DNA of 64,000 bases from the IMG/VR virus record IMGVR_UViG_3300021136_000003, positions 57,110 to 121,109 of that record; one strand, 5' to 3'. Positions 1 to 64,000 of this stretch are shown piece after piece (position 1 is the stretch's first letter; every line of letters begins with the position of its first letter). Below the pieces are notes generated by a model. The model made no database searches. It was not told where the DNA came from and saw only the letters and a program-made list of their open reading frames with translations. Origin of the DNA: a virus. The translations under genes and the position numbers were made by a program.

Positions 1-329
1 ACTGTCTTCATTCCGGCGAGCCAGAACGCAACCATACGATGGCGACCTTCCATGACGAATAGATCAGGATCGCCCTGCTCCACATACATTGGCATCGGAG
101 TGGCACCTTGTTTCAACAGACGAAGAATCTTGTTTGTTCGCCGTTCGTCTTTGGGAAACTCATTGAAGGTTCCGTGCATCTCTTTGATCTGACCCAGGAA
201 CTTGTCAATAGGTTCATGCTTGATATGAACTTCAATCTGATCAGGTTCGGCGTGTAGCCATTGAGCCACGCTGACCAGATCCTCTCTTGTAGGATCTATT
301 GTTTCGTATAGAAATATATGGGCTCTCAT
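1..329 (-). CDS. ParB/sulfiredoxin-like fold protein, C-terminus off the window
   Basis: The reading frame starts at the ATG ending at 329 and runs off the left edge, so only about 109 residues are seen. The end of the visible part reads FVMEGRHRMVAFWLAG, which matches the (D/E)GxHR motif of ParB-N/Srx-like domains that bind or hydrolyse nucleotides. The N terminus, MRAHIFLYE, resembles the MRATEFLSE and MRALEFLNE leaders of the next two genes and may be a capsid-targeting peptide (inference). Its ATG overlaps the TGA of the upstream gene by 4 bases, so translational coupling is likely. The exact function is unknown; the family call rests on one motif. Confidence 0.6.
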   Translation of the reverse strand, partial: MRAHIFLYETIDPTREDLVSVAQWLHAEPDQIEVHIKHEPIDKFLGQIKEMHGTFNEFPKDERRTNKILRLLKQGATPMPMYVEQGDPDLFVMEGRHRMVAFWLAGMKT

Positions 330-712
330 TGTAGTTCTGATAGATCAATGTATTTAATCGAAGTGCCTTTATATGCTGCTGCCAACGCACGATGATTGCC
401 GTCGATGATCCTATGCTCAGATATCACAATAACTTTGTCAGCTAATGTTGGATCATTCATGTAGCGTTCAAGAATTTCTTTCTGATCCGGGGCCATCATG
501 TCAACAATTTCATCAAGGTGCTCGACCCGGTATTGACCAAGCAACATGATTTCTATTTTGTATCGGGGCATCGTATGAATCATCAACGGCGTGTCAAGAT
601 CCATTGTTCCTATCTCATCCCATAGAGATTCATCGCGCCCCGGAAGATCACTGTCGTATAAATCATTCAGCGTTGTTTGCTGACTCTCGGATAGAAACTC
701 TGTGGCTCTCAT
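326..712 (-). CDS. Small ParB/Srx-like protein with T4-internal-protein-like leader
   Basis: The 128-residue product begins MRATEFLSE and ends with HRIIDGNHRALAAAYKG, a clear DGNHR motif of the ParB-N-like fold. This motif also occurs in the gene downstream (MEGRHR) and in the large protein at 2542-4644 (DGYHR), so three copies of the fold lie within 4.7 kb. The first nine residues match the hydrophobic-acidic pattern of T4 capsid-targeting peptides that end in xxE and are removed by the prohead protease. That role is inferred. It overlaps the downstream gene by 4 bases (ATGA) and starts one base after the stop of the amidoligase-like gene, so the three genes look co-translated. Confidence 0.7.
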   Translation of the reverse strand: MRATEFLSESQQTTLNDLYDSDLPGRDESLWDEIGTMDLDTPLMIHTMPRYKIEIMLLGQYRVEHLDEIVDMMAPDQKEILERYMNDPTLADKVIVISEHRIIDGNHRALAAAYKGTSIKYIDLSELQ

Positions 713-713
713 A

Positions 714-2537
714 TTAGTCTGCCGGTTGAACGATGAGTTCCCGTCGTTGCTCCGGTGTTAGTCCCATTTGATTTACTATCTCAATCGCTCGGTCATATGC
801 GCCGGCGTTTACGGCGCCCGGTGGCGCCATAAATGGTTCGCCAATGTGTTCACCGGTATTACGATTAACAAGCGCCCACGGGACCATACCAGGCGTAGTG
901 CCGGGTTGAGTTGTTTCAGGTTCCCAATCTTGATTAGGAGTCAGATAACCGGAGCGTGTTCTGATGCTAGCAGCCGGCGCTGCTACTTCGGGGCCCTGTT
1001 TCTTAATATTTCTTTGTAGCTGTACCTGCTTGATGAAGCTTTTTAGGGCGGCTGCTGGCATATCACCGGCGACATACTTGGCGAAGATACCAATCGGATC
1101 GCCTTCACCCTTTGGGGCCAGGATCTTGTACAGCTTCTTCAGATATTCTTTGCGATACTTCTGTGGATCACTTGCGGCGTCAAGCGCAACTACAGTTCTC
1201 AACAACGTATTTTCAATCTTGTCGAAGTTATCATCTAACCAATCGCCGCCGGGCGATCTGAACTCAATGTAGTCACCTTTGTTGTTGATGCTGATGTATT
1301 TGTCTGTGTTGCCACTGTGAATTGCTTTTGACGCAAACTTGTCAAGACCTGAACGCATCTTTTCCAGAACTGCTTTGGCATCTGCATCACGTGTCATTGC
1401 GTATTGCTTTACTTTGGCCAGTGCTGACTTACAGAATGTGTTTGCTTCACGCCCGAATTGTTCAAGTATGTAATCATCTCCGAGCAACAGAGCAAGTTTA
1501 ACATAGTCTCTGTCGGCACCTTGAGGCACGCTGACATTGATGTGAAGACCGGTTGATTCGTTTGTGTAGCAACCGGTCTCATCTGCCCATGCTTTAACTT
1601 TCTTCAGATCAGCGATGATATCAGGGATAGACATCGGCGGACTGATGAATTCCAGACCACCATCTTCAGGTTCATTCGGTGAGTCAAGACTTCCGTCCGG
1701 TTCAAGTGAGTATGCAGTTGGAGAACGACCGGCACGATGATATCCACCGGTTATGACTTTCTTACCCATTGCTTTGCTGAACATCTCACCGACTGAATCC
1801 ATGTCAAGCTCACCGGCTTCAGGCGCGGTGCGATACGGCCATGTAATAGTGTAGTTATTTTCCACATCACTCATGCGACGGAGGTTGTTATCACGTAGGA
1901 AGTCACGTTGATCAGGACATTCCCAATCATTTTCCCATTCTTCACGGGCCTTGTCATATAACCTGCCTTGAGAGTCCCATTCTTCTTCTACTTTTTCATC
2001 AAATGCTTCTTCAGCAACGGTAACGGCTCGGACCCAGTTATGATACGCCGGCGTATCAGGTAACTCTTTACTTGTCTGTATGCCTTTTGCAGAGTCTCCA
2101 CCGTCTTTGGCTTCGTCTTTTTCTTCTGCGGTGAATCCAAGATCATTCATTGCTTGATCGATTGCTTCGTCGGCGTCCCAATCATTTTCTTCCATGTATG
2201 TTTTCAGCAGTTCTTTACCTTCTTGGTGCCACTGTTCAGATTGTTGCTCCATGCCCCATTCAGAGTAAGCATCTTCAAGTTCGTCACGCAGCATTGCTAA
2301 ATCTCTACGATCATTGTAGCCATCGCCGCCGTTAAAGAAGCGGATGATATAGTCTATATCATTGGCCTGCTCATCCATACTATAGTCAGGCACAGATTCG
2401 TAGTCATTGTCTGGCCCACCTGCGTTCGGGACATACATCTCAAACTCCATGCCTGCCATGGCGTTGATCTTCTCGGCGTCCCTTCTCAGGGAGTTCGGAT
2501 TCATTGCTATTTCGTTTAAAAACTCTAATGCTCTCAT
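714..2537 (-). CDS. Amidoligase_2-family (ATP-grasp-like COOH-NH2 ligase) protein
   Basis: This 607-residue protein carries the hallmarks of putative amidoligase enzymes: GMEFEM near the N terminus, SLEPDGSLD followed by GLEFISPPM around residues 275-300, GLHINVSVP around residue 330, and YIEFRSPGGD around residue 425. The family is a carboxylate-amine ligase related to glutamine synthetase and gamma-glutamylcysteine ligase, usually thought to make peptide-like bonds. Substrate is unknown here. An acidic, helix-rich stretch (about residues 35-240) interrupts the domain and looks like an insertion. The protein begins MRALEFLNE, the same leader type as its neighbours. An ACTAAATA octamer lies 5 bases before the ATG and no Shine-Dalgarno sequence is visible. 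Confidence 0.75.
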   Translation of the reverse strand: MRALEFLNEIAMNPNSLRRDAEKINAMAGMEFEMYVPNAGGPDNDYESVPDYSMDEQANDIDYIIRFFNGGDGYNDRRDLAMLRDELEDAYSEWGMEQQSEQWHQEGKELLKTYMEENDWDADEAIDQAMNDLGFTAEEKDEAKDGGDSAKGIQTSKELPDTPAYHNWVRAVTVAEEAFDEKVEEEWDSQGRLYDKAREEWENDWECPDQRDFLRDNNLRRMSDVENNYTITWPYRTAPEAGELDMDSVGEMFSKAMGKKVITGGYHRAGRSPTAYSLEPDGSLDSPNEPEDGGLEFISPPMSIPDIIADLKKVKAWADETGCYTNESTGLHINVSVPQGADRDYVKLALLLGDDYILEQFGREANTFCKSALAKVKQYAMTRDADAKAVLEKMRSGLDKFASKAIHSGNTDKYISINNKGDYIEFRSPGGDWLDDNFDKIENTLLRTVVALDAASDPQKYRKEYLKKLYKILAPKGEGDPIGIFAKYVAGDMPAAALKSFIKQVQLQRNIKKQGPEVAAPAASIRTRSGYLTPNQDWEPETTQPGTTPGMVPWALVNRNTGEHIGEPFMAPPGAVNAGAYDRAIEIVNQMGLTPEQRRELIVQPAD

Positions 2538-2541
2538 ACGA

Positions 2542-4644
2542 TTATTTAGTCAGTGGTTTATTTGTCCCAGCTAACCTGCTAATCGCACGTTTCATACCAG
2601 AATTACGATCTTTCTTACCTGTGAGTGTATCAGTCATTGCTTTGCCAAGATAACTCTTTACTGCGGGATCACTGATTTCATCCATCTCTTGATTGAACTT
2701 GCCTTCGAAGTCCTCCTGTTCATCTGGGCCAGGTGCTTCTGGTGTTGAAGGGACAAGACTATCATAGTCTTTCATTGTCAGAGTTCTGCCACGTTGGCAA
2801 CCTGCTACTAGCTTTTCAGCAAGATCATGTAGAGCCATATCGTCAGCCGCATCTTCCTTGGCAAACTCAAGCAGTCTGATCAGCAATGGAACGTCAAGCT
2901 TCACCACATCAGCGGGGTTCATCGCCTGCTCTGGTTTAGATAGCAGTCCTGATTTAGGGCGACGACGGTCAGCAGATAGAACTACATCATCTTCTGTGAT
3001 TTCACCTTCAGCAACGTTAGATGCTCCGGTTGCCGCCGGGTGCAGGTTATTAATGATACGTTTAAGGCCGGCTATTTCTTTCATCAGTTTGGCAATCTCT
3101 GCGTCGTGGCGCTTATCGTTCTTTTCAGTAATGTCTAGTCCTCGCTGCATCCACTTGTTCATGGCTTCATCAGGGCTTAGAGTAGCACCGTAGTGTCGCT
3201 GCGCCCACTCAGATTTGCGTCTTAATTCCGGGTCATTAGATTGTGCCACAGAAGGATTAGCACTAACATCTACGTGCTTGTTCTTATCAGGGCCCACCAT
3301 GTTTATCGGGCCAGACTTCTTACCTGCTTGAGGTTGTGCTGCAACAGCCTGTCCTGCTGGTAGTGTATTTGCTTCCGCCACACCTTGCCTAGATTTAACG
3401 TGTCTATATCCAGTTTTATAATCTTCTGCATCCTGTTCGCTGTTGTGGATATTGTTATATGACTTTTTTCTGTGGGCATCTAATCTGCCTTGCTCATATG
3501 GGGTCGGGGTGCTACCAGAATGTTTTGTTTTGCGTGGTGCTGAATGGTCGTTAAATTTTGGAGATGTAGGATCCTTGTTCAACAAATCAGATATGGAGCC
3601 TTCCGCCACACCTTGCTCTTTGTCGGCTGCGCCAGTATCTTTAGTAGTATGTCTCGTAGAGAAATACTTTTCAGTTTTTCCTAACTGTTTTGGTTTAGCA
3701 TTTTGTTTTTGCCATTCTTTTTTATCGTCTGCTTCCGCCACACCTTGCTGACCTTTAATGCCAACATAGGCTTTAATAGTAGAGATCCCTAATGCTTTTG
3801 CTACATTGGCTCTGTGATAGCCATCTAATATATTACCATCACTACCAACTACTATAGGGGGAGCCTTGCTAAAGTCCATCTTTTTGTATTGCTCTACTTT
3901 TGTTCTATCTAATCCTGACAATTCAGTTCTGATGGAATTTAGTGGGATATTTTTTAGCACAAACTTGCTGTTCGTATTAGTAAGATGATTTAGATAATCG
4001 GGGTGTAGATTCTCATCGTGGTGCTGTCTTAGATACGCAATCATATCTTCTGTAGACATATCATTAGAGAAGCCTTCCGCCACCTTCTTATTCTTGTTAT
4101 CAAGCATACCACGCTTGTTGGCGGTTGCCCAGGCGATATTTTCTGCTTCTTTCGAGGACTTGCCAAGTTTCTTCTCGCTTGATTTGACATGACCGACCAT
4201 GCGATCTACCTTGGCGCCTTCTTCGACTGACTCATACTGGTATGTACCAAACGCATTAGCATAATTGCGGCCATCTTCTGTGTCGGTATGCTCCTTATCA
4301 CCGGTACCGTTGCAAGTTGGGCATATAACTTTAGTGGCACCTTTCTTATTGTCTGGGTATAGTTTGCCACCGAGTTTATACTGCACCTTGCGACCATGAC
4401 AAGCAGTGCAGTTTGTATTCTGGTGTTTGATAGTTTGACCGGGCATGTGATCTACATCATGCGGGAAACCCTCGCCTTCGTGTAGGCTGTTAGCATACTT
4501 CGCTGAAGTTTTGATACCTTTGAGTAGATTGCTACCTTTAAGTTTCTTCTCCGGAGTGCGCTTTTGAACGGTTTCAAATGGTTGAGCGAATGTTGCTACA
4601 GCGCCTGCAGTTGTTGAACATTCTTCGAGGTGTTTGATTTGCAT
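2542..4644 (-). CDS. Multi-module protein: DnaJ-type zinc finger, ParB-like domain, repeated GVAE(G/A) junctions
   Basis: The 700-residue product is a string of unrelated modules. Residues about 78-118 hold CTACHG and CPTCNGTG, a four-cysteine zinc site of the DnaJ cysteine-rich type. Around residue 274 is ILDGYHRANVAKALG, a ParB/Srx-like motif. The sequence (Q)GVAE followed by A or G recurs three times, with KVAEG and NVAEG variants. The recurrences are also DNA repeats (3371-3388, 3598-3617, 3731-3750, partial at 4073-4090). Segments between them are low-complexity and charged. The VxE-G/A pattern resembles T4 prohead protease sites, suggesting a packaged polyprotein (inference). A GATAAATA octamer and a weak GTGGA ribosome site precede the ATG. 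Overall function is unknown. Confidence 0.65.
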   Translation of the reverse strand: MQIKHLEECSTTAGAVATFAQPFETVQKRTPEKKLKGSNLLKGIKTSAKYANSLHEGEGFPHDVDHMPGQTIKHQNTNCTACHGRKVQYKLGGKLYPDNKKGATKVICPTCNGTGDKEHTDTEDGRNYANAFGTYQYESVEEGAKVDRMVGHVKSSEKKLGKSSKEAENIAWATANKRGMLDNKNKKVAEGFSNDMSTEDMIAYLRQHHDENLHPDYLNHLTNTNSKFVLKNIPLNSIRTELSGLDRTKVEQYKKMDFSKAPPIVVGSDGNILDGYHRANVAKALGISTIKAYVGIKGQQGVAEADDKKEWQKQNAKPKQLGKTEKYFSTRHTTKDTGAADKEQGVAEGSISDLLNKDPTSPKFNDHSAPRKTKHSGSTPTPYEQGRLDAHRKKSYNNIHNSEQDAEDYKTGYRHVKSRQGVAEANTLPAGQAVAAQPQAGKKSGPINMVGPDKNKHVDVSANPSVAQSNDPELRRKSEWAQRHYGATLSPDEAMNKWMQRGLDITEKNDKRHDAEIAKLMKEIAGLKRIINNLHPAATGASNVAEGEITEDDVVLSADRRRPKSGLLSKPEQAMNPADVVKLDVPLLIRLLEFAKEDAADDMALHDLAEKLVAGCQRGRTLTMKDYDSLVPSTPEAPGPDEQEDFEGKFNQEMDEISDPAVKSYLGKAMTDTLTGKKDRNSGMKRAISRLAGTNKPLTK
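3371..4090. repeat. Dispersed 18-20 bp repeats encoding (Q)GVAE(A/G)
   Basis: The plus strand carries the string TTCCGCCACACCTTGC at 3371-3388, 3598-3617 and 3731-3750, with a shorter copy (TTCCGCCACCTT) at 4073-4090. Read on the minus strand each encodes QGVAE followed by A or G, at the boundaries between protein modules. The near-identity at DNA level between unlike modules suggests recent module shuffling by recombination at these sites, or strong selection for one peptide. Confidence 0.8.
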
Positions 4645-4665
4645 AGTATATTTCCACTTATATAC

Positions 4666-4673
4666 TATTTATC
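4666..4673 (-). promoter_or_regulatory. T4-type late promoter octamer GATAAATA
   Basis: The octamer lies 21 bases upstream of the ATG at 4644. A GTGGA ribosome-binding site lies between the two, giving room for a normal short leader. The octamer matches the T4-like late consensus (N/T)ATAAATA. Confidence 0.55.
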
Positions 4674-4721
4674 AAAATTGGTTTAAAGAGAGTTTATTTT
4701 CGAAGCAAGGGCGGATTATGG

Positions 4722-5393
4722 TTATGCTATCGTCCAGCCTTTGTGTATTCGTCTTTTATTACGGACAACTGAATTTAAATTTGGCTGACATAGATCATAT
4801 TTCCTAATTAGGTCGTATTGAGTTAACGTTTCTATAATCCCTGTAGTGTGGATGAAGGTGTAAATTGTATGATCGTATTTGTAACTATTTTTGCCACTCA
4901 ACTTTTCTTTAACTTCGGGTCTATTTTGTACTTCTTTTTGAAGTACGCTATTCCGAGTGCGATAATCTATGGATTGGTGGGCATCTATTTGCTTTTTAAT
5001 ATATTCTTTATTTTTCCATAACATTTTGTGGGAATCTGAATTTTTAAGTTTTGTAGCCGGCCTATTTTGAATTTCAGTGGCTAGCGCCGAAGTCATACCT
5101 TCGCCCCCGCCGTTTTCTTTAATCCGGTTAGCCCATATTTTATTGCCGAAATCATCCTGGCCGGTTACTACCCTCCATAGGCTACTATAATACATTCCCC
5201 AATAGTACAGTTCCTGTCTGCTCTGACAGGCAATAATAATTTCAGTTGAATGTTCTTTTCCGTGACGCATGAGATGGATCAACCAATCTTTACCGGATCC
5301 GAGATATTTGTGTGGGTCTTTGCGTTTTGTCTGACAAAGATATTTTAAACCGGTAATATTATGGGTCTTAACCATAAGATAATAAATAGTCAT
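4722..5393 (-). CDS. Homing endonuclease, GIY-YIG-like, with shared C-terminal DNA-binding module
   Basis: The 223-residue product starts MTIYYLMVKTHN, then GLKYLCQT and KYLGSGKDW, the pattern of the divergent GIY-YIG-type endonucleases found free-standing in T4-like phages. The same N-terminal half occurs at 20143-20865. The C-terminal 60 residues (YDHTIYTFIH ... VVRNKRRIHKGW) form a module shared with the HNH proteins at 16950 and 53733 and the GIY-YIG protein at 56444, probably the DNA-recognition part. It is inserted directly after the stop codon of the gene at 5456-6715. It is preceded by the structured leader at 5382-5460, with an AAGGA ribosome site in a hairpin loop. Confidence 0.8.
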   Translation of the reverse strand: MTIYYLMVKTHNITGLKYLCQTKRKDPHKYLGSGKDWLIHLMRHGKEHSTEIIIACQSRQELYYWGMYYSSLWRVVTGQDDFGNKIWANRIKENGGGEGMTSALATEIQNRPATKLKNSDSHKMLWKNKEYIKKQIDAHQSIDYRTRNSVLQKEVQNRPEVKEKLSGKNSYKYDHTIYTFIHTTGIIETLTQYDLIRKYDLCQPNLNSVVRNKRRIHKGWTIA

Positions 5394-5460
5394 GCTGATT
5401 GCTCCTTGGGCATTAGAGTAGTTGGGAATTCCACTTCCGCGAACTACACTACTATTTATC
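5382..5460 (-). promoter_or_regulatory. Structured HEG leader, copy D
   Basis: On the minus strand the copy contains ATAAATA, a hairpin with the lower stem GTAGTT/AACTAC (5442-5447 with 5418-5423) and upper stem GGAA/TTCC, a second hairpin TGC/GCA (5410-5412 with 5400-5402) whose loop holds AAGGA, then ATG and TATTTAT, which complements the 5' ATAAATA. The same architecture with compensating base changes precedes four other endonuclease genes in this window. Confidence 0.75.
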
Positions 5461-6715
5461 TTTTTGTTTTGCCATCGGCCCGGGCAAACTGAGGAATTCC
5501 TGATCTTTTTATTCCACCTAACCCTAATTTTTTAGCATTTACTTGGATCGTATCCGGCTTGATATCTACAGTTAACGCTGTTTTGTATCTTGGATCATTC
5601 TTTTGAGCGTTGCTTGGGATGTAACCTGATGCTGATTCAAACATCGCGTCTACATCTTTTGATGCGACACTTATATTACTGACTGGGACCGGAGAAGTAA
5701 TCACAACTTCATATTCTGCACCAGGAGTATATTTACCTTGTAGTCCTGTCGAATCTATAGCCAGTAGTGCCAGAGTTTCATTCTCATCGAACTGATCACC
5801 TAACCAATTCATCAGCGCATCTTCGACTGATACCTTATCGGGGAAACAGAATATACCAGATTGTTCGTTGTATATTTGTGCTGATCTACTTCCTACTTTC
5901 GGTATCAACCCTTTACTCATTATGCCAGGCAGATTCTTCGCCGGAGTCACATGATACAATACTTTAGGAAGAGTAGACGTTGATTCTTCCAATTGAGAAT
6001 ACTGTCCCTCGATACTCAATCTTCTGGAATGAAGTTTATCTCGCAGAGCATACAGCTTAGTGATCTGGCCAGTTGTTCGTATTGCTTTGTATGCAAGATT
6101 CTCTGGTCCGAACTCGCCGCCTTGGTCAAGCCCTGCTTGTCTGTAGCGATGTATTGTTTTGATCAGATGATTTATCTTATTCAGGTCAGATGTTTTCAAC
6201 GCTCTGTCTATCAACTTCGACAGTTTTTCATACTTCGCAGCCGTTGCTGTTTGATCGAAGTTTGCTCTACGCTTACTTGGGATTCTGATCCACTCATCAC
6301 GCAGAATACTATACTCACCGACGCTTGTAACCTGATGATTTGAATCCTGAATGTACAACTCAACTGGAATGTGTCTGATTGTTATGTCGTGTGTGTCGTT
6401 ATAGATTGTCTTTTTCGCATCAAACAACTCCAGATACATTGCGTCATTATTTAACTTCGACATATCCACAAGTAGATGTAAATCTAGATCAGAGTGTTTC
6501 GTATAACTGTATGCTGCGTTTGAACCGGAGATTGTGATATCAACCACGTTAATATCAGACAGACCCATTTCTTCAATGAAATCTTCAGCGATGATTTTCA
6601 GTTGCTTTTCAACTTCAGGATGTAGGTGACGACCTCTGAAAAGTTTAGGGTTCAGTTCCGTGTGAAAAGTCACTGCGTCTGCCAGTTTAAATGAGTCGAG
6701 TTCTTTGAGATCCAT
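5456..6715 (-). CDS. Nucleotidyltransferase fused to ADP-ribosyltransferase-like domain
   Basis: The start is taken at the ATG ending at 6715 (MDLKELDSF), not the longer in-frame start at 6748, because the longer form overlaps the upstream endonuclease and a GATAAATA octamer sits 4 bases before 6715. Residues about 60-85 read ISGSNAAYS and then SDLDLHLLVD, the GS...DxD metal-binding motif of Pol-beta-type nucleotidyltransferases. From about residue 250 the sequence LYHVTPAKNLPGIMSKGL followed by a short beta-rich region resembles KptA/DUF4433-type ADP-ribosyltransferase folds. The two are joined by SQLEES, a protease-like site. T4 packages the ART Alt in its head; a similar role is inferred. 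Substrates are unknown. Confidence 0.65.
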   Translation of the reverse strand: MDLKELDSFKLADAVTFHTELNPKLFRGRHLHPEVEKQLKIIAEDFIEEMGLSDINVVDITISGSNAAYSYTKHSDLDLHLLVDMSKLNNDAMYLELFDAKKTIYNDTHDITIRHIPVELYIQDSNHQVTSVGEYSILRDEWIRIPSKRRANFDQTATAAKYEKLSKLIDRALKTSDLNKINHLIKTIHRYRQAGLDQGGEFGPENLAYKAIRTTGQITKLYALRDKLHSRRLSIEGQYSQLEESTSTLPKVLYHVTPAKNLPGIMSKGLIPKVGSRSAQIYNEQSGIFCFPDKVSVEDALMNWLGDQFDENETLALLAIDSTGLQGKYTPGAEYEVVITSPVPVSNISVASKDVDAMFESASGYIPSNAQKNDPRYKTALTVDIKPDTIQVNAKKLGLGGIKRSGIPQFARADGKTKR

Positions 6716-6719
6716 CAAG

Positions 6720-6727
6720 TATTTATC
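6720..6727 (-). promoter_or_regulatory. GATAAATA octamer overlapping an HEG stop codon, 4 bases before an ATG
   Basis: The TAA inside the octamer is the stop codon of the endonuclease gene at 6723-7388. The ATG of the nucleotidyltransferase-ART gene follows after CTTG with no Shine-Dalgarno sequence, so a transcript from this promoter would start at or next to the AUG. Confidence 0.5.
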
Positions 6728-7388
6728 GGATAGATTTACAATGGTCAAAGTGGTGCCTCTTCATAACTACGCACCCGCCGGATTTGCCACAATGTGGACA
6801 AGTTATCACCTCTTGCTTTCGCCCTCTTAGTTGCGCTGATCGGTTTTCAATAACTTCAGGTCGTTGTTTTCTGCCAGTTACCGTAGCAGTTCGCTTGGCT
6901 ATATGTTCAGGGGATAACTTTCTACCCTTCAATGCTGCACTGCGCTTCGCATTACGCTCAGGAGAATGTTTTTGACCGCGTTGTCTTTCGCTTTTTCTGG
7001 ATATTTCTTCCGCCGCTTGTTTACTACCTATCAGTGATGCGTTGCCCCAATTTCCATTTTCTTTGCGTGTTTTATGTCGCTTTTCAATAGTATCAATTGT
7101 CTGTACCTGCCCTGATGCTCCTTCTCCGCCATCAGTCATATTTCTTAATATGCCTGTTCCGAGGTCTTTACGACCGTACTCTTTAATGAGTTGTCGTTCC
7201 TTACTAAACGCTTCCTCCTCAGTGAGCATATGCTCAACTATAACAATGCGGGTTTGATCAATTGGAGATCCTGATCGCCAAGCTCTGCGAGTCATACCTT
7301 TTCCTACATAATATGGACTCTGGTCTTCCCGAAGCCACATATATACATAGAAGCCAGTTGGTGGATTTAGTTTAGAATAAGCAATCAT
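6723..7388 (-). CDS. GIY-YIG homing endonuclease with NUMOD-like repeats and C-terminal zinc finger
   Basis: The 221-residue product has the GIY-YIG core as GFYVYMWLRE followed by PYYVGKG, an E-rich helix (EEEAFSKERQLIKEYGRKD) and NMTDGGEG, where the Glu is the expected metal ligand. The middle repeats short motifs of the type SPE..AKRSAALKGRK, typical of NUMOD3 DNA-binding repeats. The C terminus, CPHCGKSGG ... KRHHFDHC, is a zinc finger shared with the genes at 37937 and 60204. It lies between the terminator of the glycosyltransferase gene and the NTase-ART gene and lacks the structured leader seen at other copies. An ACTAAATA octamer precedes the ATG by 5 bases. Confidence 0.88.
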   Translation of the reverse strand: MIAYSKLNPPTGFYVYMWLREDQSPYYVGKGMTRRAWRSGSPIDQTRIVIVEHMLTEEEAFSKERQLIKEYGRKDLGTGILRNMTDGGEGASGQVQTIDTIEKRHKTRKENGNWGNASLIGSKQAAEEISRKSERQRGQKHSPERNAKRSAALKGRKLSPEHIAKRTATVTGRKQRPEVIENRSAQLRGRKQEVITCPHCGKSGGCVVMKRHHFDHCKSIR

Positions 7389-7393
7389 ACTAT

Positions 7394-7401
7394 TATTTAG
7401 T
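7394..7401 (-). promoter_or_regulatory. Late-promoter-like ACTAAATA, 5 bases before the HEG ATG
   Basis: The octamer lies between the terminator at 7422-7443 and the ATG ending at 7388. No ribosome-binding sequence fits between it and the start codon. Confidence 0.4.
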
Positions 7402-7421
7402 CCTATTACTGCGAGGATAGG

Positions 7422-7443
7422 AAAAGGCTCCGAAGAGCCTTTT
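7422..7443 (-). terminator. Intrinsic terminator after the glycosyltransferase gene
   Basis: A 9-bp stem AAAAGGCTC/GAGCCTTTT closes a TTCG loop (read on the minus strand) and ends in a T run. It lies 15 bases past the stop codon at 7458. Confidence 0.8.
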
Positions 7444-7457
7444 ATTTGATAAAGACT

Positions 7458-8333
7458 TTACTTAATCTCGTTTCCGTCTTGGTCTATTAGTTTGAAGCCT
7501 TTTTGTCGCTGTTGATCTAAATACATGGGTCCGATCGTATTCAACAAGTGTTCCTGATTTTCCATACAGAAAGTATAAGTGCCGGTGTGACGCAGCAGAA
7601 CTCGTTTGTCCATCCAAATTTTTCCGCCGATATCTCTAAAGTTTTCACAGAAACACCAGTCTTCGCTATAGTAACGATTTTGACGAACTGCGGTGTCGAA
7701 ATATGTTTTCAGATGTTTGTCATATTTCGGATCAAGACCGATATCGTTCACATATTGCTTTACTGCCGGGTGAGATTTCAACTTCTCAAATACGTGTTTC
7801 TTCATCAACAGGAAGCCTGTGCCCGCTTTGCTGACTTCTTGTAGTTGATCAGGTCCTTCTTCGGCACCATCAAATCCATTAACAACCCACTTGACTGGCA
7901 TTGTCTTCATTGGATATAGTCCACCGATAACGTCAACGTCACGATTCAACAGAACTAACAGGTGCCATGGTTCCCAACCAATGTCTGCGTCAACGAAGAA
8001 CAAGTGAGTGGCATCTGGCATGTCCAAAAACTTTGCTGTCAGTGTGTTTCGTGCGCGAGAGATAAGCGATTCGTTGACCATTGTTTCCAATGTCCAATCG
8101 ATGCCAAGCTGTCGTGCGGTGTTTGACCACTTGATAAACGACATGAATGTAGATTCAGTCAGCATACCACCATAACATGGCATTCCAATGTGAACCCGTG
8201 TTGTTTTCAGAAAGTCTACGTTGACTTGTACTGTTCCGGGAGCAGGTTCGGATACCGGTGCTGCTGGGTTTTGTTCTACGATTTCTTGTAACTTTTCAAC
8301 TGGAATAGTTGCTGCTTCTTTTTTCTTTGCCAT
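7458..8333 (-). CDS. Phage glycosyltransferase family A-like protein
   Basis: The start at 8333 (MAKKKEAAT) is preferred to the longer frame at 8381 because an AGAGGATC ribosome site precedes it. The 291-residue protein has VHIGMPCYGG, then ESLISRARN, then HLFFVDADIGWEP, where DAD is the metal/nucleotide-sugar-binding DxD motif of GT-A folds, then DVIGGLYPMK. This arrangement is common in large phages and is thought to transfer sugars from nucleotide donors, either to virion proteins or to modified DNA. Acceptor and sugar are not predictable. Followed by an intrinsic terminator, so it ends the transcription unit that begins near 16.8 kb. Confidence 0.75.
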   Translation of the reverse strand: MAKKKEAATIPVEKLQEIVEQNPAAPVSEPAPGTVQVNVDFLKTTRVHIGMPCYGGMLTESTFMSFIKWSNTARQLGIDWTLETMVNESLISRARNTLTAKFLDMPDATHLFFVDADIGWEPWHLLVLLNRDVDVIGGLYPMKTMPVKWVVNGFDGAEEGPDQLQEVSKAGTGFLLMKKHVFEKLKSHPAVKQYVNDIGLDPKYDKHLKTYFDTAVRQNRYYSEDWCFCENFRDIGGKIWMDKRVLLRHTGTYTFCMENQEHLLNTIGPMYLDQQRQKGFKLIDQDGNEIK

Positions 8334-8397
8334 GAGATCCTCTGTAAGATAGAAATATTTACTCTGGCCAAAGTGGCTCAAAATATTTCTATTTACC

Positions 8398-10815
8398 CTA
8401 TAGCAGGGCGGTCAGAGGATATTGTTTAACCTGATTGAAAGGTTTGATTGGTTTGGACAACTGGATGTCCGAGCCTTCATCAACATATGGTTCAGGAAGC
8501 CTTAATTTTTTGCGTAAATGAGGTGGAATATTCTTCAACAGTTCATTCTCCTGCTTGGCATGATCCTTGTCCAAAGCCCTTCCTATACCGTCACATCTTC
8601 TTAGAACTTTTTGGTGAATCTTCTCTCTCTCATCCGGGGTAGTTCGTTTCCAATCTGCTTGCCTAATACTCTTGGTATTACGGTCACATGCCTTTCCTGC
8701 ATAACTATGTAAGGTGTCCGAATGGAGTTCATTTAGGTCACCCTCGGTTGTCAGATTAGTGGTGAATTGTTCGTCAACTTCAGAAGTGTTGCCACGTTGA
8801 ATTTCACTGGTATTGTATTCCCATGTATCGGGCACGATCAACCCTAATACCGTAATGGCGTGTTCCGCATCATTTGATTTTTTAAAATACGCGGCAAATT
8901 CCATGGGTCGTTGTTTATCTCCGAACGTTGCTTTTGCAAGTCTAGGATATCGGTCACCGTCTTCAAATTCTATATAATTTATTCCGGCGCTATCAGCCGA
9001 TATTTTTGTTATTCTTTTTGCCTGTGTAAATCCACGACCTTCAATTTCTTTCCAGGCGAAGTTTATCTCAAAATCTAAAACTGCCAAGGAATCTCCTACT
9101 TTGATCCGACCAGGATAGTCAAAGGTTTCAACCCGATGGATAAATTGTTTAATTTCATTATGGTTGTCTGTTTCATTTATCTTTTTAATACTTGATACCA
9201 TTCTCTGTGGGAATTTTTCACTTTCGTAGAGAGAATATTTCTTCTTAAAATACGAATAGATTTGACTTTCGTTGAGTGAATTTGAGTTGAATTTTAACTC
9301 AACTCCTTCATCCGGCGGTAATACTTGAATCTCAGTTCCCGGGAACACCACAACCATTTCGCTGTCAGTCTGCGTTTGAAGTGCCTGATAGCCTCGAGCC
9401 TGTAATACTTTGACACATACTGCCAAAGTTTTATAGTCACGGTCAAACAGTGCGTCAAGCACTTTAGCGTCAAACGAGTTTGGATCGTTCCAGTTATCAG
9501 AATCGGCGACATACACTTTCGTGGCGTTGACTTTTGCGGTAGTTAGCGCGTCACCGTATTCCTCTGCCCATTCTTTATGGGGACTGAAAAATACACCGTA
9601 GGGTGGAATTCTGAACTTGCTTATCTGGTGTTCACCACCGTGATACAGAACATCCGGAAGACTTGAGGATGAGGTGTCTTCTGTTACACCTTGATGACTA
9701 TCAATCTCGCCTAACTTGTTACGGATAAGTTCTATTAACTTCTGGTGCGTTCCTGATAAGGCGCGATGCTTTTCAATATAGTCTAAAATCTTTTCAGTTT
9801 CTGCCCTATACTTCGCCCTCCACTCTGGAGTTTTAGCAGTAGCAATATCTTGAACATTGTCGAGTCGATCGGCAAGTTTTATCACCAGAGCATAACTGCT
9901 CATAGCAGCCATTTTCTGTGCCAGATAATCAGCTTTGCCCATTTGTTGAATCTTCTCTTTGTCGCTAGTTAGTTCTTGAACTAGTGAGGCAACTAAACCA
10001 CCGAATAAATCGTGTAGGGCTTCATGAGTGGTGTCAGTATCTTCTACGGTATCATGTAATAGTGCAGCACTGATTAACGCATCGAGGTTGTGTGATTTCT
10101 TGTATTGCTTGATTGAATCTGCTACACTTATCGGATGTGAAATATAAGGAGCACCACCTGCTCTCGTTTGTCCGGCATGAGCCTGAGTAGCATACTGAAG
10201 TGCCTCCTCTTTACTCTCATCCACTTCGGGCTGGCCGCCCATGCCAAGATCCATCATCTTGACTACATTCGCAGCCAGCTGAGGATTCTGTTTCGTTGCT
10301 GGATACAGGCTCATAACCATTGCTGTCTTGCGAGTAGGATTCAATGTCGGCCAGGCATTGCGAATCTCTGTTGCGCCGGTGATGCCAGGACCAAACTCTA
10401 CCGTAGGCAGATAGGCGAAGTAAGCGTGTTTACTGAACGGCTGCATACCTTTTCCTGTATATGGCTGAAAGTAAGATGGGGTGCCGTCCTTCTTCATGCC
10501 ACCGGGCTTAGGTTGTTCGTTTCGGTCCTTCTCTGAACGGACGAAGATCAGCACATCCTGATCAGGGTTGTAGTGCTGAGTTATCTCTGCTGCTTTGAAT
10601 GGACTTGACACCTGAACGAAATGTCCTGGAGCAACGCCGGCTATCTTAGCAAGTTTCTCTTTAATCGCAAACGGGAAAGGTCGTGCTTTTTGATCGTTTG
10701 TTGCAGCGACATACACATCAGCGCCGGGAAAGGCCTCCACTGCTGATTTATACAGAGCATAATGTCCTGCGTGAAACGGATGAAAGCCTCCTGGCATTAC
10801 GACGATTGTTTTCAT
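8398..10815 (-). CDS. Three-enzyme fusion: NMNAT-like nucleotidyltransferase, MESH1-type HD hydrolase, ART-like domain
   Basis: The 805-residue protein opens with a nucleotidyltransferase: GGFHPFHAGH at residues 9-18, with the HxGH motif of NMNAT/cytidylyltransferases. Residues about 200-370 are an HD domain of the MESH1/SpoT-hydrolase type: HAGQTRAGG, PYISHP, LLHDTVEDT and IKLADRLDN, all catalytic residues present. From about residue 387, VLYHGG and GVFFSPHKEWAEEYGD suggest an ADP-ribosyltransferase-like fold. Junctions read PEVDES (about 198), HQGVTED (about 375), SLNES (about 515) and YVDEGS (about 778), which look like prohead-protease sites. The combination suggests manipulation of NAD or alarmone nucleotides (inference). 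The last 300 residues are unassigned. Confidence 0.7.
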   Translation of the reverse strand: MKTIVVMPGGFHPFHAGHYALYKSAVEAFPGADVYVAATNDQKARPFPFAIKEKLAKIAGVAPGHFVQVSSPFKAAEITQHYNPDQDVLIFVRSEKDRNEQPKPGGMKKDGTPSYFQPYTGKGMQPFSKHAYFAYLPTVEFGPGITGATEIRNAWPTLNPTRKTAMVMSLYPATKQNPQLAANVVKMMDLGMGGQPEVDESKEEALQYATQAHAGQTRAGGAPYISHPISVADSIKQYKKSHNLDALISAALLHDTVEDTDTTHEALHDLFGGLVASLVQELTSDKEKIQQMGKADYLAQKMAAMSSYALVIKLADRLDNVQDIATAKTPEWRAKYRAETEKILDYIEKHRALSGTHQKLIELIRNKLGEIDSHQGVTEDTSSSSLPDVLYHGGEHQISKFRIPPYGVFFSPHKEWAEEYGDALTTAKVNATKVYVADSDNWNDPNSFDAKVLDALFDRDYKTLAVCVKVLQARGYQALQTQTDSEMVVVFPGTEIQVLPPDEGVELKFNSNSLNESQIYSYFKKKYSLYESEKFPQRMVSSIKKINETDNHNEIKQFIHRVETFDYPGRIKVGDSLAVLDFEINFAWKEIEGRGFTQAKRITKISADSAGINYIEFEDGDRYPRLAKATFGDKQRPMEFAAYFKKSNDAEHAITVLGLIVPDTWEYNTSEIQRGNTSEVDEQFTTNLTTEGDLNELHSDTLHSYAGKACDRNTKSIRQADWKRTTPDEREKIHQKVLRRCDGIGRALDKDHAKQENELLKNIPPHLRKKLRLPEPYVDEGSDIQLSKPIKPFNQVKQYPLTALL

Positions 10816-10816
10816 T

Positions 10817-11185
10817 TTAATAGCTAAGTTTTACGAAGTTCACGATGCCGTTGTAGAATCCTTCTACCTTTGCTCTCATGTGGACAAAGTTGCCTTCAAT
10901 GTTAGAGTAAGTAGACGCATTGGCGTTTACGTTTGAAGTGTTATTTGCTTCAAGTTCGTATACTTTGAACCAGTCCAGAGCGCCGGGTGTCGTTGCTAAA
11001 CTTGCTTCAATGACGATGTTACCTGTCACATTAGTCAGGCTCAGACTTACTGTTTGTAGATCACGGTTGCCAAGATAATAACCAGCGGCGTGTTGAGCAT
11101 TTCCAGTGACAGTATATGCTTCATAGTTTGCGCCACCGTCGTATACCGTCTGTGGCAACAGGATCAGTGTCGTAGATTGAGACAT
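10817..11185 (-). CDS. Probable small virion protein
   Basis: This 122-residue protein is rich in Thr, Asn and Val with alternating hydrophobic residues and no signal peptide, a composition typical of beta-sandwich virion or fibre-associated proteins. No specific family motif was recognised. Its ATG overlaps the TAA of the upstream 54-residue gene (TAATG), implying coupled translation, and its stop lies one base from the next gene. Function is unknown. Confidence 0.55.
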   Translation of the reverse strand: MSQSTTLILLPQTVYDGGANYEAYTVTGNAQHAAGYYLGNRDLQTVSLSLTNVTGNIVIEASLATTPGALDWFKVYELEANNTSNVNANASTYSNIEGNFVHMRAKVEGFYNGIVNFVKLSY

Positions 11186-11349
11186 TATGCTTTTGTCACT
11201 TCAACTACTACGCCAGCGGCGACTAACTCTTGTGCGACTTGTTCAAGTGCCAGAATTGTTTCCTCGCTGGTGATTGCGTCAGCACCTACGTCTGATTTGA
11301 CTAACTTGGAAAACGTGATAACGATTGTTTCTGATTGTATCTGAGCCAT
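11185..11349 (-). CDS. 54-residue conserved-looking small protein
   Basis: The short frame starts at the ATG ending at 11349 after an AAGGAG ribosome site and a GATAAATA octamer, and ends TAATG, overlapping the next start by one base. The product (MAQIQSETIVITFSKLV ... VVVEVTKA) is acidic with two beta-like ends around a helix. The strong ribosome site, coupling and clean codon use support a real gene. No function can be assigned. Confidence 0.65.
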   Translation of the reverse strand: MAQIQSETIVITFSKLVKSDVGADAITSEETILALEQVAQELVAAGVVVEVTKA

Positions 11350-11370
11350 GGTAATAAATACTCCTTCAAG

Positions 11371-11378
11371 TATTTATC
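11371..11378 (-). promoter_or_regulatory. T4-type late promoter GATAAATA
   Basis: The octamer overlaps the TGA stop of the gene at 11377-12087 and precedes the 54-residue gene, with an AAGGAG ribosome site between it and the ATG. Confidence 0.6.
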
Positions 11379-12087
11379 ACTGTGGGCGCTTTTCTAATTT
11401 ATACATTGCAGAGAGCATATCACCAAACATCAGTGATATCAGCGTATATGTGCTTGGATTGTCATAATCTATATAGAAGTGTTCGTAGCAATATCGCATA
11501 CGCCAAGAACTGGTAGTCTGTCTTAACCATTGAGTTAGGGCCCTGCTTGGAACAACTACAGTTTTTGTGTTCAGGTATCGCTCAAAAAACTCTTTTAAGT
11601 CTTGTCTGAATGACGGCAGTTCTTTCAGATCCATTGATCGTAAATATACGCGAAACTTGTGAGGTGGCTCTTTAGCGTAATACTTGTGCCCCTCAGGGAT
11701 ATTGTTATCAACTCTGGTAAAGATGATAATTAGATCAGGATCGATGTTTTGTAATGTCTGTAATAGAGCCAGATCATTACTGAACACTGCGGCAGAATTA
11801 CTCTCTGAGCGAATCAGAGCAGGACCACCTTTCCCCGTGAACTTGGCGCGCCAGTTGATATAGTTCTCAATCGAATCTAACTCAACCTCTTTGATTTCTC
11901 TTTGAAGTCTACTTTGCCATTCCGATGCCCAAGGCGCGTTTGGCTTATCGCTGAGATTTTGTTCTAGTTTCTTTAAAAACTGAAGGAAAGTCTTACAGGC
12001 GTATGTGCGATTGATTCCAACTAAAGTAAACTTGGCACGGTAAGTGTATTTACCGTACCATAGTTTATTTCTGCTCTCAACTTTCAA
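11377..12087 (-). CDS. Conserved phage protein of unknown function
   Basis: The 236-residue product is basic with many aromatic residues (KLWYGKYTYRAKFTLVG, GHKYYAKEPPHKFRVYL, RMRYCYEHFYIDYDNP). The last part resembles a compact alpha/beta nucleic-acid-associated protein, but no known motif was recognised. It overlaps the end of clpA by 11 bases, so it is translated from the same message. I do not assign a function. Confidence 0.55.
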   Translation of the reverse strand: MKVESRNKLWYGKYTYRAKFTLVGINRTYACKTFLQFLKKLEQNLSDKPNAPWASEWQSRLQREIKEVELDSIENYINWRAKFTGKGGPALIRSESNSAAVFSNDLALLQTLQNIDPDLIIIFTRVDNNIPEGHKYYAKEPPHKFRVYLRSMDLKELPSFRQDLKEFFERYLNTKTVVVPSRALTQWLRQTTSSWRMRYCYEHFYIDYDNPSTYTLISLMFGDMLSAMYKLEKRPQ

Positions 12088-14353
12088 GCTGAATCACTCC
12101 ATCTTCACCGATGTGAGCATTGACTTTCTGAACTACATTGAACCCGATTGCACCGTCAACCATCACCGCCGTGACAGTTGCATTCTTCACACGCTCAAAC
12201 AGAATCTTCTTACTCAGCGGAATTCTGACCAGTTCGTCAATCTTACGACCAAGGGGCCTGGCGCCCATCTTAGGATCGTAACCTTGATTTGCCAGGAACT
12301 CGACAACCGGCTCAGATAACGAGAATGTAATCTGATGTTTCTCAATAAGAGATTTTTTCAGTTCCTCAGTGAACTTGATAACGATTTTCTTGATCGCCAG
12401 GGTGTCCAGCTTGCCGAACTTACAGATCAGATCGATGCGATTCCTGAATTCAGGCTTGAAGAATTCCTTGAGTGCTTTGTCATCTTCACCGTGCTTTTCT
12501 TGTGTGCCGAAGCCGATGTTATTCTTCTCGCCATCAGCAGAACCGAGATTACTGGTCATGATGATGATAGAGTTTTTGCAACTGACTTCTTTACCATTCG
12601 AACCAGTGATGCGTCCTTCGTCAAGCATTTGAAGAAAGATGTTGAAGATATCAGGATGAGCTTTTTCAACTTCATCAAATAGCATGATGCTGTGCGGGTT
12701 CTTGCTCAGATCATTGATCAATCGGCCGCCGCCAACTTGACTGTCACCGAAGCCTACATAGCCCGGGGGCGGACCGATCAATGCTGACACGGAATGTTTC
12801 TCGCTGTATTCACTCATATCATATTTGAGCAGCGGCATATCAAGATTTTTGCTTAACAGTCGTGCCAGTTCTGTCTTACCAGTACCAGTTGGTCCAGTGA
12901 AGATAAACGATGCTGTAGGCTTGGTGTCGTTTCCGATACCTGCAAAGCTGACATAGATGCGTTCCAACACTTGACTGACAGTTTCATCTTGCCCGTACAG
13001 CTTGCCCTTGATGTTCAACTCAAGCGATGCAATACGATCATAGTTGTCACCTGACAACTTTTCAGCAGGTACACCGGTCATGCGTTCAACTTGTTCGTGA
13101 ATCAACTCTTTAGTGATCACTGCTTGCTTGTTGCCAAGCACACGTTGTTTAGCGCAGGCGCCGTCAAGCACATCGATAGACTTGTCAGGATTCTTGCGGT
13201 CGTGAATGTATCGCGCTGCTGAATCAACTGCTGCGGTGATTGCTTCGTCAGTGATTTGAACATCGTGAAAGTCGCTTAGTCGTGTACTGAGACCAGACAG
13301 GATGCGAATCGTAGAATCGTGACTTGGCTCGTCAATAGACACACGATAGAATCGACGCATCAACGCCCTGTCCTTTTCAAACGATTCGTAATACTCTTCC
13401 CAAGTTGTCGAGGCGATAACTTTCAGAGTGCCTTTGGTGATAGCTGGCTTAATCATGTTCGCAAAGTCAACTGCACCTGAGGTGCTGCCGCCGGCGCCCT
13501 GCATCGTATGAGCTTCGTCAATGAACAGAATAGCTTTCTTCTTGGTGTTCAGTGCTTCCAGAACTGCTTTGACTTTTTCTTCAAAGTCACCGCGATACTT
13601 ACTGCCAGCAAGCAATGATCCGATTTCAAGCGAATACATTTCGTGATCATGTAGGAACTCAGGCGCTGACTTATCAACGATCATCTGGGCAAGACCTTCT
13701 GCGATTGCTGTCTTACCTACGCCGGGGTCGCCCACCATCAACACATTTGATTTAAAGCGTTTTGCCAATACATTAGCAATGTCATCAAGCTCCTGAATAC
13801 GACCAATCATCGGCTCCAGCTTGCCGTGTTTAGCAAGTAGAGTAAGATTAGTTGTGTGTTCTTCGAGGATTTCGTCAGCTTGACCATCTGACAAAGCAGT
13901 TGTGTATTCAGCGCCCTTGTAAGTCTTTTGCCAGTGTTGAACAAACTCGTTGCGAATGACACCGTACTTCAACAGGAAGTAGTGAGCATGACTATTAGCT
14001 TCTGTGGCGATGCTCAGATACAGATCAATTGTGGTGACTTGTTTGCGTCCGGTGAACAGAACCTGTGTCACTGATCGATTCATCACGCGCTCCAGTGAGT
14101 TTGTCCTGCGAGGATTAACTTCCTCTTCAGGGGCGACATTTGCAACGATAGCATGAAGACTGCCCAGATACGCACTAAGTTCATTGATTAGTGCATCAGT
14201 GTCAGCGCCGAAGCTTGTCAGACATTTCTTGAATGGCGGGTGACTTACCAACGCAAGTAAAAGATGTTCAATGGTGCAATACTGATGTTTGCGCTCTTTT
14301 GCGAAGGCAATCGCCGATTCAATGATTGCTTCTGTTTCAGGTGAGTTGGTCAT
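12077..14353 (-). CDS. clpA: ClpA-type AAA+ unfoldase
   Basis: The 758-residue protein has the whole ClpA layout: an N domain with the double Clp repeat (residues about 1-140), AAA-1 with Walker A GDPGVGKT (about 208) and Walker B AILFIDEAH, and AAA-2 with Walker A GPTGTGKT (about 486), Walker B SIMLFDEVEKAHPD and the arginine-finger region EFRNRID. The loop NNIGFGTQEKHG (about 611) holds an IGF tripeptide at the ClpP-docking position, so it could still deliver substrates to host ClpP. No clpP is in the window. E. coli ClpA is 758 residues, the same length. An AAGGAAA ribosome site precedes the ATG. It lies next to a DnaJ-type gene, forming a phage proteostasis pair. Confidence 0.93.
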   Translation of the reverse strand: MTNSPETEAIIESAIAFAKERKHQYCTIEHLLLALVSHPPFKKCLTSFGADTDALINELSAYLGSLHAIVANVAPEEEVNPRRTNSLERVMNRSVTQVLFTGRKQVTTIDLYLSIATEANSHAHYFLLKYGVIRNEFVQHWQKTYKGAEYTTALSDGQADEILEEHTTNLTLLAKHGKLEPMIGRIQELDDIANVLAKRFKSNVLMVGDPGVGKTAIAEGLAQMIVDKSAPEFLHDHEMYSLEIGSLLAGSKYRGDFEEKVKAVLEALNTKKKAILFIDEAHTMQGAGGSTSGAVDFANMIKPAITKGTLKVIASTTWEEYYESFEKDRALMRRFYRVSIDEPSHDSTIRILSGLSTRLSDFHDVQITDEAITAAVDSAARYIHDRKNPDKSIDVLDGACAKQRVLGNKQAVITKELIHEQVERMTGVPAEKLSGDNYDRIASLELNIKGKLYGQDETVSQVLERIYVSFAGIGNDTKPTASFIFTGPTGTGKTELARLLSKNLDMPLLKYDMSEYSEKHSVSALIGPPPGYVGFGDSQVGGGRLINDLSKNPHSIMLFDEVEKAHPDIFNIFLQMLDEGRITGSNGKEVSCKNSIIIMTSNLGSADGEKNNIGFGTQEKHGEDDKALKEFFKPEFRNRIDLICKFGKLDTLAIKKIVIKFTEELKKSLIEKHQITFSLSEPVVEFLANQGYDPKMGARPLGRKIDELVRIPLSKKILFERVKNATVTAVMVDGAIGFNVVQKVNAHIGEDGVIQLES

Positions 14354-14371
14354 GTATTTCCTTTTAAATAT

Positions 14372-15160
14372 TTACTTTGCTTTGGCCTGCAAAATAGCGT
14401 TAGTTATCGATTCGTCTATTGTAACAGGTATGAATGGTTTAAGCAAGATTATTTGGTCACCAAACGCCGGACTATTTGGAATCGGCAATCCATGACCGGC
14501 TATCTTCATCTGGTTATATGGTTGTGTTTTGGGTGGGATAGTTACCTCAAGTGTTTTACCGGATATAGTCTGGAACTCAAATGATGTGCCCACAATCAGA
14601 TCCAGAACTGATATCTGCTGATTACACACCAGGTCTTGCCCGTGTCGTGTATACTTGAGATGCTGGTGAGTTCGGAACTCTGCTATCAGAGAGGCACCTT
14701 CGATGATGTTTTCTAAACGGACCTGTCCACCATCTTGAATCCCTTTTGGCACTGCTACTTTTGCAGTCTGTGTACCAGTTGGTGTTTGTAGTTGAAGTAT
14801 TTGCTCGGCGCCGCTATACACCTGTTCCAATGAGATCCAGATAGTCGTTCGATATACTTGCTGTTGTGGCTGCGAGTGCCGCTGTCTGAGAATCTGGCTC
14901 ATCATATCTTCAAACGGATTGCCACCGTGACCGAAGTTGAATCCACCTGGGAAGCCGCTGCCCATTTGAGGGCGAGGGTTATCATATTCTTGTCGCTTAT
15001 CTGCGTCACCAAGTATGTCGTATGCTGTCTGAATCTTCTGAAACTCACCTGTGTTGCCACCTTTATCAGGGTGGTGCTTGCTTGCTAGTTTTCGGTAAGC
15101 AGATTTGATTTCGTCTTGCGTGGCAGTCTTCGTGACGCCGAGCGTTTTATAATGGTCCAT
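14372..15160 (-). CDS. DnaJ/CbpA-type J-domain co-chaperone (class II, no zinc finger)
   Basis: The 262-residue protein starts with a J domain (DHYKTLGVTKTATQDEIKSAY) with the essential HPD at about residue 30 (SKHHPDKGG). A Gly/Phe-rich linker (GSGFPGGFNFGHGG) follows, then two beta-barrel substrate-binding domains ending in a short tail. There is no Cys-rich domain, so it is CbpA-like; a DnaJ-type zinc site occurs instead on the separate protein at 2542-4644. It would recruit host DnaK, perhaps for phage replication or head assembly. TATAAT occurs 5 bases before the ATG and no ribosome site is visible. Confidence 0.9.
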   Translation of the reverse strand: MDHYKTLGVTKTATQDEIKSAYRKLASKHHPDKGGNTGEFQKIQTAYDILGDADKRQEYDNPRPQMGSGFPGGFNFGHGGNPFEDMMSQILRQRHSQPQQQVYRTTIWISLEQVYSGAEQILQLQTPTGTQTAKVAVPKGIQDGGQVRLENIIEGASLIAEFRTHQHLKYTRHGQDLVCNQQISVLDLIVGTSFEFQTISGKTLEVTIPPKTQPYNQMKIAGHGLPIPNSPAFGDQIILLKPFIPVTIDESITNAILQAKAK

Positions 15161-15190
15161 AGCGTATTATACACTATATTTGAATAAATG

Positions 15191-15679
15191 TCAATTGGAT
15201 CCGGAAATCTTTTCTTGAGTTCTGCCATATGCTGCGATGCCAAGCACCGCGCCCATAGCGATGTGATACAGACCGGCACCTTGCAAGGTCAGTGGTTGCC
15301 ATTGCATAGTTACCGATCCTTTTGTCAGTGCTTGTAATATGCTCCATAGAATCGGAAAGAGGATGAAGTCGAACAGACAAGTTGCCATATACAACCAACC
15401 CATTGCAGGGCGCCAGCGTCTGTTAATCCAGTGTTCGTCTGCTTTTACCAAAATGTCAGCACCTGATGCGGCGTTCGACGGTGCAGCACCAGTTAACACT
15501 GGGGTCGAACTATTTGATTGGTTGTTGTTATATGTAGAACCGAAAGAGGTTCCTTGATTGGAACCGTAGTTTGACGAGAATTGGGTTACTGTAGGATCTG
15601 CGACAAGTAGACTTTCAGCCTCATCGTCAGTCGCAATTGGAATCTCGTCCTGGACTTTTCTTGCCAGTATAGTTGCCAT
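15191..15679 (-). CDS. Holin of the 3-TM (GTA-type) superfamily
   Basis: The 162-residue protein has a polar, Ser/Asn-rich N-terminal 80 residues, then HWINRRWRPAMGWLYMA followed by CLFDFILFPILWSIL, a membrane helix, and a second at GLYHIAMGAVLGIAAYG. The RPAMGW-(Y/V)-x6-FDF pattern matches the holin family originally named from gene transfer agents (GTA_holin_3TM). It would open the inner membrane for the GH19 endolysin encoded at 26608-27228. It starts one base from the stop of the upstream gene. Confidence 0.78.
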   Translation of the reverse strand: MATILARKVQDEIPIATDDEAESLLVADPTVTQFSSNYGSNQGTSFGSTYNNNQSNSSTPVLTGAAPSNAASGADILVKADEHWINRRWRPAMGWLYMATCLFDFILFPILWSILQALTKGSVTMQWQPLTLQGAGLYHIAMGAVLGIAAYGRTQEKISGSN

Positions 15680-16240
15680 TTACAGGCCTGCTAACGCCTT
15701 GTAGTTTTTCATCTCAGTATCAGCAGCATTATAAATCTGCTTAACTGGAATGCCTGCCGCCTTGCGAACTTCATTAAGTCCTTCTTCAGTTTCGTTGTCG
15801 TTGGTTTCTTCTTCTTCACGATACTCATGCGGAGAAAGAACGATGACCTGACTTAGCACATCTTCTTCAGCGGGATATTCTTCATCGTCAACTTTGATAG
15901 TCCAGTCTTTCAATGGAATATCAGTAAGTGTTTCCATGTCTGCAAGCAACTCAATGATTCTTTCAGGAACAGTTGTGCGGCGACTTAGCTCAACGAACAC
16001 AACATAACGACCGGGACGTAGTTCACCTTCGCTTACTTGAGCATCAAGCACCCAATCATATCCGCGCTCGAACCAGTCAACAAGATCGTTGCCTGCTCGT
16101 TCTGATCTGATGATGAAAGCCAGAGTCACGATATCGCAATCTTCGCCCATGTGTGCGCTATAGTCATCAACACTGACTATTTTTTCAAGCTGACCTTCGA
16201 GGTCATGCCAATCTAAACCTTCTGATAGTATTTTGTTCAT
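15680..16240 (-). CDS. Acidic conserved phage protein, unknown function
   Basis: The start at 16240 (MNKILSEGLDWHDLEG) is chosen over the longer frame at 16432 because the extension lies inside the upstream gene in another frame and has unlike composition. The 186-residue product is strongly acidic with an EEEETNDNETEEG stretch, and its central part (RPGRYVVFVELSRRT ... DWTIKVDDEEYP) looks like an alpha/beta fold. It starts one base after the stop of the 202-residue gene. No family motif was recognised. The N terminus contains ILSEG, resembling a prohead-protease site. Confidence 0.6.
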   Translation of the reverse strand: MNKILSEGLDWHDLEGQLEKIVSVDDYSAHMGEDCDIVTLAFIIRSERAGNDLVDWFERGYDWVLDAQVSEGELRPGRYVVFVELSRRTTVPERIIELLADMETLTDIPLKDWTIKVDDEEYPAEEDVLSQVIVLSPHEYREEEETNDNETEEGLNEVRKAAGIPVKQIYNAADTEMKNYKALAGL

Positions 16241-16241
16241 A

Positions 16242-16850
16242 TTACATCTGTGGTGGGGGTGGCATTCCGCCTGCTTGTCCCGGAGCACCTTGATCTTCAG
16301 GACCGGGCTGACCACCTGGCTCCTCGTCCTCAGTGCCGTCATCTTGATCCAGATCCTCGTCATACGAATCGTCAAGTTCCTCCAGATCAATAGTTTGATC
16401 AGCAAGATCAATAGAACCTTCTTTAACATCATCCATCAACTCTGTTGGGATCTGAATAAGAATCAACCAGATTGGTTTCATAACTGACTTCGGATATCGG
16501 CCGCCGGGTAGATAATCATCGGGTGTTTCTACTTGAACCGGGACTTTGATTTTTGTTTTCTTGAACTTGATCTTGCACCCAACAGACAGTAATCTCTTGG
16601 CGCCGCGTGGATCGGGCATCAGCTTGTGCGGCCACATGAATACGCATGACACCGTGTATTTCTTCACTCGCGGTCCGTCTACCAACTCGCCAAGTTCCCA
16701 GTTCTTAAATGCGTAAAGATTGGCTTCGTCCAAGCATCGCTCAAAGTCGAGTAGGGTTGACATAGATCCATCTGAGGTATAGATACCTTTGATAGTGTCA
16801 ATGATGCTGGGGTAGTCAATGTTATCGAAAAATTCGTCGGCTGTTTTCAT
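16242..16850 (-). CDS. Conserved T4-like phage protein with acidic Pro/Gly-rich tail
   Basis: The 202-residue protein (MKTADEFFDNIDYPS...) has an ordered N-terminal 150 residues including CVFMWPHKLMPDPRGAKRLL, then an acidic stretch (DLEELDDSYDEDLDQDDG) and a Pro/Gly-rich C terminus. I recall close relatives as conserved hypotheticals of cyanophage-type genomes; no function is known to me. A GATAAATA octamer lies 6 bases before the ATG with no ribosome site. Confidence 0.65.
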   Translation of the reverse strand: MKTADEFFDNIDYPSIIDTIKGIYTSDGSMSTLLDFERCLDEANLYAFKNWELGELVDGPRVKKYTVSCVFMWPHKLMPDPRGAKRLLSVGCKIKFKKTKIKVPVQVETPDDYLPGGRYPKSVMKPIWLILIQIPTELMDDVKEGSIDLADQTIDLEELDDSYDEDLDQDDGTEDEEPGGQPGPEDQGAPGQAGGMPPPPQM

Positions 16851-16856
16851 ATTAAG

Positions 16857-16864
16857 TATTTATC
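16857..16864 (-). promoter_or_regulatory. GATAAATA octamer 6 bases before an ATG
   Basis: It precedes the gene starting at 16850 and probably drives the leftward unit of acidic protein, holin, DnaJ and ClpA. The gap CTTAAT leaves no room for a Shine-Dalgarno sequence. Confidence 0.5.
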
Positions 16865-16881
16865 TTTATTTGTAGTTTTGG

Positions 16882-16962
16882 CATAAATAAAAGTGAGAGC
16901 CACGGAGGTGAGATTCCCGCCCTCTCTAACGATCTGGAGGATCATCAGCATGACTATTTATT
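16882..16962 (+). promoter_or_regulatory. Structured HEG leader, copy A
   Basis: CATAAATA is followed by the stem GAGAG/CTCTC (16895-16899 with 16922-16926), then the hairpin GATC/GATC (16931-16934 with 16940-16943) with TGGAG in its loop, then the ATG at 16950 and TATTTAT (16955-16961), complementary to the 5' ATAAATA. The stems differ in sequence from copies C, D and E but keep pairing. Confidence 0.75.
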
Positions 16963-17642
16963 CACTCGCCGAGCACCTTAATACAAACGTATTCTTAAAT
17001 AACAAGTACAGCGCATGGTATGTGCAACTTATTATTAACGCTCAACAAAGGGCGCGACTTAAAACAAATGTTGAACGGCACCATTTTATTCCTAAGTCAA
17101 TGGGCGGTACTCACACCGTTGCACTTACCATACGAGAACATTTTATCGCCCATTGGTTACTTACTAAGATAACAACCAGTGAACATAAGGCAAGAATGTG
17201 TTATGCATTTATGACGATGTGTAGAATGAGCAGGTACAACGGGAGAGTAACATCACGCTCATACGAGCATATCAAAATAATTGCAAAAAATCATATTAAA
17301 GGTAAAAATGCGTATAATTATGACCACACCATCTATGATTTTTATCACAATGAGACTGACCGACATGTCAGAATGGTTCGGTCGGAATTTTGTAGGGAAT
17401 TCGGTATGTATAAGAGCGGAGTCGGGGAACTGACTAGTGGCAAGTTACAATTCTTAAAGGGATGGAGATTGTCTGACATCCCGGCTACTAGATATTCATT
17501 CCTTCACTCAGCGACCAATACGATAGTTAATTCTACTAAGAAAGCACTGGTAATAGCATATAATTTGCACCCCGGTAATATTAATGAACTGGTTTTAGGC
17601 AATCGCAAATCAGTAAGCGGATGGAGTATGCATCTAGCTTAA
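16950..17642 (+). CDS. HNH homing endonuclease with shared C-terminal module
   Basis: The start is placed at 16950 (MTIYSLAEHL) because the conserved leader ends there; the frame is open further upstream but only through that leader. Residues about 40-75 read ERHHFIPKSMGG followed by LTIREHFIAHWLL, the HNH pattern of phage homing endonucleases. The middle is followed by YNYDHTIYDFYHNETD ... LQFLKGWRL, the C-terminal module also found in GIY-YIG proteins at 4722, 20143 and 56444. It sits between the divergent gene at 16850 and phoH, transcribed toward phoH. Confidence 0.82.
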   Translation: MTIYSLAEHLNTNVFLNNKYSAWYVQLIINAQQRARLKTNVERHHFIPKSMGGTHTVALTIREHFIAHWLLTKITTSEHKARMCYAFMTMCRMSRYNGRVTSRSYEHIKIIAKNHIKGKNAYNYDHTIYDFYHNETDRHVRMVRSEFCREFGMYKSGVGELTSGKLQFLKGWRLSDIPATRYSFLHSATNTIVNSTKKALVIAYNLHPGNINELVLGNRKSVSGWSMHLA

Positions 17643-17709
17643 TATTTAGTAAACCGCATTAAGCAATAACTAGCACTATCTTAAGGATGAACACAACTTA
17701 AATACTATT

Positions 17710-17726
17710 GAGAAGATGGTCTTCTC
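17710..17726 (+). promoter_or_regulatory. Perfect hairpin upstream of phoH
   Basis: GAGAAGA/TCTTCTC form a 7-bp stem with a TGG loop, 27 bases before the ATG and 14 bases before the AAAGGA ribosome site. No U tract follows, so it is more likely an mRNA-stability or regulatory hairpin than a terminator. Confidence 0.5.
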
Positions 17727-17753
17727 ATTTCACACTCCTTAAAGGATCTATAC

Positions 17754-18536
17754 ATGTCAAGAAAACGCACAAGTGCTGTACGCGATCAGGATATCCCATT
17801 TTTACAAGACAAAAGAAAGAACCAAAAATCATTTTATCTAAACGACTCCAAAACAATAGACTTTGCTCAAACTCAAAAAGCGCCAAAAGTCAACAAAAGG
17901 CCAGTCGTTCTCGTCCCCAAGTCTCTCAACCAAGAAAAATACATCATTGCTTTACTTGACCAAGACACAGATATCGTAGTCGTATCTGGACCAGCCGGTA
18001 CCGGTAAAACGTATCTTGCTATTCTTGCAGCAGTCAAAGCACTACGCGCCGGTGAGTGTAAACGCATTGTGTTAACACGCCCTGCGGTTGCTGTTGAAGA
18101 TGAAGATCACGGTTTCTTGCCAGGTGATCTGAACGAAAAACTTGCCCCTTGGGTTCGTCCAATGGTTGATATTCTGCATGAGTATTACACTGTCAAAGAA
18201 CTTACAGAGATGATGGCCGAACAGACCATTGAGTTCTCCCCTCTTGGATTCATGCGTGGTCGCACGTTCAAAGACTCTATCATCATTCTTGATGAAGGCC
18301 AGAATGCCAAACCAGGACAGTTAAAGATGTTGATGACACGTATTGGACAGAACTCCAAGATTATCCTGACAGGTGATACCGATCAGACAGACCAGAAGAA
18401 AGCAGATAATGGTTTGTTAGATTTAGTTAACAGATTAGATAAGCGGCCGGTAGCAGGGATTACTGCGTGTGAGTTTGAAGTTAAAGATGTTCAGCGACAC
18501 AGAATCATTGAACAGGTACTTAGATTGTACTCATAA
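17754..18536 (+). CDS. phoH: PhoH-like P-loop ATPase
   Basis: The 260-residue protein has a basic N-terminal extension of about 60 residues, then Walker A GPAGTGKT (about 79-86), KRIVLTRPAV, GFLPGDLNEK, Walker B SIIILDEGQN and ILTGDTDQTDQ, all landmarks of the PhoH ATPase domain. PhoH-like genes are a common signature of marine and freshwater phages. Biochemically the family shows RNA/DNA-dependent ATPase or helicase activity; the phage role is unsettled. The start follows an AAAGGA ribosome site. One of few plus-strand non-HEG genes in this half, ending at a strong terminator. Confidence 0.93.
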   Translation: MSRKRTSAVRDQDIPFLQDKRKNQKSFYLNDSKTIDFAQTQKAPKVNKRPVVLVPKSLNQEKYIIALLDQDTDIVVVSGPAGTGKTYLAILAAVKALRAGECKRIVLTRPAVAVEDEDHGFLPGDLNEKLAPWVRPMVDILHEYYTVKELTEMMAEQTIEFSPLGFMRGRTFKDSIIILDEGQNAKPGQLKMLMTRIGQNSKIILTGDTDQTDQKKADNGLLDLVNRLDKRPVAGITACEFEVKDVQRHRIIEQVLRLYS

Positions 18537-18540
18537 ACTA

Positions 18541-18566
18541 AACGGGGCTCATGGCCCCGTTTTTTA
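18541..18566 (+). terminator. Intrinsic terminator after phoH
   Basis: AACGGGGC/GCCCCGTT form an 8-bp stem with a TCATG loop, followed by a run of six T. It separates phoH from the convergent gene ending at 18564. Confidence 0.88.
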
Positions 18567-18833
18567 TTTCTTTGCTTTAGTTGTGATCGGTGCTTCTTTC
18601 TCAAGCTGATCGATCAATTTAGGGTAAATCTTTTTGTAGTACCCATTCATATTTTCCCAGTCTCGCTCCAGGACCTTGCCTTCGATAACGCACTTATCGA
18701 CTTTCTTCTTGCCGTAATCCATAATCACATTACAAGTTTGCAGATCAGAAGTCTTTACTCGCTTCGACACAGTGACCATTTCGTCAATCTGACCGCCCGG
18801 TTTACGGACGAATGTAATAAGTAAGTATCTCAT
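18564..18833 (-). CDS. Conserved small phage protein downstream of the clamp loader
   Basis: The 89-residue basic protein (MRYLLITFVRKPGGQIDEM ... PITTKAKK) has two beta strands, a helix and a lysine-rich tail. It follows the clamp-loader gene by eight bases, the position held by the gp62 small clamp-loader subunit in T4, but the sequence does not resemble gp62 as I know it. Relatives in cyanophage-type genomes are uncharacterised. Function unknown. Confidence 0.65.
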   Translation of the reverse strand: MRYLLITFVRKPGGQIDEMVTVSKRVKTSDLQTCNVIMDYGKKKVDKCVIEGKVLERDWENMNGYYKKIYPKLIDQLEKEAPITTKAKK

Positions 18834-18841
18834 GTTTGTTC

Positions 18842-19774
18842 CTAAGTAGTAAGTTCAACCAGCGAAGCTGCCAGCGATATCTCAGGGATGCCCACCAGAG
18901 GCAGCGTTGCCAGACCATTTCTGATTATGATGATGCTGGCGTCACGTTTTTCATTCGACTTGCCCCACAGATCAAGATTTTCGTACATCCACTTGTAGGT
19001 GTCCTCGATCCGGGTAGGATACAGCGCAATATACTGCATCAGTTGTTGTCGTCCTTCAAGAATCTTCCCTGCTTTGATCAAAGTCGTTGCTTCAATAAGC
19101 AGTTCATTTTCACTGGAACCTGACACCTGCGGTGGCAACAACTTACCGGTGCTGCTGTTGACTTGAAGTTGATTCAGCGTCTTACGCAGATCGGGATAAG
19201 TCACACGAATATAACTGTCAAGAGTGTCAAGGTCAAACTCGACGCCTTCTGTGACAAGAACTGTTGCTGCCCGTGCAGTAAATTCAACACGATCTGGCTT
19301 GGCGATGTGAACCTTGTGACAGCGACTTTCACGCAGCGCCGGAATGATCTTTGCCTCGTAGTTACATGTCAGAATGAACCTGACTGTATCGGCATACGCT
19401 TCCATGTCAGATCGTAACGCAGCTTGAAAGTCAGGCGTTGTGTAATCTGCTTCGTCAAGTAGAATGATCTTGAACTTACCGAAAGGCATAGTTTGAGCGA
19501 AACCATTGATCTTCGTCTTAACAATATCAATACCGCGCTCTCTGGACGCATTGATTTCCATCACATCATAGTCAGACACACCCAGTTCATTGATCAGAAC
19601 TTTTGCCAGTGTAGTCTTACCTGTGCCAGGATCACCTGACAATAGTAAGTGAGGGATGCTACCTGCTTTAACCCAACCCTCTACTTGTTGTTTCAGTCGT
19701 TCATCGACAAAAACATAATCAGCAATGACCTTCGGTCGGTAACGCTCTACCCAAAGTTGTGAAATCATACTCAT
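18842..19774 (-). CDS. 44: Sliding-clamp loader ATPase subunit, T4 gp44-like
   Basis: The 310-residue AAA+ protein starts SQLWVERYRPKVIADYVF, has Walker A GDPGTGKT (about 45-52), Walker B KIILLDEADY (about 103-112), a sensor-1 FILTCNY and the SRC arginine-finger motif (ESRCHK, about 150). This matches T4 gp44 (319 residues), which loads gp45 onto DNA together with gp62. No gp45 or gp62 was recognised in the window. It overlaps the 109-residue upstream gene by 4 bases (ATGA), so they are co-translated. Confidence 0.92.
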   Translation of the reverse strand: MSMISQLWVERYRPKVIADYVFVDERLKQQVEGWVKAGSIPHLLLSGDPGTGKTTLAKVLINELGVSDYDVMEINASRERGIDIVKTKINGFAQTMPFGKFKIILLDEADYTTPDFQAALRSDMEAYADTVRFILTCNYEAKIIPALRESRCHKVHIAKPDRVEFTARAATVLVTEGVEFDLDTLDSYIRVTYPDLRKTLNQLQVNSSTGKLLPPQVSGSSENELLIEATTLIKAGKILEGRQQLMQYIALYPTRIEDTYKWMYENLDLWGKSNEKRDASIIIIRNGLATLPLVGIPEISLAASLVELTT

Positions 19775-20100
19775 CGTTTCAACATTTCAAGAGTTATTGC
19801 GTGACCGATCACTTCGCCCATGTTTTGATCGACAGTGATAAGATGCAGGCTGTTAGCGTGTCTGTCTGTTTTGGGATCGTAATATTGATACTCCAGTACA
19901 TGCCCGCCGTTTGCCTGATACACCGTGAACTGCATTCCGATTGCCCTGGGGGAACCGCTGATAGTATTCTTTAGTCCTCCACCGATTGTTGACATCTTCA
20001 TACTGTTGTATGCCTCTGCCTCAACATCACGTGCCGGCTTATTCGCCTCGTCCCATGCTTGTTTAACTTTTTTGCTGATCCACTTGTCTAACCATTGCAT
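19771..20100 (-). CDS. Conserved T4-like protein coupled to the clamp loader
   Basis: The 109-residue protein begins with a helix (MQWLDKWISKKVKQAWDEA) followed by a beta-rich half (GMQFTVYQANGGHVLEYQYYD). Its stop overlaps the gp44 start by 4 bases. I recognise the arrangement from cyanophage-like genomes, but no activity is known. Upstream lies an inserted homing endonuclease. Confidence 0.65.
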   Translation of the reverse strand: MQWLDKWISKKVKQAWDEANKPARDVEAEAYNSMKMSTIGGGLKNTISGSPRAIGMQFTVYQANGGHVLEYQYYDPKTDRHANSLHLITVDQNMGEVIGHAITLEMLKR

Positions 20101-20142
20101 TTCATTTTCCTTAAAAGTTAGTTTATTTTAACAGAAACAATA

Positions 20143-20865
20143 TCATATGTCAACATCATTTGGTGGGATATCTAATATCTTCCACCCTTTATATTTTTTG
20201 TTATTGATCAATGCTCCTAACCGATTGTTAGGCATATTTGTATAATTTTTAAATTCAGACCGCGTCATCCTTATTATCTCTCCATTAATAGTATTATGGA
20301 AACAATAGATGGTAGGATTATATTGATAGTTATTTTTACCGGATATCTTGGATTTAACTTCACCTGCATTTGGTTGTTTTGTCCAGTGTGACGCTGACAT
20401 TTTACTCTTAGTAGCCCGACTTACCTCAATAGGAATATACCCCGACCGACTTTTGTAATGATTTTGACCTGATATCTTGTCTATTGTAGTTTGGCTGCAA
20501 CTATAATCCGGTTTTCGTTGGTAATTGTTGTCACCTTGTATTTTTGCGCGAATCGTTGGGTCACGCATCGGGTGATGTTCACCTTCACCCCAGCCCTGAC
20601 CATCCTCAGGTTTTAGATTTGCCCACTCATCGCTATCAACTATATTCCACAATTCACTATAATATAATCCATATTCTTTTATTTCTTCAATTGAACTACA
20701 TTCCTTGAGGATTAGGGTTGTGATTGCTTTACCATGGATGGCAAGATGCCGTCCCCAATGTAAACCTGAGCCCAAATATTTTAATGGATCTTTTCGTTTG
20801 GTTTGACATAGGTATTTTAACCCAGTGATATTATGGGTCTTAACCATGAGGTAATAAATAGTCAT
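20143..20865 (-). CDS. Homing endonuclease, GIY-YIG-like, paralogue of 4722-5393
   Basis: The 240-residue product starts MTIYYLMVKTHNITGLKYL and KYLGSGLHW, nearly identical to the protein at 4722 over the first 35 residues, then diverges. ELWNIV...WANLKPEDGQGWGEG corresponds to the catalytic-loop region. The C terminus YQYNPTIYCFHN ... NKKYKGWKIL is the shared DNA-binding module. It is inserted 11 bases after the co-chaperonin stop, behind leader copy E. The sequence between the modules is degenerate relative to its paralogue, suggesting separate target sites. Confidence 0.8.
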   Translation of the reverse strand: MTIYYLMVKTHNITGLKYLCQTKRKDPLKYLGSGLHWGRHLAIHGKAITTLILKECSSIEEIKEYGLYYSELWNIVDSDEWANLKPEDGQGWGEGEHHPMRDPTIRAKIQGDNNYQRKPDYSCSQTTIDKISGQNHYKSRSGYIPIEVSRATKSKMSASHWTKQPNAGEVKSKISGKNNYQYNPTIYCFHNTINGEIIRMTRSEFKNYTNMPNNRLGALINNKKYKGWKILDIPPNDVDI

Positions 20866-20933
20866 GCTGATGCTCCTCTAAAGCGTTAGAGTAGTTGGGG
20901 ATTCCACTCCCGCGAACTACACTACTATTTATC
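20854..20933 (-). promoter_or_regulatory. Structured HEG leader, copy E
   Basis: Read on the minus strand: GATAAATA, the stem GTAGTT/AACTAC (20915-20920 with 20891-20896), the upper stem GGGA/TCCC, the hairpin GCT/AGC (20882-20884 with 20872-20874) with AGAGG in the loop, ATG, then TATTTAT. The upper stem is GGAA/TTCC in copy D, a compensatory change. Confidence 0.77.
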
Positions 20934-20938
20934 ATTGG

Positions 20939-21295
20939 TTAGACTTTATCACTCATTGTGTAATCGGCTACTGGCTCATCACTCACCAGGAGGATGTCGT
21001 TGTTGTCAACTTTTCTAACGGTCAATTTTCCCGTTCCATCATTGATCTTAACACCGCGGGTCCAACGTCCGTGAGCGATACAGATGTATTGACCCACTTT
21101 AACATCAGTCTGATCTGGTCCGACAGCATACACTCGTCCCCAACGAGGACGAATGCCCGAACTTTTCATATCATCGTTGATAAGAACGATGCCGGTTGAG
21201 GTGACACGCTCATCAAACGACATTTCTGTTACCAGAATAGTGTCGCGTAGAGGGTGAAGTGCTTTGATATCAGTTGGTGCGTATGCTGCTGCCAT
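20939..21295 (-). CDS. Co-chaperonin, GroES/T4 gp31-like
   Basis: The start at 21295 (MAAAYAPTDIKALHPLRDT) is preferred to the long frame at 21379, whose extra 28 residues lie in the upstream gene. The 118-residue product shows the GroES pattern: LHPLRDTILVTEM, then TSTGIVLIND (the start of the mobile-loop region), RWGRVYAVGP, VKVGQYICIAHGR and a C-terminal KVDNNDILLV. T4 gp31 (111 residues) replaces GroES on GroEL to fold the major capsid protein. Similar use is likely here. It follows the 131-residue gene by one base. Confidence 0.87.
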   Translation of the reverse strand: MAAAYAPTDIKALHPLRDTILVTEMSFDERVTSTGIVLINDDMKSSGIRPRWGRVYAVGPDQTDVKVGQYICIAHGRWTRGVKINDGTGKLTVRKVDNNDILLVSDEPVADYTMSDKV

Positions 21296-21296
21296 G

Positions 21297-21692
21297 TTAT
21301 TTCTTACTTTTCTTTTCTGCTGCTTTGATCTGTTCCACTTCCAGTTCTTCCTCAAGATTGTTCTCAAGTTCAAGTTCAATCTCGTTGAGTTGGAATGGGT
21401 CTGCTGCCGGTGTCGCTACAATAGGAGCTACTGTTACCGGTGCAGTCGGTGTTGGGCGCGCGGCATCTACTTGGGGTGCTGCTGGTTTTACCTGAGCAGA
21501 TCGATTACCTACAGTCTTTGCGTATGCGCTGTTCACTTTTTCAGTGACTGGGCGTGTTACTCGACCCATTGAATCGATAGAGTCTCCGCGGGCATTAACC
21601 TTCATGTTACCTACTGCGCGTACTGTTTCATTTTTAGCGGCAAGTGTAGCCATGTCTACTGACTTGCCCATTGCTGATCGATGTGTTGCCAT
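21297..21692 (-). CDS. Conserved T4-like protein, ordered head and disordered Ala/Pro tail
   Basis: The 131-residue protein begins MATHRSAMGKSVDMATLAAK and continues GNMKVNARGDSIDSMGR, a sequence pattern I know from cyanophage-type genomes as a conserved protein without a known function. The second half is low-complexity (Ala/Pro/Thr/Val) ending in an acidic-basic helix (ELELENNLEEELEVEQIKAA). It may be a virion or assembly protein, but nothing here proves it. Confidence 0.62.
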   Translation of the reverse strand: MATHRSAMGKSVDMATLAAKNETVRAVGNMKVNARGDSIDSMGRVTRPVTEKVNSAYAKTVGNRSAQVKPAAPQVDAARPTPTAPVTVAPIVATPAADPFQLNEIELELENNLEEELEVEQIKAAEKKSKK

Positions 21693-21702
21693 AATATTTC
21701 CT

Positions 21703-22206
21703 TTATTTTAAAAACTCATTTATATCGAGGTCGTAATAGAGTGAGTTGATGTGATGAACACCGATTAGGTATAACACAAAACTCGCAACACTACTTCCCC
21801 GACCCACGCCCCATACAATTTTATGCTGACGCATGGTGTCTACAAGATATTTAAGATATTGTAGCAGCACCAGCATTTTTCTGTCATTGTATTTCAGGAG
21901 CTCGTCCCCTGCTCGTTGAAGTTCATTCTCATCTTTACACTGATCCAGAACCCATTTAGCAATATCTAGCTGTCGATACTCTTCGGGCATGAACCAATCA
22001 GATTGTTTTTGTTGATCAAATTCGTCTACGGTTAGTTTCGGATCTTGATACAACTTCAACTTAGGCACATTTTCTAGTTCAAGCGAGTCAAACGAGATTT
22101 TGGACTCAACCAGAGCATCTTTTATCATACGATCTGGGTCTTGCATGAAGAACCCACACAAATCTACTTCGTTGTAAATTTGTTGGCCGTAAATATCAGT
22201 TTTCAT
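21703..22206 (-). CDS. Short DNA polymerase III alpha (DnaE)-like fragment protein
   Basis: The last 35 residues read VWGVGRGSSVASFVLYLIGV and then SLYYDLDINEFL, strongly resembling the GxGRGSxxxSxVxYxLGI...PLxxxLxFERFL segment at the start of the palm of bacterial replicative C-family polymerases. The protein has only 167 residues and lacks PHP, active-site aspartates and fingers, so it cannot be a polymerase. The frame begins and ends cleanly, so it looks like a stand-alone domain rather than a recent break. It may bind DNA or mimic the polymerase (inference). Confidence 0.65.
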   Translation of the reverse strand: MKTDIYGQQIYNEVDLCGFFMQDPDRMIKDALVESKISFDSLELENVPKLKLYQDPKLTVDEFDQQKQSDWFMPEEYRQLDIAKWVLDQCKDENELQRAGDELLKYNDRKMLVLLQYLKYLVDTMRQHKIVWGVGRGSSVASFVLYLIGVHHINSLYYDLDINEFLK

Positions 22207-22235
22207 TGTGCTATTATAGCACAGAGAGGCGTTGA

Positions 22236-22847
22236 TTACAACTGTTCTGGTAATTTATCGAAGGAAATTTCGGGCTTTTCCACAACGAGAGTAATCTCTT
22301 TTTCTTTCCAGCCCAAACCAAACTCTGTCCAGTCTGTGTTATGTGTGCGGAACAATTGGACGATCTTGTCTTTCTTGTTTTGCTTATTGGGTGCTGACAT
22401 TGACGCATCGCTTTTGTCCCACCAGCCTGTTTCGGCGAACGGGCCAATTGGGCTGTCGATTTCACACATATAACTGACACCTGCACTTATGCTTGAAGTC
22501 ACTGACAGATCAGTGATCACAAATCTCCCTTCGGCAATAGCGTTCAGTTTCAGCATCAACATCACAGCAATCATTTGCTCATGCGGTTCTTCAGGTAGCG
22601 TACAAACTTTAAGGCCTGCAGCGGTGTACAGATCAATCATCTTCTTGTTAGTTTCTTTGATGAAGATCGCATCTTCCAGATATTCTGACATGAAGTAACT
22701 GAGGCGTTCCATAGCGATGTTTTGCTCACGGATCGAATCCGTTTCAACATCAATGTATAGACAGGTTTCATACATACACATTGAGAAAAGTTCGTCACAG
22801 TAGACTCCTGAGAGAAAAGAGAAGTCGCGTTGGATTCGGGTGGTCAT
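22236..22847 (-). CDS. Conserved phage protein, unknown function
   Basis: The 203-residue protein starts TTRIQRDFSFLSGVYCDEL and has alternating helix and strand segments with many Met and Cys residues in its first half. No catalytic motif is recognisable. It overlaps the upstream 70-residue gene by 4 bases. A region around ITDLSVTSSISAGVSY may form a beta hairpin. Function unknown. Confidence 0.55.
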   Translation of the reverse strand: MTTRIQRDFSFLSGVYCDELFSMCMYETCLYIDVETDSIREQNIAMERLSYFMSEYLEDAIFIKETNKKMIDLYTAAGLKVCTLPEEPHEQMIAVMLMLKLNAIAEGRFVITDLSVTSSISAGVSYMCEIDSPIGPFAETGWWDKSDASMSAPNKQNKKDKIVQLFRTHNTDWTEFGLGWKEKEITLVVEKPEISFDKLPEQL

Positions 22848-23056
22848 TCGCCGTCTTTCTGTATTGAGATTTTTGGATGAATCTTTTGCTTTTTAAATAT
22901 GTCGTCCATTTTGCGACTGTACGCCTGACGATAGCTATCCAGAGCCATATTCAGTTGATTAATCAATGGTCCGTGCCCATGACGATACGCATAGTTAAGC
23001 TTATTGGTCAGCGCAGATATGGTCGTTTGCAGATCGTCCATTGACTTATCTGCCAA
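22844..23056 (-). CDS. Small conserved phage protein; start codon uncertain
   Basis: The product reads ADKSMDDLQTTISALTNKL, a helical, probably coiled-coil protein with a basic tail. No ATG opens the frame before this point: 23056 is a TTG. Upstream the frame stays open back to a TAG and would add IIEHPFINPTEL, preceded by AGGAG six bases before an ATC-ATC pair. The N-terminal addition looks protein-like, so translation may start at a rare ATC, giving about 83 residues. Overlaps the downstream gene by 4 bases. Confidence 0.55.
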   Translation of the reverse strand: MADKSMDDLQTTISALTNKLNYAYRHGHGPLINQLNMALDSYRQAYSRKMDDIFKKQKIHPKISIQKDGE

Positions 23057-23108
23057 CTCAGTTGGGTTAATGAAAGGATGTTCGATGATAGTCTCCTATC
23101 ATTACTTA

Positions 23109-24131
23109 TCACCAAGAAGTGAGTGCGATTCTTTTCCAGATGTCCGTACCGTTATAACTTGTAGCAGTCATTGTGCCTGATGCGGTGTCCAGAGCAAATA
23201 CTGTTCCTGCTGTTCCTGCGGTGCGAGTATCACTGACCGTAATATTGGGAGTAGCAATCGACTTAATGTAATAAACAGTGTCAGCAACTATATTTCCGAA
23301 TGTCGTGCCCGAAAATATAATAGGAGCATTAACAACAAGACTGGTAACGTTGGGAAGAGTGACAAGATTGGTGCCTGTTGTAGTGGCAGCTACTCCTAAC
23401 TTAATCACTGTATTTGCGCCGCCCGAATCAAATGTTCCGGTGCAGACATACGCATAGTTAGCATCAACTGACACTGTTCCTGCTATATCACCTAGTAATC
23501 CAGTTGGAGCAGGCGCTCGCCTGCGAATCTGTGTGGACCGTCTCGGGCGATTGAATGGTTCGATTGTAATGTTAGCACCGCAATCAACTGAACTCAATGT
23601 ATAATCTAGCTGGCATACGCCAGAAGGGATGCTCACTGCGTTGTTTGCGCTGTCATAGTTTTCCAGAGTAGTAACACCCAGACACTGATCACTTGAGATA
23701 GCTGACGGGAACGACAGAAACGCTGAAGCGTTTGATACAGCAAGTTCTAAGTCTACGCTATTTCGTCCGTCCGTAGTCCAACCAGTGAATGTCAATGACG
23801 TATTACCTGCAATGGTGCCGTACTGGACATCACCGAGAGACACATCAACAAGAACAGTTCCGGAGAGAGCATTGCCCAAATTATAAGTAGAAGCGCGGAA
23901 CCCTCTGGTCAGCGTGTTGCTGATCATCGTTCCGGCCATGTCATTGTTTACTGCGGTGTTAGCCAAAGCAGACTTAACAACTACTTTATTCTGAAGATCG
24001 GTTATCTCCACACCTGCTGTGGTAATGTTTGTTTTGATCGAGGCAAAGTTGTCACGAAACCCCTGACTGTTGTTGTTAACGCCTGGGGTAGGATAATTTA
24101 CGTTGATTCCATTGGTGTTTATATTGCTCAT
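23109..24131 (-). CDS. Virion/tail-fibre-associated structural protein
   Basis: The 340-residue protein starts with NYPTPGVNNNSQGFRDNFAS, resembling the N terminus of the giant fibre at 27230 (TNFDELF region) and probably a virion-attachment segment. The middle is beta-rich (Thr, Ser, Val, Gly). The part around residues 240-330 (GNIVADTVYYIKSIATP and FALDTASGTMTATS) is a module repeated in the proteins at 24140 and 61716. A basic RRSTQIRRRAP stretch sits at about residue 200. An ACTAAATA octamer is 5 bases before the ATG. Confidence 0.68.
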   Translation of the reverse strand: MSNINTNGINVNYPTPGVNNNSQGFRDNFASIKTNITTAGVEITDLQNKVVVKSALANTAVNNDMAGTMISNTLTRGFRASTYNLGNALSGTVLVDVSLGDVQYGTIAGNTSLTFTGWTTDGRNSVDLELAVSNASAFLSFPSAISSDQCLGVTTLENYDSANNAVSIPSGVCQLDYTLSSVDCGANITIEPFNRPRRSTQIRRRAPAPTGLLGDIAGTVSVDANYAYVCTGTFDSGGANTVIKLGVAATTTGTNLVTLPNVTSLVVNAPIIFSGTTFGNIVADTVYYIKSIATPNITVSDTRTAGTAGTVFALDTASGTMTATSYNGTDIWKRIALTSW

Positions 24132-24136
24132 ATATC

Positions 24137-24144
24137 TATTTAGT
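24137..24144 (-). promoter_or_regulatory. Late-promoter-like ACTAAATA, 5 bases before an ATG
   Basis: It lies between the fibre genes at 24140 and 23109 and overlaps the stop codon of the former. GATAT alone separates it from the ATG ending at 24131. Confidence 0.42.
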
Positions 24145-26611
24145 ATTGAGTTTGATCGGGTAAAATAGTTTTACGCGGGAAAAGTATGGTAAAGTCCTTG
24201 CTGTTCAGTGGATCGGGCACCGGTGTTGCGCTTGGCAATCCTGTCCACGCAGCCGGATTCACGTTCTTATTGTAATTATAGGTAGAACTTTTATCAACCG
24301 TGAATCTATCAAGGCTGAAATTGATTTCGTTCAGCGTATGCGGCCATAATGACTGTATATTATTCTTTATTGTGTTGGCTTTACCCGGCAGAGTGTAACA
24401 TATCACCCACGCTTGAGTGTATCCTAGTGTGCTGCCATTTGCTTGCTGACTAGTCATCCAGAGCGGAAGCAATCTGCTGTCGAATTCTTGACCCAATGAT
24501 GCGGCTACTTTGTTACGCATATTGATCAGACTATTTGGATATAATATTCGGGCGAATCCTGAAGTCAAACTGGTGTAATAAGTTCCGGAGAAATCATAAC
24601 TGGTATAAATGTCAGTCACACTTGTATACCATGGTCCCAAACCCAAGTCAATTGGTCGAGGCCAATATATGCTACTACTTATACTTGTTCCAGAAGGATT
24701 AACAAGATTGTCAATGACTTCACTATACACTACTTCATACACAACCTCTCCGGCGTCGTTCTTTGCCTCGGCAGTTTTTAATTCGCCGAGAGTGATACTT
24801 CTCCAGTAATGATTAGTAGTGACCGAAGCAATGTACTCGCTGATATCACTTGCGTATATCCCATACGCATGTGCATAAATCACGCTTGTTGCTTTACCAA
24901 AATAGCCGTCGTCCGGTCTGTACAAATCTGTTGTTGGTATCAATGTTTCGTTTGTCAATAATGAATCGATGGTTTGACGATCATTTACGCTCGGAGCAGC
25001 TTTGATATATAAAATATCTGTAGGTTGACTATATTCCTGCAGAACATTTATGCTGAATGTTTTGCTAGAGTGGATAATAGAATATTGCAGAGAGTATGCC
25101 TGTACCGTAACGGTAAATATAGTGCTGTTACCTTTAAGGAGAAAATCTTCGGTAGGTTGATCGGATACATAACCTGTTATTTCACCATTTTCCAATAAAG
25201 TTAGATTCGGTGGTAGACTACCACCTACTACGCGATACATCAGAGAAACACCCGATGCTGCCTCTACGCTCAACGTGCTAATAGTACCGTTGAATATTGT
25301 TCCTAGATCCGCAGGAGTGGTCCATGTTATAGTATCATTAACACCGTTACTCACTTTCAGACCGAAGTTAAAATATACACTGCTGATGCCTGGGTTTAAT
25401 TTTTTACTGACGGCTGCACTAAAGTTATAATTACTTATGCCCGACGATATAATCGGTGTTCCAGTGATCCAGCCTGTTACAGGATCACCAACTAGCCCAA
25501 GAGGTAACCCCGAGTATGAATATACAAGTTCATTGTTGTCGAAGTCATCACCATGTATCTTGAAGGCAAAATAATCACCACTTTGAATAGTTCCTATATT
25601 CGCTGGTTGGGACGGCGCTATCGGCGGTAAAACATAATACCCGTAATACGGATCAGCATCAGTGATGTTAAATGTTAGTGGCCGAGTATTGAGAATAGTG
25701 GGGACTCTTGTATTAGCTGTCTTGCCCGGACCACCTTCGCTGACAGGAGTATTTTGATTAATTACTGTAATAGAATATGCAGCAGTATCACCACCTAGAC
25801 CACTTATTAACTTTAACGTAAAGGAATACGTTCGTATTGCTGGAGCGCCCACAGATGTTGCTGGTAACGTAACTGTCATTGAGCCAGTATCACTGCCCAG
25901 GGGGAATACATCACCGCCGGGAGTGGTGGATATAGTAAACGTTGTTGTGTTATTCACTGTTTTGATATAATATGTTCTGCCGGCCGTTATCCCACCAAAC
26001 ACAATTGTTCCCGTAAATACAACTGGTCGACCTGTGCTAAAATGTGTAGTTGTTGCACATGTAATCAAGTTAGTTCCTGAGGTAGTAATTGTGGCATTGG
26101 TCGCGGTGGCATTCAATGTATTATTAACTATAGGCGGATTAGGATAACCACGAATAACCCCTGCCGCATTAATTTCTAGTCCCGGTGGCAAAACCCCTTC
26201 CTTCAACTCTATGATCACTTCATTAGCAGTATATGGATTAGAATACATTAACGGAAGTTCAGTCCAGATACTGTCCTGAGTGCTTAATAAACTTCCTTCC
26301 GGAGTTGTAAACTGCGGAAGAACTGCACCGGATACTTTCATTGAGAATGTTCTGTCTCGGATACTATTTAGATTATCTGTTACACGAACAGTAAAGGTGT
26401 TTGTTGTATCTGTAATAACTAGTGCCGGTAATCCATAAATCAATCCATCAACAGTCAGTGATAACCCTGTCGGCAATGTTCCACTCAACAAAGAGTATTG
26501 TATGCTAGTAGCCGGTAGCTGTGCCGATGCTGATAATTGAACATCAAGTAATATCAGAGCCGGAAAGGATCCCAGTGATCCTGCAGTCGTGTTCCAAATA
26601 GGTTGTGTCAT
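24140..26611 (-). CDS. Large tail protein with He-PIG/Ig-like repeats
   Basis: The 823-residue protein carries several putative-Ig (He-PIG) repeats, seen as LPTGLSLTVDGLIYGLP, LPPGLEINAAGVIRGYP, LPLGLVGDPVTGWITGTP and LPPNLTLLENGEITGY, each with the LPxGL...G.I.G signature. Between the first two repeats is the GITAGRTYYIKTVNNTT module shared with 23109 and 61716. The last 250 residues are aromatic-rich and non-repetitive, a likely receptor-binding or tip domain. These repeats occur in phage tail fibres and adhesins. It overlaps the endolysin gene by 4 bases. Confidence 0.78.
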   Translation of the reverse strand: MTQPIWNTTAGSLGSFPALILLDVQLSASAQLPATSIQYSLLSGTLPTGLSLTVDGLIYGLPALVITDTTNTFTVRVTDNLNSIRDRTFSMKVSGAVLPQFTTPEGSLLSTQDSIWTELPLMYSNPYTANEVIIELKEGVLPPGLEINAAGVIRGYPNPPIVNNTLNATATNATITTSGTNLITCATTTHFSTGRPVVFTGTIVFGGITAGRTYYIKTVNNTTTFTISTTPGGDVFPLGSDTGSMTVTLPATSVGAPAIRTYSFTLKLISGLGGDTAAYSITVINQNTPVSEGGPGKTANTRVPTILNTRPLTFNITDADPYYGYYVLPPIAPSQPANIGTIQSGDYFAFKIHGDDFDNNELVYSYSGLPLGLVGDPVTGWITGTPIISSGISNYNFSAAVSKKLNPGISSVYFNFGLKVSNGVNDTITWTTPADLGTIFNGTISTLSVEAASGVSLMYRVVGGSLPPNLTLLENGEITGYVSDQPTEDFLLKGNSTIFTVTVQAYSLQYSIIHSSKTFSINVLQEYSQPTDILYIKAAPSVNDRQTIDSLLTNETLIPTTDLYRPDDGYFGKATSVIYAHAYGIYASDISEYIASVTTNHYWRSITLGELKTAEAKNDAGEVVYEVVYSEVIDNLVNPSGTSISSSIYWPRPIDLGLGPWYTSVTDIYTSYDFSGTYYTSLTSGFARILYPNSLINMRNKVAASLGQEFDSRLLPLWMTSQQANGSTLGYTQAWVICYTLPGKANTIKNNIQSLWPHTLNEINFSLDRFTVDKSSTYNYNKNVNPAAWTGLPSATPVPDPLNSKDFTILFPRKTILPDQTQY

Positions 26612-27228
26612 AGTGTATTTAGCAGGGCGATAGCCAGGTCATAATAGTGCCGACGGTCTTCAAGCCCGTTGGTGCCACCGTTAATGCGTTTAGTAAGAGT
26701 GATAAAGTCACCTGAATCACAATAGTCATTTAATTGATTAGTGTCCCAAAACCATCCCGCTGATGAACATGCTCCTTCTGGTGTCTCCATATAGTTGACA
26801 CAATTTTCCAGGCTCATATCAAGTGCTTCGGCAAGTTTAGTGTAGTTCTCTCTGCCTGTTATCTGAATCAGGCCGCGGCCACAGAAACGATACCCGTCAC
26901 CTGATGCTTCATCTCCGTTATGCATCCTGTTAGCATACACGCGACTAGCAATCTTCTCAGGTTGTCTGGCATACTGGGTAGCAAGTTCTATTGTTGGAAA
27001 GTATTTACCGAATGTTTTTCGGAGACCATCTGCGCTGTAGTTCAGATTTTCTTTCACCAAGTTAAATCCACCGCTTTCGTGGATGACCTGAGCAAGAAAT
27101 CCTGCTATTCTATGCTGACTACCTATTTCATAGTAGTCCATTACTTCATTGAGTGCCGGAGCATACTGGCCCAGAACAGTTATTTTAGTACCGGGGCAGA
27201 GCGATTGCAACATTGGTAGATTTACCAT
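26608..27228 (-). CDS. GH19 chitinase-fold endolysin
   Basis: The 206-residue protein shows FLAQVIHESGGF with the general-acid Glu at residue 51, then LNYSADGLRKTFGKYFP, RFCGRGLIQITGRENY and SAGWFWDTNQLN, all typical of glycoside hydrolase 19 proteins used by phages as lysozymes. It should cut peptidoglycan. There is no signal peptide, so export would rely on the holin at 15191-15679. It is embedded in the fibre cluster, starting one base from the stop of the giant fibre gene and overlapping the He-PIG gene by 4 bases. Confidence 0.92.
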   Translation of the reverse strand: MVNLPMLQSLCPGTKITVLGQYAPALNEVMDYYEIGSQHRIAGFLAQVIHESGGFNLVKENLNYSADGLRKTFGKYFPTIELATQYARQPEKIASRVYANRMHNGDEASGDGYRFCGRGLIQITGRENYTKLAEALDMSLENCVNYMETPEGACSSAGWFWDTNQLNDYCDSGDFITLTKRINGGTNGLEDRRHYYDLAIALLNTL

Positions 27229-27229
27229 G

Positions 27230-30200
27230 TTAAGTTCTTCCGACCATGATTTCTATCACGCCTGAAACACCAGTGAAGTCTGTTAATGCTTTGCCCAACA
27301 CTGTTCCCATAGCAGGTGAAGCACATGCCATGGCGAGACCGTTACCAGCGCTGACCATCATGTCACCTCGTTTGACAGGGCCTATTACCTTCGCCGGAAC
27401 GCGTCCTTGCAAGGCTATCGCAACAGGGAATAGACAATCCATTCCGGCGTTCATCAGATATGCTGGATCGGTTGTAACTATACCTGCAACCAATGTACTC
27501 ATCAGTGAATTACATACTTGAACTTCGTGATCACCGCCTAATTCCACAACAGTACCAGCTTCAATCTGGTGTGACGCTGCATAGTATTCAGCCAAGTCAG
27601 CATAAGTTGCATTCAGTTTAGAACCTGCTCCCAATGACCAGTTACCAATAATAGTACCTGCTGTTGCTGTTGCGCCAGTTGTAATCGTTGTTGTAGTTAC
27701 TGATCCGCCTGTTGTCACTGTAGTTGTTGACCCTGCCGTCGTTGCACTACCTGCACTACCTGCCGACACTGCGTATGTTGCATTAGCAACTGTTCCGCTG
27801 ACATTTCCACCTGCTACAGCATTTGCCGTAGTTGCGAATGAGACTGCACCCGTAACATTAGCGCCCGTAAGTGATGTAAGACTGGATCCATTACCTGAAA
27901 ATACTCCGGTGTTAGCAGTAAACGCAACTGCCGTTACCGTACCATTAACTCCTAATGTTGTCAGAGTACCCACTGAGGTGATATTGGCTTGCGCGGCTGT
28001 AGTTACAGTACCTGCTGTTGTTGCTGTTCCTGCACTGCCTGCACTTACGGCGTATGTTGCATTTGCAACAGTACCCGAGACATTCGCACCGGGTATTGCT
28101 GTCAATCCAGTTGCCGCTCCATAGTATGTACCGTTGAAATTTGCAGCATTTGCGTTGCCTGTTATTAACAATGAAGCCAATGTACCAACTGATGTGATGT
28201 TTGGTTGAGCGGCAGTGTAAACAGTTCCTGCTACCAGAGCATTAGCGACTTGTCCACTGACGTTGCCACCTGCTACTGCGTTTGCTGTAGTTGCGTATGT
28301 TGCAAGTCCTACTGCACCGCTGACATTTGCCCCGGCTATTGCATTTGCTGTAGTTGCGTATGTTGCAAGTCCTACTGCACCGGATACATTAGCTCCGGCC
28401 ACTGCGTTTGCTGTTGTTGCAAATGCTACTGCACCGGATACATTAGCTCCGGCCACTGCGTTTGCTGTTGTTGCAAATGCTACCGCACCGGATACATTAG
28501 CTCCGGCCACTGCGTTCGCGCTTGCTGCTATTGTTGCGCTTGAAGCAAGTCCACTTAAAGCACCGACGAAAGTAGTTGCAGCAAAAGATCCGTTAGCAGC
28601 GTTAGCAACATAAACAGAGTTTGCAAGAGTAGCAAGATTGCCTGAGGTAGCATTTACAAACTGAGGGTAAAGTGTGCCTGCTGAAACAGAAGATATACTG
28701 GTGTAGAATGTTACGTTAGCATTTGCTACTTGTCCCGAGACATTAGCACCTGCTACTGCATTTGCAGTTCCTGCTGTTACTGCATAGGTTGCATTTGCAA
28801 CTACACCGCTGACATTAGCACCTGCTACTGCATTTGCAGTTCCTGCTGTTACTGCATAGGTTGCATTTGCAACTACTCCGGTTACGTTTCCACCAGGAAT
28901 AGAAGTTAAACCAGTTGCCGCGCCATAATGCGTTCCTGTTACGTTAGCACCTGATAGATTACCTGTTGCAGATATTGTCGTTGCCGACATTGTTGTCGAA
29001 GTTATTACATTAGCACCGGTTATGTTGCCTCCAGAACCCGCTGTGACAAGATTACCAACTGTGACATTACCTGTTACGATAAGCGCAGCAAGAGTGCCGG
29101 TGCTTGTAATGTTAGGTTGAGCAGCAGTTGTGACTGTGCCCGCTGTAGTAGCTGAGCCCGCTGTAGTAGCTGAACCCGCTGTAGTAGCTGAACCCGCTGT
29201 AGTAGCTGATCCTGCACTGACTGCGTATGTTGCATTGGCAACTGTACCGGTTACATTCGCTCCGGCTACTGAAGTAAGACCGGTACCTGAACCAAAGAAG
29301 TTAGAGTTAACGTTACCTGCACCGATATTACCCGTAACGGTCAATGTAGTCAATGTACCTGTGCTTGTAATGTTAGGTTGAGCATTTGTTGTTACTGTGC
29401 CTGCGGTAGTAGCACTGCCTGCTGAAATCGCGTAAGTTGCATTAGCAACAGTACCAGTGACATTCGCGCCCACTATAGCGGTCAGACCAGTTGCTGCTCC
29501 GTAGAACGTTCCGTTGAAGTTTGCTGCATTAGCATTGCCGGTTATCAACAGAGAAGATAATGTGCCAACTGATGTAATATTCGGTTGTGCTGCTGTGGTG
29601 ACAGTACCTGCTGTGGTTGCTGCGCCGGATAATGCGCCAGTGAATGTAGTTGCACTTACGTTACCTGCACTTATGTTTCCTGTGACATTTGCATTTCCAC
29701 CTATATAAGCATTTCCACCGATACCAACGCCGCCTGCAACACGCAATGCACCGGTCGAAGTGCTTGTTGACACGGTTGATGTTTTAACATAGAACTGACC
29801 GGTTGCATGAATGAAGCGCATCTTCTCGTTAGCAACCAAGAATCCACCTGTTGCCCAGATCAAGTCTTTCGTAGAGCCGAACTGTCCTGTTGCAAAGACT
29901 AAATTGCCGCCCTTTACATTCGCTGTATCGCCTTGAGCAAATACATATCCGTCGTTTGTTCCTGTTATCGTGTATAAAGGGTCAGTGAAGTTGCTACCAG
30001 TGAAGCCCAGATCGCTCCAACCCTGATCGTTTGTACCATTATCACCGTATACTAATACGTCTGCTGATCCAGTATCGGCTGTGTTTACCAATGCTAACTG
30101 AATAAAATCTGAACCAGTATCGCTGGCGATTATAACAGGATTAGTGAATGTTGTTGCTGCTGCGCCGGTGCCGACATATAATTCGTTTCCGATGACTACG

Positions 30201-33200
30201 TTACCGGCAATTGCCATACCACCTGCTGTCTTAATAGAACCTGTTATTAAGCTGGTAGATTCCGTAGTCGCTGTGACATTTACTACTGTGCTGGCGTTCA
30301 GCGTTCCAGTATTAACTGTTGTGAAGTTACCTGTAGTGCCGATTACATTCAGTGCGCCGATGTTACCAACGTTCGCATTGCCTGTTACTGACAATACACC
30401 AGTAGTTGTAAGATTTGCGCCCGATACATTACCGGTTGCGGCAACTGTCAGCGATGCAGTAACAGATGTGAAGTTACCTGTATTAGCAGTAAGCGTTCCT
30501 ACTGCACCATTATGCGGACCGAATGTCGGAGCATTTACGTTGCCTGCACCTATATTACCGGATACAGTTAGATTACCGAGTGTTCCTACGCTTGTCAGAC
30601 TTGATGTTACTACCGTTGCGTTCAGTGTGGCACCGGATAACGTTCCTGCCGGAGCTATCACCGCAGAAGTTGATGCAGCAGTGAGTTGACCTTGCTGATT
30701 AACAGTGAATGATGGTATTGCGGTAGAACCTCCGTATGAAGCTGCCGTTACTGTTGTGCTGCTGATGCTGAATATCGTTCCGTCAAGTTGTAATCCAGTA
30801 CCTGCTGCATATGTACCTGCACCAGAGAACTGTGTGAATGAAATAGCATCTATACCCGGTCTGATCGCGCCACCAGGACCACCGCCAGTAGCAGATTCTA
30901 CCCAACCAGTTGACCCTTGTACCCCGTATGTAATGAACGTGAATGCACCTGAAGTTATTTCGCTGGGTGGCACACCATCAAAGTCTGTCGCTCTGGTTAG
31001 TATCCAAGGAGAAACTCCTACTACACCGAGACTTGAGACAACATATATACCGTTTTGAATAGGATCCGCTTGATTTTTAACAAGTACACGATTAGTAACA
31101 ACTAACCCAGTGTATCCGTCTATTGTCGGCAGAACTACGTTTGTTGTTGCAGTAAGAGTAGCACCAAATCCACTGGCACCGTTGTTATAGGTCGCAGTAA
31201 GAGTTACAGTGGTTGCAGCAACAACAGACGCCAGAACCTTCAATGATGAAGTAGTTGCATCAACATATGCTTTGGTCGCCGCGTCAGTCGCATTAAACGG
31301 GTCATTCAATGATGATATGCGTTTTCCACCCACATCAACTGTGCCGTTGCCAGTTGGCACCAGAGATATATTTTGATCTGAACCAACTGCGGTGATAGTA
31401 ACACCTGATGTTCTGCCAAGAATACTATTTGTTATGACGTTTGCGTTCGATGTAATGTTGCCGGTGCCGACTACCAATCCAACTGTTCCTAGATTACCAA
31501 CGTTGGCATTTCCGGTGACTGACATAGAGCCGGATGTTATAAAGTTGCCGGCGCTGATATTGCCTGTGGCCACGATCAACCCTAGGGTGCCTATGTTTCC
31601 AACATTTGCGTTGCCGGTGACCGATAGAACTCCGCCTGTTATTAGATTGCCACCTGTTATGTTCGCAGTGGCTACTACATTGCCGGCTGTCGTTATGTTG
31701 CCACCGGACACATTGCCTGTGGATATGATAAGACCCGATGCTCCTAGGTTAGCAACGTTTGCGTTACCTGATATAGTCAATGAGTTACCGGTAAATATAT
31801 TAGAACCTATGTTGCCTACGTTTGCGTTACCAGTAACTGTTAACATTCCAGCAGTTGTAAGATTTCCACCGGAGACGTTGCCTGTTGCTACAAGTAGTCC
31901 GGCAGTTCCCAGATTACCGACATTAGCATTACCAGTTACGTTCAGTGTGTTGTTAGCAATTAATCTTTCTGCTTGAATATTACCAGTAACGAATAATAAT
32001 CCCAGTGTTCCTAATGATGTAATGTTACCCTGCGCCGGCGTAGTAAGCGTACCTGTGATGAAGTTCGCTGATGCCAGATTACCTAGGTTAGCATTACCAG
32101 ATGATATGTTGCCTGTCACAGCAAGCGCAGATAGAGTGCCAACAGAAGTAATATTGGGTTGTGCAGCGGTAGTCATGGTACCACCTACATAGTTAGCAGC
32201 AACTACGTTAGATCCCTGAATATTACCTGTTACAATAAGTGAAGTAAGTGTTCCGACTGATGTGATGTTCGGTTGAGCAGCAGTTGTGACAGTTCCTGCA
32301 GTTGTTGCACTGCCAGATGACACTGCATAAGTTGCATTAGCAACGGTACCGGTTACATTTGCTCCCGGAATTGCTGTCAGCCCAGTTGCTGCTCCGTAAT
32401 GGGCTCCGTTAAAGTTTGCTGCATTTGCGTTGCCGGTTACATTCAATGAACTTAATGAGCCCACTGATGTAATATTAGGTTGCGCTGCTGTAATTAATGT
32501 ACCTTGAATATAGTTAGCGGATACAAGATTGCCACCTGCAGTGTTGCCCGCATTGATGTTACCGTTTACAATCAGCGCAGTTAATGTTCCCACTGATGTA
32601 ATATTAGGTTGCGCGTTTGTAGTTATTGTGCCGGTGAAGAAGTTTGCCGAGACAACATTTCCACCTAACACGTTTGTCGACTGAACGTTACCAATAATAG
32701 TCAACAGATTACCATTGAAGGTAAGATTTGCGCTGCCACCGAAGTTTCCGTTGTCGTTGAACTGAACTTGGGTATTCGTTCCGCCACACGGGCTGAACGC
32801 ACCTGATGTCCATGAAAGATTACCGTTACCATCAGTGGTCATATAATAGTTTAGACTACCACCGAAGATACGAACATTGCTGACTACACTTAGGTTAGAT
32901 ACACCGGACACATTCAATGCTGTCATAGTGCCCAGTGTTGTTACGTTAGGTTGTGCAGCGATTGTTAATGCACCTGCTAATAATCCTGTAAAACGAGCAG
33001 CAGCAACATTGCCTGACACTTTAAGATAACCATTTACATTTGCGCCAGTATCTGTTACCACAAAGATGTTCGCATTGCCTCCTGACGAAATAAGCACATT
33101 GCCGTTAAGATCAATACTAACATTGCTGTTACCATTGACAATAACATTACCGACTGATACCGTGAGATTGCTGATTAGATACCCGTCACCTTGGAAGAAG

Positions 33201-36200
33201 TTTGCCTTAGCAAGATTGCCTAGATTAGCGTTTCCTGATGATAGATTGCCAGTAATAGTTAACGCACCTAGCGAGCCAACTGATGTAATATTCGGTTGAG
33301 CAGCAGTTGTGACGGTTCCTGCTGTCGTAGCAGAACCTGCACTTACTGCATATGTTGCATTAGCAACTGTGCCGGTTACATTCGCCCCTGTAAGTGCCGT
33401 AAGACTTGATCCGTTACCAGTGAATACGCCGGTATTCGCAGTGATATTTGCGGCCGTGATACCATCATTTACGTTCAACCCGGTCAACAACCCCACTGAT
33501 GTGATGTTAGGTTGGGCAGCAGTTGTTAATGTTCCTTGCACGTAGTTTGCCGAGACAATGTTGCCTGCCGCTGTATTACCTGCATTGATATTACCGTTGA
33601 CGATCAATCCAGTAAGTGATCCGAGTGAAGTGATATTCGGCTGTGCATTAGTGGTTACCGTACCAGCGGTACCTGATGATCCAGCTGAAATAGCGTATGT
33701 GGCATTCGCAACTGTTCCTGTTACATTTGCTCCTGGAATTGCGGTCAATCCAGTTGCTGCTCCGTAATGAGTTCCTGTTAAGTTCGCGCCCGAGATATTA
33801 CCTGTTACTGCCAGAACAGACAACGTACCAACTGAAGTTACGTTTGGTTGTGCTGCTGTTGTGACAGTACCTGCCGTGCCTGAAGTCAGTGCGTAGGTTG
33901 CATTAGCAACTGTACCTGTTACATTAGCACCTGTCAATGCTGTCAGATTTGCCCCATTGCCACTAAAGTAGTTAGCGATGGCCGAGTTCGCAGTCCAAGT
34001 AGCTGCGGCTGTTCCTGTTTCCATGTTCAGGAGTGCAGGTGCTGTGAGAACTAACATCTGTCCGACACCAGGTCCGCCTTGAACCATTATAGTTCCCATG
34101 CGTTGGACAACATTTGATCCTGAAGGACGAGTTGCGGTGAAAGCTCCTGCTGTTGTAGGTGACACCCATACTTGGGCGCTCGGTGCATATGCTGATGTAT
34201 CGAATACCAAGATACCAGATACCATTACTTGACCGAAGTTACCAGTAAGAATATCGTCCATAGCAACACCAATCGCAGGCATTGTTGCGACTCCTGATGC
34301 TAATGCTTTCGCAATCTGCGGTGAGTTAGACACTGTTCCGCTTGTATAGACTGCTTGACCCTTGTTGATAGTCGCGCCGGTGTCATTGCGACAGATGATA
34401 GCGGTGTCTCGTCCGTATACTAAATTAGTCGGAGCTTCATTATCTTGTTCAATTCGTGTGAATCCATTAATCGTTCTAGCATGGATCAGCAAGTTACCAG
34501 CAGTCGGATTAGGCGGATTGAGTGATTGACCGGGGATAGTTATGAATCCAGCGCCGCCCGTTCCAGTTATTAACAAGTTAGAAGTGTTAATGGTTGCAGT
34601 TACAGCAAGCGAGGAAAGAGTGCCTACTGAGGTGATGTTCGGTTGAGCATTAGTAGTAACTGTACCGGCGGTTGTTGCAGAGCCGGCGGTTGTTGCAGAG
34701 CCGGCGCTGCCTGCTGTAGCAGCACTACCTGCTGATACTGCATAAGTTGCATTAGCAACAGTACCTGTTACATTTGCTCCCGGGATAGCAGTAAGACCTG
34801 TGCCTGCTCCGTAGAAGGTTCCGTTGAAGTTTGCTGCATTTACATTGCCGGTTACTGCCAATGAACTTAATGTACCAACTGATGTGATATTCGGTTGTGC
34901 GTTCGTAGACACGGTTCCAGCAGTACCTGCTGTACCAGATGACACTGCATACGTTGCATTAGCAACAGTACCGGTTACATTCGCACCTGGAATAGAGGTC
35001 AACCCAGTTGCTGCGCCGTAATGAGTTCCTGTTAAGTTCGCACCAGAGATGTTACCTGTTGCTATGATAAGTCCAGCAGTACCTAAGTTACCAACGTTGG
35101 CGTTACTGGTTACACTTAGCGTTCCTGTAAGAACACCTGATGTGGCACCAATGTTGCCTACATTCGCATTACCAGTTACGCTCAATGCTCCGCCAGTTAC
35201 TAAATTGCCACCAGTTATGTTACCTGTTGCTACTACTAAACCAGCAGTACCGAGATTACCAACATTAGCATTGCCTGTTACATTTAACGTGGTGCCGATG
35301 TTCGCATTAGCAGTTATGTTGATAGCAGTACCTACATAATTCGTTGCTCCGATGTTGCCTACATTCGCATTACCAGTTACGCTCAATGCTCCGCCAGTTA
35401 CTAAATTGCCACCAGTTATGTTGCCAGTTGCTACTACTAACCCAGCGGTGCCGAGATTACCAACATTAGCATTGCCCGTTGCACTTAATGCGCCGACGGT
35501 AGTGAGATTTCCACCTGATACATTTCCAGTTGCTGCAACTGTCAGAGATGCCGTAACTGTTGTGAAGTTACCTGTGTTCGCAGTAGTTGCTCCAACCGTG
35601 CCGTTATGTGCTCCGAATGTAGGAGCATTGACGTTGCCGGCGCCTATATTGCCATTAACAGTTAACGCAGTCAATGTACCTGTGCTGGTTATGTTAGGCT
35701 GATCATTAGTTGTCAGCGTACCAGTAAAGTAGTTAGCAGATACATAATTAGCACCCGAGATGTTTCCAGTGAATACACCATTAGTTGAGCCGATGTTGCC
35801 GACGTTTGCGTTACCAGATACTGTTACTGCGGTTAAAGTACCGACTGAGGTTATGTTTGGTTGAGCGGCAGTGTAAACAGTTCCTGCTACCAGAGCATTA
35901 GCGACTTGTCCACTGACGTTGCCACCCGCCACAGCGTTTGCCGTTGCTGCGTAATTTACTTGGTCGCTGACATTAGCACCTGCTACTGCATTTGCCGTTG
36001 CTGCGTAATTTACTTGGCCGCTGACATTTCCGCCGGCTACTGCATTTGCTGTTGTAGCGAATGTAGCAAGGCCTACTGCACCGCTGACATTTCCGCCTGC
36101 TACTGCGTTTGCAGCATCAGCGATGTTAGCGTGGGTTGCATTAGGTGCATAGCCGGTTACATTGGCGCCAGCTAGCTGGGTAAGTCCTGATCCGTTGCCA

Positions 36201-37927
36201 GAGAACACACCGGTATTAGCAGTGATGTTTACTGCGGTGACTGTTCCATTAACACCTAGACCAGTTAATGTACCAGTTGAAGTAATGTTTGGTTGGGCAG
36301 CGGTTGTTAGAACTGCTGTCGAATAGTTTGCAGTCAACATGTTGCCTGCATTTATATTACCTGCCCCAATATTGCCCGTTACTGTCAATGCAGATAACGT
36401 GCCAGTCGATGTGATATTTGGCTGTGCCGCTGTAGTGACTGTGCCTGCGGTTCCCGCAGTACCAGATGAAACTGCGTATGTCGCATTAGCAACGGTACCT
36501 GTTACATTAGCACCTGTTAGCGTAGTTAAACTTGAACCGTTACCCGCGAATACACCGGTGTTAGCAGTGATATTAACTGCGGTTACTGTACCATTTACTC
36601 CCAGTCCAGTCAATGTACCTGTAGAAGTGATGTTTGGTTGGGCTGCTGTGGTGACTGTACCTGCTGTGCTGGCCGTTCCTGAACCGCCGGCGCTCACTGC
36701 ATACGTTGCATTAGCAACAGTACCGGTCACATTAGCACCCGGGATAGCAGTGAGTCCTGTACCTGCTCCGTAGAATGTTCCGTTGAAGTTTGCTGCATTA
36801 GCATTGCCGGTTATCAACAGAGAAGATAATGTGCCAACTGAGGTGATATTTGGTTGTGCATTAGTAGTGACTGTTCCTGCAGTAGTAGCTGATCCTGCAG
36901 TACCAGATGAGACGGCATATGTCGCATTAGCAACAGTACCGGTTACATTAGCACCAGTGAGATTATTAAGAGCAGAACCATTGCCAGTAAATACTCCGGT
37001 GTTAGCAGTGATGTTTACTGCGGTGACTGTTCCATTAACACCTAGACCAGTTAATGTACCAGTTGACGTAATGTTCGGTTGTGCTGCTGTTGTCAGTGTA
37101 CCTTGCACGTAGTTAGCTGTCAGTAGATTTCCAGCATTAACATTACCGCCGGCTATATTACCTGTTACAGTAAGCGCAGATAGTGCACCGACTGAAGTGA
37201 CATTCGGTTGCGCCGCAGTAGTCAACGTGCCTTGTAGATAATTCGCGGTTATTAGATTAGCTCCGCCCACGTTACCAGCAGTGATATTGCCAGTGAATAC
37301 ACCATTAGTTGAGCCGATGTTGCCGACGTTTGCGTTACCGGATACATTCGCAGTGGTTCCGTACAACCCGAGATTGGCGGTGACATTTGAACCTATAATA
37401 TTACCAGATGCAGCAACTTTGCCGCTAGTAGTCAGATTTCCACCGATGACGTTGCCGATAACGTTGGCGATGCCAGTGGTGTTTAGGTTACTACCAGTGA
37501 CATTACCTGATGCAACGACCTGTCCAATGGTATTGATATTTCCACCGATAACATTACCTGTTACATTCGCCCAGCCTGATGCAGTGAAGTTATTGGTGGT
37601 GATGCTATTTGGAAGATCGACAAAAACTGTTCTACCGGGCCCGGTAATGATAACTCCGTTAGCTCCCGGGAGACCGTTCTCCAGACGTAATCTCAATGTA
37701 CTTGTGTCCATCGGGATAGTGGCGATGTTAGCACTGACAACTACGTTGCCTGTAGGTGAGTTAACTTGTATACCTATACCCGGGGTTCTATTAACAGAGT
37801 TAACCGCCGCACCTGCAGTTACGTCAAACAACTCATCAAAGTTTGTCTGTACCTTCTGAAAGGCTGTTCGTATCGCATCCGCATCAGGATCATCTGGGAA
37901 CGTACCGAAGTCTATGTTTTGCTGCAT
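27230..37927 (-). CDS. Giant 3,565-residue repetitive tail fibre
   Basis: The product starts MQQNIDFGTFPDDPDADA with TNFDELF, then is built from dozens of short Gly/Asn/Thr/Ala repeats (GANVTGTVANATYAVS, TTAAQPNITSVGTL, VTGNISAGNV). Three non-repeat islands interrupt it: about residues 1165-1305 (DTAIICRNDTGATINKGQAV...), about 2195-2380 (NATDAATKAYVDA...) and about 2600-2710 (DTGSDFIQLALV...). The C terminus (about 3440-3565: ATYADLAEYY, VALQGRVPAKV, GTVLGKAL) is a compact domain also found in the fibre ending at 63314. It is probably a trimeric long fibre or tail needle, and the longest gene here. An AAGG ribosome site precedes the ATG. Confidence 0.85.
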   Translation of the reverse strand: MQQNIDFGTFPDDPDADAIRTAFQKVQTNFDELFDVTAGAAVNSVNRTPGIGIQVNSPTGNVVVSANIATIPMDTSTLRLRLENGLPGANGVIITGPGRTVFVDLPNSITTNNFTASGWANVTGNVIGGNINTIGQVVASGNVTGSNLNTTGIANVIGNVIGGNLTTSGKVAASGNIIGSNVTANLGLYGTTANVSGNANVGNIGSTNGVFTGNITAGNVGGANLITANYLQGTLTTAAQPNVTSVGALSALTVTGNIAGGNVNAGNLLTANYVQGTLTTAAQPNITSTGTLTGLGVNGTVTAVNITANTGVFTGNGSALNNLTGANVTGTVANATYAVSSGTAGSATTAGTVTTNAQPNITSVGTLSSLLITGNANAANFNGTFYGAGTGLTAIPGANVTGTVANATYAVSAGGSGTASTAGTVTTAAQPNITSTGTLTGLGVNGTVTAVNITANTGVFAGNGSSLTTLTGANVTGTVANATYAVSSGTAGTAGTVTTAAQPNITSTGTLSALTVTGNIGAGNINAGNMLTANYSTAVLTTAAQPNITSTGTLTGLGVNGTVTAVNITANTGVFSGNGSGLTQLAGANVTGYAPNATHANIADAANAVAGGNVSGAVGLATFATTANAVAGGNVSGQVNYAATANAVAGANVSDQVNYAATANAVAGGNVSGQVANALVAGTVYTAAQPNITSVGTLTAVTVSGNANVGNIGSTNGVFTGNISGANYVSANYFTGTLTTNDQPNITSTGTLTALTVNGNIGAGNVNAPTFGAHNGTVGATTANTGNFTTVTASLTVAATGNVSGGNLTTVGALSATGNANVGNLGTAGLVVATGNITGGNLVTGGALSVTGNANVGNIGATNYVGTAINITANANIGTTLNVTGNANVGNLGTAGLVVATGNITGGNLVTGGALSVTGNANVGNIGATSGVLTGTLSVTSNANVGNLGTAGLIIATGNISGANLTGTHYGAATGLTSIPGANVTGTVANATYAVSSGTAGTAGTVSTNAQPNITSVGTLSSLAVTGNVNAANFNGTFYGAGTGLTAIPGANVTGTVANATYAVSAGSAATAGSAGSATTAGSATTAGTVTTNAQPNITSVGTLSSLAVTATINTSNLLITGTGGAGFITIPGQSLNPPNPTAGNLLIHARTINGFTRIEQDNEAPTNLVYGRDTAIICRNDTGATINKGQAVYTSGTVSNSPQIAKALASGVATMPAIGVAMDDILTGNFGQVMVSGILVFDTSAYAPSAQVWVSPTTAGAFTATRPSGSNVVQRMGTIMVQGGPGVGQMLVLTAPALLNMETGTAAATWTANSAIANYFSGNGANLTALTGANVTGTVANATYALTSGTAGTVTTAAQPNVTSVGTLSVLAVTGNISGANLTGTHYGAATGLTAIPGANVTGTVANATYAISAGSSGTAGTVTTNAQPNITSLGSLTGLIVNGNINAGNTAAGNIVSANYVQGTLTTAAQPNITSVGLLTGLNVNDGITAANITANTGVFTGNGSSLTALTGANVTGTVANATYAVSAGSATTAGTVTTAAQPNITSVGSLGALTITGNLSSGNANLGNLAKANFFQGDGYLISNLTVSVGNVIVNGNSNVSIDLNGNVLISSGGNANIFVVTDTGANVNGYLKVSGNVAAARFTGLLAGALTIAAQPNVTTLGTMTALNVSGVSNLSVVSNVRIFGGSLNYYMTTDGNGNLSWTSGAFSPCGGTNTQVQFNDNGNFGGSANLTFNGNLLTIIGNVQSTNVLGGNVVSANFFTGTITTNAQPNITSVGTLTALIVNGNINAGNTAGGNLVSANYIQGTLITAAQPNITSVGSLSSLNVTGNANAANFNGAHYGAATGLTAIPGANVTGTVANATYAVSSGSATTAGTVTTAAQPNITSVGTLTSLIVTGNIQGSNVVAANYVGGTMTTAAQPNITSVGTLSALAVTGNISSGNANLGNLASANFITGTLTTPAQGNITSLGTLGLLFVTGNIQAERLIANNTLNVTGNANVGNLGTAGLLVATGNVSGGNLTTAGMLTVTGNANVGNIGSNIFTGNSLTISGNANVANLGASGLIISTGNVSGGNITTAGNVVATANITGGNLITGGVLSVTGNANVGNIGTLGLIVATGNISAGNFITSGSMSVTGNANVGNLGTVGLVVGTGNITSNANVITNSILGRTSGVTITAVGSDQNISLVPTGNGTVDVGGKRISSLNDPFNATDAATKAYVDATTSSLKVLASVVAATTVTLTATYNNGASGFGATLTATTNVVLPTIDGYTGLVVTNRVLVKNQADPIQNGIYVVSSLGVVGVSPWILTRATDFDGVPPSEITSGAFTFITYGVQGSTGWVESATGGGPGGAIRPGIDAISFTQFSGAGTYAAGTGLQLDGTIFSISSTTVTAASYGGSTAIPSFTVNQQGQLTAASTSAVIAPAGTLSGATLNATVVTSSLTSVGTLGNLTVSGNIGAGNVNAPTFGPHNGAVGTLTANTGNFTSVTASLTVAATGNVSGANLTTTGVLSVTGNANVGNIGALNVIGTTGNFTTVNTGTLNASTVVNVTATTESTSLITGSIKTAGGMAIAGNVVIGNELYVGTGAAATTFTNPVIIASDTGSDFIQLALVNTADTGSADVLVYGDNGTNDQGWSDLGFTGSNFTDPLYTITGTNDGYVFAQGDTANVKGGNLVFATGQFGSTKDLIWATGGFLVANEKMRFIHATGQFYVKTSTVSTSTSTGALRVAGGVGIGGNAYIGGNANVTGNISAGNVSATTFTGALSGAATTAGTVTTAAQPNITSVGTLSSLLITGNANAANFNGTFYGAATGLTAIVGANVTGTVANATYAISAGSATTAGTVTTNAQPNITSTGTLTTLTVTGNIGAGNVNSNFFGSGTGLTSVAGANVTGTVANATYAVSAGSATTAGSATTAGSATTAGSATTAGTVTTAAQPNITSTGTLAALIVTGNVTVGNLVTAGSGGNITGANVITSTTMSATTISATGNLSGANVTGTHYGAATGLTSIPGGNVTGVVANATYAVTAGTANAVAGANVSGVVANATYAVTAGTANAVAGANVSGQVANANVTFYTSISSVSAGTLYPQFVNATSGNLATLANSVYVANAANGSFAATTFVGALSGLASSATIAASANAVAGANVSGAVAFATTANAVAGANVSGAVAFATTANAVAGANVSGAVGLATYATTANAIAGANVSGAVGLATYATTANAVAGGNVSGQVANALVAGTVYTAAQPNITSVGTLASLLITGNANAANFNGTYYGAATGLTAIPGANVSGTVANATYAVSAGSAGTATTAGTVTTAAQANITSVGTLTTLGVNGTVTAVAFTANTGVFSGNGSSLTSLTGANVTGAVSFATTANAVAGGNVSGTVANATYAVSAGSAGSATTAGSTTTVTTGGSVTTTTITTGATATAGTIIGNWSLGAGSKLNATYADLAEYYAASHQIEAGTVVELGGDHEVQVCNSLMSTLVAGIVTTDPAYLMNAGMDCLFPVAIALQGRVPAKVIGPVKRGDMMVSAGNGLAMACASPAMGTVLGKALTDFTGVSGVIEIMVGRT
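28197..28270. repeat. 74-bp identical repeat, copy 1 (copy 2 at 35853-35926)
   Basis: The two copies are identical over 74 bases, 7.6 kb apart in the same orientation within the fibre gene. Recombination between them would delete about 2,550 residues in frame. Confidence 0.85.
28377..28510. repeat. 54-bp tandem repeat inside the fibre gene
   Basis: Three units start at 28377, 28431 and 28485 with almost no differences. Each encodes 18 residues (VAFATTANAVAGANVSGA), one structural repeat of the fibre shaft. Confidence 0.85.
29141..29212. repeat. 18-bp tandem repeat inside the fibre gene
   Basis: Four copies of CGCTGTAGTAGCTGA(G/A)CC begin at 29141, 29159, 29177 and 29195 and encode TTAGSA units. 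Such short in-frame repeats are prone to slippage and length variation. Confidence 0.85.
35151..35422. repeat. Pair of 71-bp direct repeats (35151-35221 and 35352-35422)
   Basis: Both copies are the same over 71 bases, 201 bases apart start to start, and encode one fibre repeat of the NITGGNLVTGGALSVTGNAN type. They show recent internal duplication of a 67-residue block. Confidence 0.8.
35853..35926. repeat. 74-bp identical repeat, copy 2
   Basis: Identical to 28197-28270; same orientation within the same reading frame of the giant fibre gene. Confidence 0.85.
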
Positions 37928-37936
37928 GGGATAACC

Positions 37937-38497
37937 TTATCTTTCTATTTGTTTACAATTGTCCATATGATATCTTTTCATATTTGCGCTACCGCCTGAT
38001 TTATCACAGTGCGGGCATACGAGTTTATATTGTGATTTATATTTCATTCCGCGTTTGGGTAGTCCACTAGCAATACAATGTTCAATCGTATGTGTCCCGG
38101 TATTTTTACCTAGCATCGATAGCCTTCGTTTTTCATTTGATTCCGGACGATGTTTCTTTCCTGTCATACCCATTGATTTTCCTCTAGAGGACTCCACTCG
38201 TCGGGCAATAACTTCCGGTGATTGTTTTATTCCGCCCGGGCCTTCACCACCGTCCGTTTTATTACGAAGTATTCCGGTGTTATTATCTTTACGTCCATAC
38301 TGGCCAATCATCTGTTTCTCTAATGTGAAGGCATCAACTTCCGCTAATCCTTGTTCTAAAATAACGATTCTTGTTTTGTCAACGGGTTTACTTATCTCGC
38401 CCTTACTTTTAGTGTAGGCTCGATTTCCTTTACCCTTGCCTATATAATACGGACTTCCGTCATCTCTCAAGTAGGCATATACATAATATTCGCTCAT
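37937..38497 (-). CDS. GIY-YIG homing endonuclease with C-terminal zinc finger
   Basis: The start is taken as the ATG ending at 38497 (MSEYYVYAYLRD); a TTG one codon earlier is less likely. The GIY-YIG core is YYVYAYLRD followed by SPYYIGKGKG, then ALEKQ-type helix (TLEKQMIGQYGRKD) and NKTDGGEG with the catalytic Glu. NUMOD-type repeats (SPEVIARRVESSRGKS) and CPHCDKSGG...KRYHMDNC zinc finger follow, as in 6723 and 60204. It sits just after the terminator of the charged protein gene and before the giant fibre. A GATAAATA octamer precedes the ATG by 4 bases. Confidence 0.88.
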   Translation of the reverse strand: MSEYYVYAYLRDDGSPYYIGKGKGNRAYTKSKGEISKPVDKTRIVILEQGLAEVDAFTLEKQMIGQYGRKDNNTGILRNKTDGGEGPGGIKQSPEVIARRVESSRGKSMGMTGKKHRPESNEKRRLSMLGKNTGTHTIEHCIASGLPKRGMKYKSQYKLVCPHCDKSGGSANMKRYHMDNCKQIER

Positions 38498-38501
38498 CAA
38501 G

Positions 38502-38509
38502 TATTTATC
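38502..38509 (-). promoter_or_regulatory. GATAAATA octamer 4 bases before the HEG ATG
   Basis: GATAAATACTTGATG is identical to the arrangement at 6715-6727, which precedes an unrelated gene. No Shine-Dalgarno sequence is present. Confidence 0.5.
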
Positions 38510-38535
38510 GTTTGTCTCTAAACACTGTATCCAAA

Positions 38536-38563
38536 AAAATAGCTCGGCGAACCGAGCTATTTT
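38536..38563 (-). terminator. Strong intrinsic terminator
   Basis: A perfect 12-bp stem AAAATAGCTCGG/CCGAGCTATTTT with a TTCG loop (minus strand) is followed by a T run of about seven. It lies 13 bases after the stop of the gene at 38577. Confidence 0.92.
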
Positions 38564-38576
38564 ATGTTCTATCTTC

Positions 38577-41306
38577 TTAGAAGCCTGCTAACTTTTTCCA
38601 GTCAGACAGTAAATCAGTCGATTCTTTCATCGGAGTCGATGCGATTGTCACGGGGTTGCCAACTGATTGTGTGCGCTTTCTGCCGTTAACACCACCAGAG
38701 ATGACGTTCTGCATGAAGTCGATGTCAGATTCAAAAGTATCTTCAGCACCATTTGCGTATGCTTCGTCTAGATCCTCTTCCTCTTCTTCAGCGGATTCTT
38801 CTTCAGCGGATTCTTCATCTTCTTCTTCAGCGGATTCTTCTTCCTCGGCTGATTCTTCACCTTCGTCTTCAGAAGATTCTTCACCGTCGTCAGAATCTGC
38901 CTGACTCCATACATCATGTACTTTTTCTAGTTTGTCAGTAGCTTGTTGAACTTCTTCCTCTGATGATCCTTCTTGATCAGGCTCGACTTCACCGAATGTA
39001 GGAGTGTTTTCTGCAGCCATTTCTTCATCCTGATATCCTTGTGCTTCGCCAGGATTCATTCCTTGTTCTTCGTCTACTTCGACTTCCATAGCACCGGGTT
39101 GTTGACCTGCATTACCTTGACCCGTCATCTTACGAATGAGTCCGAGCATATCATCGTGATCATCAACTACACCAATCTCTGCATCAGGGTTGTTCTGTGG
39201 TTGAATAGACATTTGAGGTGAACCTTCATCTCCTACTTGATCATCATTGGCGAACATACCTAAACCAGCAGACTTAACGATTGCCAGAAGTTTCAAAGCA
39301 TCTTCGTCAGTTGCCGAGATAGTAACTGAATCAGGACCGTCGCCTAATCCAGTGTTAGCAACAACATTCATGCCTTCGCTTAACAGATTGTCAAGACTCT
39401 TTGCCCAACTTTCGAACTGAACATCACCTGTCCCTGCCTTAGGTCTGTTGAATACGTCATACACTCTGTCTGTAGCAGCAGCGATAGGATCTCTGCTCCA
39501 TGGAGTCTGAGCAGGTTTAGCTGGTACTTGAGCAGCTTGACGCACTGGACTTGGCTTATTAGCAGTGAAGTAATCTTGTGAATACGCACCTTCATCAACT
39601 GGAACATCATGGTCTTGAACATCAGTATCAAAGCGTTGTGTAACCCATTCATATGGATCACCATCACGTGCCTTCATAGTGCCGTAAGGCATTTCGCCTT
39701 GATCACAATAGTAATCATACAGTGCGTCATACAGATCCTCATCCAAGTCACCGCCGGCTACGAACTTCTTGACTTCGTGCTTGAACTTGTTGATGATGTG
39801 TTTCATCGTGTCGTGTGATTCACGTAGGATACTCTCTTTAATCTTGCTTGCTGGCTTCTTAGCGTCAGCGGGTTTCAAACTCTTTTGCATATCGGCCTTC
39901 GACTTTCCATATTTCTTTTTGAACTCTGCGTCCTTCATTGTACGGTCTTCAAGATCCATAGAGAGTTCTTTTACTTTGCCTTCTTCTAGCTTACCTTGTT
40001 TAGCAAGCTTTGCTTTGACAGCACCGGCGACTCTTTCGCCTGCTGCTTTTGAACCGTATTTTTCACCAGCTGACTTAGCGATCTTAGCAAAATTCTTACC
40101 TGGTTTGCCTTCATCTTTACCTTCACCTAATGGAACTTTAACTTCAACCATGTCCTTACCGTTATTCAACCCACCTTTGGTTACCTTGACGTTTGCTTTG
40201 CCATACTTCGCAGTTGCAGCGTCTGGGCTCATGCTGGTCTGTTTCCATCTCAATGACTTAGGATCTTCGGTTTTTCCGTTGACGGTGGAAGATTCTTCTA
40301 CTTTCTTAGCTGCATCTTTGACAGCTTTCTTGAACGGCTCTGTCTTATTCTTGTCTTTATCTACATCAAGGAAGTCTGGCTTAGCTTTCTTAGCTTCTTC
40401 AACTTGTTTAGCTTTCTTAGCAGCGGCTACTTTACCAGACAGACCTTTATACTCTGCTGTTTCATCTTCGACTTTACCATCTTGGTCGTAATCTTTCTTA
40501 GCTTTTGCTTCATTCATTCCAGCTGGTACCGGACGAGATTTGTGTGCGTCACCGTATACTGAACCGACTACGCCGTCCCATTCGCCGACTGCCTGACCAC
40601 TGGCGTCGTGCCCTTCGTCAATGTCTTTGTCACCAACAAACTCTACGGCACCTGCTTTACGGCAAGCAACGCGCCACTTGTAGTAGCCATGATATTCTGT
40701 TTCACCCATGTGATTTTTACCGACTTCTTTCAGTGCCTTATTAGGATCTGTAAGATCAACATCACCCTTGTTAATCATAGTAGTCATAGCAGCAGTAGCC
40801 TGAGGGGTTGTTGCTGTTGCTACTTGTTGACCTTGTGGGTTCTTGATAGCAGTCGCGCCTGGTAGCGGCGACGAAGTGTATTGACCATCTTCGTTAAGTG
40901 CTGTGTCAAGATTTTCTATCCAGTCTTTGAGCGAGTGCTTCTTAGTTGCTTTCTTGTCCCACTTAGGTAGCTTGACATCCTTCTTGGCACCGAATGCAGA
41001 CCAGTCAGGCTTAGTGACATTACCTGCATTATCAGCGCCCTTCTTAGGACGGCCACGACCACGCTTTTCGTCAGCAGCAGGAGCAGCTTTCTTTTTCTTC
41101 TTGCCATTGTCATCTAGTTCTTCATCATCAGGATCACCTTGGTATTCCATACCATACTTGCCCTTGTGAACAAAGCTCTTTGCTTTTTCTTTTTCAGGGG
41201 TAGTCTTTGTTTTCAGATCAAAAGCATTTCCTTCAGAAGGCTTCTTTGCTTCAGTAAGTGGTTGTGACAGCGCCGTCAACTTATTCATCATGTCTAAAAT
41301 GTTCAT
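38577..41306 (-). CDS. Large charged protein with AT-hook, DxDxDG motifs and many prohead-protease-like sites
   Basis: The 909-residue protein is mostly low-complexity: Lys/Ala/Asp-rich in the first 500 residues and Glu/Ser-rich near 830-870 (EESAEEEESAEEE). KRGRGRPKKG (about residue 82) is an AT-hook. DYDQDGKVED and LDVDKDKNKTEP are DxDxD(G) calcium-loop-like motifs. Sequences of the type (L/V)xE-(G/A/S) recur: PLTEA, QVEEA, KVEES, PLGEG, KLEEG, ILRES, PVDEG, LLSEG, DLDEA, PMKES. Position just upstream of gp16/gp4/tail genes and composition suggest an internal head or core protein processed during maturation (inference). An AAGGA ribosome site precedes the ATG. Confidence 0.68.
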   Translation of the reverse strand: MNILDMMNKLTALSQPLTEAKKPSEGNAFDLKTKTTPEKEKAKSFVHKGKYGMEYQGDPDDEELDDNGKKKKKAAPAADEKRGRGRPKKGADNAGNVTKPDWSAFGAKKDVKLPKWDKKATKKHSLKDWIENLDTALNEDGQYTSSPLPGATAIKNPQGQQVATATTPQATAAMTTMINKGDVDLTDPNKALKEVGKNHMGETEYHGYYKWRVACRKAGAVEFVGDKDIDEGHDASGQAVGEWDGVVGSVYGDAHKSRPVPAGMNEAKAKKDYDQDGKVEDETAEYKGLSGKVAAAKKAKQVEEAKKAKPDFLDVDKDKNKTEPFKKAVKDAAKKVEESSTVNGKTEDPKSLRWKQTSMSPDAATAKYGKANVKVTKGGLNNGKDMVEVKVPLGEGKDEGKPGKNFAKIAKSAGEKYGSKAAGERVAGAVKAKLAKQGKLEEGKVKELSMDLEDRTMKDAEFKKKYGKSKADMQKSLKPADAKKPASKIKESILRESHDTMKHIINKFKHEVKKFVAGGDLDEDLYDALYDYYCDQGEMPYGTMKARDGDPYEWVTQRFDTDVQDHDVPVDEGAYSQDYFTANKPSPVRQAAQVPAKPAQTPWSRDPIAAATDRVYDVFNRPKAGTGDVQFESWAKSLDNLLSEGMNVVANTGLGDGPDSVTISATDEDALKLLAIVKSAGLGMFANDDQVGDEGSPQMSIQPQNNPDAEIGVVDDHDDMLGLIRKMTGQGNAGQQPGAMEVEVDEEQGMNPGEAQGYQDEEMAAENTPTFGEVEPDQEGSSEEEVQQATDKLEKVHDVWSQADSDDGEESSEDEGEESAEEEESAEEEDEESAEEESAEEEEEDLDEAYANGAEDTFESDIDFMQNVISGGVNGRKRTQSVGNPVTIASTPMKESTDLLSDWKKLAGF

Positions 41307-41319
41307 GTTATTTCCTTAT

Positions 41320-41934
41320 TTATTTTCGAGCGCCTGTCGCAGGCTTAGCGGGACGAGTAATCTTACTCATAGGGCTTTCAGTGCCCTTCTTATCAATGAC
41401 TGGTTGCTTGAACGGATCAAACGAATCCGGGGTCTTTTTACCTTCATACGGAATGTCGATCTTCGATCCTTCTGATTGTTTCTTGATAGAACTCAGATAT
41501 GATTCACCATATTCTTTTGCAGCTTCTTTGCCGTTGTCTTCCAACTCACCGTGAAGTAGCAACGGATTGTGATCAGCTTGATTAGCAAACTGGTCATTCT
41601 CTGCGTTGATGCTGTCATTGAAGTCAGTAGTCGTTGCTCTGACCATGTTGATGTTGTGACCAAGTAGCATAGCAATCTGTTGAATCATCGGCTCAGTTGC
41701 TGGGTATCTAAACTCAGCTTTGATGATCGTTACTGGCTGGTTAGATAATCCCGGGAAACCGTACGGGTCCTTTTGAACTGGCGTAGTGGTCGGGTCACTG
41801 ATCTTGATCGGGTCGAACTTATTAAGGTTGTACTTGAACAAATCGATAAAGTTTTTATCGACCTCTCCGGCGATCTTAATCGTATAGTTATACGATCTGA
41901 CGCTTTCTGCGATGTATGTTTTTAAGCTAATCAT
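41320..41934 (-). CDS. Conserved virion-associated protein with internal-protein-like leader
   Basis: The 204-residue protein starts MISLKTYIAESVRSY, whose first ten residues resemble T4 internal-protein capsid-targeting peptides ending in (F/Y)IAE. The middle (PVTIIKAEFRYPATEPMIQQIAML) is an alpha/beta segment and the C terminus is polar and basic. It lies between the charged protein gene and gp16. Packaging inside the head is inferred from the leader alone. A GATAAATA octamer and an AGGA ribosome site precede the ATG. Confidence 0.62.
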   Translation of the reverse strand: MISLKTYIAESVRSYNYTIKIAGEVDKNFIDLFKYNLNKFDPIKISDPTTTPVQKDPYGFPGLSNQPVTIIKAEFRYPATEPMIQQIAMLLGHNINMVRATTTDFNDSINAENDQFANQADHNPLLLHGELEDNGKEAAKEYGESYLSSIKKQSEGSKIDIPYEGKKTPDSFDPFKQPVIDKKGTESPMSKITRPAKPATGARK

Positions 41935-41953
41935 GGAATATTCCTGTATTATA

Positions 41954-41961
41954 TATTTATC
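41954..41961 (-). promoter_or_regulatory. T4-type late promoter GATAAATA
   Basis: The octamer lies 19 bases before the ATG ending at 41934, with an AGGA ribosome site in between. It follows the end of gp16. Confidence 0.6.
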
Positions 41962-42433
41962 ATTGTTGAGTTGTTTTGCCGGTCAACGCCTTTAGCATCT
42001 CATTACGATCAAGTAATCTGGCTTCACCGACTGGTGTTGCTTCGATTTCTTCATTGTTTGATGCTGTTTTTTGATCCAGACTCAACTTTTTAAGCTGTAA
42101 ATCTATCATCTTCAGTTTCTTGTTGATCTTCGCAGTCTTAGCAGTGATAGCATGTCCCAGGAATGTGCTGGCCGAGTTGAAGATTTCAGCAGAGAATCGT
42201 GCTTCCACTTGTAGGCCCAGATCCATTAGATCCTTGTAGCTTTCTTGAGCAAGTAGCGCAAGGTCGTCCATCTCGTTGTCAGCAGAATCAAGCCCTCTGA
42301 CCTGGGGCAGTGCTGCTTCAATCTTCTCAAGATTTGAATAGGCTGCTGTTGTTATTTCCTGTGCTCGTTCTGGAACGATAGTTTCTTCATCGTCAATTGG
42401 CAACTGGAAAAGTTCTGATAGTTTTTTAGTCAT
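41960..42433 (-). CDS. 16: Small terminase subunit, T4 gp16-like
   Basis: The start is placed at the ATG ending at 42433 (MTKKLSELFQLP); the longer frame to 42475 would run through the end of the upstream gene. The 157-residue product has the gp16 pattern: a short acidic N terminus, a central coiled coil (YKDLMDLGLQVEARFSAEIF ... KTAKINKKLKMIDLQLKKL) and a polar C terminus. T4 gp16 forms rings that recognise DNA and regulate the gp17 motor. gp17 is not in the window. The GATAAATA octamer containing the upstream stop codon ends 4 bases before the ATG. Confidence 0.75.
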   Translation of the reverse strand: MTKKLSELFQLPIDDEETIVPERAQEITTAAYSNLEKIEAALPQVRGLDSADNEMDDLALLAQESYKDLMDLGLQVEARFSAEIFNSASTFLGHAITAKTAKINKKLKMIDLQLKKLSLDQKTASNNEEIEATPVGEARLLDRNEMLKALTGKTTQQ

Positions 42434-42437
42434 ATGA

Positions 42438-42445
42438 TATTTATC
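42438..42445 (-). promoter_or_regulatory. GATAAATA octamer 4 bases before the gp16 ATG
   Basis: The TAA inside the octamer is the stop codon of the gp4-like gene. Only TCAT separates the octamer from the ATG. Confidence 0.5.
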
Positions 42446-42878
42446 GTTTGGGTCTGCCGTTACTAAAAATATCATGCTCCGTGATTATTCTGAAGGCAAA
42501 GCCGTGCTGATTACAGTATGCTTTTGCTGCTTGCCATTTAGCCGTGTTGATAACGACTTGCTGCTGATCGCCTTTACTCTTGGCTTCAGACATTATAGTT
42601 TGTGATCTTGGTTTGACTTCGATAACTTCAGCGTATTGCTTACCAGTGTTGTTCACATACACAACAAAGAAGTCAGGTATATAGTTGGTGGGTCGTCCGG
42701 TGTATGGGTGAATATATTGAATAGCGATTGACTCGCTGGCCCACTTCAATATGTTTTTGTTGTTATCGAAGAAGGTCATAATGGCCATCTCCCACGAACT
42801 ACGATACTTCGGTGCCTTCTTTCCTATATACTTCTCAGGAAATTTAGGAGTGAAGATACCTTGGGCATACTTAGCCAT
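42441..42878 (-). CDS. 4: Head completion protein, T4 gp4-like endonuclease fold
   Basis: The start at 42878 (MAKYAQGIFTPKFPEKY) is preferred to the frame opening at 42929, which overlaps the upstream gene. The 145-residue product reads YIGKKAPKYRSSWEMAIMTFFD, WASESIAIQY, YIPDFFVVYV, AEVIEVKPRSQT and KWQAAKAYCNQHGFAFRIITE. The Glu of SSWE, the PDF Asp and the EVKP Glu/Lys form a PD-(D/E)xK nuclease site, as in T4 gp4 (150 residues), which is needed for infectious heads. It lies between gp16 and a conserved structural gene. Confidence 0.85.
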   Translation of the reverse strand: MAKYAQGIFTPKFPEKYIGKKAPKYRSSWEMAIMTFFDNNKNILKWASESIAIQYIHPYTGRPTNYIPDFFVVYVNNTGKQYAEVIEVKPRSQTIMSEAKSKGDQQQVVINTAKWQAAKAYCNQHGFAFRIITEHDIFSNGRPKR

Positions 42879-42879
42879 G

Positions 42880-43239
42880 TTACTGAACGATGTTTCGTGA
42901 CGCCGGCTGATTTGCCAGCGGGACCACACTTACTCCGTATAGAGAAGTCTTTGATTTGAAGCTGTTAAGATAGTAGCAGATGACCTGATTCATCTCCAGC
43001 TTAGTTGTTCCCTTGATGTATCCGAGCAAGTCTAACACAGGAATGTGAGTCTCTTGCGCGATTCTGAATAGCACCGCAGTCATGTTGTCAGCGATGTTGA
43101 AACTACCACAGACTGATCTGAAGTAGCCTCTGACAACATCAAACTCATCGCCGTTAACTACCGCATCGAAGGCGTAAAAGGAATCAAAGATTCTGATTGT
43201 TTTATCAAGTGCTGTGCGAGTGTCTAATATTCGTGCCAT
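42880..43239 (-). CDS. Conserved T4-like virion or assembly protein
   Basis: The 119-residue protein begins MARILDTRTALDKTIRIFDS and continues AVVNGDEFDVVRGYF, MTAVLFRIAQETHIPV and YYLNSFKSKTSLYGVS. It appears mostly helical. I recall similar proteins beside the gp4/gp19 genes of cyanophage-type genomes, where they are hypothetical or structural. The stop lies one base before the gp4-like start. A GATAAATA octamer precedes the ATG by 5 bases. Confidence 0.65.
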   Translation of the reverse strand: MARILDTRTALDKTIRIFDSFYAFDAVVNGDEFDVVRGYFRSVCGSFNIADNMTAVLFRIAQETHIPVLDLLGYIKGTTKLEMNQVICYYLNSFKSKTSLYGVSVVPLANQPASRNIVQ

Positions 43240-43243
43240 AATA

Positions 43244-44377
43244 TTATTTATCAGGTGGAATAGCGGGTGGCTTATTTATAAGGTTCGCTGCTGCTGCACC
43301 TATATCAGAACCAGATGGAATCTTGAATGGATTGTTCGCATTAGGTGTACTATTCATCGCGCCAAGTATCTGTGAAGTCACATCACTCTTTAGAACCTGA
43401 CCTAGGTTTGCGTTCTTAAATGTATTGTATGATTGTCCTGCGATGCCAAGGGCACCTAGATAGTTGCCTTCTGATATTGCCTGAGAGAACCCTTCTACAC
43501 CTTCTACTAACCCGCCGGGGCCTAATATAGTAGAATTTGATCCAGGGCGAGATATAGGGCTCAGGGTTTTGTCATAGTTAGCAACATCACCGAAGCCCGG
43601 AACCATGTTACCTGGGTTAGCACCTGATATTGCACCAGAGTCATACACTACTGTTTCGTAATCAAGCGTCATGGTGTTCTCCATGGTGCCGTTGCCTTCA
43701 GCATAGTTATATGTGTCGTGACCAAAGCGTGTAATCATCGGATTAACAAGAACGTATGTGACGTAGTTATGCTGATTGAATCCGAATATACGGATTGATT
43801 TAAAGAACGGAACTTTAACTAATCCGGGCATTGACGGAGATGCTTCTCCCGAATATCCCCAGTTTTCATCGCCGGTGATTGACTTGTCATATTGCGTTCT
43901 GTTGTTGTACCCCGAGCCCTTAGAACTATCGCTGTTGACTGCTTTAGACGCTATCATTATCTTAGGGTTCTTTGAATCTGAATAGTAATACTGATAGTAA
44001 AGCTTCCATAGATTTCTGATCATTCCGCCGTTCTGGGCAGTACCAGCATCATCATGGAACGTGATATCCACTGGATCATATTTGATCTTTGACTGAACGA
44101 TTCGCTTACGATTGTACTGGTTCATCTCATGAGTAGTCATAGTGAACGATGGTAGCTTAATCGACTTCACCGCCAGCCCCCAGTTAGCACTAGGACAGTT
44201 AGGAAGAGCTTCGGTGTTGACTTCAAAGTTCACATGGAACAGAAATTTTAGCTTCGGCGCATTCTCAAAGTTGTTTACTCGGAATGTTTTAGAGGCGTGG
44301 GTGTAATCCCGTAAAACAGGGCCGCCGAAGAATCCTCCGGCGACACCCTGTAGAAAGTCTGATACTGGACCTGACAT
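43244..44377 (-). CDS. Tail-tube-like baseplate protein
   Basis: The 377-residue protein has LKFLFHVNFEVN, AVKSIKLPSFTM, THEMNQYNRKRIVQ and YDPVDITFHDD in its first 160 residues, a pattern matching the tube-fold proteins of T4-like phages (gp19, gp48, gp54 type), where beta-sheet subunits stack into the tube. A long Gly/Ser-rich C-terminal third follows. Position next to gp19 and gp18 supports a tube initiator or cap role, but gp48 and gp54 cannot be told apart here. Its stop codon lies in the GATAAATA octamer of the next gene. Confidence 0.7.
   Translation of the reverse strand: MSGPVSDFLQGVAGGFFGGPVLRDYTHASKTFRVNNFENAPKLKFLFHVNFEVNTEALPNCPSANWGLAVKSIKLPSFTMTTHEMNQYNRKRIVQSKIKYDPVDITFHDDAGTAQNGGMIRNLWKLYYQYYYSDSKNPKIMIASKAVNSDSSKGSGYNNRTQYDKSITGDENWGYSGEASPSMPGLVKVPFFKSIRIFGFNQHNYVTYVLVNPMITRFGHDTYNYAEGNGTMENTMTLDYETVVYDSGAISGANPGNMVPGFGDVANYDKTLSPISRPGSNSTILGPGGLVEGVEGFSQAISEGNYLGALGIAGQSYNTFKNANLGQVLKSDVTSQILGAMNSTPNANNPFKIPSGSDIGAAAANLINKPPAIPPDK
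43245..43252 (-). promoter_or_regulatory. GATAAATA octamer 5 bases before an ATG
   Basis: The octamer overlaps the last codons and stop of the tube-like gene (Asp-Lys-stop) and is separated by ATATT from the ATG ending at 43239. Confidence 0.5.
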
Positions 44378-44395
44378 ATTTCAGTCTAACTGAAA

Positions 44396-45031
44396 TTACT
44401 TGCCGTTGCCAGTTGCTGTTGTCGATGCTGTTCTTACTGCTGCGCCGACTGAACCGCTTAGTGTAGCTGAACTTGATGGGCCTGCATATTGCTCTGCGTT
44501 GTCGAAACGAATAGTCAATGCGATAGTAACCACATCATTTGTTGCGTAGTTCAACGTATTGTAGTTTGCTACTTGTACAAAACAACCAGCAAGACTCCAA
44601 GTTTCAAGAACTGTCGGCTCTGTTCCGCCATTGCCACCGTCTAGCATTTCAATAACTGTTTCAAACTTGTAATCGATACCAGCTGTTGCACTTGCTTGTT
44701 CAGCGAAGTCTAACTGTTTCTGAAGTTGTGAACCAACTGCCGCAGAGATTTTGCCGCTGGCGTCATCTCTAAGGTTGAGTGTCATTGGTTGCCACTGATG
44801 TTTTCCAGATAGATACATTGTCGAGTTGTAAATCGGCATTGTAATTTCTTGGAAAGTGACGTTGGGTCTTGAACAATCAATGACCTGTCTTGTTAATGTA
44901 CCTACATCGCCTGAGCCGAATCCGTTGAAACGAACTCTGAAGCGGAACTGTAGCTTAGGCATTAATAGTGTTTCACCAGCGCCGCCATTTGGTACTGTCA
45001 TGTTTGCGATTGATGCTGATCCTGTTGCCAT
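44396..45031 (-). CDS. 19: Tail tube protein, T4 gp19-like
   Basis: The 211-residue protein reads LMPKLQFRFRVRFNGFG, RQVIDCSRPNVTFQEITMPIYN, YLSGKHQWQPMTLNLRDD, then WSLAGCFVQVANYNTLNYA and VVTIALTIRFDNAEQY. These match tail tube proteins of T4-like phages (T4 gp19, 163 residues), including the duplicated beta-sheet core. It is expressed from its own late promoter with an AGGAG ribosome site, as expected for an abundant protein. A hairpin separates it from gp18. Confidence 0.92.
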   Translation of the reverse strand: MATGSASIANMTVPNGGAGETLLMPKLQFRFRVRFNGFGSGDVGTLTRQVIDCSRPNVTFQEITMPIYNSTMYLSGKHQWQPMTLNLRDDASGKISAAVGSQLQKQLDFAEQASATAGIDYKFETVIEMLDGGNGGTEPTVLETWSLAGCFVQVANYNTLNYATNDVVTIALTIRFDNAEQYAGPSSSATLSGSVGAAVRTASTTATGNGK

Positions 45032-45050
45032 ATAAATCTCCTGTTAATAT

Positions 45051-45058
45051 TATTTATC
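45051..45058 (-). promoter_or_regulatory. T4-type late promoter of gp19
   Basis: GATAAATA lies 19 bases before the gp19 ATG, with AGGAG in the leader. It directly follows the hairpin at 45061-45078. Confidence 0.65.
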
Positions 45059-45060
45059 AT

Positions 45061-45078
45061 AATGCCCCGAAGGGCATT
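45061..45078 (-). terminator. Hairpin between gp18 and gp19
   Basis: AATGCCC/GGGCATT form a perfect 7-bp stem with a TTCG loop on the minus strand, 2 bases after the gp18 stop. No T run follows, so it may be an RNA-processing or 3'-end-protecting hairpin rather than a full terminator. Confidence 0.6.
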
Positions 45079-45080
45079 TC

Positions 45081-48000
45081 TTATGCGCTCAATTCACCCG
45101 TGTTCAGAATACGAACCGGGATGTAAATGAATTCAGCAGCTTTCACGGGTTCAACCGCAACATCAATCCAAAGTTCATTTCTGTCAATTCTAGCAGGTGT
45201 GTTGTTTGATTCATCACACACAACCAGATAGTCATATAGACCACGTTTTGCAACCAAGTCAGCCATCAATGTCTGAACAACACCGCCAATTTGATTACGT
45301 GTCACTGCATCGTTCGGTTCGAACACAAACGGACGAGCCGCTAATGTCAACTGACGACGAATGTACGCAACTAAACGAGCAACGTTAGTTCTGTCAAGGG
45401 CACTAGACGAGTTGAAACTTGTCTTGTTACCGTAGTTCAACAGACCAACTCCGGTGAAGAACACCATTGGGTTGATGAAGTTTGTATACAGCACATCACG
45501 AAGACCAAGACTTGTTTTAATAGTCTGGAACTCGCCTGTTGCAGCATCAAGATAACCAATGTTAGAAGCATTGTCGATGATACCACGACGAGTACCAGCA
45601 GCAGCTAACCAAGGATAAGCGATACTGTCGTTACGCAAGAATGTACGGAGCATCATGTGTGACGATGGCACTGCAACCAAGTTACCTGACAAGTCAGATG
45701 TAATACCACTTGGATAGAACAGACCTAAGTAAGTGTCGCGTGTTACGCAACCTGCTTCGCCTGTTCCAGTAGCACCAGCTGCATTAGTAGCCCAAGCTTG
45801 AATGTCAGTTGCGCTTGCTGCTAATCTTAGCGGTGTGTCACCGATGATGTAGCCAGTCATACCACGATCATTGTTCAGCGTAACCATACCAGGTTGTAGT
45901 TCTGGGTAGTTAGGTGCTGCCATCAGATTGAAGAAGTTATCGTCATCACGGATGTCTGTGTTAGTAGACACTATTGCGTTCATTGCTTCAACAACCATAG
46001 CACGTTGTGCCTTGCGACCCATGTACGGTGAACCATTTGATTGATTACCGCTTACTGTAACCCATGCTGCCTTCTCTGTAGGAAGTGTTTCTCCTGGGAA
46101 GTCAGTCATGTTGAAGTATGCTGAACGATATTGCTTGACGTTGTAACCTGAGCGGCGTGTGTTGAATAATAACATGCCTTGTGGATACAGAGTTGCCTGA
46201 GGAGCATCCAGATCAAGATATCTGCTTTGTAGCAATGCTGGGATAGTTGCCATCGGATCCTGAGTAGGACTTACTGTATCAGCCGTTGCCCAACGAGCAT
46301 CTGCAAATAGAACACCAGTTGAACTAGTCTGGTCAGAGTTATCTAACAGAACCCATTGATCAACTTGACTACCAACATCACCTACTGCTTCCCAACGAGA
46401 GATAACTGGATAGTTTTCAAGATCACTTGTATCGATCCAAAGATCACCATAAACTAATACTGATCCATCATTCTGAACAGTCGGGGAAGATGCAGAAATG
46501 ATCGGGCCCATCGGGTCAGTTGCGTTAACACCTGTCGTCGGGAAACCCGAACTATCGTAGTTAGTCTGGCCATAACCAACCCATGCGCCGCCCTTTTGAA
46601 CCATGATATCAACTTCGTCAGTGACGCTGTAGAACCAGTTCTTGTTGTTAACAGGGTCAGCGACAGGCGGGCCCTCGTTCGAGATATAGTCAAAATCAAC
46701 CCAATTACTCAATTGAGTAGTATACATTGCAGAAGGTGCACCTGACACATATGCCAATGCTGTGATATTAGTCGATCCGCCGACTGCGGCAACCTCAACT
46801 ACTAGATCGTTTACTCCAGTAATTCCGCCTAGCGAAGAACCTAGCACAGTAAGCACATCTCCCACTGTGTAACCGGTGCCCGCATTTCCACCGACACCAG
46901 CACCGTTTAAAATATATGATCCTGTGACTGAGGTGACACTTGCTTCACCATTTGTACCGGGGCCGCCGACTAACGGTGCATTACTGAAGACAGCGGTAAC
47001 ACTAGGCCCATATTTGCATCCAGTAGTAGAATTAACTACAAATCCTGCTGCAGCGATTATTCCGTTACTAACCCCGCCGATCGAGTCATCTAGAACAATT
47101 GCTCCGCCTTCAGTGTGAGTTAGTTGAATTGCGCCGTCTGTAGTAACGCTTGCTGTCGTATAAAGAATATTAGCAGCGGACCATGCTGTAACGAAGCCGA
47201 CAGCGCCTTGTGCGCCTAGCGGTGCTGTAATAGTTACTGTTTGCGCGGTTGTTAAGTTAGGGCCGCTAGGGGTGCTAACTTGTACTGTAATAGTGCCTGC
47301 ACTGAACGTTGTAGGAATTGTTGTTCCTGTAACTACTGTCGGGCCGGTCGCCAATCTTTCGTATAGATAAACTGGTCCTAAAGGGTATTGAAGATCAAAG
47401 TTGTATTGAGCATACACCGTACCAGCAGCAATGCCGGCACCGCCTGATCCATCTAATTCTGCATTAGCAGCCCAGTCTGATGTGTATAAAGAAACATTCT
47501 TGTTCACCCATAGTTGAGTGGTAGAATTAAATTTAGATACGACTGGTTGCAGTCCGTTACCCGCTGCCCCGACTTTAATCCATACAGACCCGGTTGGTCT
47601 TGGGTACGTCTGACTGCTCGACCACAGCGGCATTTCCGCAGAAGTGCCGTAAATTAGACTAGGTTGATATAAATTTGTGTTTGCAGCAATTCCGATATCA
47701 GCCAGTACTGAACCAGAACTGGAACTAAAATTTAAATATACGGGCGCGCCTGTTTTTGGCTGTTTTGAAAATACACATAATTTACCGCTTCGAACTGAAG
47801 CAGTTAAAGTTGACCAACCCAGAGTCTGGATAACACCGGCCACGCTCCCCACTGAACCGAAGCCGCCGCCATCATCTGGCACAGTAATTGTTGCAGTATA
47901 TAGACCATTGCAATGGATATTGAATGACTGACCGGCGACTAAAGTATTGGAAGGTACCGCATTGTTCCCGATAACCGTAGGAATGTCGCCGCGCCATAAT

Positions 48001-48656
48001 CCGCCACCCAGTGTTGTCCAAATATTTTGAGTAGTTTTGTAAAAATACTGTCTTGATGTAGGGTCACTAGGATAAGACGAAGTGTGCAGTGTATTTACTG
48101 CATAGTCACCAATATTACCGATGCTGTTCAGAGGAACACCGCCAGTTAAATCATCGGGATTAGTGATAACGATCGGGCTTTGAAGTGTGAACTTGCCTGT
48201 ACCCGCATTGAACTGATAGATGCCCCAAGTAGAATCAGTTGTGTCTAACCAGTATGTTCCGTTATCAACAAAACCAGTAGGACGACCTGTTTGACCAACT
48301 AAGCTGGCCAGATCAATGTCTGCACGTAAAACGTAGCAACGATTAGTAACTCCGAGTAACGAGTAAGCAGCAAGTAGACCGTATTCGTTCAACTCGTAAC
48401 CCTGAATAGGAGTACCATTCGTTGTAGAATAGAAGAACGGTGAACCGTACAAGTTGACCAGGTCGCGTTGACTTGTAACTTGGAACAGCTTGCCTGCGTT
48501 TGTTGCAGTTGTTGCAGCAGCAACAGCAGTACCAGAAGCATCAGACTTATTTTGCGCTGTTGCCAAAATAACAAGAGGAACTGAACCGCCCGGTGCTGGT
48601 AGATATTGGCTTTGGTCAATGATTGTGACTTCTACGCCTGGTGATGTTAATGCCAT
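45081..48656 (-). CDS. 18: Tail sheath protein, T4 gp18-like, with very large insertion
   Basis: The 1,191-residue protein starts SPGVEVTIIDQSQYLPAPGG, a standard sheath N terminus, and ends with the conserved sheath C-terminal domain (RTFLRNDSIAYPWLAAAGTRRG, NFINPMVFFTGVGLLNYGNKT, LDRTNVARLVAYIRRQL, NELWIDVAVEPVKAAEFIYIP). T4 gp18 has 659 residues. The extra 500 or so (about residues 130-830) are beta-rich, Thr/Gly-rich and include repeated YWLDTTDSTWGIYQFN-like and WIDTSDLENYPVISRWE-like motifs, suggesting stacked surface domains on the sheath. An AAGGA ribosome site precedes the ATG. Confidence 0.92.
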   Translation of the reverse strand: MALTSPGVEVTIIDQSQYLPAPGGSVPLVILATAQNKSDASGTAVAAATTATNAGKLFQVTSQRDLVNLYGSPFFYSTTNGTPIQGYELNEYGLLAAYSLLGVTNRCYVLRADIDLASLVGQTGRPTGFVDNGTYWLDTTDSTWGIYQFNAGTGKFTLQSPIVITNPDDLTGGVPLNSIGNIGDYAVNTLHTSSYPSDPTSRQYFYKTTQNIWTTLGGGLWRGDIPTVIGNNAVPSNTLVAGQSFNIHCNGLYTATITVPDDGGGFGSVGSVAGVIQTLGWSTLTASVRSGKLCVFSKQPKTGAPVYLNFSSSSGSVLADIGIAANTNLYQPSLIYGTSAEMPLWSSSQTYPRPTGSVWIKVGAAGNGLQPVVSKFNSTTQLWVNKNVSLYTSDWAANAELDGSGGAGIAAGTVYAQYNFDLQYPLGPVYLYERLATGPTVVTGTTIPTTFSAGTITVQVSTPSGPNLTTAQTVTITAPLGAQGAVGFVTAWSAANILYTTASVTTDGAIQLTHTEGGAIVLDDSIGGVSNGIIAAAGFVVNSTTGCKYGPSVTAVFSNAPLVGGPGTNGEASVTSVTGSYILNGAGVGGNAGTGYTVGDVLTVLGSSLGGITGVNDLVVEVAAVGGSTNITALAYVSGAPSAMYTTQLSNWVDFDYISNEGPPVADPVNNKNWFYSVTDEVDIMVQKGGAWVGYGQTNYDSSGFPTTGVNATDPMGPIISASSPTVQNDGSVLVYGDLWIDTSDLENYPVISRWEAVGDVGSQVDQWVLLDNSDQTSSTGVLFADARWATADTVSPTQDPMATIPALLQSRYLDLDAPQATLYPQGMLLFNTRRSGYNVKQYRSAYFNMTDFPGETLPTEKAAWVTVSGNQSNGSPYMGRKAQRAMVVEAMNAIVSTNTDIRDDDNFFNLMAAPNYPELQPGMVTLNNDRGMTGYIIGDTPLRLAASATDIQAWATNAAGATGTGEAGCVTRDTYLGLFYPSGITSDLSGNLVAVPSSHMMLRTFLRNDSIAYPWLAAAGTRRGIIDNASNIGYLDAATGEFQTIKTSLGLRDVLYTNFINPMVFFTGVGLLNYGNKTSFNSSSALDRTNVARLVAYIRRQLTLAARPFVFEPNDAVTRNQIGGVVQTLMADLVAKRGLYDYLVVCDESNNTPARIDRNELWIDVAVEPVKAAEFIYIPVRILNTGELSA

Positions 48657-48713
48657 TTTATTGTTTCCTTTAAGTAAAATTTTGAGGCTTACGGCCTGTT
48701 TGCATGATACTAA

Positions 48714-48721
48714 TATTTATC
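48714..48721 (-). promoter_or_regulatory. T4-type late promoter of gp18
   Basis: GATAAATA lies 57 bases before the gp18 ATG, giving a leader of about 50 bases with AAGGA before the start codon. Confidence 0.6.
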
Positions 48722-48730
48722 TTTTTGCTG

Positions 48731-48758
48731 AAAAAAGTTCGGTTATTGTCGATAACCG
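48731..48758 (-). terminator. Intrinsic terminator upstream of gp18
   Basis: CGGTTAT/ATAACCG form a 7-bp stem with a CGACA loop on the minus strand, followed by AAC and six T. It would stop leftward transcription arriving from the dNMP kinase gene through the oppositely oriented endonuclease. Confidence 0.75.
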
Positions 48759-48794
48759 TGCCTTTAATGTTTAATTGTTAATTGTTTCCAGAAT

Positions 48795-48802
48795 GATAAA
48801 TA
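48795..48802 (+). promoter_or_regulatory. GATAAATA octamer 5 bases before the HEG ATG
   Basis: It precedes the ATG at 48808 with AAGAC between and no ribosome-binding site. Confidence 0.45.
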
Positions 48803-48807
48803 AAGAC

Positions 48808-49674
48808 ATGAATTATTCTGAAGCATCTGTCTATTGGTTACACCTTATTGAACACACTGATCCATTGAATGAAGGTTACATTGGTGTTTCTAAGAATCCA
48901 GAATCCAGGATGGCTACTCATATTCGCAGAGCATCTGAAAATAGACATCATAATATTAATCTTATCGAAGCCATCCGGGACTATGGAAAAAATGCTATCA
49001 TCAAAGATATAATTATGACAGGACAAGAGGTATTTTGTTATGAGGTTGAGAATGACATGAGGCCTGGTCCGAACATAGGATGGAACATCGCTGAAGGCGG
49101 ACGTATGGGTGCAGGAGGAAGATTTGGGGTACCAAAAAATAAAAAACTACTTGAGCGGCGAAAGATTGAAAAAGAAAGAATAAACAAGGAGCGAAATGAC
49201 AGAATAGCAAATGGAATACCCACAGAATTGGATCGTAACTATCTACAAAAAGAGAAAGAAAAAGCAATACATAACAAAAAATATCAATTACATATGTCAG
49301 CAAACGAACCACTGACAGATTGTGCTTTGTATTTGAGACCCATCTGCCCTACATGTAATAAGAACTTCTGTGCGGTGAACTATATCCGTGCAGGAGTCAC
49401 ACACTATCGAAGTAGATGTGATGAGTGTGGCCGAAAGAAGGCCAATCTCCGGCCTCGTAAGGCGAACTGGCAACGAAGCAAGTATAAAAAGAAAGTAGTG
49501 TGTGACCTATGCGGTTTTCGCGCCATTTATCCAAGTCAACTTCTAGTTTATCACACTGATGGGAATCTGGAGAATATCGAACTGTCAAACCTGAGAACAA
49601 TTTGTCTGTGCTGTGTCGAGGTTGTCAAGCGCAAAGAGGTGACTTGGCGCCGGGGTGATCTTATAGTCGATTAA
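48808..49674 (+). CDS. GIY-YIG homing endonuclease with zinc-finger and HNH-like C-terminal half
   Basis: Start candidates are 48793 and 48808; 48808 (MNYSEASVYWLHLIEHTD) is chosen because the octamer pattern seen elsewhere ends there. VYWLHLIEHTD and GYIGVSKNPESRM form a GIY-YIG variant. A basic helical linker follows, then CPTCNKNFC and CDECGRKK zinc-binding pairs, then CDLCGFRAIYPSQLLVYHTDGN followed by LSNLRTICLCC, an HNH-type ββα-metal site. A two-nuclease-fold protein is unusual. It runs against its neighbours, overlapping the dNMP kinase 3' end by 14 bases. Confidence 0.78.
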   Translation: MNYSEASVYWLHLIEHTDPLNEGYIGVSKNPESRMATHIRRASENRHHNINLIEAIRDYGKNAIIKDIIMTGQEVFCYEVENDMRPGPNIGWNIAEGGRMGAGGRFGVPKNKKLLERRKIEKERINKERNDRIANGIPTELDRNYLQKEKEKAIHNKKYQLHMSANEPLTDCALYLRPICPTCNKNFCAVNYIRAGVTHYRSRCDECGRKKANLRPRKANWQRSKYKKKVVCDLCGFRAIYPSQLLVYHTDGNLENIELSNLRTICLCCVEVVKRKEVTWRRGDLIVD

Positions 49675-50305
49675 GAATGTGATCTACATTCTTGTAGAGT
49701 TCAACCAGAGTGTCATTGTTGTCAAGATGGAAGTCGTATCGTAACCCAACACTGCTATACTCACTGGCATGAACATGATGGCGATCAAGCACCGCTTTCC
49801 CTGTTGCCCAACCGGTATTACCATCAGGCCCTTTGTTGTAAGCTACTGCATCATCATACCAATGAGGTTCTGCGCCGCGATGAACCCTGATCGTTGTGCC
49901 GTTGACATTCTTGATTGAAGTGAGTTCATTCTTGAATCGGGAATCGGTGATCACGATGTTTTGATCAGAGGTTCGCAGCTTGTTTTCTACGCTTGTTACC
50001 CATATGTCCATATGAAAGTGCAGGCGACATACCTCTGTGCCCCATTGTTGAAGAACCCAGCGTGGTGTGAGTTTTGGGATAGAAAGACGTTCTGCCCACC
50101 ATGGGTCAATTTGATCACGCCACTCACGACTTTCAGCAGTAAGACCGTCGAGTAAAGTTCTGTCCCAACTAAAGATTGATGCAACTGCGTCTTTGAGACT
50201 TCCTGCAAAGCTTACTTTTTTGAAGCCATGTTTGGCGATTAGATAGTCGGCAACAGAATCTTTCCCGCTGCCAATGAAACCGCTTACTGAGATTATTTTA
50301 TTCAT
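49661..50305 (-). CDS. 1: Deoxynucleoside monophosphate kinase, T4 gp1-like
   Basis: The 214-residue protein begins KIISVSGFIGSGKDSVADYL, a P-loop with the GSGKD variant of phage dNMP kinases, then KVSFAGSLKDAVASIFSW, WVLQQWGTEVCR and NIVITDSRFKNEL. T4 gp1 (241 residues) phosphorylates dTMP, dGMP and hydroxymethyl-dCMP for phage DNA synthesis. The substrate range here is unknown. The 3' end overlaps the convergent homing endonuclease by 14 bases without loss of the conserved C-terminal helix. Confidence 0.87.
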   Translation of the reverse strand: MNKIISVSGFIGSGKDSVADYLIAKHGFKKVSFAGSLKDAVASIFSWDRTLLDGLTAESREWRDQIDPWWAERLSIPKLTPRWVLQQWGTEVCRLHFHMDIWVTSVENKLRTSDQNIVITDSRFKNELTSIKNVNGTTIRVHRGAEPHWYDDAVAYNKGPDGNTGWATGKAVLDRHHVHASEYSSVGLRYDFHLDNNDTLVELYKNVDHILNRL

Positions 50306-50362
50306 GCTACTCCTGTAGAGAGTTGATTATACAACCTTCTTACAGAAAAAGCAAGTGTTTTA

Positions 50363-51127
50363 TTAACCGATTACCCAGGTTAGGGGTTGTGAATAGTCAA
50401 CGAAGCGTTTCAGGTCTTCTAAAAGAGTTTCTTTCATTTTCTCTCCGTCTGCTTTCATTGCTGCACCGTTGAGAGTGGTGCCGCCGCCTGGACCTGCGAT
50501 TGTGCTGAACTTTTCACGCGCACTACCAATGATGATCTTCAGTTCAGCAAGAGTCCAGTCACCGATCCATGGACCTGAACCCAAGTCTTGTAGCAGTGTT
50601 TCTTCTGTTTTCAGAACGTCGGCCCAGATAAGAATCTTCTCACCAGTCGATTTAGGGTCACGCACGATACGCAGCACTTTGCTGACTGGGTTGAAGGTAT
50701 AAATAACATATCCACCGAACATTCTTGCCGCTAACTCAACGTAGCCTGCATAGAAGTCATACGTTGCCAGACCACCTGCGGCGTTGTAGTTCAACAAATA
50801 TGTGTTAAGAATAGCACTGCTGAAAGGATCGAATGAGGATGATGAAGGGCCAGTATCAAGACCAACCGTGCGTCTGAATAACGATCTGACGTTGATGAAC
50901 TGCTCCGGAAGCGTGTATGTATCAACGTTGATTTCAGTGGTGAACAGAGTATACGTTTCTTCCGTGGCGTTCTGCGCCCGTTGACGATACACCTGAACGG
51001 CGTAATTGAATGCCGTCTCATAGTGAGCAGGATCGATTTCCAAATCGATAATCCCAGCACCAAGTCTGTTGCTGAGGTTATCGAATAGTTGTTGCTTGCG
51101 TTCTTCTAAAGTAAGTCCTGTTGCCAT
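50363..51127 (-). CDS. 13: Neck protein, T4 gp13-like
   Basis: The 254-residue protein starts MATGLTLEERKQQLFDNLSN and shows YAVQVYRQRAQNATEETYTL, TYTLPEQFINVRSLFRR, ATYDFYAGYVELAARMFGG, PWIGDWTLAELKIIIGSAR and EKFSTIAGPGGGTTLNG, a sequence order I know well from gp13 neck proteins of T4-like cyanophages. gp13 with gp14 closes the filled head and joins it to the tail. The start region (promoter, ribosome site and first seven codons) is duplicated 1.3 kb upstream at 52383-52431. Confidence 0.9.
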   Translation of the reverse strand: MATGLTLEERKQQLFDNLSNRLGAGIIDLEIDPAHYETAFNYAVQVYRQRAQNATEETYTLFTTEINVDTYTLPEQFINVRSLFRRTVGLDTGPSSSSFDPFSSAILNTYLLNYNAAGGLATYDFYAGYVELAARMFGGYVIYTFNPVSKVLRIVRDPKSTGEKILIWADVLKTEETLLQDLGSGPWIGDWTLAELKIIIGSAREKFSTIAGPGGGTTLNGAAMKADGEKMKETLLEDLKRFVDYSQPLTWVIG

Positions 51128-51144
51128 AGTATTTCCCTGATATT

Positions 51145-51792
51145 CTATTTATCAGTTCTTATGTGTGTCAGTATCAAGTCTGCAATAGCTGCATGCGAGA
51201 GAGGACCGGGGTGGATACCGTCTAGACCCTGATCTAGATTAACTGATGCGTCGAGGTATCTGATAGAACCGGTTAGTGGCAGTGGTAGGGCGGCGCCGGC
51301 AATAAAATTATGTAAATTTTCATCATTATAAAAATTATATACGGTTACGTTTTTATTTTCCAAATAGTTAGTTGAATGACCAATGTCCAGTAGAGTTCTC
51401 ACGCTTAAATCATATTCGGAATGGGCCATATAAAATTCTTTGCACAGATGCATCTGATTTTTTTCATTAGGGCCGAGGCGAATAATTTCCCCCACATCGT
51501 CAAATAGAATACTAAGATCAGAAATATTCCATAAAATAATAACAAGATCAGCAGTGCAGGTATCCGCGCTTAATACGTTTAATAAAATCTTTAAGTTCGG
51601 TGCGCCGCACTCGGCCCGATTATCACATTCTATATTCATAGCATCAGCTACTAAAGCCGGCCATGACAACCTACTAGGAGTCTGGCCTGAGCCAGCGGTG
51701 TCGAAGTTATAGCAATCGATTAAACCGTGTCCGAATGTTACGGATGCCCCGAACGCTATTAATCGCTTATAAGTGTTGTTTGATGATGTCAT
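51145..51792 (-). CDS. SGNH/GDSL-family hydrolase, copy 2
   Basis: The 215-residue protein reads RLIAFGASVTFGHGL, the SGNH block I with the nucleophile Ser (GAS in place of GDS), an IILWNISDLS block and DGIHPGPLSHAAIADLIL, the DxxH block V. The family hydrolyses acyl esters on lipids or sugars, e.g. O-acetyl groups on polysaccharides. It overlaps the first copy by 26 bases and together they form a two-gene cassette with a slightly lower GC content than the neighbouring neck gene. Likely a host-surface or exopolysaccharide-modifying function (inference). Confidence 0.75.
   Translation of the reverse strand: MTSSNNTYKRLIAFGASVTFGHGLIDCYNFDTAGSGQTPSRLSWPALVADAMNIECDNRAECGAPNLKILLNVLSADTCTADLVIILWNISDLSILFDDVGEIIRLGPNEKNQMHLCKEFYMAHSEYDLSVRTLLDIGHSTNYLENKNVTVYNFYNDENLHNFIAGAALPLPLTGSIRYLDASVNLDQGLDGIHPGPLSHAAIADLILTHIRTDK
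51146..51153 (-). promoter_or_regulatory. T4-type late promoter of gp13
   Basis: GATAAATA lies 18 bases before the gp13 ATG with AGGGA in the leader. It overlaps the stop codon of SGNH copy 2. Confidence 0.6.
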
Positions 51793-52354
51793 ATATTATG
51801 TGATTACCTATAGCGGAGTAGTGGTTGAAATATCCTGGGTTATCCCGGTGCACCTCAGCAAAATTCAGCATATCTTTAAACTGGTAAAGGTTACTCCATT
51901 CTGAATTAACCACGTGAATAATTTTCGGATAGATCACATTGGTTATTGAACATATCTTTTCACACAATAAGGTGTGCATAAACACAGCAGATTCCATGTC
52001 GAAATAATTCTCGAAATAATCAACGATAGGAAGTAGATTTTTGAATTTTTTGCTATGTTCTTTTATATCAGCATATATTAGGTCGCTGCTATGATGAAGC
52101 GAATCTGTCTTATGCACCGGATGTTCCCTCACCACCAATCGAAGGGGGCTTGTGTGTGATATTATCACATGGGAGAAGGCGGTAATATCAACTGACGTAA
52201 TTTGTTTAAAGATTTTATACTCGCTGCACCCAGCTTGCGCTAGATTGGTAACGCTAAAATCTTTCGCTAACAAATTGGGCCAGCCGATGCCTGCTCTCTT
52301 TACTGTCCAGTCCGCAGCAAAACTATCTCCGCATATTAATATGTTATGTGCCAT
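51767..52354 (-). CDS. SGNH/GDSL-family hydrolase, copy 1
   Basis: The start at 52354 (MAHNILICGDSFAADW) is chosen over 52393, whose first 13 residues overlap the duplicated gp13 start. The GDSF nucleophile motif opens the protein, THVIISHTSPL-like block III follows (FSHVIISHTSPLR), and the C terminus NPGYFNHYSAIGNHIIYDII supplies the catalytic His. It is diverged from copy 2, so the pair is not a recent tandem duplication. An AATAAATA octamer lies 4 bases before the ATG without a ribosome site. Confidence 0.72.
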   Translation of the reverse strand: MAHNILICGDSFAADWTVKRAGIGWPNLLAKDFSVTNLAQAGCSEYKIFKQITSVDITAFSHVIISHTSPLRLVVREHPVHKTDSLHHSSDLIYADIKEHSKKFKNLLPIVDYFENYFDMESAVFMHTLLCEKICSITNVIYPKIIHVVNSEWSNLYQFKDMLNFAEVHRDNPGYFNHYSAIGNHIIYDIIKQHL

Positions 52355-52358
52355 AACA

Positions 52359-52366
52359 TATTTATT
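52359..52366 (-). promoter_or_regulatory. AATAAATA octamer 4 bases before an ATG
   Basis: It precedes the SGNH copy 1 ATG with TGTT between. It lies just past the duplicated gp13 start fragment. Confidence 0.42.
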
Positions 52367-52382
52367 ACGAAAAAAGGTCCAG

Positions 52383-52418
52383 TTAAATAACACCTTTTAA
52401 AGTGAGTCCTGTTGCCAT
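52383..52418 (-). pseudogene. Vestigial gp13 start (11-codon remnant)
   Basis: The frame reads MATGLTLKGVI then stop; the first seven codons match the real gp13 start at 51127 and the ribosome-site region (AAGGAAAATACT) matches too. The similarity covers about 52396-52431 against 51106-51140. It indicates that the SGNH cassette was placed between a gp13 start and a second copy of it. Confidence 0.75.
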
Positions 52419-52431
52419 AGTATTTTCCTTG

Positions 52432-52961
52432 ATTTTTCATCCCGGATCTATTCATTTATTCACGCATCTTAACACAGACCCTACGGGTCTTTAACCCTTC
52501 GCTTTTTCGCTCGGGTCTTTTTAATGATATCTTAAACGGGGACTTCACATCTATTCTTAGGCATGGCGAGTAGATATAAATCCACTACGCCATAGGTCTA
52601 TTCTTGAGGCCCGAAGGTGCGACGATGAATTCAAATATTATAGTGGAGGATTGTCTATGTCTCACTAACCATTTCTGGGATTTGCTGTATTCGCTGTTAT
52701 GTTGAACCGTGGTTCATCGAGGAGATTCAACCAGCCCACGCCCTCTACCGCAATTACTCTGGCGTGACAAACTTTTCGTAGATTACTCTATCACAACCGT
52801 TAAGGTATAGGAAACGTGAACTGCTGTGAGCAGGCGTTTAGGCATCCCGAAGGGTAGTCCTATAAATTTAGCGTTGGCGCGCTTCTACCGTCACACCATG
52901 GGTTGAGGACGAGGTTGTAGGACACTTCGAGGTGTGCCGACCTATTGCCAAGTTATTACTG
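52432..52961 (-). ncRNA. Candidate large structured noncoding RNA (strand inferred)
   Basis: This 530-base stretch holds no credible ORF but many perfect helices: TATAGG/CCTATA (52806-52811 with 52859-52864) enclosing AAACG/CGTTT (52812-52816, 52835-52839) with CTGCT/AGCAG inside and a CCC/GGG hairpin, i.e. a three-way junction; CACGCC/GGCGTG (52737-52742, 52761-52766); TAGTG/CACTA (52641-52645, 52663-52667); GTTGAA/TTCAAC (52701-52706, 52726-52731); AGGT/ACCT plus GGACAC/GTGTgCC near 52912-52943; and a 12-bp hairpin at 52563-52594. Two C(UUCG)G loops appear only when read on the minus strand, which favours that strand. No group I core, tRNA or tmRNA motif was found. Confidence 0.55.
52476..52522 (+). 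terminator. Paired hairpins with T run at the edge of the structured region
   Basis: GACCC (52477-52481) can pair with GGGTC at 52485-52489 or at 52513-52517, the latter followed by five T on the plus strand. It may be a terminator or a switching hairpin; its owner is unclear. Confidence 0.35.
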
Positions 52962-53180
52962 CTATTGCACTAACTTAAAGATCAGGAACAGATCCTTGAG
53001 GGGATGATTCCATGGATCCTTCACACCGAAAGCGATATGACCACCGCGAGTATCCATGTCGATAACATCCTTACCCTTAATAACGGTCGACTTGTCAATG
53101 CAGGTCAATTCAGTTCCGTCGGGGAGTTTGTTGTATTCTTCCTCATTGAAGAGGACAAGATCGTCATCCCATTTAATCAT
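52962..53180 (-). CDS. Small phage protein of unknown function
   Basis: The 72-residue acidic protein (MIKWDDDLVLFNEEEYNKL ... LFLIFKLVQ) is probably a small beta-rich fold. It starts one base into the stop region of the MazG-like gene and ends at the edge of the structured noncoding stretch. No family motif was recognised. Confidence 0.58.
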   Translation of the reverse strand: MIKWDDDLVLFNEEEYNKLPDGTELTCIDKSTVIKGKDVIDMDTRGGHIAFGVKDPWNHPLKDLFLIFKLVQ

Positions 53181-53611
53181 TAGATGTCGCCTTCTTTGCG
53201 AGTCTCGCTGGCAGCAGCGGAGAATGTTCCGCCCGGGTAGCGTGATTGTAGTTTTGAAACATTGAGAGCGATCACATCGTTAGGGTTAACGCCGAGTGCC
53301 CGACAAGTGTTGGTCCAGTACCAGATTACATCACCCAATTCTTTGACCAGATGAGCATGGACCTCTTCATTCAGTTCTTTGCCATGAAATAAAACCTTCT
53401 TGACAATCTCACTGAATTCACCGGCTTCGCCACACAAACCCATAGCACCAGTAATCAGCAAAGGCACATTCACATCGGGACCATACTTATCTTGATTGGC
53501 ATCATAATTCGCATCAACCCTGGATATTGAGTTGGTGAATGATGTTAGATCATTGCTTGCTTGGCTTGTAATAGCCTCGACAAATTCGGTATACTTATTC
53601 AGATCGATCAT
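53180..53611 (-). CDS. mazG: MazG-like nucleoside triphosphate pyrophosphohydrolase
   Basis: The 143-residue protein has GLCGEAGEFSEIVKK (EExxE-type metal site near residue 58), then HLVKELGDVIWYW with the ExxD half and NVSKLQSRYPGGTFS at the C terminus, the all-alpha NTP pyrophosphohydrolase fold. MazG-type genes are frequent in cyanophage-like T4 relatives. Proposed roles include degrading non-canonical dNTPs or altering (p)ppGpp-related nucleotides, though phage MazG prefers dGTP and dCTP where tested. It is compatible in theme with the MESH1-type domain at 8398-10815. Confidence 0.9.
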   Translation of the reverse strand: MIDLNKYTEFVEAITSQASNDLTSFTNSISRVDANYDANQDKYGPDVNVPLLITGAMGLCGEAGEFSEIVKKVLFHGKELNEEVHAHLVKELGDVIWYWTNTCRALGVNPNDVIALNVSKLQSRYPGGTFSAAASETRKEGDI

Positions 53612-53666
53612 ATTATTCCTAAAACTTGATTATACATAATCTTTTACAGGAAATCAATCAAAACGG

Positions 53667-53745
53667 AATAAATAAAAGTGAGAGTCGCGGCTGGCAGGCC
53701 CACCCTCTCTAACGCCGTGAAAGGGCATCAGCATGTGTATTTATT
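53667..53745 (+). promoter_or_regulatory. Structured HEG leader, copy B
   Basis: AATAAATA, the stem GAGAG/CTCTC (53680-53684 with 53705-53709), the hairpin GCC/GGC (53714-53716 with 53724-53726) with GAAAG in its loop, then the ATG at 53733 and TATTTAT complementary to the 5' end. Differs from copy A in loop sequence but keeps both stems. Confidence 0.75.
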
Positions 53746-54455
53746 GTGGAACAACTAAGTATCGTAAAATATACGAGAACCATATCGGTCCGATCCCAAA
53801 AGATGTAACCGGACGCACATATGACATTCATCATTTAGATGGTGATCGTACTAACAATGGCCCATCTAATTTAGCAGCCCTAAGTATCCAGGAGCATTAT
53901 GATATTCATTATAGGCAATCAGACTTCGGAGCATGTCTGCTTATAGGGCGCAAAATGACAATGCCTGCAGAAATATTATCTGAACTCAACCGGGCTAGAA
54001 ATTTACAACAAGTGATTAATGGTACACATCCATGGCAGACAAGACCGGATGGAACAAATGTACAAACTGATCGTGTAACGAAAGGAACACATCCATGGCA
54101 AACTAGACCGGACGGTAGTAATCATAATATTGATCGTGTACTGAATAAAACACACAATCTCCTTAAGAGGGAAGATGGTTCTAGTGTTAGTAAAACCAAA
54201 ACATTAATACCGGGATATGTCAATCCTTTTTCACGCAAACCGGATGGCACATCCCCTTTTGCTGGGCGAAGGCACCACAGTTATGATCACACAATATATG
54301 GTTTTAGGCATAAAGATACAGGAGAGGAAGTTTTTACAACTCGTCACGATTTTTATACCAGTCATAAATTGGAATCGCGCAACGTCAATAAGATGGTGCG
54401 CGGTGCCGTAAGGACAGTGAAGGGTTGGCAGTTGATTACGACGCCTTCAAAATAA
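53733..54455 (+). CDS. HNH homing endonuclease with internal WQTRPDG repeats
   Basis: The 240-residue protein starts CIYCGTTKYRKIYENH and has YDIHHLDGDRTNNGPSNL followed by LSIQEHYDIHY, a full HNH motif. The middle contains two copies of GTHPWQTRPDG followed by further xRxDG(S/T) variants, probably a DNA-contacting array. The C-terminal YDHTIYGFRHKDTGEE ... GAVRTVKGWQL is the module shared with the GIY-YIG proteins. The 3' end overlaps the convergent gene at 54436 by 20 bases. Its leader is copy B. Confidence 0.85.
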   Translation: MCIYCGTTKYRKIYENHIGPIPKDVTGRTYDIHHLDGDRTNNGPSNLAALSIQEHYDIHYRQSDFGACLLIGRKMTMPAEILSELNRARNLQQVINGTHPWQTRPDGTNVQTDRVTKGTHPWQTRPDGSNHNIDRVLNKTHNLLKREDGSSVSKTKTLIPGYVNPFSRKPDGTSPFAGRRHHSYDHTIYGFRHKDTGEEVFTTRHDFYTSHKLESRNVNKMVRGAVRTVKGWQLITTPSK

Positions 54456-55641
54456 TAGTCCGGTCGCTTGTTCGACCTTTGGGAATAGTTGCTACTGCCC
54501 GAATAGCCTCGAAAAACTTTCGTCCGGCCGGTTTGCCCAACTTCAGAAATTCCTTTAGTTGTTCTGCCGGTTTACGCAGTGTCTTTGTCTGGCTTTTTGC
54601 TGTGTCGAAGCCCAAAATAGTTGTGCCTTTGACAGTCATAGTTTTGCTATATTCATCGGCTACTAGGTATGTTAACTTCCGTAGTTGGGTATCATACAGA
54701 TACACTTCTTCGGCGTTATGTACCTTAATAGGACTGATACTGATCAAATCTACTTTTGTTGCCGGGTCATTGAACGCCTTCATATATTTCATTTTTGAGA
54801 CCGTTTTTTCCACCGGGCTCGCCTTACGAGCGCGCGGTGCTTTCGTTGTCTTTTTGAGACTGACATAACTATTGAGGTCATTGATGATTAACTCAATGAA
54901 TTTGATCGTATTCTTGACTTGTTGCTTGCTGTAATGACTGTACGCTTGAACCAATTGAGCGTCCTTGCCTTCGAGCAGTTCATTCATTTCAGCAAGTTTC
55001 TTGTTCCAGACTTCACGGAGCATGGATATGTGTTGAACCATGACATTCTTCTTAGCCACTTCATCCATTGGACGCAGCGAATGTTTTGTGGGTTGTCCTG
55101 CTGTGAGGTAGTCATCAAACAGTCCCTCCAATTCACCTGCAGCCTCACGCGCCTTTTCACGCATTGTCTCCTGGATGTTTGTCTTAGCAGTTGCAGCCTG
55201 TTCAGGAGTCTTTGCCGCAGTTGTGAATTTGCTTGTCACCTTAACTTCGGGCTTGTTGATAGTCAACAGCAGCCTGGAGATTTCGTTTTCCAATGACAGC
55301 ATTTCATGCTCTGTCAGTTCAAGACCACGTAGGACCATGCGAGACAGCCATGCGAATGTGGGCAGTCGGAACTCGCCCTCATCGACTTTACGCATGACTT
55401 TGGCATCTGCTGTCCGTTCATGAATGTCAAGATAAGTTGCCAGCATATCGCGGGCATCTTTGCGAGTGTAGAAACGATGATACCATGCGAGACCGCGGGC
55501 AATCGCTGAGTTGCGATTCTCGGCTGCAGGTTGTTCGGCGAACAGAGGTTCGTCGCCGAGATATTTTTGATCAACATCACGCGGGTTCAGCGCCTTGACT
55601 TGACTGTGGTCTTCTGTCTTTTTGTGTTTACGAGTTGCCAT
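54436..55641 (-). CDS. Conserved phage protein, helical, unknown function
   Basis: The start at 55641 (MATRKHKKTEDHSQ) is chosen for its AAAGGAAA ribosome site; the frame extends to 55668. The 401-residue product is helix-rich with a Lys-rich central linker (KKTTKAPRARKAS) and an ordered C-terminal domain (VEKTVSKMKYMKAFNDPATK ... LREPAEQLKEF-like region, SQTKTLRKPAEQLKEFLKL). I recognise it as a recurrent unannotated protein of large phages. The last 20 bases overlap the convergent HNH gene. Confidence 0.6.
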   Translation of the reverse strand: MATRKHKKTEDHSQVKALNPRDVDQKYLGDEPLFAEQPAAENRNSAIARGLAWYHRFYTRKDARDMLATYLDIHERTADAKVMRKVDEGEFRLPTFAWLSRMVLRGLELTEHEMLSLENEISRLLLTINKPEVKVTSKFTTAAKTPEQAATAKTNIQETMREKAREAAGELEGLFDDYLTAGQPTKHSLRPMDEVAKKNVMVQHISMLREVWNKKLAEMNELLEGKDAQLVQAYSHYSKQQVKNTIKFIELIINDLNSYVSLKKTTKAPRARKASPVEKTVSKMKYMKAFNDPATKVDLISISPIKVHNAEEVYLYDTQLRKLTYLVADEYSKTMTVKGTTILGFDTAKSQTKTLRKPAEQLKEFLKLGKPAGRKFFEAIRAVATIPKGRTSDRTIILKAS

Positions 55642-55683
55642 TAGTTTTCCTTTGTGATATTGTAGCACTATTTAGATGAAGTG

Positions 55684-55773
55684 TCAACCGAACAAGATCA
55701 ACAGCATTGCAACGATAAATGCTAGTCCTGGATTACCTGTAAGAACTAGGATGATTACAGCAATCCACGCCAT
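55684..55773 (-). CDS. 29-residue membrane miniprotein
   Basis: A short frame (MAWIAVIILVLTGNPGLAFI and a further hydrophobic half) starts at the ATG ending at 55773 and overlaps the TAA of the upstream gene (TAATG), so translation can be coupled. It is almost wholly hydrophobic, with one predicted membrane helix or hairpin. Such tiny phage membrane proteins can act in lysis timing or superinfection exclusion; nothing more can be said. Confidence 0.5.
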   Translation of the reverse strand: MAWIAVIILVLTGNPGLAFIVAMLLILFG

Positions 55774-56126
55774 TATGCCACCTTGCGAAAGTAAGAGTAG
55801 GGGAGACCGTGAGTGTAGCAGAGATATTCCCAATCACCGTCACAGGTGCTTGCTTCCATGATCCAGCGCAGGGCAACTTCGCGGGTCTTGGCACCTGAGT
55901 TGATCGTCTTGGTGACGAGCACCTCGAACGCCACGATAGCGTCTTGTTCCCGGCGGGCATCTTCTGCCATGGTGTTATCCAGAATCTTGAGCATATAGTC
56001 CCACTCATGTTGCTTGCCTTCGTCGGAAGCATGAGTCCAACCGTACCACCAAGACTGACTCGGGCGGAAGCCGAAAGCGTCTTTGTGAAGATCAGAAACG
56101 ATGTTTTCGTCAAAAGTGTAAGCCAT
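55773..56126 (-). CDS. Conserved phage protein, unknown function
   Basis: The 117-residue protein (YTFDENIVSDLHKDAFGFRP followed by WWYGWTHASDEGK) is helical with a Trp-rich patch. Similar sequences occur widely in phages as unnamed proteins, as I recall. It is the first gene of a leftward pair with the 29-residue membrane miniprotein. A good reading frame without internal breaks supports it. Confidence 0.62.
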   Translation of the reverse strand: MAYTFDENIVSDLHKDAFGFRPSQSWWYGWTHASDEGKQHEWDYMLKILDNTMAEDARREQDAIVAFEVLVTKTINSGAKTREVALRWIMEASTCDGDWEYLCYTHGLPYSYFRKVA

Positions 56127-56185
56127 TTGTTTCTCCGTTTTCAGTGTATGAGTGTATTATATACCCAAACTGATTTATTGTCAAC

Positions 56186-56374
56186 CTACGCCACTTTGCG
56201 ATACTCTGCCCTGAAATAGCACTCTGAGTCGCCGCCGAAGTATTCCTCGCAGAACTTTTTGGCCTCTTCCTCGTTGTCAAAAAATTTCTCACCCATCGGG
56301 CGCTGACCATAACCACGTTCGTGTTCAGTCATCGTCACTTTGAACAGGGGACCGTTTAGTTTAACTTCAGACAT
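56186..56374 (-). CDS. Small conserved phage protein
   Basis: The 62-residue product (MSEVKLNGPLFKVTMTEH ... CYFRAEYRKVA) is a compact alpha/beta protein with a charged helix (NEEEAKKFCEEYF). An AAGGAGTAGGAA ribosome region precedes the ATG. A different frame covers the same region but starts later and is poorer, so this one is preferred. Function unknown. Confidence 0.62.
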   Translation of the reverse strand: MSEVKLNGPLFKVTMTEHERGYGQRPMGEKFFDNEEEAKKFCEEYFGGDSECYFRAEYRKVA

Positions 56375-56431
56375 TTCCTACTCCTTCTTTCTACACTTTC
56401 AGTGTAACAGATTACGGGTTTATTGTCAAGT

Positions 56432-56439
56432 GATAAATA
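56432..56439 (+). promoter_or_regulatory. GATAAATA octamer 4 bases before the HEG ATG
   Basis: It precedes the ATG at 56444 with CTCT between; no ribosome site. The same spacing occurs at 6715 and 38497. Confidence 0.48.
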
Positions 56440-56443
56440 CTCT

Positions 56444-57106
56444 ATGCACATATTTGGCCGACAACACACCAAAGAAGGATTTTATGTATACGCCTATTTG
56501 CGAGAATCCGGCACGCCATACTATATCGGAAAGGGCATTGGCAAACGAGCAACCGAAAAGCACAGCATTCCGCTGCCAGCCGATAGAAACAGGATAATAG
56601 TCATCGCAACCGGACTAACTGAGTTATGGGCATATGCTCTGGAGCGAAGATTGATAAGATGGTATGGTAGAAAAGATAATCTCACTGGGATTCTGCACAA
56701 TAGAACTGATGGTGGAGAAGGTAAAGCAGGGTGTCCTTGGGATACAACCTTATATACATTTTTTCACTCTGATGGAAGAGTTGAGCATTGTACGAGATAT
56801 GACATGGTCAAAAAACATTCATTGAATATTTCTGGTGTTACGGGATTGGTTACTAATAAAGCAAAGACACATCGCGGATGGAGACTAACTCCAGAAAAAC
56901 AAAAATGGAATATTACCAGGTTTGGCGGGAACAATCCCAATTTCGATCTAACTATCTATTCTTTCGTTCACCAAAATGGTGAAAAGGAAAGTTGCACCCA
57001 ATCCGAACTCACTAAAAAATATAACCTCAACATTACAAGTATGAGCAGTGTCGTCAACCATAAACAACTTCGCGTCGGAGGATGGTGTTTACTAACAAAT
57101 ACATAA
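56444..57106 (+). CDS. GIY-YIG homing endonuclease with two copies of the C-terminal module
   Basis: The start is placed at the ATG at 56444 ([10 protein letters not shown]); a TTG at 56423 would extend it through the promoter. The core is [35 protein letters not shown] and NRTDGGEG. The rest consists of two tandem copies of the module otherwise found once in the 4722, 16950, 20143 and 53733 proteins: [13 protein letters not shown] ... HRGWRL and [13 protein letters not shown] ... VGGWCL. Its stop TAA lies within CATAAATA directly before gp14. Confidence 0.85.
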
Positions 57107-57110
57107 ATAT

Positions 57111-58757
57111 ATGCCACGATTGAGTCTGTACCATCCCACCAAAAGCAATGATTATCGATACTTTGATCGGGCCGTTGCCGAACAATTGACCGCAGGCGGA
57201 ACTGATCTGTATATTCATAAATATCTCGGACCGACAAATCAGGGTACATCGATTGATGCTACTCAACCACAATATGATTCACTGAATCCAATGAATATCC
57301 AGGACCTGTTATTTCAGGAAAACCGCGATAGGACATACGAACCGGACATCATCAGGCTGCGCGGTCAATATGGAGTACAGAATCTGGACTTCGACCTAAG
57401 TCAATTCGGTCTGTTCCTAAACAACGATATTTTATTCATCACCATTCATTATAACACGATGATTGAATTGGTCGGTCGGAAGCTGATGGTCGGTGATGTA
57501 CTGGAACTTCCTCATTTACTTGACTACAACCCGCTGAACGAAGTGATCCCGGTGTCGCTAAGACGATTCTATCAAGTCACTGACGGAAACTATGCCAGCG
57601 AAGGTTTCTCTCCTACTTGGTATCCGCATCTGTGGCGTGTCAAGTGCGAACCGTTAGTTAACAGTCAAGAGTTCAGTCAAATTCTTGCTCAACCCGCAAA
57701 CACTGACAACTATGTTGGTCAGTGGAATGCTACACAAACATATCCGGCAGGTTATGTCGTCACATTTGGCGACACTAACTACACCTCAACTCAAGAAGTT
57801 CCAGCTGGCACCATGCCACCTAACGCTACTTACTGGGCGCTGGATACACAACAGAATCTTAAAGATATTCTGTCAACGTACAATAAGAACATCGCCATCA
57901 ATGATGCTGTATTAGCTGAGGCAGCGCGACAACTACCTAAATCGGGATATGATAACACCAAGTTATACATCGTTCCTAAATACGGTCCAGAGTCCGACAA
58001 AGTTGGACAACCTGCTCCGCCTTATGACTTGACGATAACAAGTAGTGGACCACCTATTGTAGTCGGCACTGTGGTGCTGATGAAGTCACCTAAATACAGA
58101 AACGCCAGCCCAGCTATTCGTCTGCCGAAGAACACGGATATCACTGCATTCCTGCAGATGATCTTACAGTCAGTGACGCTACCTGCCAAGAAGATAGGCA
58201 GCGGATCGGGTCCGGTCACGGGTGAGAAAGTTCTGTCAGTATACTCATTGGGTTCCGGAGTCGGTCCTTACGGCACAGTAGATTCAATCGATGTGACTGC
58301 TGACTCTGACCTCATGTCACCAGGGTTTGACGGAACAATCACAGGAGCGATGGACTTCACGGCTGACGCAGACCCTGCATTCACTTACATTGCCAGATAC
58401 AGTCCGCTGTCGTTTAGCTACACAGCAGGATATCTGTCAGGATCAAGTGAAGCACCAAATGGTTTCCCAACTGGCGCTGGTATCACCTTCCCACTGGCAC
58501 CTCAGCTTGGTGACTACTTTCTTCGCACTGACTATCTGCCGCAGATGCTATTCAGATGGGACGGCCAATTGTGGGTCAGAATCTCAACTGATGTGCGAAC
58601 ATATACTGGCTTCACCCCAGCTGATACTTCATTGCTATCTGGATACATCAATAACTCAAATGAGACAGAACTTACAGATGGGACATTCGTTCCGCAGAAG
58701 CAAGCACTGTCAACTATTTTAAAACTGGCACCCGATCCGTTGCCACCTATACTTTAA
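57111..58757 (+). CDS. 14: Neck protein, T4 gp14-like, extended
   Basis: The 548-residue protein has TDLYIHKYLGPTNQG, IQDLLFQENRDRTYEPDI, FGLFLNNDILFITIHYN, VGRKLMVGDVLELPHL and EGFSPTWYPHLWRVKCEPLVN in its first 190 residues, the gp14 pattern of cyanophage-like phages. T4 gp14 is 256 residues; the second half here is an extra, beta-rich region including YPAGYVVTFGDTNYTSTQ, a carbohydrate-binding-like fold, perhaps decorating the neck. It lies directly upstream of gp15 with 10 bases between. Only one base separates the ATG from CATAAATA. Confidence 0.85.
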   Translation: MPRLSLYHPTKSNDYRYFDRAVAEQLTAGGTDLYIHKYLGPTNQGTSIDATQPQYDSLNPMNIQDLLFQENRDRTYEPDIIRLRGQYGVQNLDFDLSQFGLFLNNDILFITIHYNTMIELVGRKLMVGDVLELPHLLDYNPLNEVIPVSLRRFYQVTDGNYASEGFSPTWYPHLWRVKCEPLVNSQEFSQILAQPANTDNYVGQWNATQTYPAGYVVTFGDTNYTSTQEVPAGTMPPNATYWALDTQQNLKDILSTYNKNIAINDAVLAEAARQLPKSGYDNTKLYIVPKYGPESDKVGQPAPPYDLTITSSGPPIVVGTVVLMKSPKYRNASPAIRLPKNTDITAFLQMILQSVTLPAKKIGSGSGPVTGEKVLSVYSLGSGVGPYGTVDSIDVTADSDLMSPGFDGTITGAMDFTADADPAFTYIARYSPLSFSYTAGYLSGSSEAPNGFPTGAGITFPLAPQLGDYFLRTDYLPQMLFRWDGQLWVRISTDVRTYTGFTPADTSLLSGYINNSNETELTDGTFVPQKQALSTILKLAPDPLPPIL

Positions 58758-58767
58758 AGGATTTATT

Positions 58768-60138
58768 TTGGCCGCATTCTTCTACGATAATCAGATTCGC
58801 CGTTTTCTACTACAGTTTGCGAAGATATTTTCTAACTGGCAAGTCACCAGGGGCAAAGACCCTGCAGGCAATGATATCATGGTCAGAGTACCGGTGATGT
58901 ATGGTGACAGCAGCAGACAAGCAGCAAACATCATCTCTAACAACACCGCAAGCAACCTGCCAAGTGCTCCGATGATTTCATATTACATCAGCGGGCTTGA
59001 GTATGATCAGAAACGAACTCAGGATCCTACATATACTGACAGAATCAGCATCAGACAACGTGCATACAATAGTGACACTCAGACTTATGAAACTACACAG
59101 GGGCAAGCATTTACAGTTGAACGACTAATGCCAGTGCCGTATACACTTAAAATAACAGTAGACTTCTGGACAACAAACTACAATCAAAAGCTTGAATTAG
59201 TTGAGCAGCTGGGTACCCTGTTTAACCCTGCGCTTGAAATACAATCAACTGATAACTTCATTGACTGGACTTCATTGAGCGTTGTCTATCAAGAGTCACT
59301 GAACTGGTCATCACGAACTATTCCACAAGGTTCAGGCAATCCTATCGATGTGCTGACTTGGAAGTTCTACATGCCTATATGGTTGAGCACCGCAGCGAAA
59401 CTTAAAAAGTACGGCGTCATTGAGAAAATCATTGCGTCTATCTTCAAAGGTCATGCGCTTACTGACATTCAAGATGATGATCTGTTGTTAGGGACCAGAC
59501 AAAAGATTACGCCTTACGGTTATAAGTTATTGTTGATCAGCAATGCTCTGCAAATACTTCCTGCTAATCGGGACTTCTATCCTGAGAACGATGATCTGAA
59601 CTTGCCACCTAACCCAGACACCTCAGTCTATTGGGCCAGTGTGCTGAATGTATACGGCACGATTCGTCCAGGCATCTCGCAAATCTGGTTACAGAATCCC
59701 TATATGACAACAGAGATTGTTGGCACGATTGTTCCTGATCCAAATGATGATCGTCTGTTGATTTACAGTATCGACCCTGATACTCTGCCGCAGAATACAC
59801 TTGCTCCTGTTGACAGTGTAATCAATCCGCTAGTCTCTGGTCCTAACGCCGGACTACCTGCACCAGTCAATGGCAGACGCTATCTGATCGTTGAGAGTAT
59901 CGGTCATGTGGGCGACACAACAATCGGCTGGGGTGATCTAATCGCTCAAGCTAATGATATTATTGAATACAGCAGCGCACTGGGCAAATGGTTCGTCAGT
60001 TTTGACAGTTCATTGCTTGCTGATGTTCAGTATGTCACTAATCTCACCACTGCGGTTCAGTATCGCTTCACTGATGATACTTGGATGAAGTCTTGGGAAG
60101 GCTTTTATGCGGCCGGGGACTATTCTATTGTTATTTGA
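58768..60138 (+). CDS. 15: Tail sheath stabiliser/terminator, T4 gp15-like, TTG start
   Basis: The frame starts with TTG after AAAGGA; no ATG is usable earlier. The first 210 residues read FFYDNQIRRFLLQFAKIFSN, RVPVMYGDSSRQAANI, MISYYISGLEYDQKRTQDP, TLKITVDFWTTNYNQKLELV and VVYQESLNWSSRTIPQ, matching T4 gp15 (272 residues), which caps the finished tail for head joining. The C-terminal 240 residues are an extension with repeated beta segments. The stop TGA overlaps the octamer of leader copy C. Confidence 0.85.
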   Translation: MAAFFYDNQIRRFLLQFAKIFSNWQVTRGKDPAGNDIMVRVPVMYGDSSRQAANIISNNTASNLPSAPMISYYISGLEYDQKRTQDPTYTDRISIRQRAYNSDTQTYETTQGQAFTVERLMPVPYTLKITVDFWTTNYNQKLELVEQLGTLFNPALEIQSTDNFIDWTSLSVVYQESLNWSSRTIPQGSGNPIDVLTWKFYMPIWLSTAAKLKKYGVIEKIIASIFKGHALTDIQDDDLLLGTRQKITPYGYKLLLISNALQILPANRDFYPENDDLNLPPNPDTSVYWASVLNVYGTIRPGISQIWLQNPYMTTEIVGTIVPDPNDDRLLIYSIDPDTLPQNTLAPVDSVINPLVSGPNAGLPAPVNGRRYLIVESIGHVGDTTIGWGDLIAQANDIIEYSSALGKWFVSFDSSLLADVQYVTNLTTAVQYRFTDDTWMKSWEGFYAAGDYSIVI

Positions 60139-60216
60139 TAAATAAAAGTGTAGTTCGCGGGCGTCCACTCCCCAACTACTCTATGATTGAAAGGAATCAC
60201 AGCATGACTATTTATT
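60137..60216 (+). promoter_or_regulatory. Structured HEG leader, copy C
   Basis: GATAAATA, the stem GTAGTT/AACTAC (60150-60155 with 60074+100, i.e. 60174-60179), a GGG/CCC upper stem, the hairpin GATT/AATC (60185-60188 with 60195-60198) with GAAAGG in its loop, then the ATG at 60204 and TATTTAT complementary to the 5' end. Confidence 0.77.
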
Positions 60217-60803
60217 ATGTTTATGCATATTTGCGTAAAACCAACAACACCGTGTATTATATAGGCAAGGGAAAAGGCAGTAGAGCATATGACTCTATTA
60301 ACCACCGTATTAAAGTACCTGAAAAATCTAGAATTATTATAATAGAACGGAACTTAACCGAGATAGGTGCTTTCGCACTAGAACGACAACTAATTAAGTG
60401 GTACGGTAGAAAAGATTTAGGGACCGGGGTACTTCGTAACCTAACAGATGGTGGAGAAGGCACTAGTGGTTATAAACAATCTAAATCACATACTGATAAA
60501 ATTAGAAAAGCTAACTTGGGCAAAAAAGTAACTGAATGTGTTAAAGAAAAGATTAGACAAAAATTAGTTGGTGGAAAACACACTGCTGACCAGAATACCG
60601 CAAAGAGTGAAAGACAGCGCGGAAAGAAACAGCCCTGGGTGAGCGCCACCCTTACTGGTCGAAAGAATCCTAAAATCAGCGAGGCGTTATCCGGTATACC
60701 TAAACCGATTGTAGAATGTCCTCATTGCGGCACATCAGGGGGCGCAAGTGCCATGGGTAGATGGCACTTTGATAAATGTAGGGCACATCATGGCATAGTC
60801 TAA
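60204..60803 (+). CDS. GIY-YIG homing endonuclease with C-terminal zinc finger
   Basis: The start at 60204 (MTIYYVYAYLRK) follows the conserved leader; the upstream open frame lies within gp15. The core is YYVYAYLRK, VYYIGKGKGSRAY, ALERQLIKWYGRKD and NLTDGGEG. NUMOD-type basic repeats (SKSHTDKIRKANLGKK) and the CPHCGTSGG...GRWHFDKC zinc finger follow. It is closest in layout to the proteins at 6723 and 37937, yet uses the leader of the HNH and 4722-type genes, so leader and protein have separate histories. Confidence 0.88.
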   Translation: MTIYYVYAYLRKTNNTVYYIGKGKGSRAYDSINHRIKVPEKSRIIIIERNLTEIGAFALERQLIKWYGRKDLGTGVLRNLTDGGEGTSGYKQSKSHTDKIRKANLGKKVTECVKEKIRQKLVGGKHTADQNTAKSERQRGKKQPWVSATLTGRKNPKISEALSGIPKPIVECPHCGTSGGASAMGRWHFDKCRAHHGIV

Positions 60804-60806
60804 ATA
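60799..60806 (+). promoter_or_regulatory. TCTAAATA octamer 4 bases before the Nudix ATG
   Basis: It overlaps the stop of the endonuclease gene and is followed by GTAT and the ATG at 60811. Confidence 0.4.
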
Positions 60807-60810
60807 GTAT

Positions 60811-61218
60811 ATGAATCAATCTGCCGGCGTGTTCTTTTACGCCACGAAAACTAAACGCTATCTATATCTACTTCGCACAGACGCCAAGAACCCTGGCAAC
60901 TGGGGCATACCCGGCGGCAAGGTTGAGAAGGGCGAAACTCTATTAGAGGGTGTTGTGCGTGAGTGTCAAGAAGAAATAAGTCACTTCCCTAAAGATGCGA
61001 AGCTGATTCCTATTCAGAAGTTTATCAATCGCTCGTTCACCTATCATACTTTCTTCTGCCAGATTGAAGATGAGTTTACCCCGGTGTTGAACGATGAGCA
61101 TTGCGGATATGCTTGGGTAGGCGATAATCAATACCCTAAACCATTACATCCGGGACTGTTCAACACCGTCAACTTTGATGTTGTGATCGACAAGCTTAAA
61201 GCACTAACCAGTAAATGA
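60811..61218 (+). CDS. Nudix hydrolase
   Basis: The 135-residue protein has the full Nudix box GGKVEKGETLLEGVV followed by RECQEEI (about residues 34-56: Gx5Ex7REUxEExGU pattern), preceded by NPGNWGIPGG. Nudix enzymes hydrolyse nucleoside diphosphates linked to other groups, such as NAD, ADP-ribose or mutagenic NTPs; some phage members act on NAD metabolites. Given the NMNAT- and ART-like domains at 5.4-10.8 kb, an ADP-ribose or NAD link is possible but not shown. It ends at a terminator. Confidence 0.9.
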   Translation: MNQSAGVFFYATKTKRYLYLLRTDAKNPGNWGIPGGKVEKGETLLEGVVRECQEEISHFPKDAKLIPIQKFINRSFTYHTFFCQIEDEFTPVLNDEHCGYAWVGDNQYPKPLHPGLFNTVNFDVVIDKLKALTSK

Positions 61219-61243
61219 AAAAGAGCACCGAAGTGCTCTTTTT
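61218..61243. terminator. Bidirectional intrinsic terminator
   Basis: AAAAAGAGCAC/GTGCTCTTTTT form an 11-bp stem with a CGAA loop and T runs on both strands. It sits between the Nudix gene and the convergent gene ending at 61242. Confidence 0.9.
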
Positions 61244-61706
61244 ATTTCTTTGACGAGTCCGATATATGAGTTTGAATAGTTCTTTCTATTACATCAATCC
61301 TGCCCTTCATTTCAGCCCCTTGTAATACCTCAGTATTAATTGTTGCTGAAAGTTGAGTCATCTCACTTCGTTGTGTGACCCAAGCACCAGTTGCTAATAT
61401 TTGTGCGAATCCAATAACCCATGCTACTATCTTCCAGGCACCGCGCCCTTGATTCATCATTTTCTCTCCTTCAGCAGTATGTTCGTTAAATGCTTCGAGG
61501 TGAATTTCTAACTTATCACTAATTTCCCTTACGGTACTTGTATTTGCTTCCAGAGCTTGGTTAATGCTATGGAGAACAATAAGGAATGCCCGTTGTTTGG
61601 GATCATCCTCATTCGCAATCATCTGCGAAATGTCGAGAGTGCCGGGCCCGTCACGCCCACGCCAGCCCATGCTCCCCATTTGTGTATCTGAAAAACCAGT
61701 TGCCAT
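61242..61706 (-). CDS. Membrane-anchored coiled-coil protein
   Basis: The 154-residue protein has a Gly-rich N terminus, a helical region (FLIVLHSINQALEANTS), one membrane helix (WKIVAWVIGFAQILATGAWV, about residues 91-111) and a C-terminal helix. It could be a holin-like or spanin-like lysis protein or an ejection-associated membrane protein. Its place among virion genes does not decide. It overlaps the terminator region at its 3' end. Confidence 0.6.
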   Translation of the reverse strand: MATGFSDTQMGSMGWRGRDGPGTLDISQMIANEDDPKQRAFLIVLHSINQALEANTSTVREISDKLEIHLEAFNEHTAEGEKMMNQGRGAWKIVAWVIGFAQILATGAWVTQRSEMTQLSATINTEVLQGAEMKGRIDVIERTIQTHISDSSKK

Positions 61707-61715
61707 ACATCATCC

Positions 61716-62897
61716 TTAAGAGTTATTAACAGTAATCACTCCGTACGGTTGACTTGGCGTTGCATTTGCTGCAATCGCTGCGTTAAACGATGCGTAGTAT
61801 GCTGTAGCAGTATCAGTGTTACCAAATCCTCTGGCTGTATGATCAGCTAATCTTTCTAATAATACAGTTGCCGGTGCCGCTGTTGTTGCAGAGACTCGCA
61901 TTGTGCCGGGCACAAGTGCTGCTGCTGCTAAATCTGCTGTGTAGCAAACACCAGTTAGACCTGAAGTCAGACCAGTTACAAGGAACTTGCTACGACCTTT
62001 TTGTCTGACGATGAAACCAGATTCGTTATCAGCATATGTCCAAGCAGACAGTGCATAATGTTGCGGAGTGATAGCGCCCATCACGACATAATCTTGATGA
62101 CCAGTCACAACTGCTGAATCATCAGCAAGCGTTACTAAAGAACCGTTGCGCTGCATACTGACAGTAAAATCTGTCACACTCAGAATATCACGAACCCAAT
62201 ACACTGTGCCGGCTGTTAAATTACCGATATCAGCATTGAACACGATTGGTTGAAGAGCGTTCATTGCTGCTGTGCTAACTGCAACAACAATACTACCGAC
62301 TGCTTCTGTATCTGTAACTGCGACTACGATGTAGCCAGGAATCACTGCGACATGACCTGCTATAGTGCCGTCTGCCAGTTCAACTGACGATCCAACTGAC
62401 AACGTGTTAGCAAAGTCTGTACCAGCGCCCCACATTTCTTTACCAGCCGTACCGTTCAATGTTACTGTTCCGGCGCCCACGCGACCGATAGCAACATCAG
62501 CAAGAACTTGCTTGCCATAGCTTCCGGTGTTGCCACCGACAACGCTGTATGTGTTAGCTGCACCATTTGGATTGTTGAAACCATAGTCAACTAAATTGAC
62601 AGTGAAACCAACAGTGACCGGGCCGACTGTGCCAAGTGCAAGCGGTGTCCTATTGATATTAGCATCTAACGGGGTCGAGCTTAACGTCATAGACGATGTG
62701 CTTGGCATAGTTAGTACCCAATATGTTGTTCCGGCGATGATGTTACTGACGGTAGTTGATACAACGACAGGCATGCCTACAGTGAAGTTAACAGTAGCAG
62801 TTATAGCAGGGATGAAAGTAACGATGTTTGTACCGGTTGTTGTTCCGGTGATTGTGCCAACGAATTGTGATTTGGCGATTTTAAGAGGGCGTCCCAT
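61716..62897 (-). CDS. Virion structural protein with repeated beta modules
   Basis: The 393-residue protein starts MGRPLKIAKSQFVGTITGTT and contains two modules of the form NIIAGTTYWVLTMPSTSS and NLTAGTVYWVRDILSVTD, each a beta domain also found in 23109 and 24140. The C-terminal 150 residues are ordered (KEMWGAGTDFAN, YALSAWTYADNESGFIVRQK, GVCYTADLAAAALVPG). I recall MGRPLKI-starting proteins as common virion structural proteins of cyanophage-like phages. A leader of about 90 bases with a perfect hairpin precedes it. Confidence 0.72.
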   Translation of the reverse strand: MGRPLKIAKSQFVGTITGTTTGTNIVTFIPAITATVNFTVGMPVVVSTTVSNIIAGTTYWVLTMPSTSSMTLSSTPLDANINRTPLALGTVGPVTVGFTVNLVDYGFNNPNGAANTYSVVGGNTGSYGKQVLADVAIGRVGAGTVTLNGTAGKEMWGAGTDFANTLSVGSSVELADGTIAGHVAVIPGYIVVAVTDTEAVGSIVVAVSTAAMNALQPIVFNADIGNLTAGTVYWVRDILSVTDFTVSMQRNGSLVTLADDSAVVTGHQDYVVMGAITPQHYALSAWTYADNESGFIVRQKGRSKFLVTGLTSGLTGVCYTADLAAAALVPGTMRVSATTAAPATVLLERLADHTARGFGNTDTATAYYASFNAAIAANATPSQPYGVITVNNS

Positions 62898-62959
62898 TTG
62901 TTTTTCCTTTAGGTTGTGTGGAGTTCTAGTCCTACGCTGTGGGTTACAGCATAAACTCT

Positions 62960-62976
62960 CAGAATGAGAGTGTATG
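62960..62976 (-). promoter_or_regulatory. Leader hairpin before the 393-residue virion gene
   Basis: ACTCTC/GAGAGT form a 6-bp stem with an ATTCT loop, just downstream of the GATAAATA octamer at 62981-62988, i.e. at the extreme 5' end of the expected late mRNA. Such 5' hairpins often stabilise T4 late transcripts. Confidence 0.5.
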
Positions 62977-62980
62977 AGTT

Positions 62981-62988
62981 TATTTATC
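62981..62988 (-). promoter_or_regulatory. T4-type late promoter GATAAATA
   Basis: The octamer lies 84 bases before the ATG ending at 62897; an AAAGGA ribosome site is directly before that ATG. Confidence 0.58.
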
Positions 62989-63010
62989 GCTTTGGGCGAA
63001 AAATGATGGG

Positions 63011-63295
63011 TTACGTACCAGTGACCAGATGCGGGGCGCCTAGTTCAGTTACACTGAATGGTGCTGCTGTACCATCAGCAAGAATATAAGCAATATAGTT
63101 ACCTTGGAGCACCAAGATGCTACGTTCTACTGTGCTAGCTGGAATGATTTCGCATGCGGTTGTATTAGCTGTTACTGCTGAGTTACCGATGTTGAACGCA
63201 ATCGCGCATGAGGTAGTTGCGATTCGAACTTTGTCTGTTGCAATCGGTCCAATCCTTAGACTACCGGCTGCTGGAGTTTGTATATATGATGCCAT
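63011..63295 (-). CDS. Small virion protein
   Basis: The 94-residue protein (MASYIQTPAAGSLRIGPIAT ... APFSVTELGAPHLVTGT) is beta-rich with no charged clusters, resembling small structural or decoration proteins beside fibre genes. It lies between the fibre ending at 63314 and the 393-residue virion protein. An AAAGGAAG ribosome site precedes the ATG. No exact family recognised. Confidence 0.65.
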   Translation of the reverse strand: MASYIQTPAAGSLRIGPIATDKVRIATTSCAIAFNIGNSAVTANTTACEIIPASTVERSILVLQGNYIAYILADGTAAPFSVTELGAPHLVTGT

Positions 63296-63313
63296 GTTTC
63301 TTCCTTTGATATT

Positions 63314-64000
63314 TTATAATCTGCCCACTGCTACTTCGATGACACCTGATGTGCCAGCGAAGTCTTCCAGAGACTTACCGATTACTGTTCCCATTAACGG
63401 TGTTGCTGAAGGTCGTGCGAAGCCATCGCCACCGCTTACCATCATATCACCTTTTCGTACCACACCTCTGACCTTACACGGCGCACGGCCCTGTAAAGCA
63501 AGTTGCACGATGTATTCGCCTTCGCACTGAGAGTTCATCACATACGCAGGGTTAGTTGATACAACACCTGCTACTCTGTTTGTTGAGTCTGATGCCAGAG
63601 TGACTTCATTCAATCCACCGAACTCCAGGACTGTCCCTGCTTCGTAATAAGCATCAGCTTTATAGCACTCAGCTAAGTCAGCGTATGTAGCTCTTAACTG
63701 TGAGCCTGCAGCTAATGACCAGTTACCTGTGATAGTGCCTGCTGTTGCTGTTGCGCCAGTAGTAAGAGTTGTAGTAGTTACTGATCCACCAATTGTAACA
63801 GTAGTAGTTGATCCTGCTGTCACTGCATAAGTCGCATTTGCAACAGTGCCCGAGACATTTCCACCTGCTACTGCATTTGCTGTTGCTGCAAAAGAAACTT
63901 GACCACTGACATTTCCACCTGCAACTGCATTTGCTGTTGTGGCATAAGTAGCAAGTCCTACTGCACCACTGACATTTCCACCTGCAACTGCATTTGCTGT
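63314..64000 (-). CDS. C-terminal part of a second repetitive tail fibre, N-terminus off the window
   Basis: The frame is open to the right edge. The visible 229 residues begin in the same repeats as the giant fibre (TANAVAGGNVSGAVGLATYA), pass through TTTVTIGGSVTTTTLTTGAT and end in the compact C-terminal domain ATYADLAECYKADAYYEAGT ... GTVIGKSLEDFAGTSGVIEV. The corresponding 27230-27750 region of the giant fibre is clearly homologous at DNA and protein level, so the two genes are paralogues. An ATG at 63823 lies inside the repeats and is not the true start. Confidence 0.88.
   Translation of the reverse strand, partial: TANAVAGGNVSGAVGLATYATTANAVAGGNVSGQVSFAATANAVAGGNVSGTVANATYAVTAGSTTTVTIGGSVTTTTLTTGATATAGTITGNWSLAAGSQLRATYADLAECYKADAYYEAGTVLEFGGLNEVTLASDSTNRVAGVVSTNPAYVMNSQCEGEYIVQLALQGRAPCKVRGVVRKGDMMVSGGDGFARPSATPLMGTVIGKSLEDFAGTSGVIEVAVGRL

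Follow-up and report, generated by a model that had tools for sequence, protein, structure and literature searches.

A conserved, pseudoknotted noncoding RNA of about 400 nucleotides in uncultured T4-type jumbo phages

To our knowledge, few large structured RNA classes of bacteria or phages reach the complexity of the RNA described here, and the phage ones, GOLLD and ROOL, have no agreed function. GOLLD is often longer than 800 nt and the ROOL RNA env-120 measures 659 nt; both have been studied by cryo-EM (PMC12286853). One GOLLD was reported to be dispensable for phage production, and phage ICP1 carries an abundant noncoding RNA of about 800 nt (PMC7567579). The present RNA shares with GOLLD a large size, pseudoknots, a phage origin and the lack of an ORF, and with ROOL a phage-encoded, structured sequence with multiple pseudoknots and without known protein partner. 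Like the ICP1 RNA it is long and comes from a region of a lytic phage genome that has no ORF, and the group I introns of T4-type phages are comparable to it in size, pseudoknotted core and the presence of homing endonucleases nearby. However, it is only about 400 nt long, GOLLD differs from it in sequence and fold, and both GOLLD and ROOL often lie near tRNA islands, whereas ARAGORN detected no tRNA or tmRNA in the window (the whole stretch of 64,000 nucleotides analysed here, part of a 121-kb virus record) and none in 17 member loci. The ICP1 RNA is about twice as long, and a scan of the complete ICP1 record with model R1 of the present RNA gave no match. Unlike group I introns, the RNA is intergenic and shows another helix order.

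The RNA and, unless stated otherwise, all the features given below lie on the minus strand of the window. The RNA is preceded by a gene for a MazG-like pyrophosphatase (53180-53611, Pfam MazG), a conserved upstream neighbour, and by orf72 (52962-53180, PHROG 34791), which has homologues at many loci. Its usual downstream neighbour encodes a gp13-like neck protein, or head-tail adaptor Ad2 (50363-51127, PHROG 211, E = 1.3e-24). The initial annotation had described the gap 52432-52961 as an ORF-free stretch and as a candidate large noncoding RNA of 530 bases, comparable in size to GOLLD and ROOL. Indeed, neither strand of 52401-52961 contains an ORF that reaches 40 aa. The conserved RNA itself was delimited to about 52552-52954 with an alignment of 40 distinct homologues (A1), whose flanks could not be aligned. 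Its 5' end is located 8 nt past the orf72 stop, and positions 52432-52551 are an unconserved spacer ending beside a 36-base remnant of the start of the neck gene. The annotated extent was therefore too large by this spacer, and the RNA, at about 400 nt, is below the sizes of ROOL env-120 and GOLLD. No reading frame is shared across the 40 homologues, the longest ORFs inside the members having 28 to 83 codons (33 in the window). Together with extensive compensatory changes, this establishes that the minus-strand RNA is a conserved, noncoding structure, as the annotation had proposed. With conserved structure, no coding capacity and a location in phage genomes, it can be placed in a loosely defined group, the large structured noncoding RNAs of phages.

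Homologues were obtained in two ways. Relatives of the neck protein and of MazG were pulled from IMG/VR, and BLASTN of the gap against them revealed in nine loci a block of 340-415 nt, 68-80% identical, at a constant place and on a constant strand, with nothing alignable outside it. A 17-base invariant stretch, GACATAGACAATCCTCC, was used as query for a scan of IMG/VR independent of gene context, which returned at least 80 matching stretches; a profile search confirmed at least 73 of these as true members. Searches with loop-variant motifs added five further members, whereas the 16-base motif GTAATAGTGATAGAGG gave no new one and motif GACATAGTCAATCCTCC nothing new except L317 and L320. The RNA is present in at least about 78 other IMG/VR contigs, nearly all of them belonging to an uncultured clade of T4-type jumbo phages, a distribution skewed to copies retaining the few motifs that seeded the searches. 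BLASTN against 50,697 phage records produced only 25-base chance matches with the window copy and none with four divergent members, and the RNA was not seen in the isolates searched. Another 31 matches of the 17-base motif, in genome_contigs, were rejected as chance, being fragments only (best full-model score among those scored, 22.8 bits).

We then compared the RNA with known families. Rfam 15 (4227 families) gave no match in the gap, whether the gathering score or E <= 10 was taken as threshold, and 11 further member loci yielded none at E <= 5. The models without a match in the window region and these 11 loci include GOLLD, ROOL, RNase P RNA, phi29-type packaging RNA and the conserved P3-P8 core of group I introns. 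At the loci examined, the RNA sits between complete genes and splits none. The Rfam check named in the initial annotation (GOLLD, ROOL, group I intron, tmRNA, RNase P) was thus negative, and its hint of kinship with GOLLD or ROOL finds no support in sequence or covariance model. A literature search, with subscription papers and preprints mostly outside its range, found no published description of the RNA. Taken with the lack of Rfam and ARAGORN matches, this indicates a new class within that loosely defined group; judged by these comparisons, it is unrelated to the Rfam families.

The structure was deduced from the 40 aligned sequences by RNAalifold and an APC-corrected mutual-information scan, with crossing helices included. 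The combined model contains 85 pairs in 20 helices, which interlock as pseudoknots: helix PA crosses a hairpin whose loop contains its 3' strand, PK1 lies inside hairpin 1, PK2 joins the H4 loop to the stretch after P5, and PK3 joins the H3 loop to the 3' end. Standard pairs were found in 94.0% of 3350 cells, against 81.9 +/- 0.4% in shuffled alignments and at most 45% in slid ones; as the pairs were chosen and counted on the same alignment, with the shuffles and slides as controls, the paired percentages lean towards the model. Both-sided, compensatory changes occurred in 58 of the 85 pairs. The covariation score was 0.374 compared to 0.157 for the shuffles, none of which scored as high, and sliding the partner columns by 1-3 positions reduced it to 0.084 or less. 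Both the homologues and the covariation that the initial annotation had named as checks were therefore found, the former noncoding and the latter strong. When the alignment was read as the minus strand of the window, G-U/U-G cells (157) exceeded A-C/C-A cells (60), which settles this as the RNA strand. Single-sequence folding was discarded as a proof of structure, because the minimum free energy of the minus strand (-154.5 kcal/mol, z = -1.65; plus strand, z = -0.33) was poorly separated from that of shuffled sequences. Folding energy alone is insufficient to settle the structure, and it is the homologues that decide.

The 5' domain is closed by helix PA (52874-52952), in which CUUG (52949-52952) pairs with CCAA (52874-52877). 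PA is 85% paired and shows compensatory changes in three of its four pairs, UUGGUC:GACCAA being replaced by UUAGUC:GACUAA or CUGAUUA:UAAUCAG; the hairpin that it crosses is formed by 52880-52882 and 52871-52873. Covariation revealed an H-type pseudoknot at 52920-52943, in which the pairing of AGGU (52940-52943) with ACCU (52930-52933) interleaves with the hairpin 52934-52938/52920-52925 (90.6% and 78.8% paired). Helix H1 (52888-52912) is 99.2% paired. The three-way junction domain H2 (52806-52864) corresponds to model helices 7, 9 and 10 (including 52858-52864 with 52806-52812, and 52829-52838 with 52813-52824), its main stem being 100% and two of its arms 97.5 and 95.5% paired, with compensatory changes in 11 of 15 pairs among the 40 homologues. 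The hairpin of its CCC/GGG arm, located between these helices (52852-52854 with 52846-52848), is 85% paired. H2 matches base by base the three-way junction that had been noticed at 52806-52864 in the initial annotation. The perfect stems reported there also exist, and so does a UUCG loop on the minus strand, although some homologues lack this loop. Between H2 and H3, some members, the window copy among them, carry an extra GNRA-capped hairpin with a covarying stem.

Hairpin H3 (52736-52767, UCACGCC...GGCGUGG) is paired in 100% of cases and has compensatory changes in six of seven pairs, for example CCGGGUC/GGGCCCGG versus CCAAAAG/UACUUUUGG. It is followed by H4 (52693-52735), 91-100% paired, with compensatory changes in 9 of 11 pairs. 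The H4 loop engages in PK2 (52623-52719), where CGAUGAA (52713-52719) pairs with UUCAUCG (52623-52629); this helix is 99.6% paired, with compensatory changes in four of seven pairs, and direct reading of the alignment shows it swapped for CCGUGGUGG:CCGCCACGG in the divergent member L190. Domain P5 (52632-52684) consists of hairpins H5a and H5b, 91-97% paired. The 12-nt loop of H5b (52648-52659), CAUAGACAAUCC, is invariant across the aligned set, and the variants GAUAUAGUCAA and GACAUAGUCAA were found in L316-L320.

The near-invariant 3' strand AUCUACUCGCC has two partners. It can form a local hairpin (52569-52587, AGUGGAU/AUCUACU), which has 6-11 bp in 38 of the 40 members, and its UCGCC part pairs with the H3 loop in the long-range pseudoknot PK3 (UCGCCA at 52564-52569 with UGCGG at 52748-52752). 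PK3 comprises four pairs, 100% paired, with changes from CG to UA and from UA to AU. In members with an 11-bp hairpin, the full forms of the local hairpin and PK3 are mutually exclusive. In the model, AUCUACUCGCC may thus act as a conformational switch between the two pairings; alternatively, a plain, shorter hairpin may be stacked on PK3. A candidate terminal helix (UAGG:CCUA) is 93% paired and competes with PK1. It has two pairs with compensatory changes, a count matched by 106 of 500 shuffles, and was kept out of the model.

We next examined how the RNA is maintained. Over 435 locus pairs, its mean identity was 76.6%, against 69.8% for the neck gene at the nucleotide level and 43% at the four-fold degenerate sites of that gene, and it was more identical than the neck gene in 92% of the pairs. 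This noncoding sequence is thus under strong purifying selection. When presence and absence of the RNA were mapped on a tree of 103 neck proteins, at least 15 changes were required, six of them forced by well supported branches. Within the uncultured clade, the members that branch off deepest carry the RNA, so that ancestral presence followed by many losses is the simplest reading. RNA and neck distances were correlated (Mantel r = 0.39, reached in 0 of 2000 permutations), which suggests that inheritance was vertical at least in part. L005, L007 and L008, which are closest to the window, are without the RNA, and no copy turned up elsewhere in those RNA-less relatives whose contigs are long. 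Likewise, four of four isolated Rak2/121Q-type jumbo phages (121Q, Muenster, XaC1 and Atu_ph07) leave no room for it upstream of the neck gene, and the RNA model found no match in the whole genomes of 121Q and Atu_ph07; the order neck - dNMP kinase - sheath is kept in three of the four. The RNA is therefore accessory in its clade, occurring in several phage lineages and, in the main clade, at one position of the syntenic region.

The usual gene order is g410 - (SGNH genes) - MazG - orf72 - RNA - neck - dNMP kinase - endonuclease - sheath, and the neck gene is downstream of the RNA in nearly all loci. In the window, two SGNH/GDSL-type genes separate them. These lie between the neck gene and the remnant duplicate of its start (52394-52429, 36 nt with the RBS and ATGGCAACAGGACTCACT, 91.7% identical to about 51107-51142), as though inserted with a short duplication. 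In L012, among other loci, an SGNH relative precedes mazG, suggesting that such genes move about. By sequence reading, the neck gene has a T4-type late promoter motif, GATAAATA (51146-51153), which is located between the RNA and the neck ATG in most homologous loci, is also present in RNA-less relatives, and never occurs within 120 bases upstream of the RNA. In most homologous loci it is embedded in a short inverted repeat (CCTGATAAATA..ATATCAGG). In about one third of the distinct loci, the mazG unit ends in a hairpin-plus-T terminator immediately ahead of the RNA. The window has a sigma-70-like promoter ahead of mazG and no detectable promoter or terminator dedicated to the RNA, promoter matches being no commoner than in shuffled sequence. 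Two diverged copies are present on a 277-kb contig (L313, about 8468, and L314, about 8236), one upstream of the neck gene and preceded by a strong terminator then TATACT, the other elsewhere, near an amidoligase-like gene. The RNA of L144, L137, L180 and L320 belongs to a different phage type, in which the terminase large subunit gene (TerL) lies 2.2-4 kb downstream in L144, L137 and L320; the contig of L180 stops 107 bases past the RNA.

We favour, with a probability of about 0.62, a new RNA class of about 400 nt, with a compact pseudoknotted body and an exposed near-invariant loop, that would be free-standing, act in trans and bring a conditional advantage. At least four interlocking helices would make up this body, with the 12-nt loop exposed. 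Transcription would come from upstream, either together with mazG/orf72 or through a promoter of the RNA itself, and the RNA would persist independently of the neck mRNA. Its action in trans would be that of a scaffold, an enzyme or a binding partner, either as bare RNA or together with a protein bound at the invariant loop, and would help the phage in infection under certain conditions without being essential, as has been proposed for GOLLD and ROOL. By analogy with these, the likeliest role is that of a scaffold or RNP aiding infection under some conditions. The terminators directly upstream argue for the RNA as a unit of its own, and the repeated changes on the tree, without a copy elsewhere in RNA-less relatives, for its dispensability. 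A new activity or assembly mode, such as a trans-acting ribozyme, an RNA-only oligomer or a part in head or tail assembly that is kept near the morphogenesis genes, is a more tentative proposal, and such a class could use the two pairings of its 3' strand as a conformational switch.

The strong tie to the neck gene counts against action in trans and could reflect a cis role. The RNA might indeed be a leader, the 5' UTR of a late head-completion operon that times or tunes expression of neck, dNMP kinase and sheath, for instance by switching of AUCUACUCGCC between its hairpin and PK3, as the conserved position and the mutually exclusive pairings would suggest. However, the late promoter follows the RNA in most loci and persists in relatives without it, and many close relatives lack the RNA. 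The two intervening genes of the window, the TerL-type copies and the extra copy of the 277-kb contig, with their other neighbours, further argue against a leader, which we consider unlikely. Given the patchy loss and the position of the late promoter, a leader of the neck mRNA is less likely than a free-standing, trans-acting, dispensable RNA.

Patchy presence, a compact multi-pseudoknot core, nearby HNH and GIY-YIG type genes in the window and the second copy in one contig are also what one would expect of a ribozyme or a degenerate intron-like mobile RNA, processing itself or its transcript and spread with the help of neighbouring homing endonucleases. Nevertheless, the RNA matches no ribozyme or intron family, interrupts no gene, has a helix order unlike that of group I introns (as deduced from their established topology), and shows no fixed target site when filled and empty sites are compared, while the tree and the Mantel correlation fit ancestral presence with losses. 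This origin is thus doubtful. The location in the morphogenesis region, and upstream of terminase genes in the other phage type, would suit a DNA-level element (packaging signal, origin or recombination site) with its inverted repeats as cruciforms, but the G-U excess on one strand, the pseudoknots and invariant loops, which are RNA features, and the many relatives without the sequence make this very improbable. As for a decayed or recoded protein gene, 400 gene-less bases are rare in phage genomes, but the absence of a common frame and the paired, compensatory rather than codon-like substitutions leave this idea scarcely credible. For this RNA class, the near-complete comparative model, the many natural variants and the natural absences provide material for probing, cryo-EM and genetics, and the covariance model can be used for annotating phage genomes.

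Three genes of the window run on the plus strand, against the local direction: 53733-54455, 48775-49674 and 56423-57106. The first encodes an HNH endonuclease, the second matches GIY-YIG weakly, and the last has no Pfam match. Elsewhere in the window, an Rfam freshwater-2 cis-regulatory RNA (RF02980, 57.2 bits) was identified at 62895-62971 on the minus strand, just upstream of the ORF 61716-62897.
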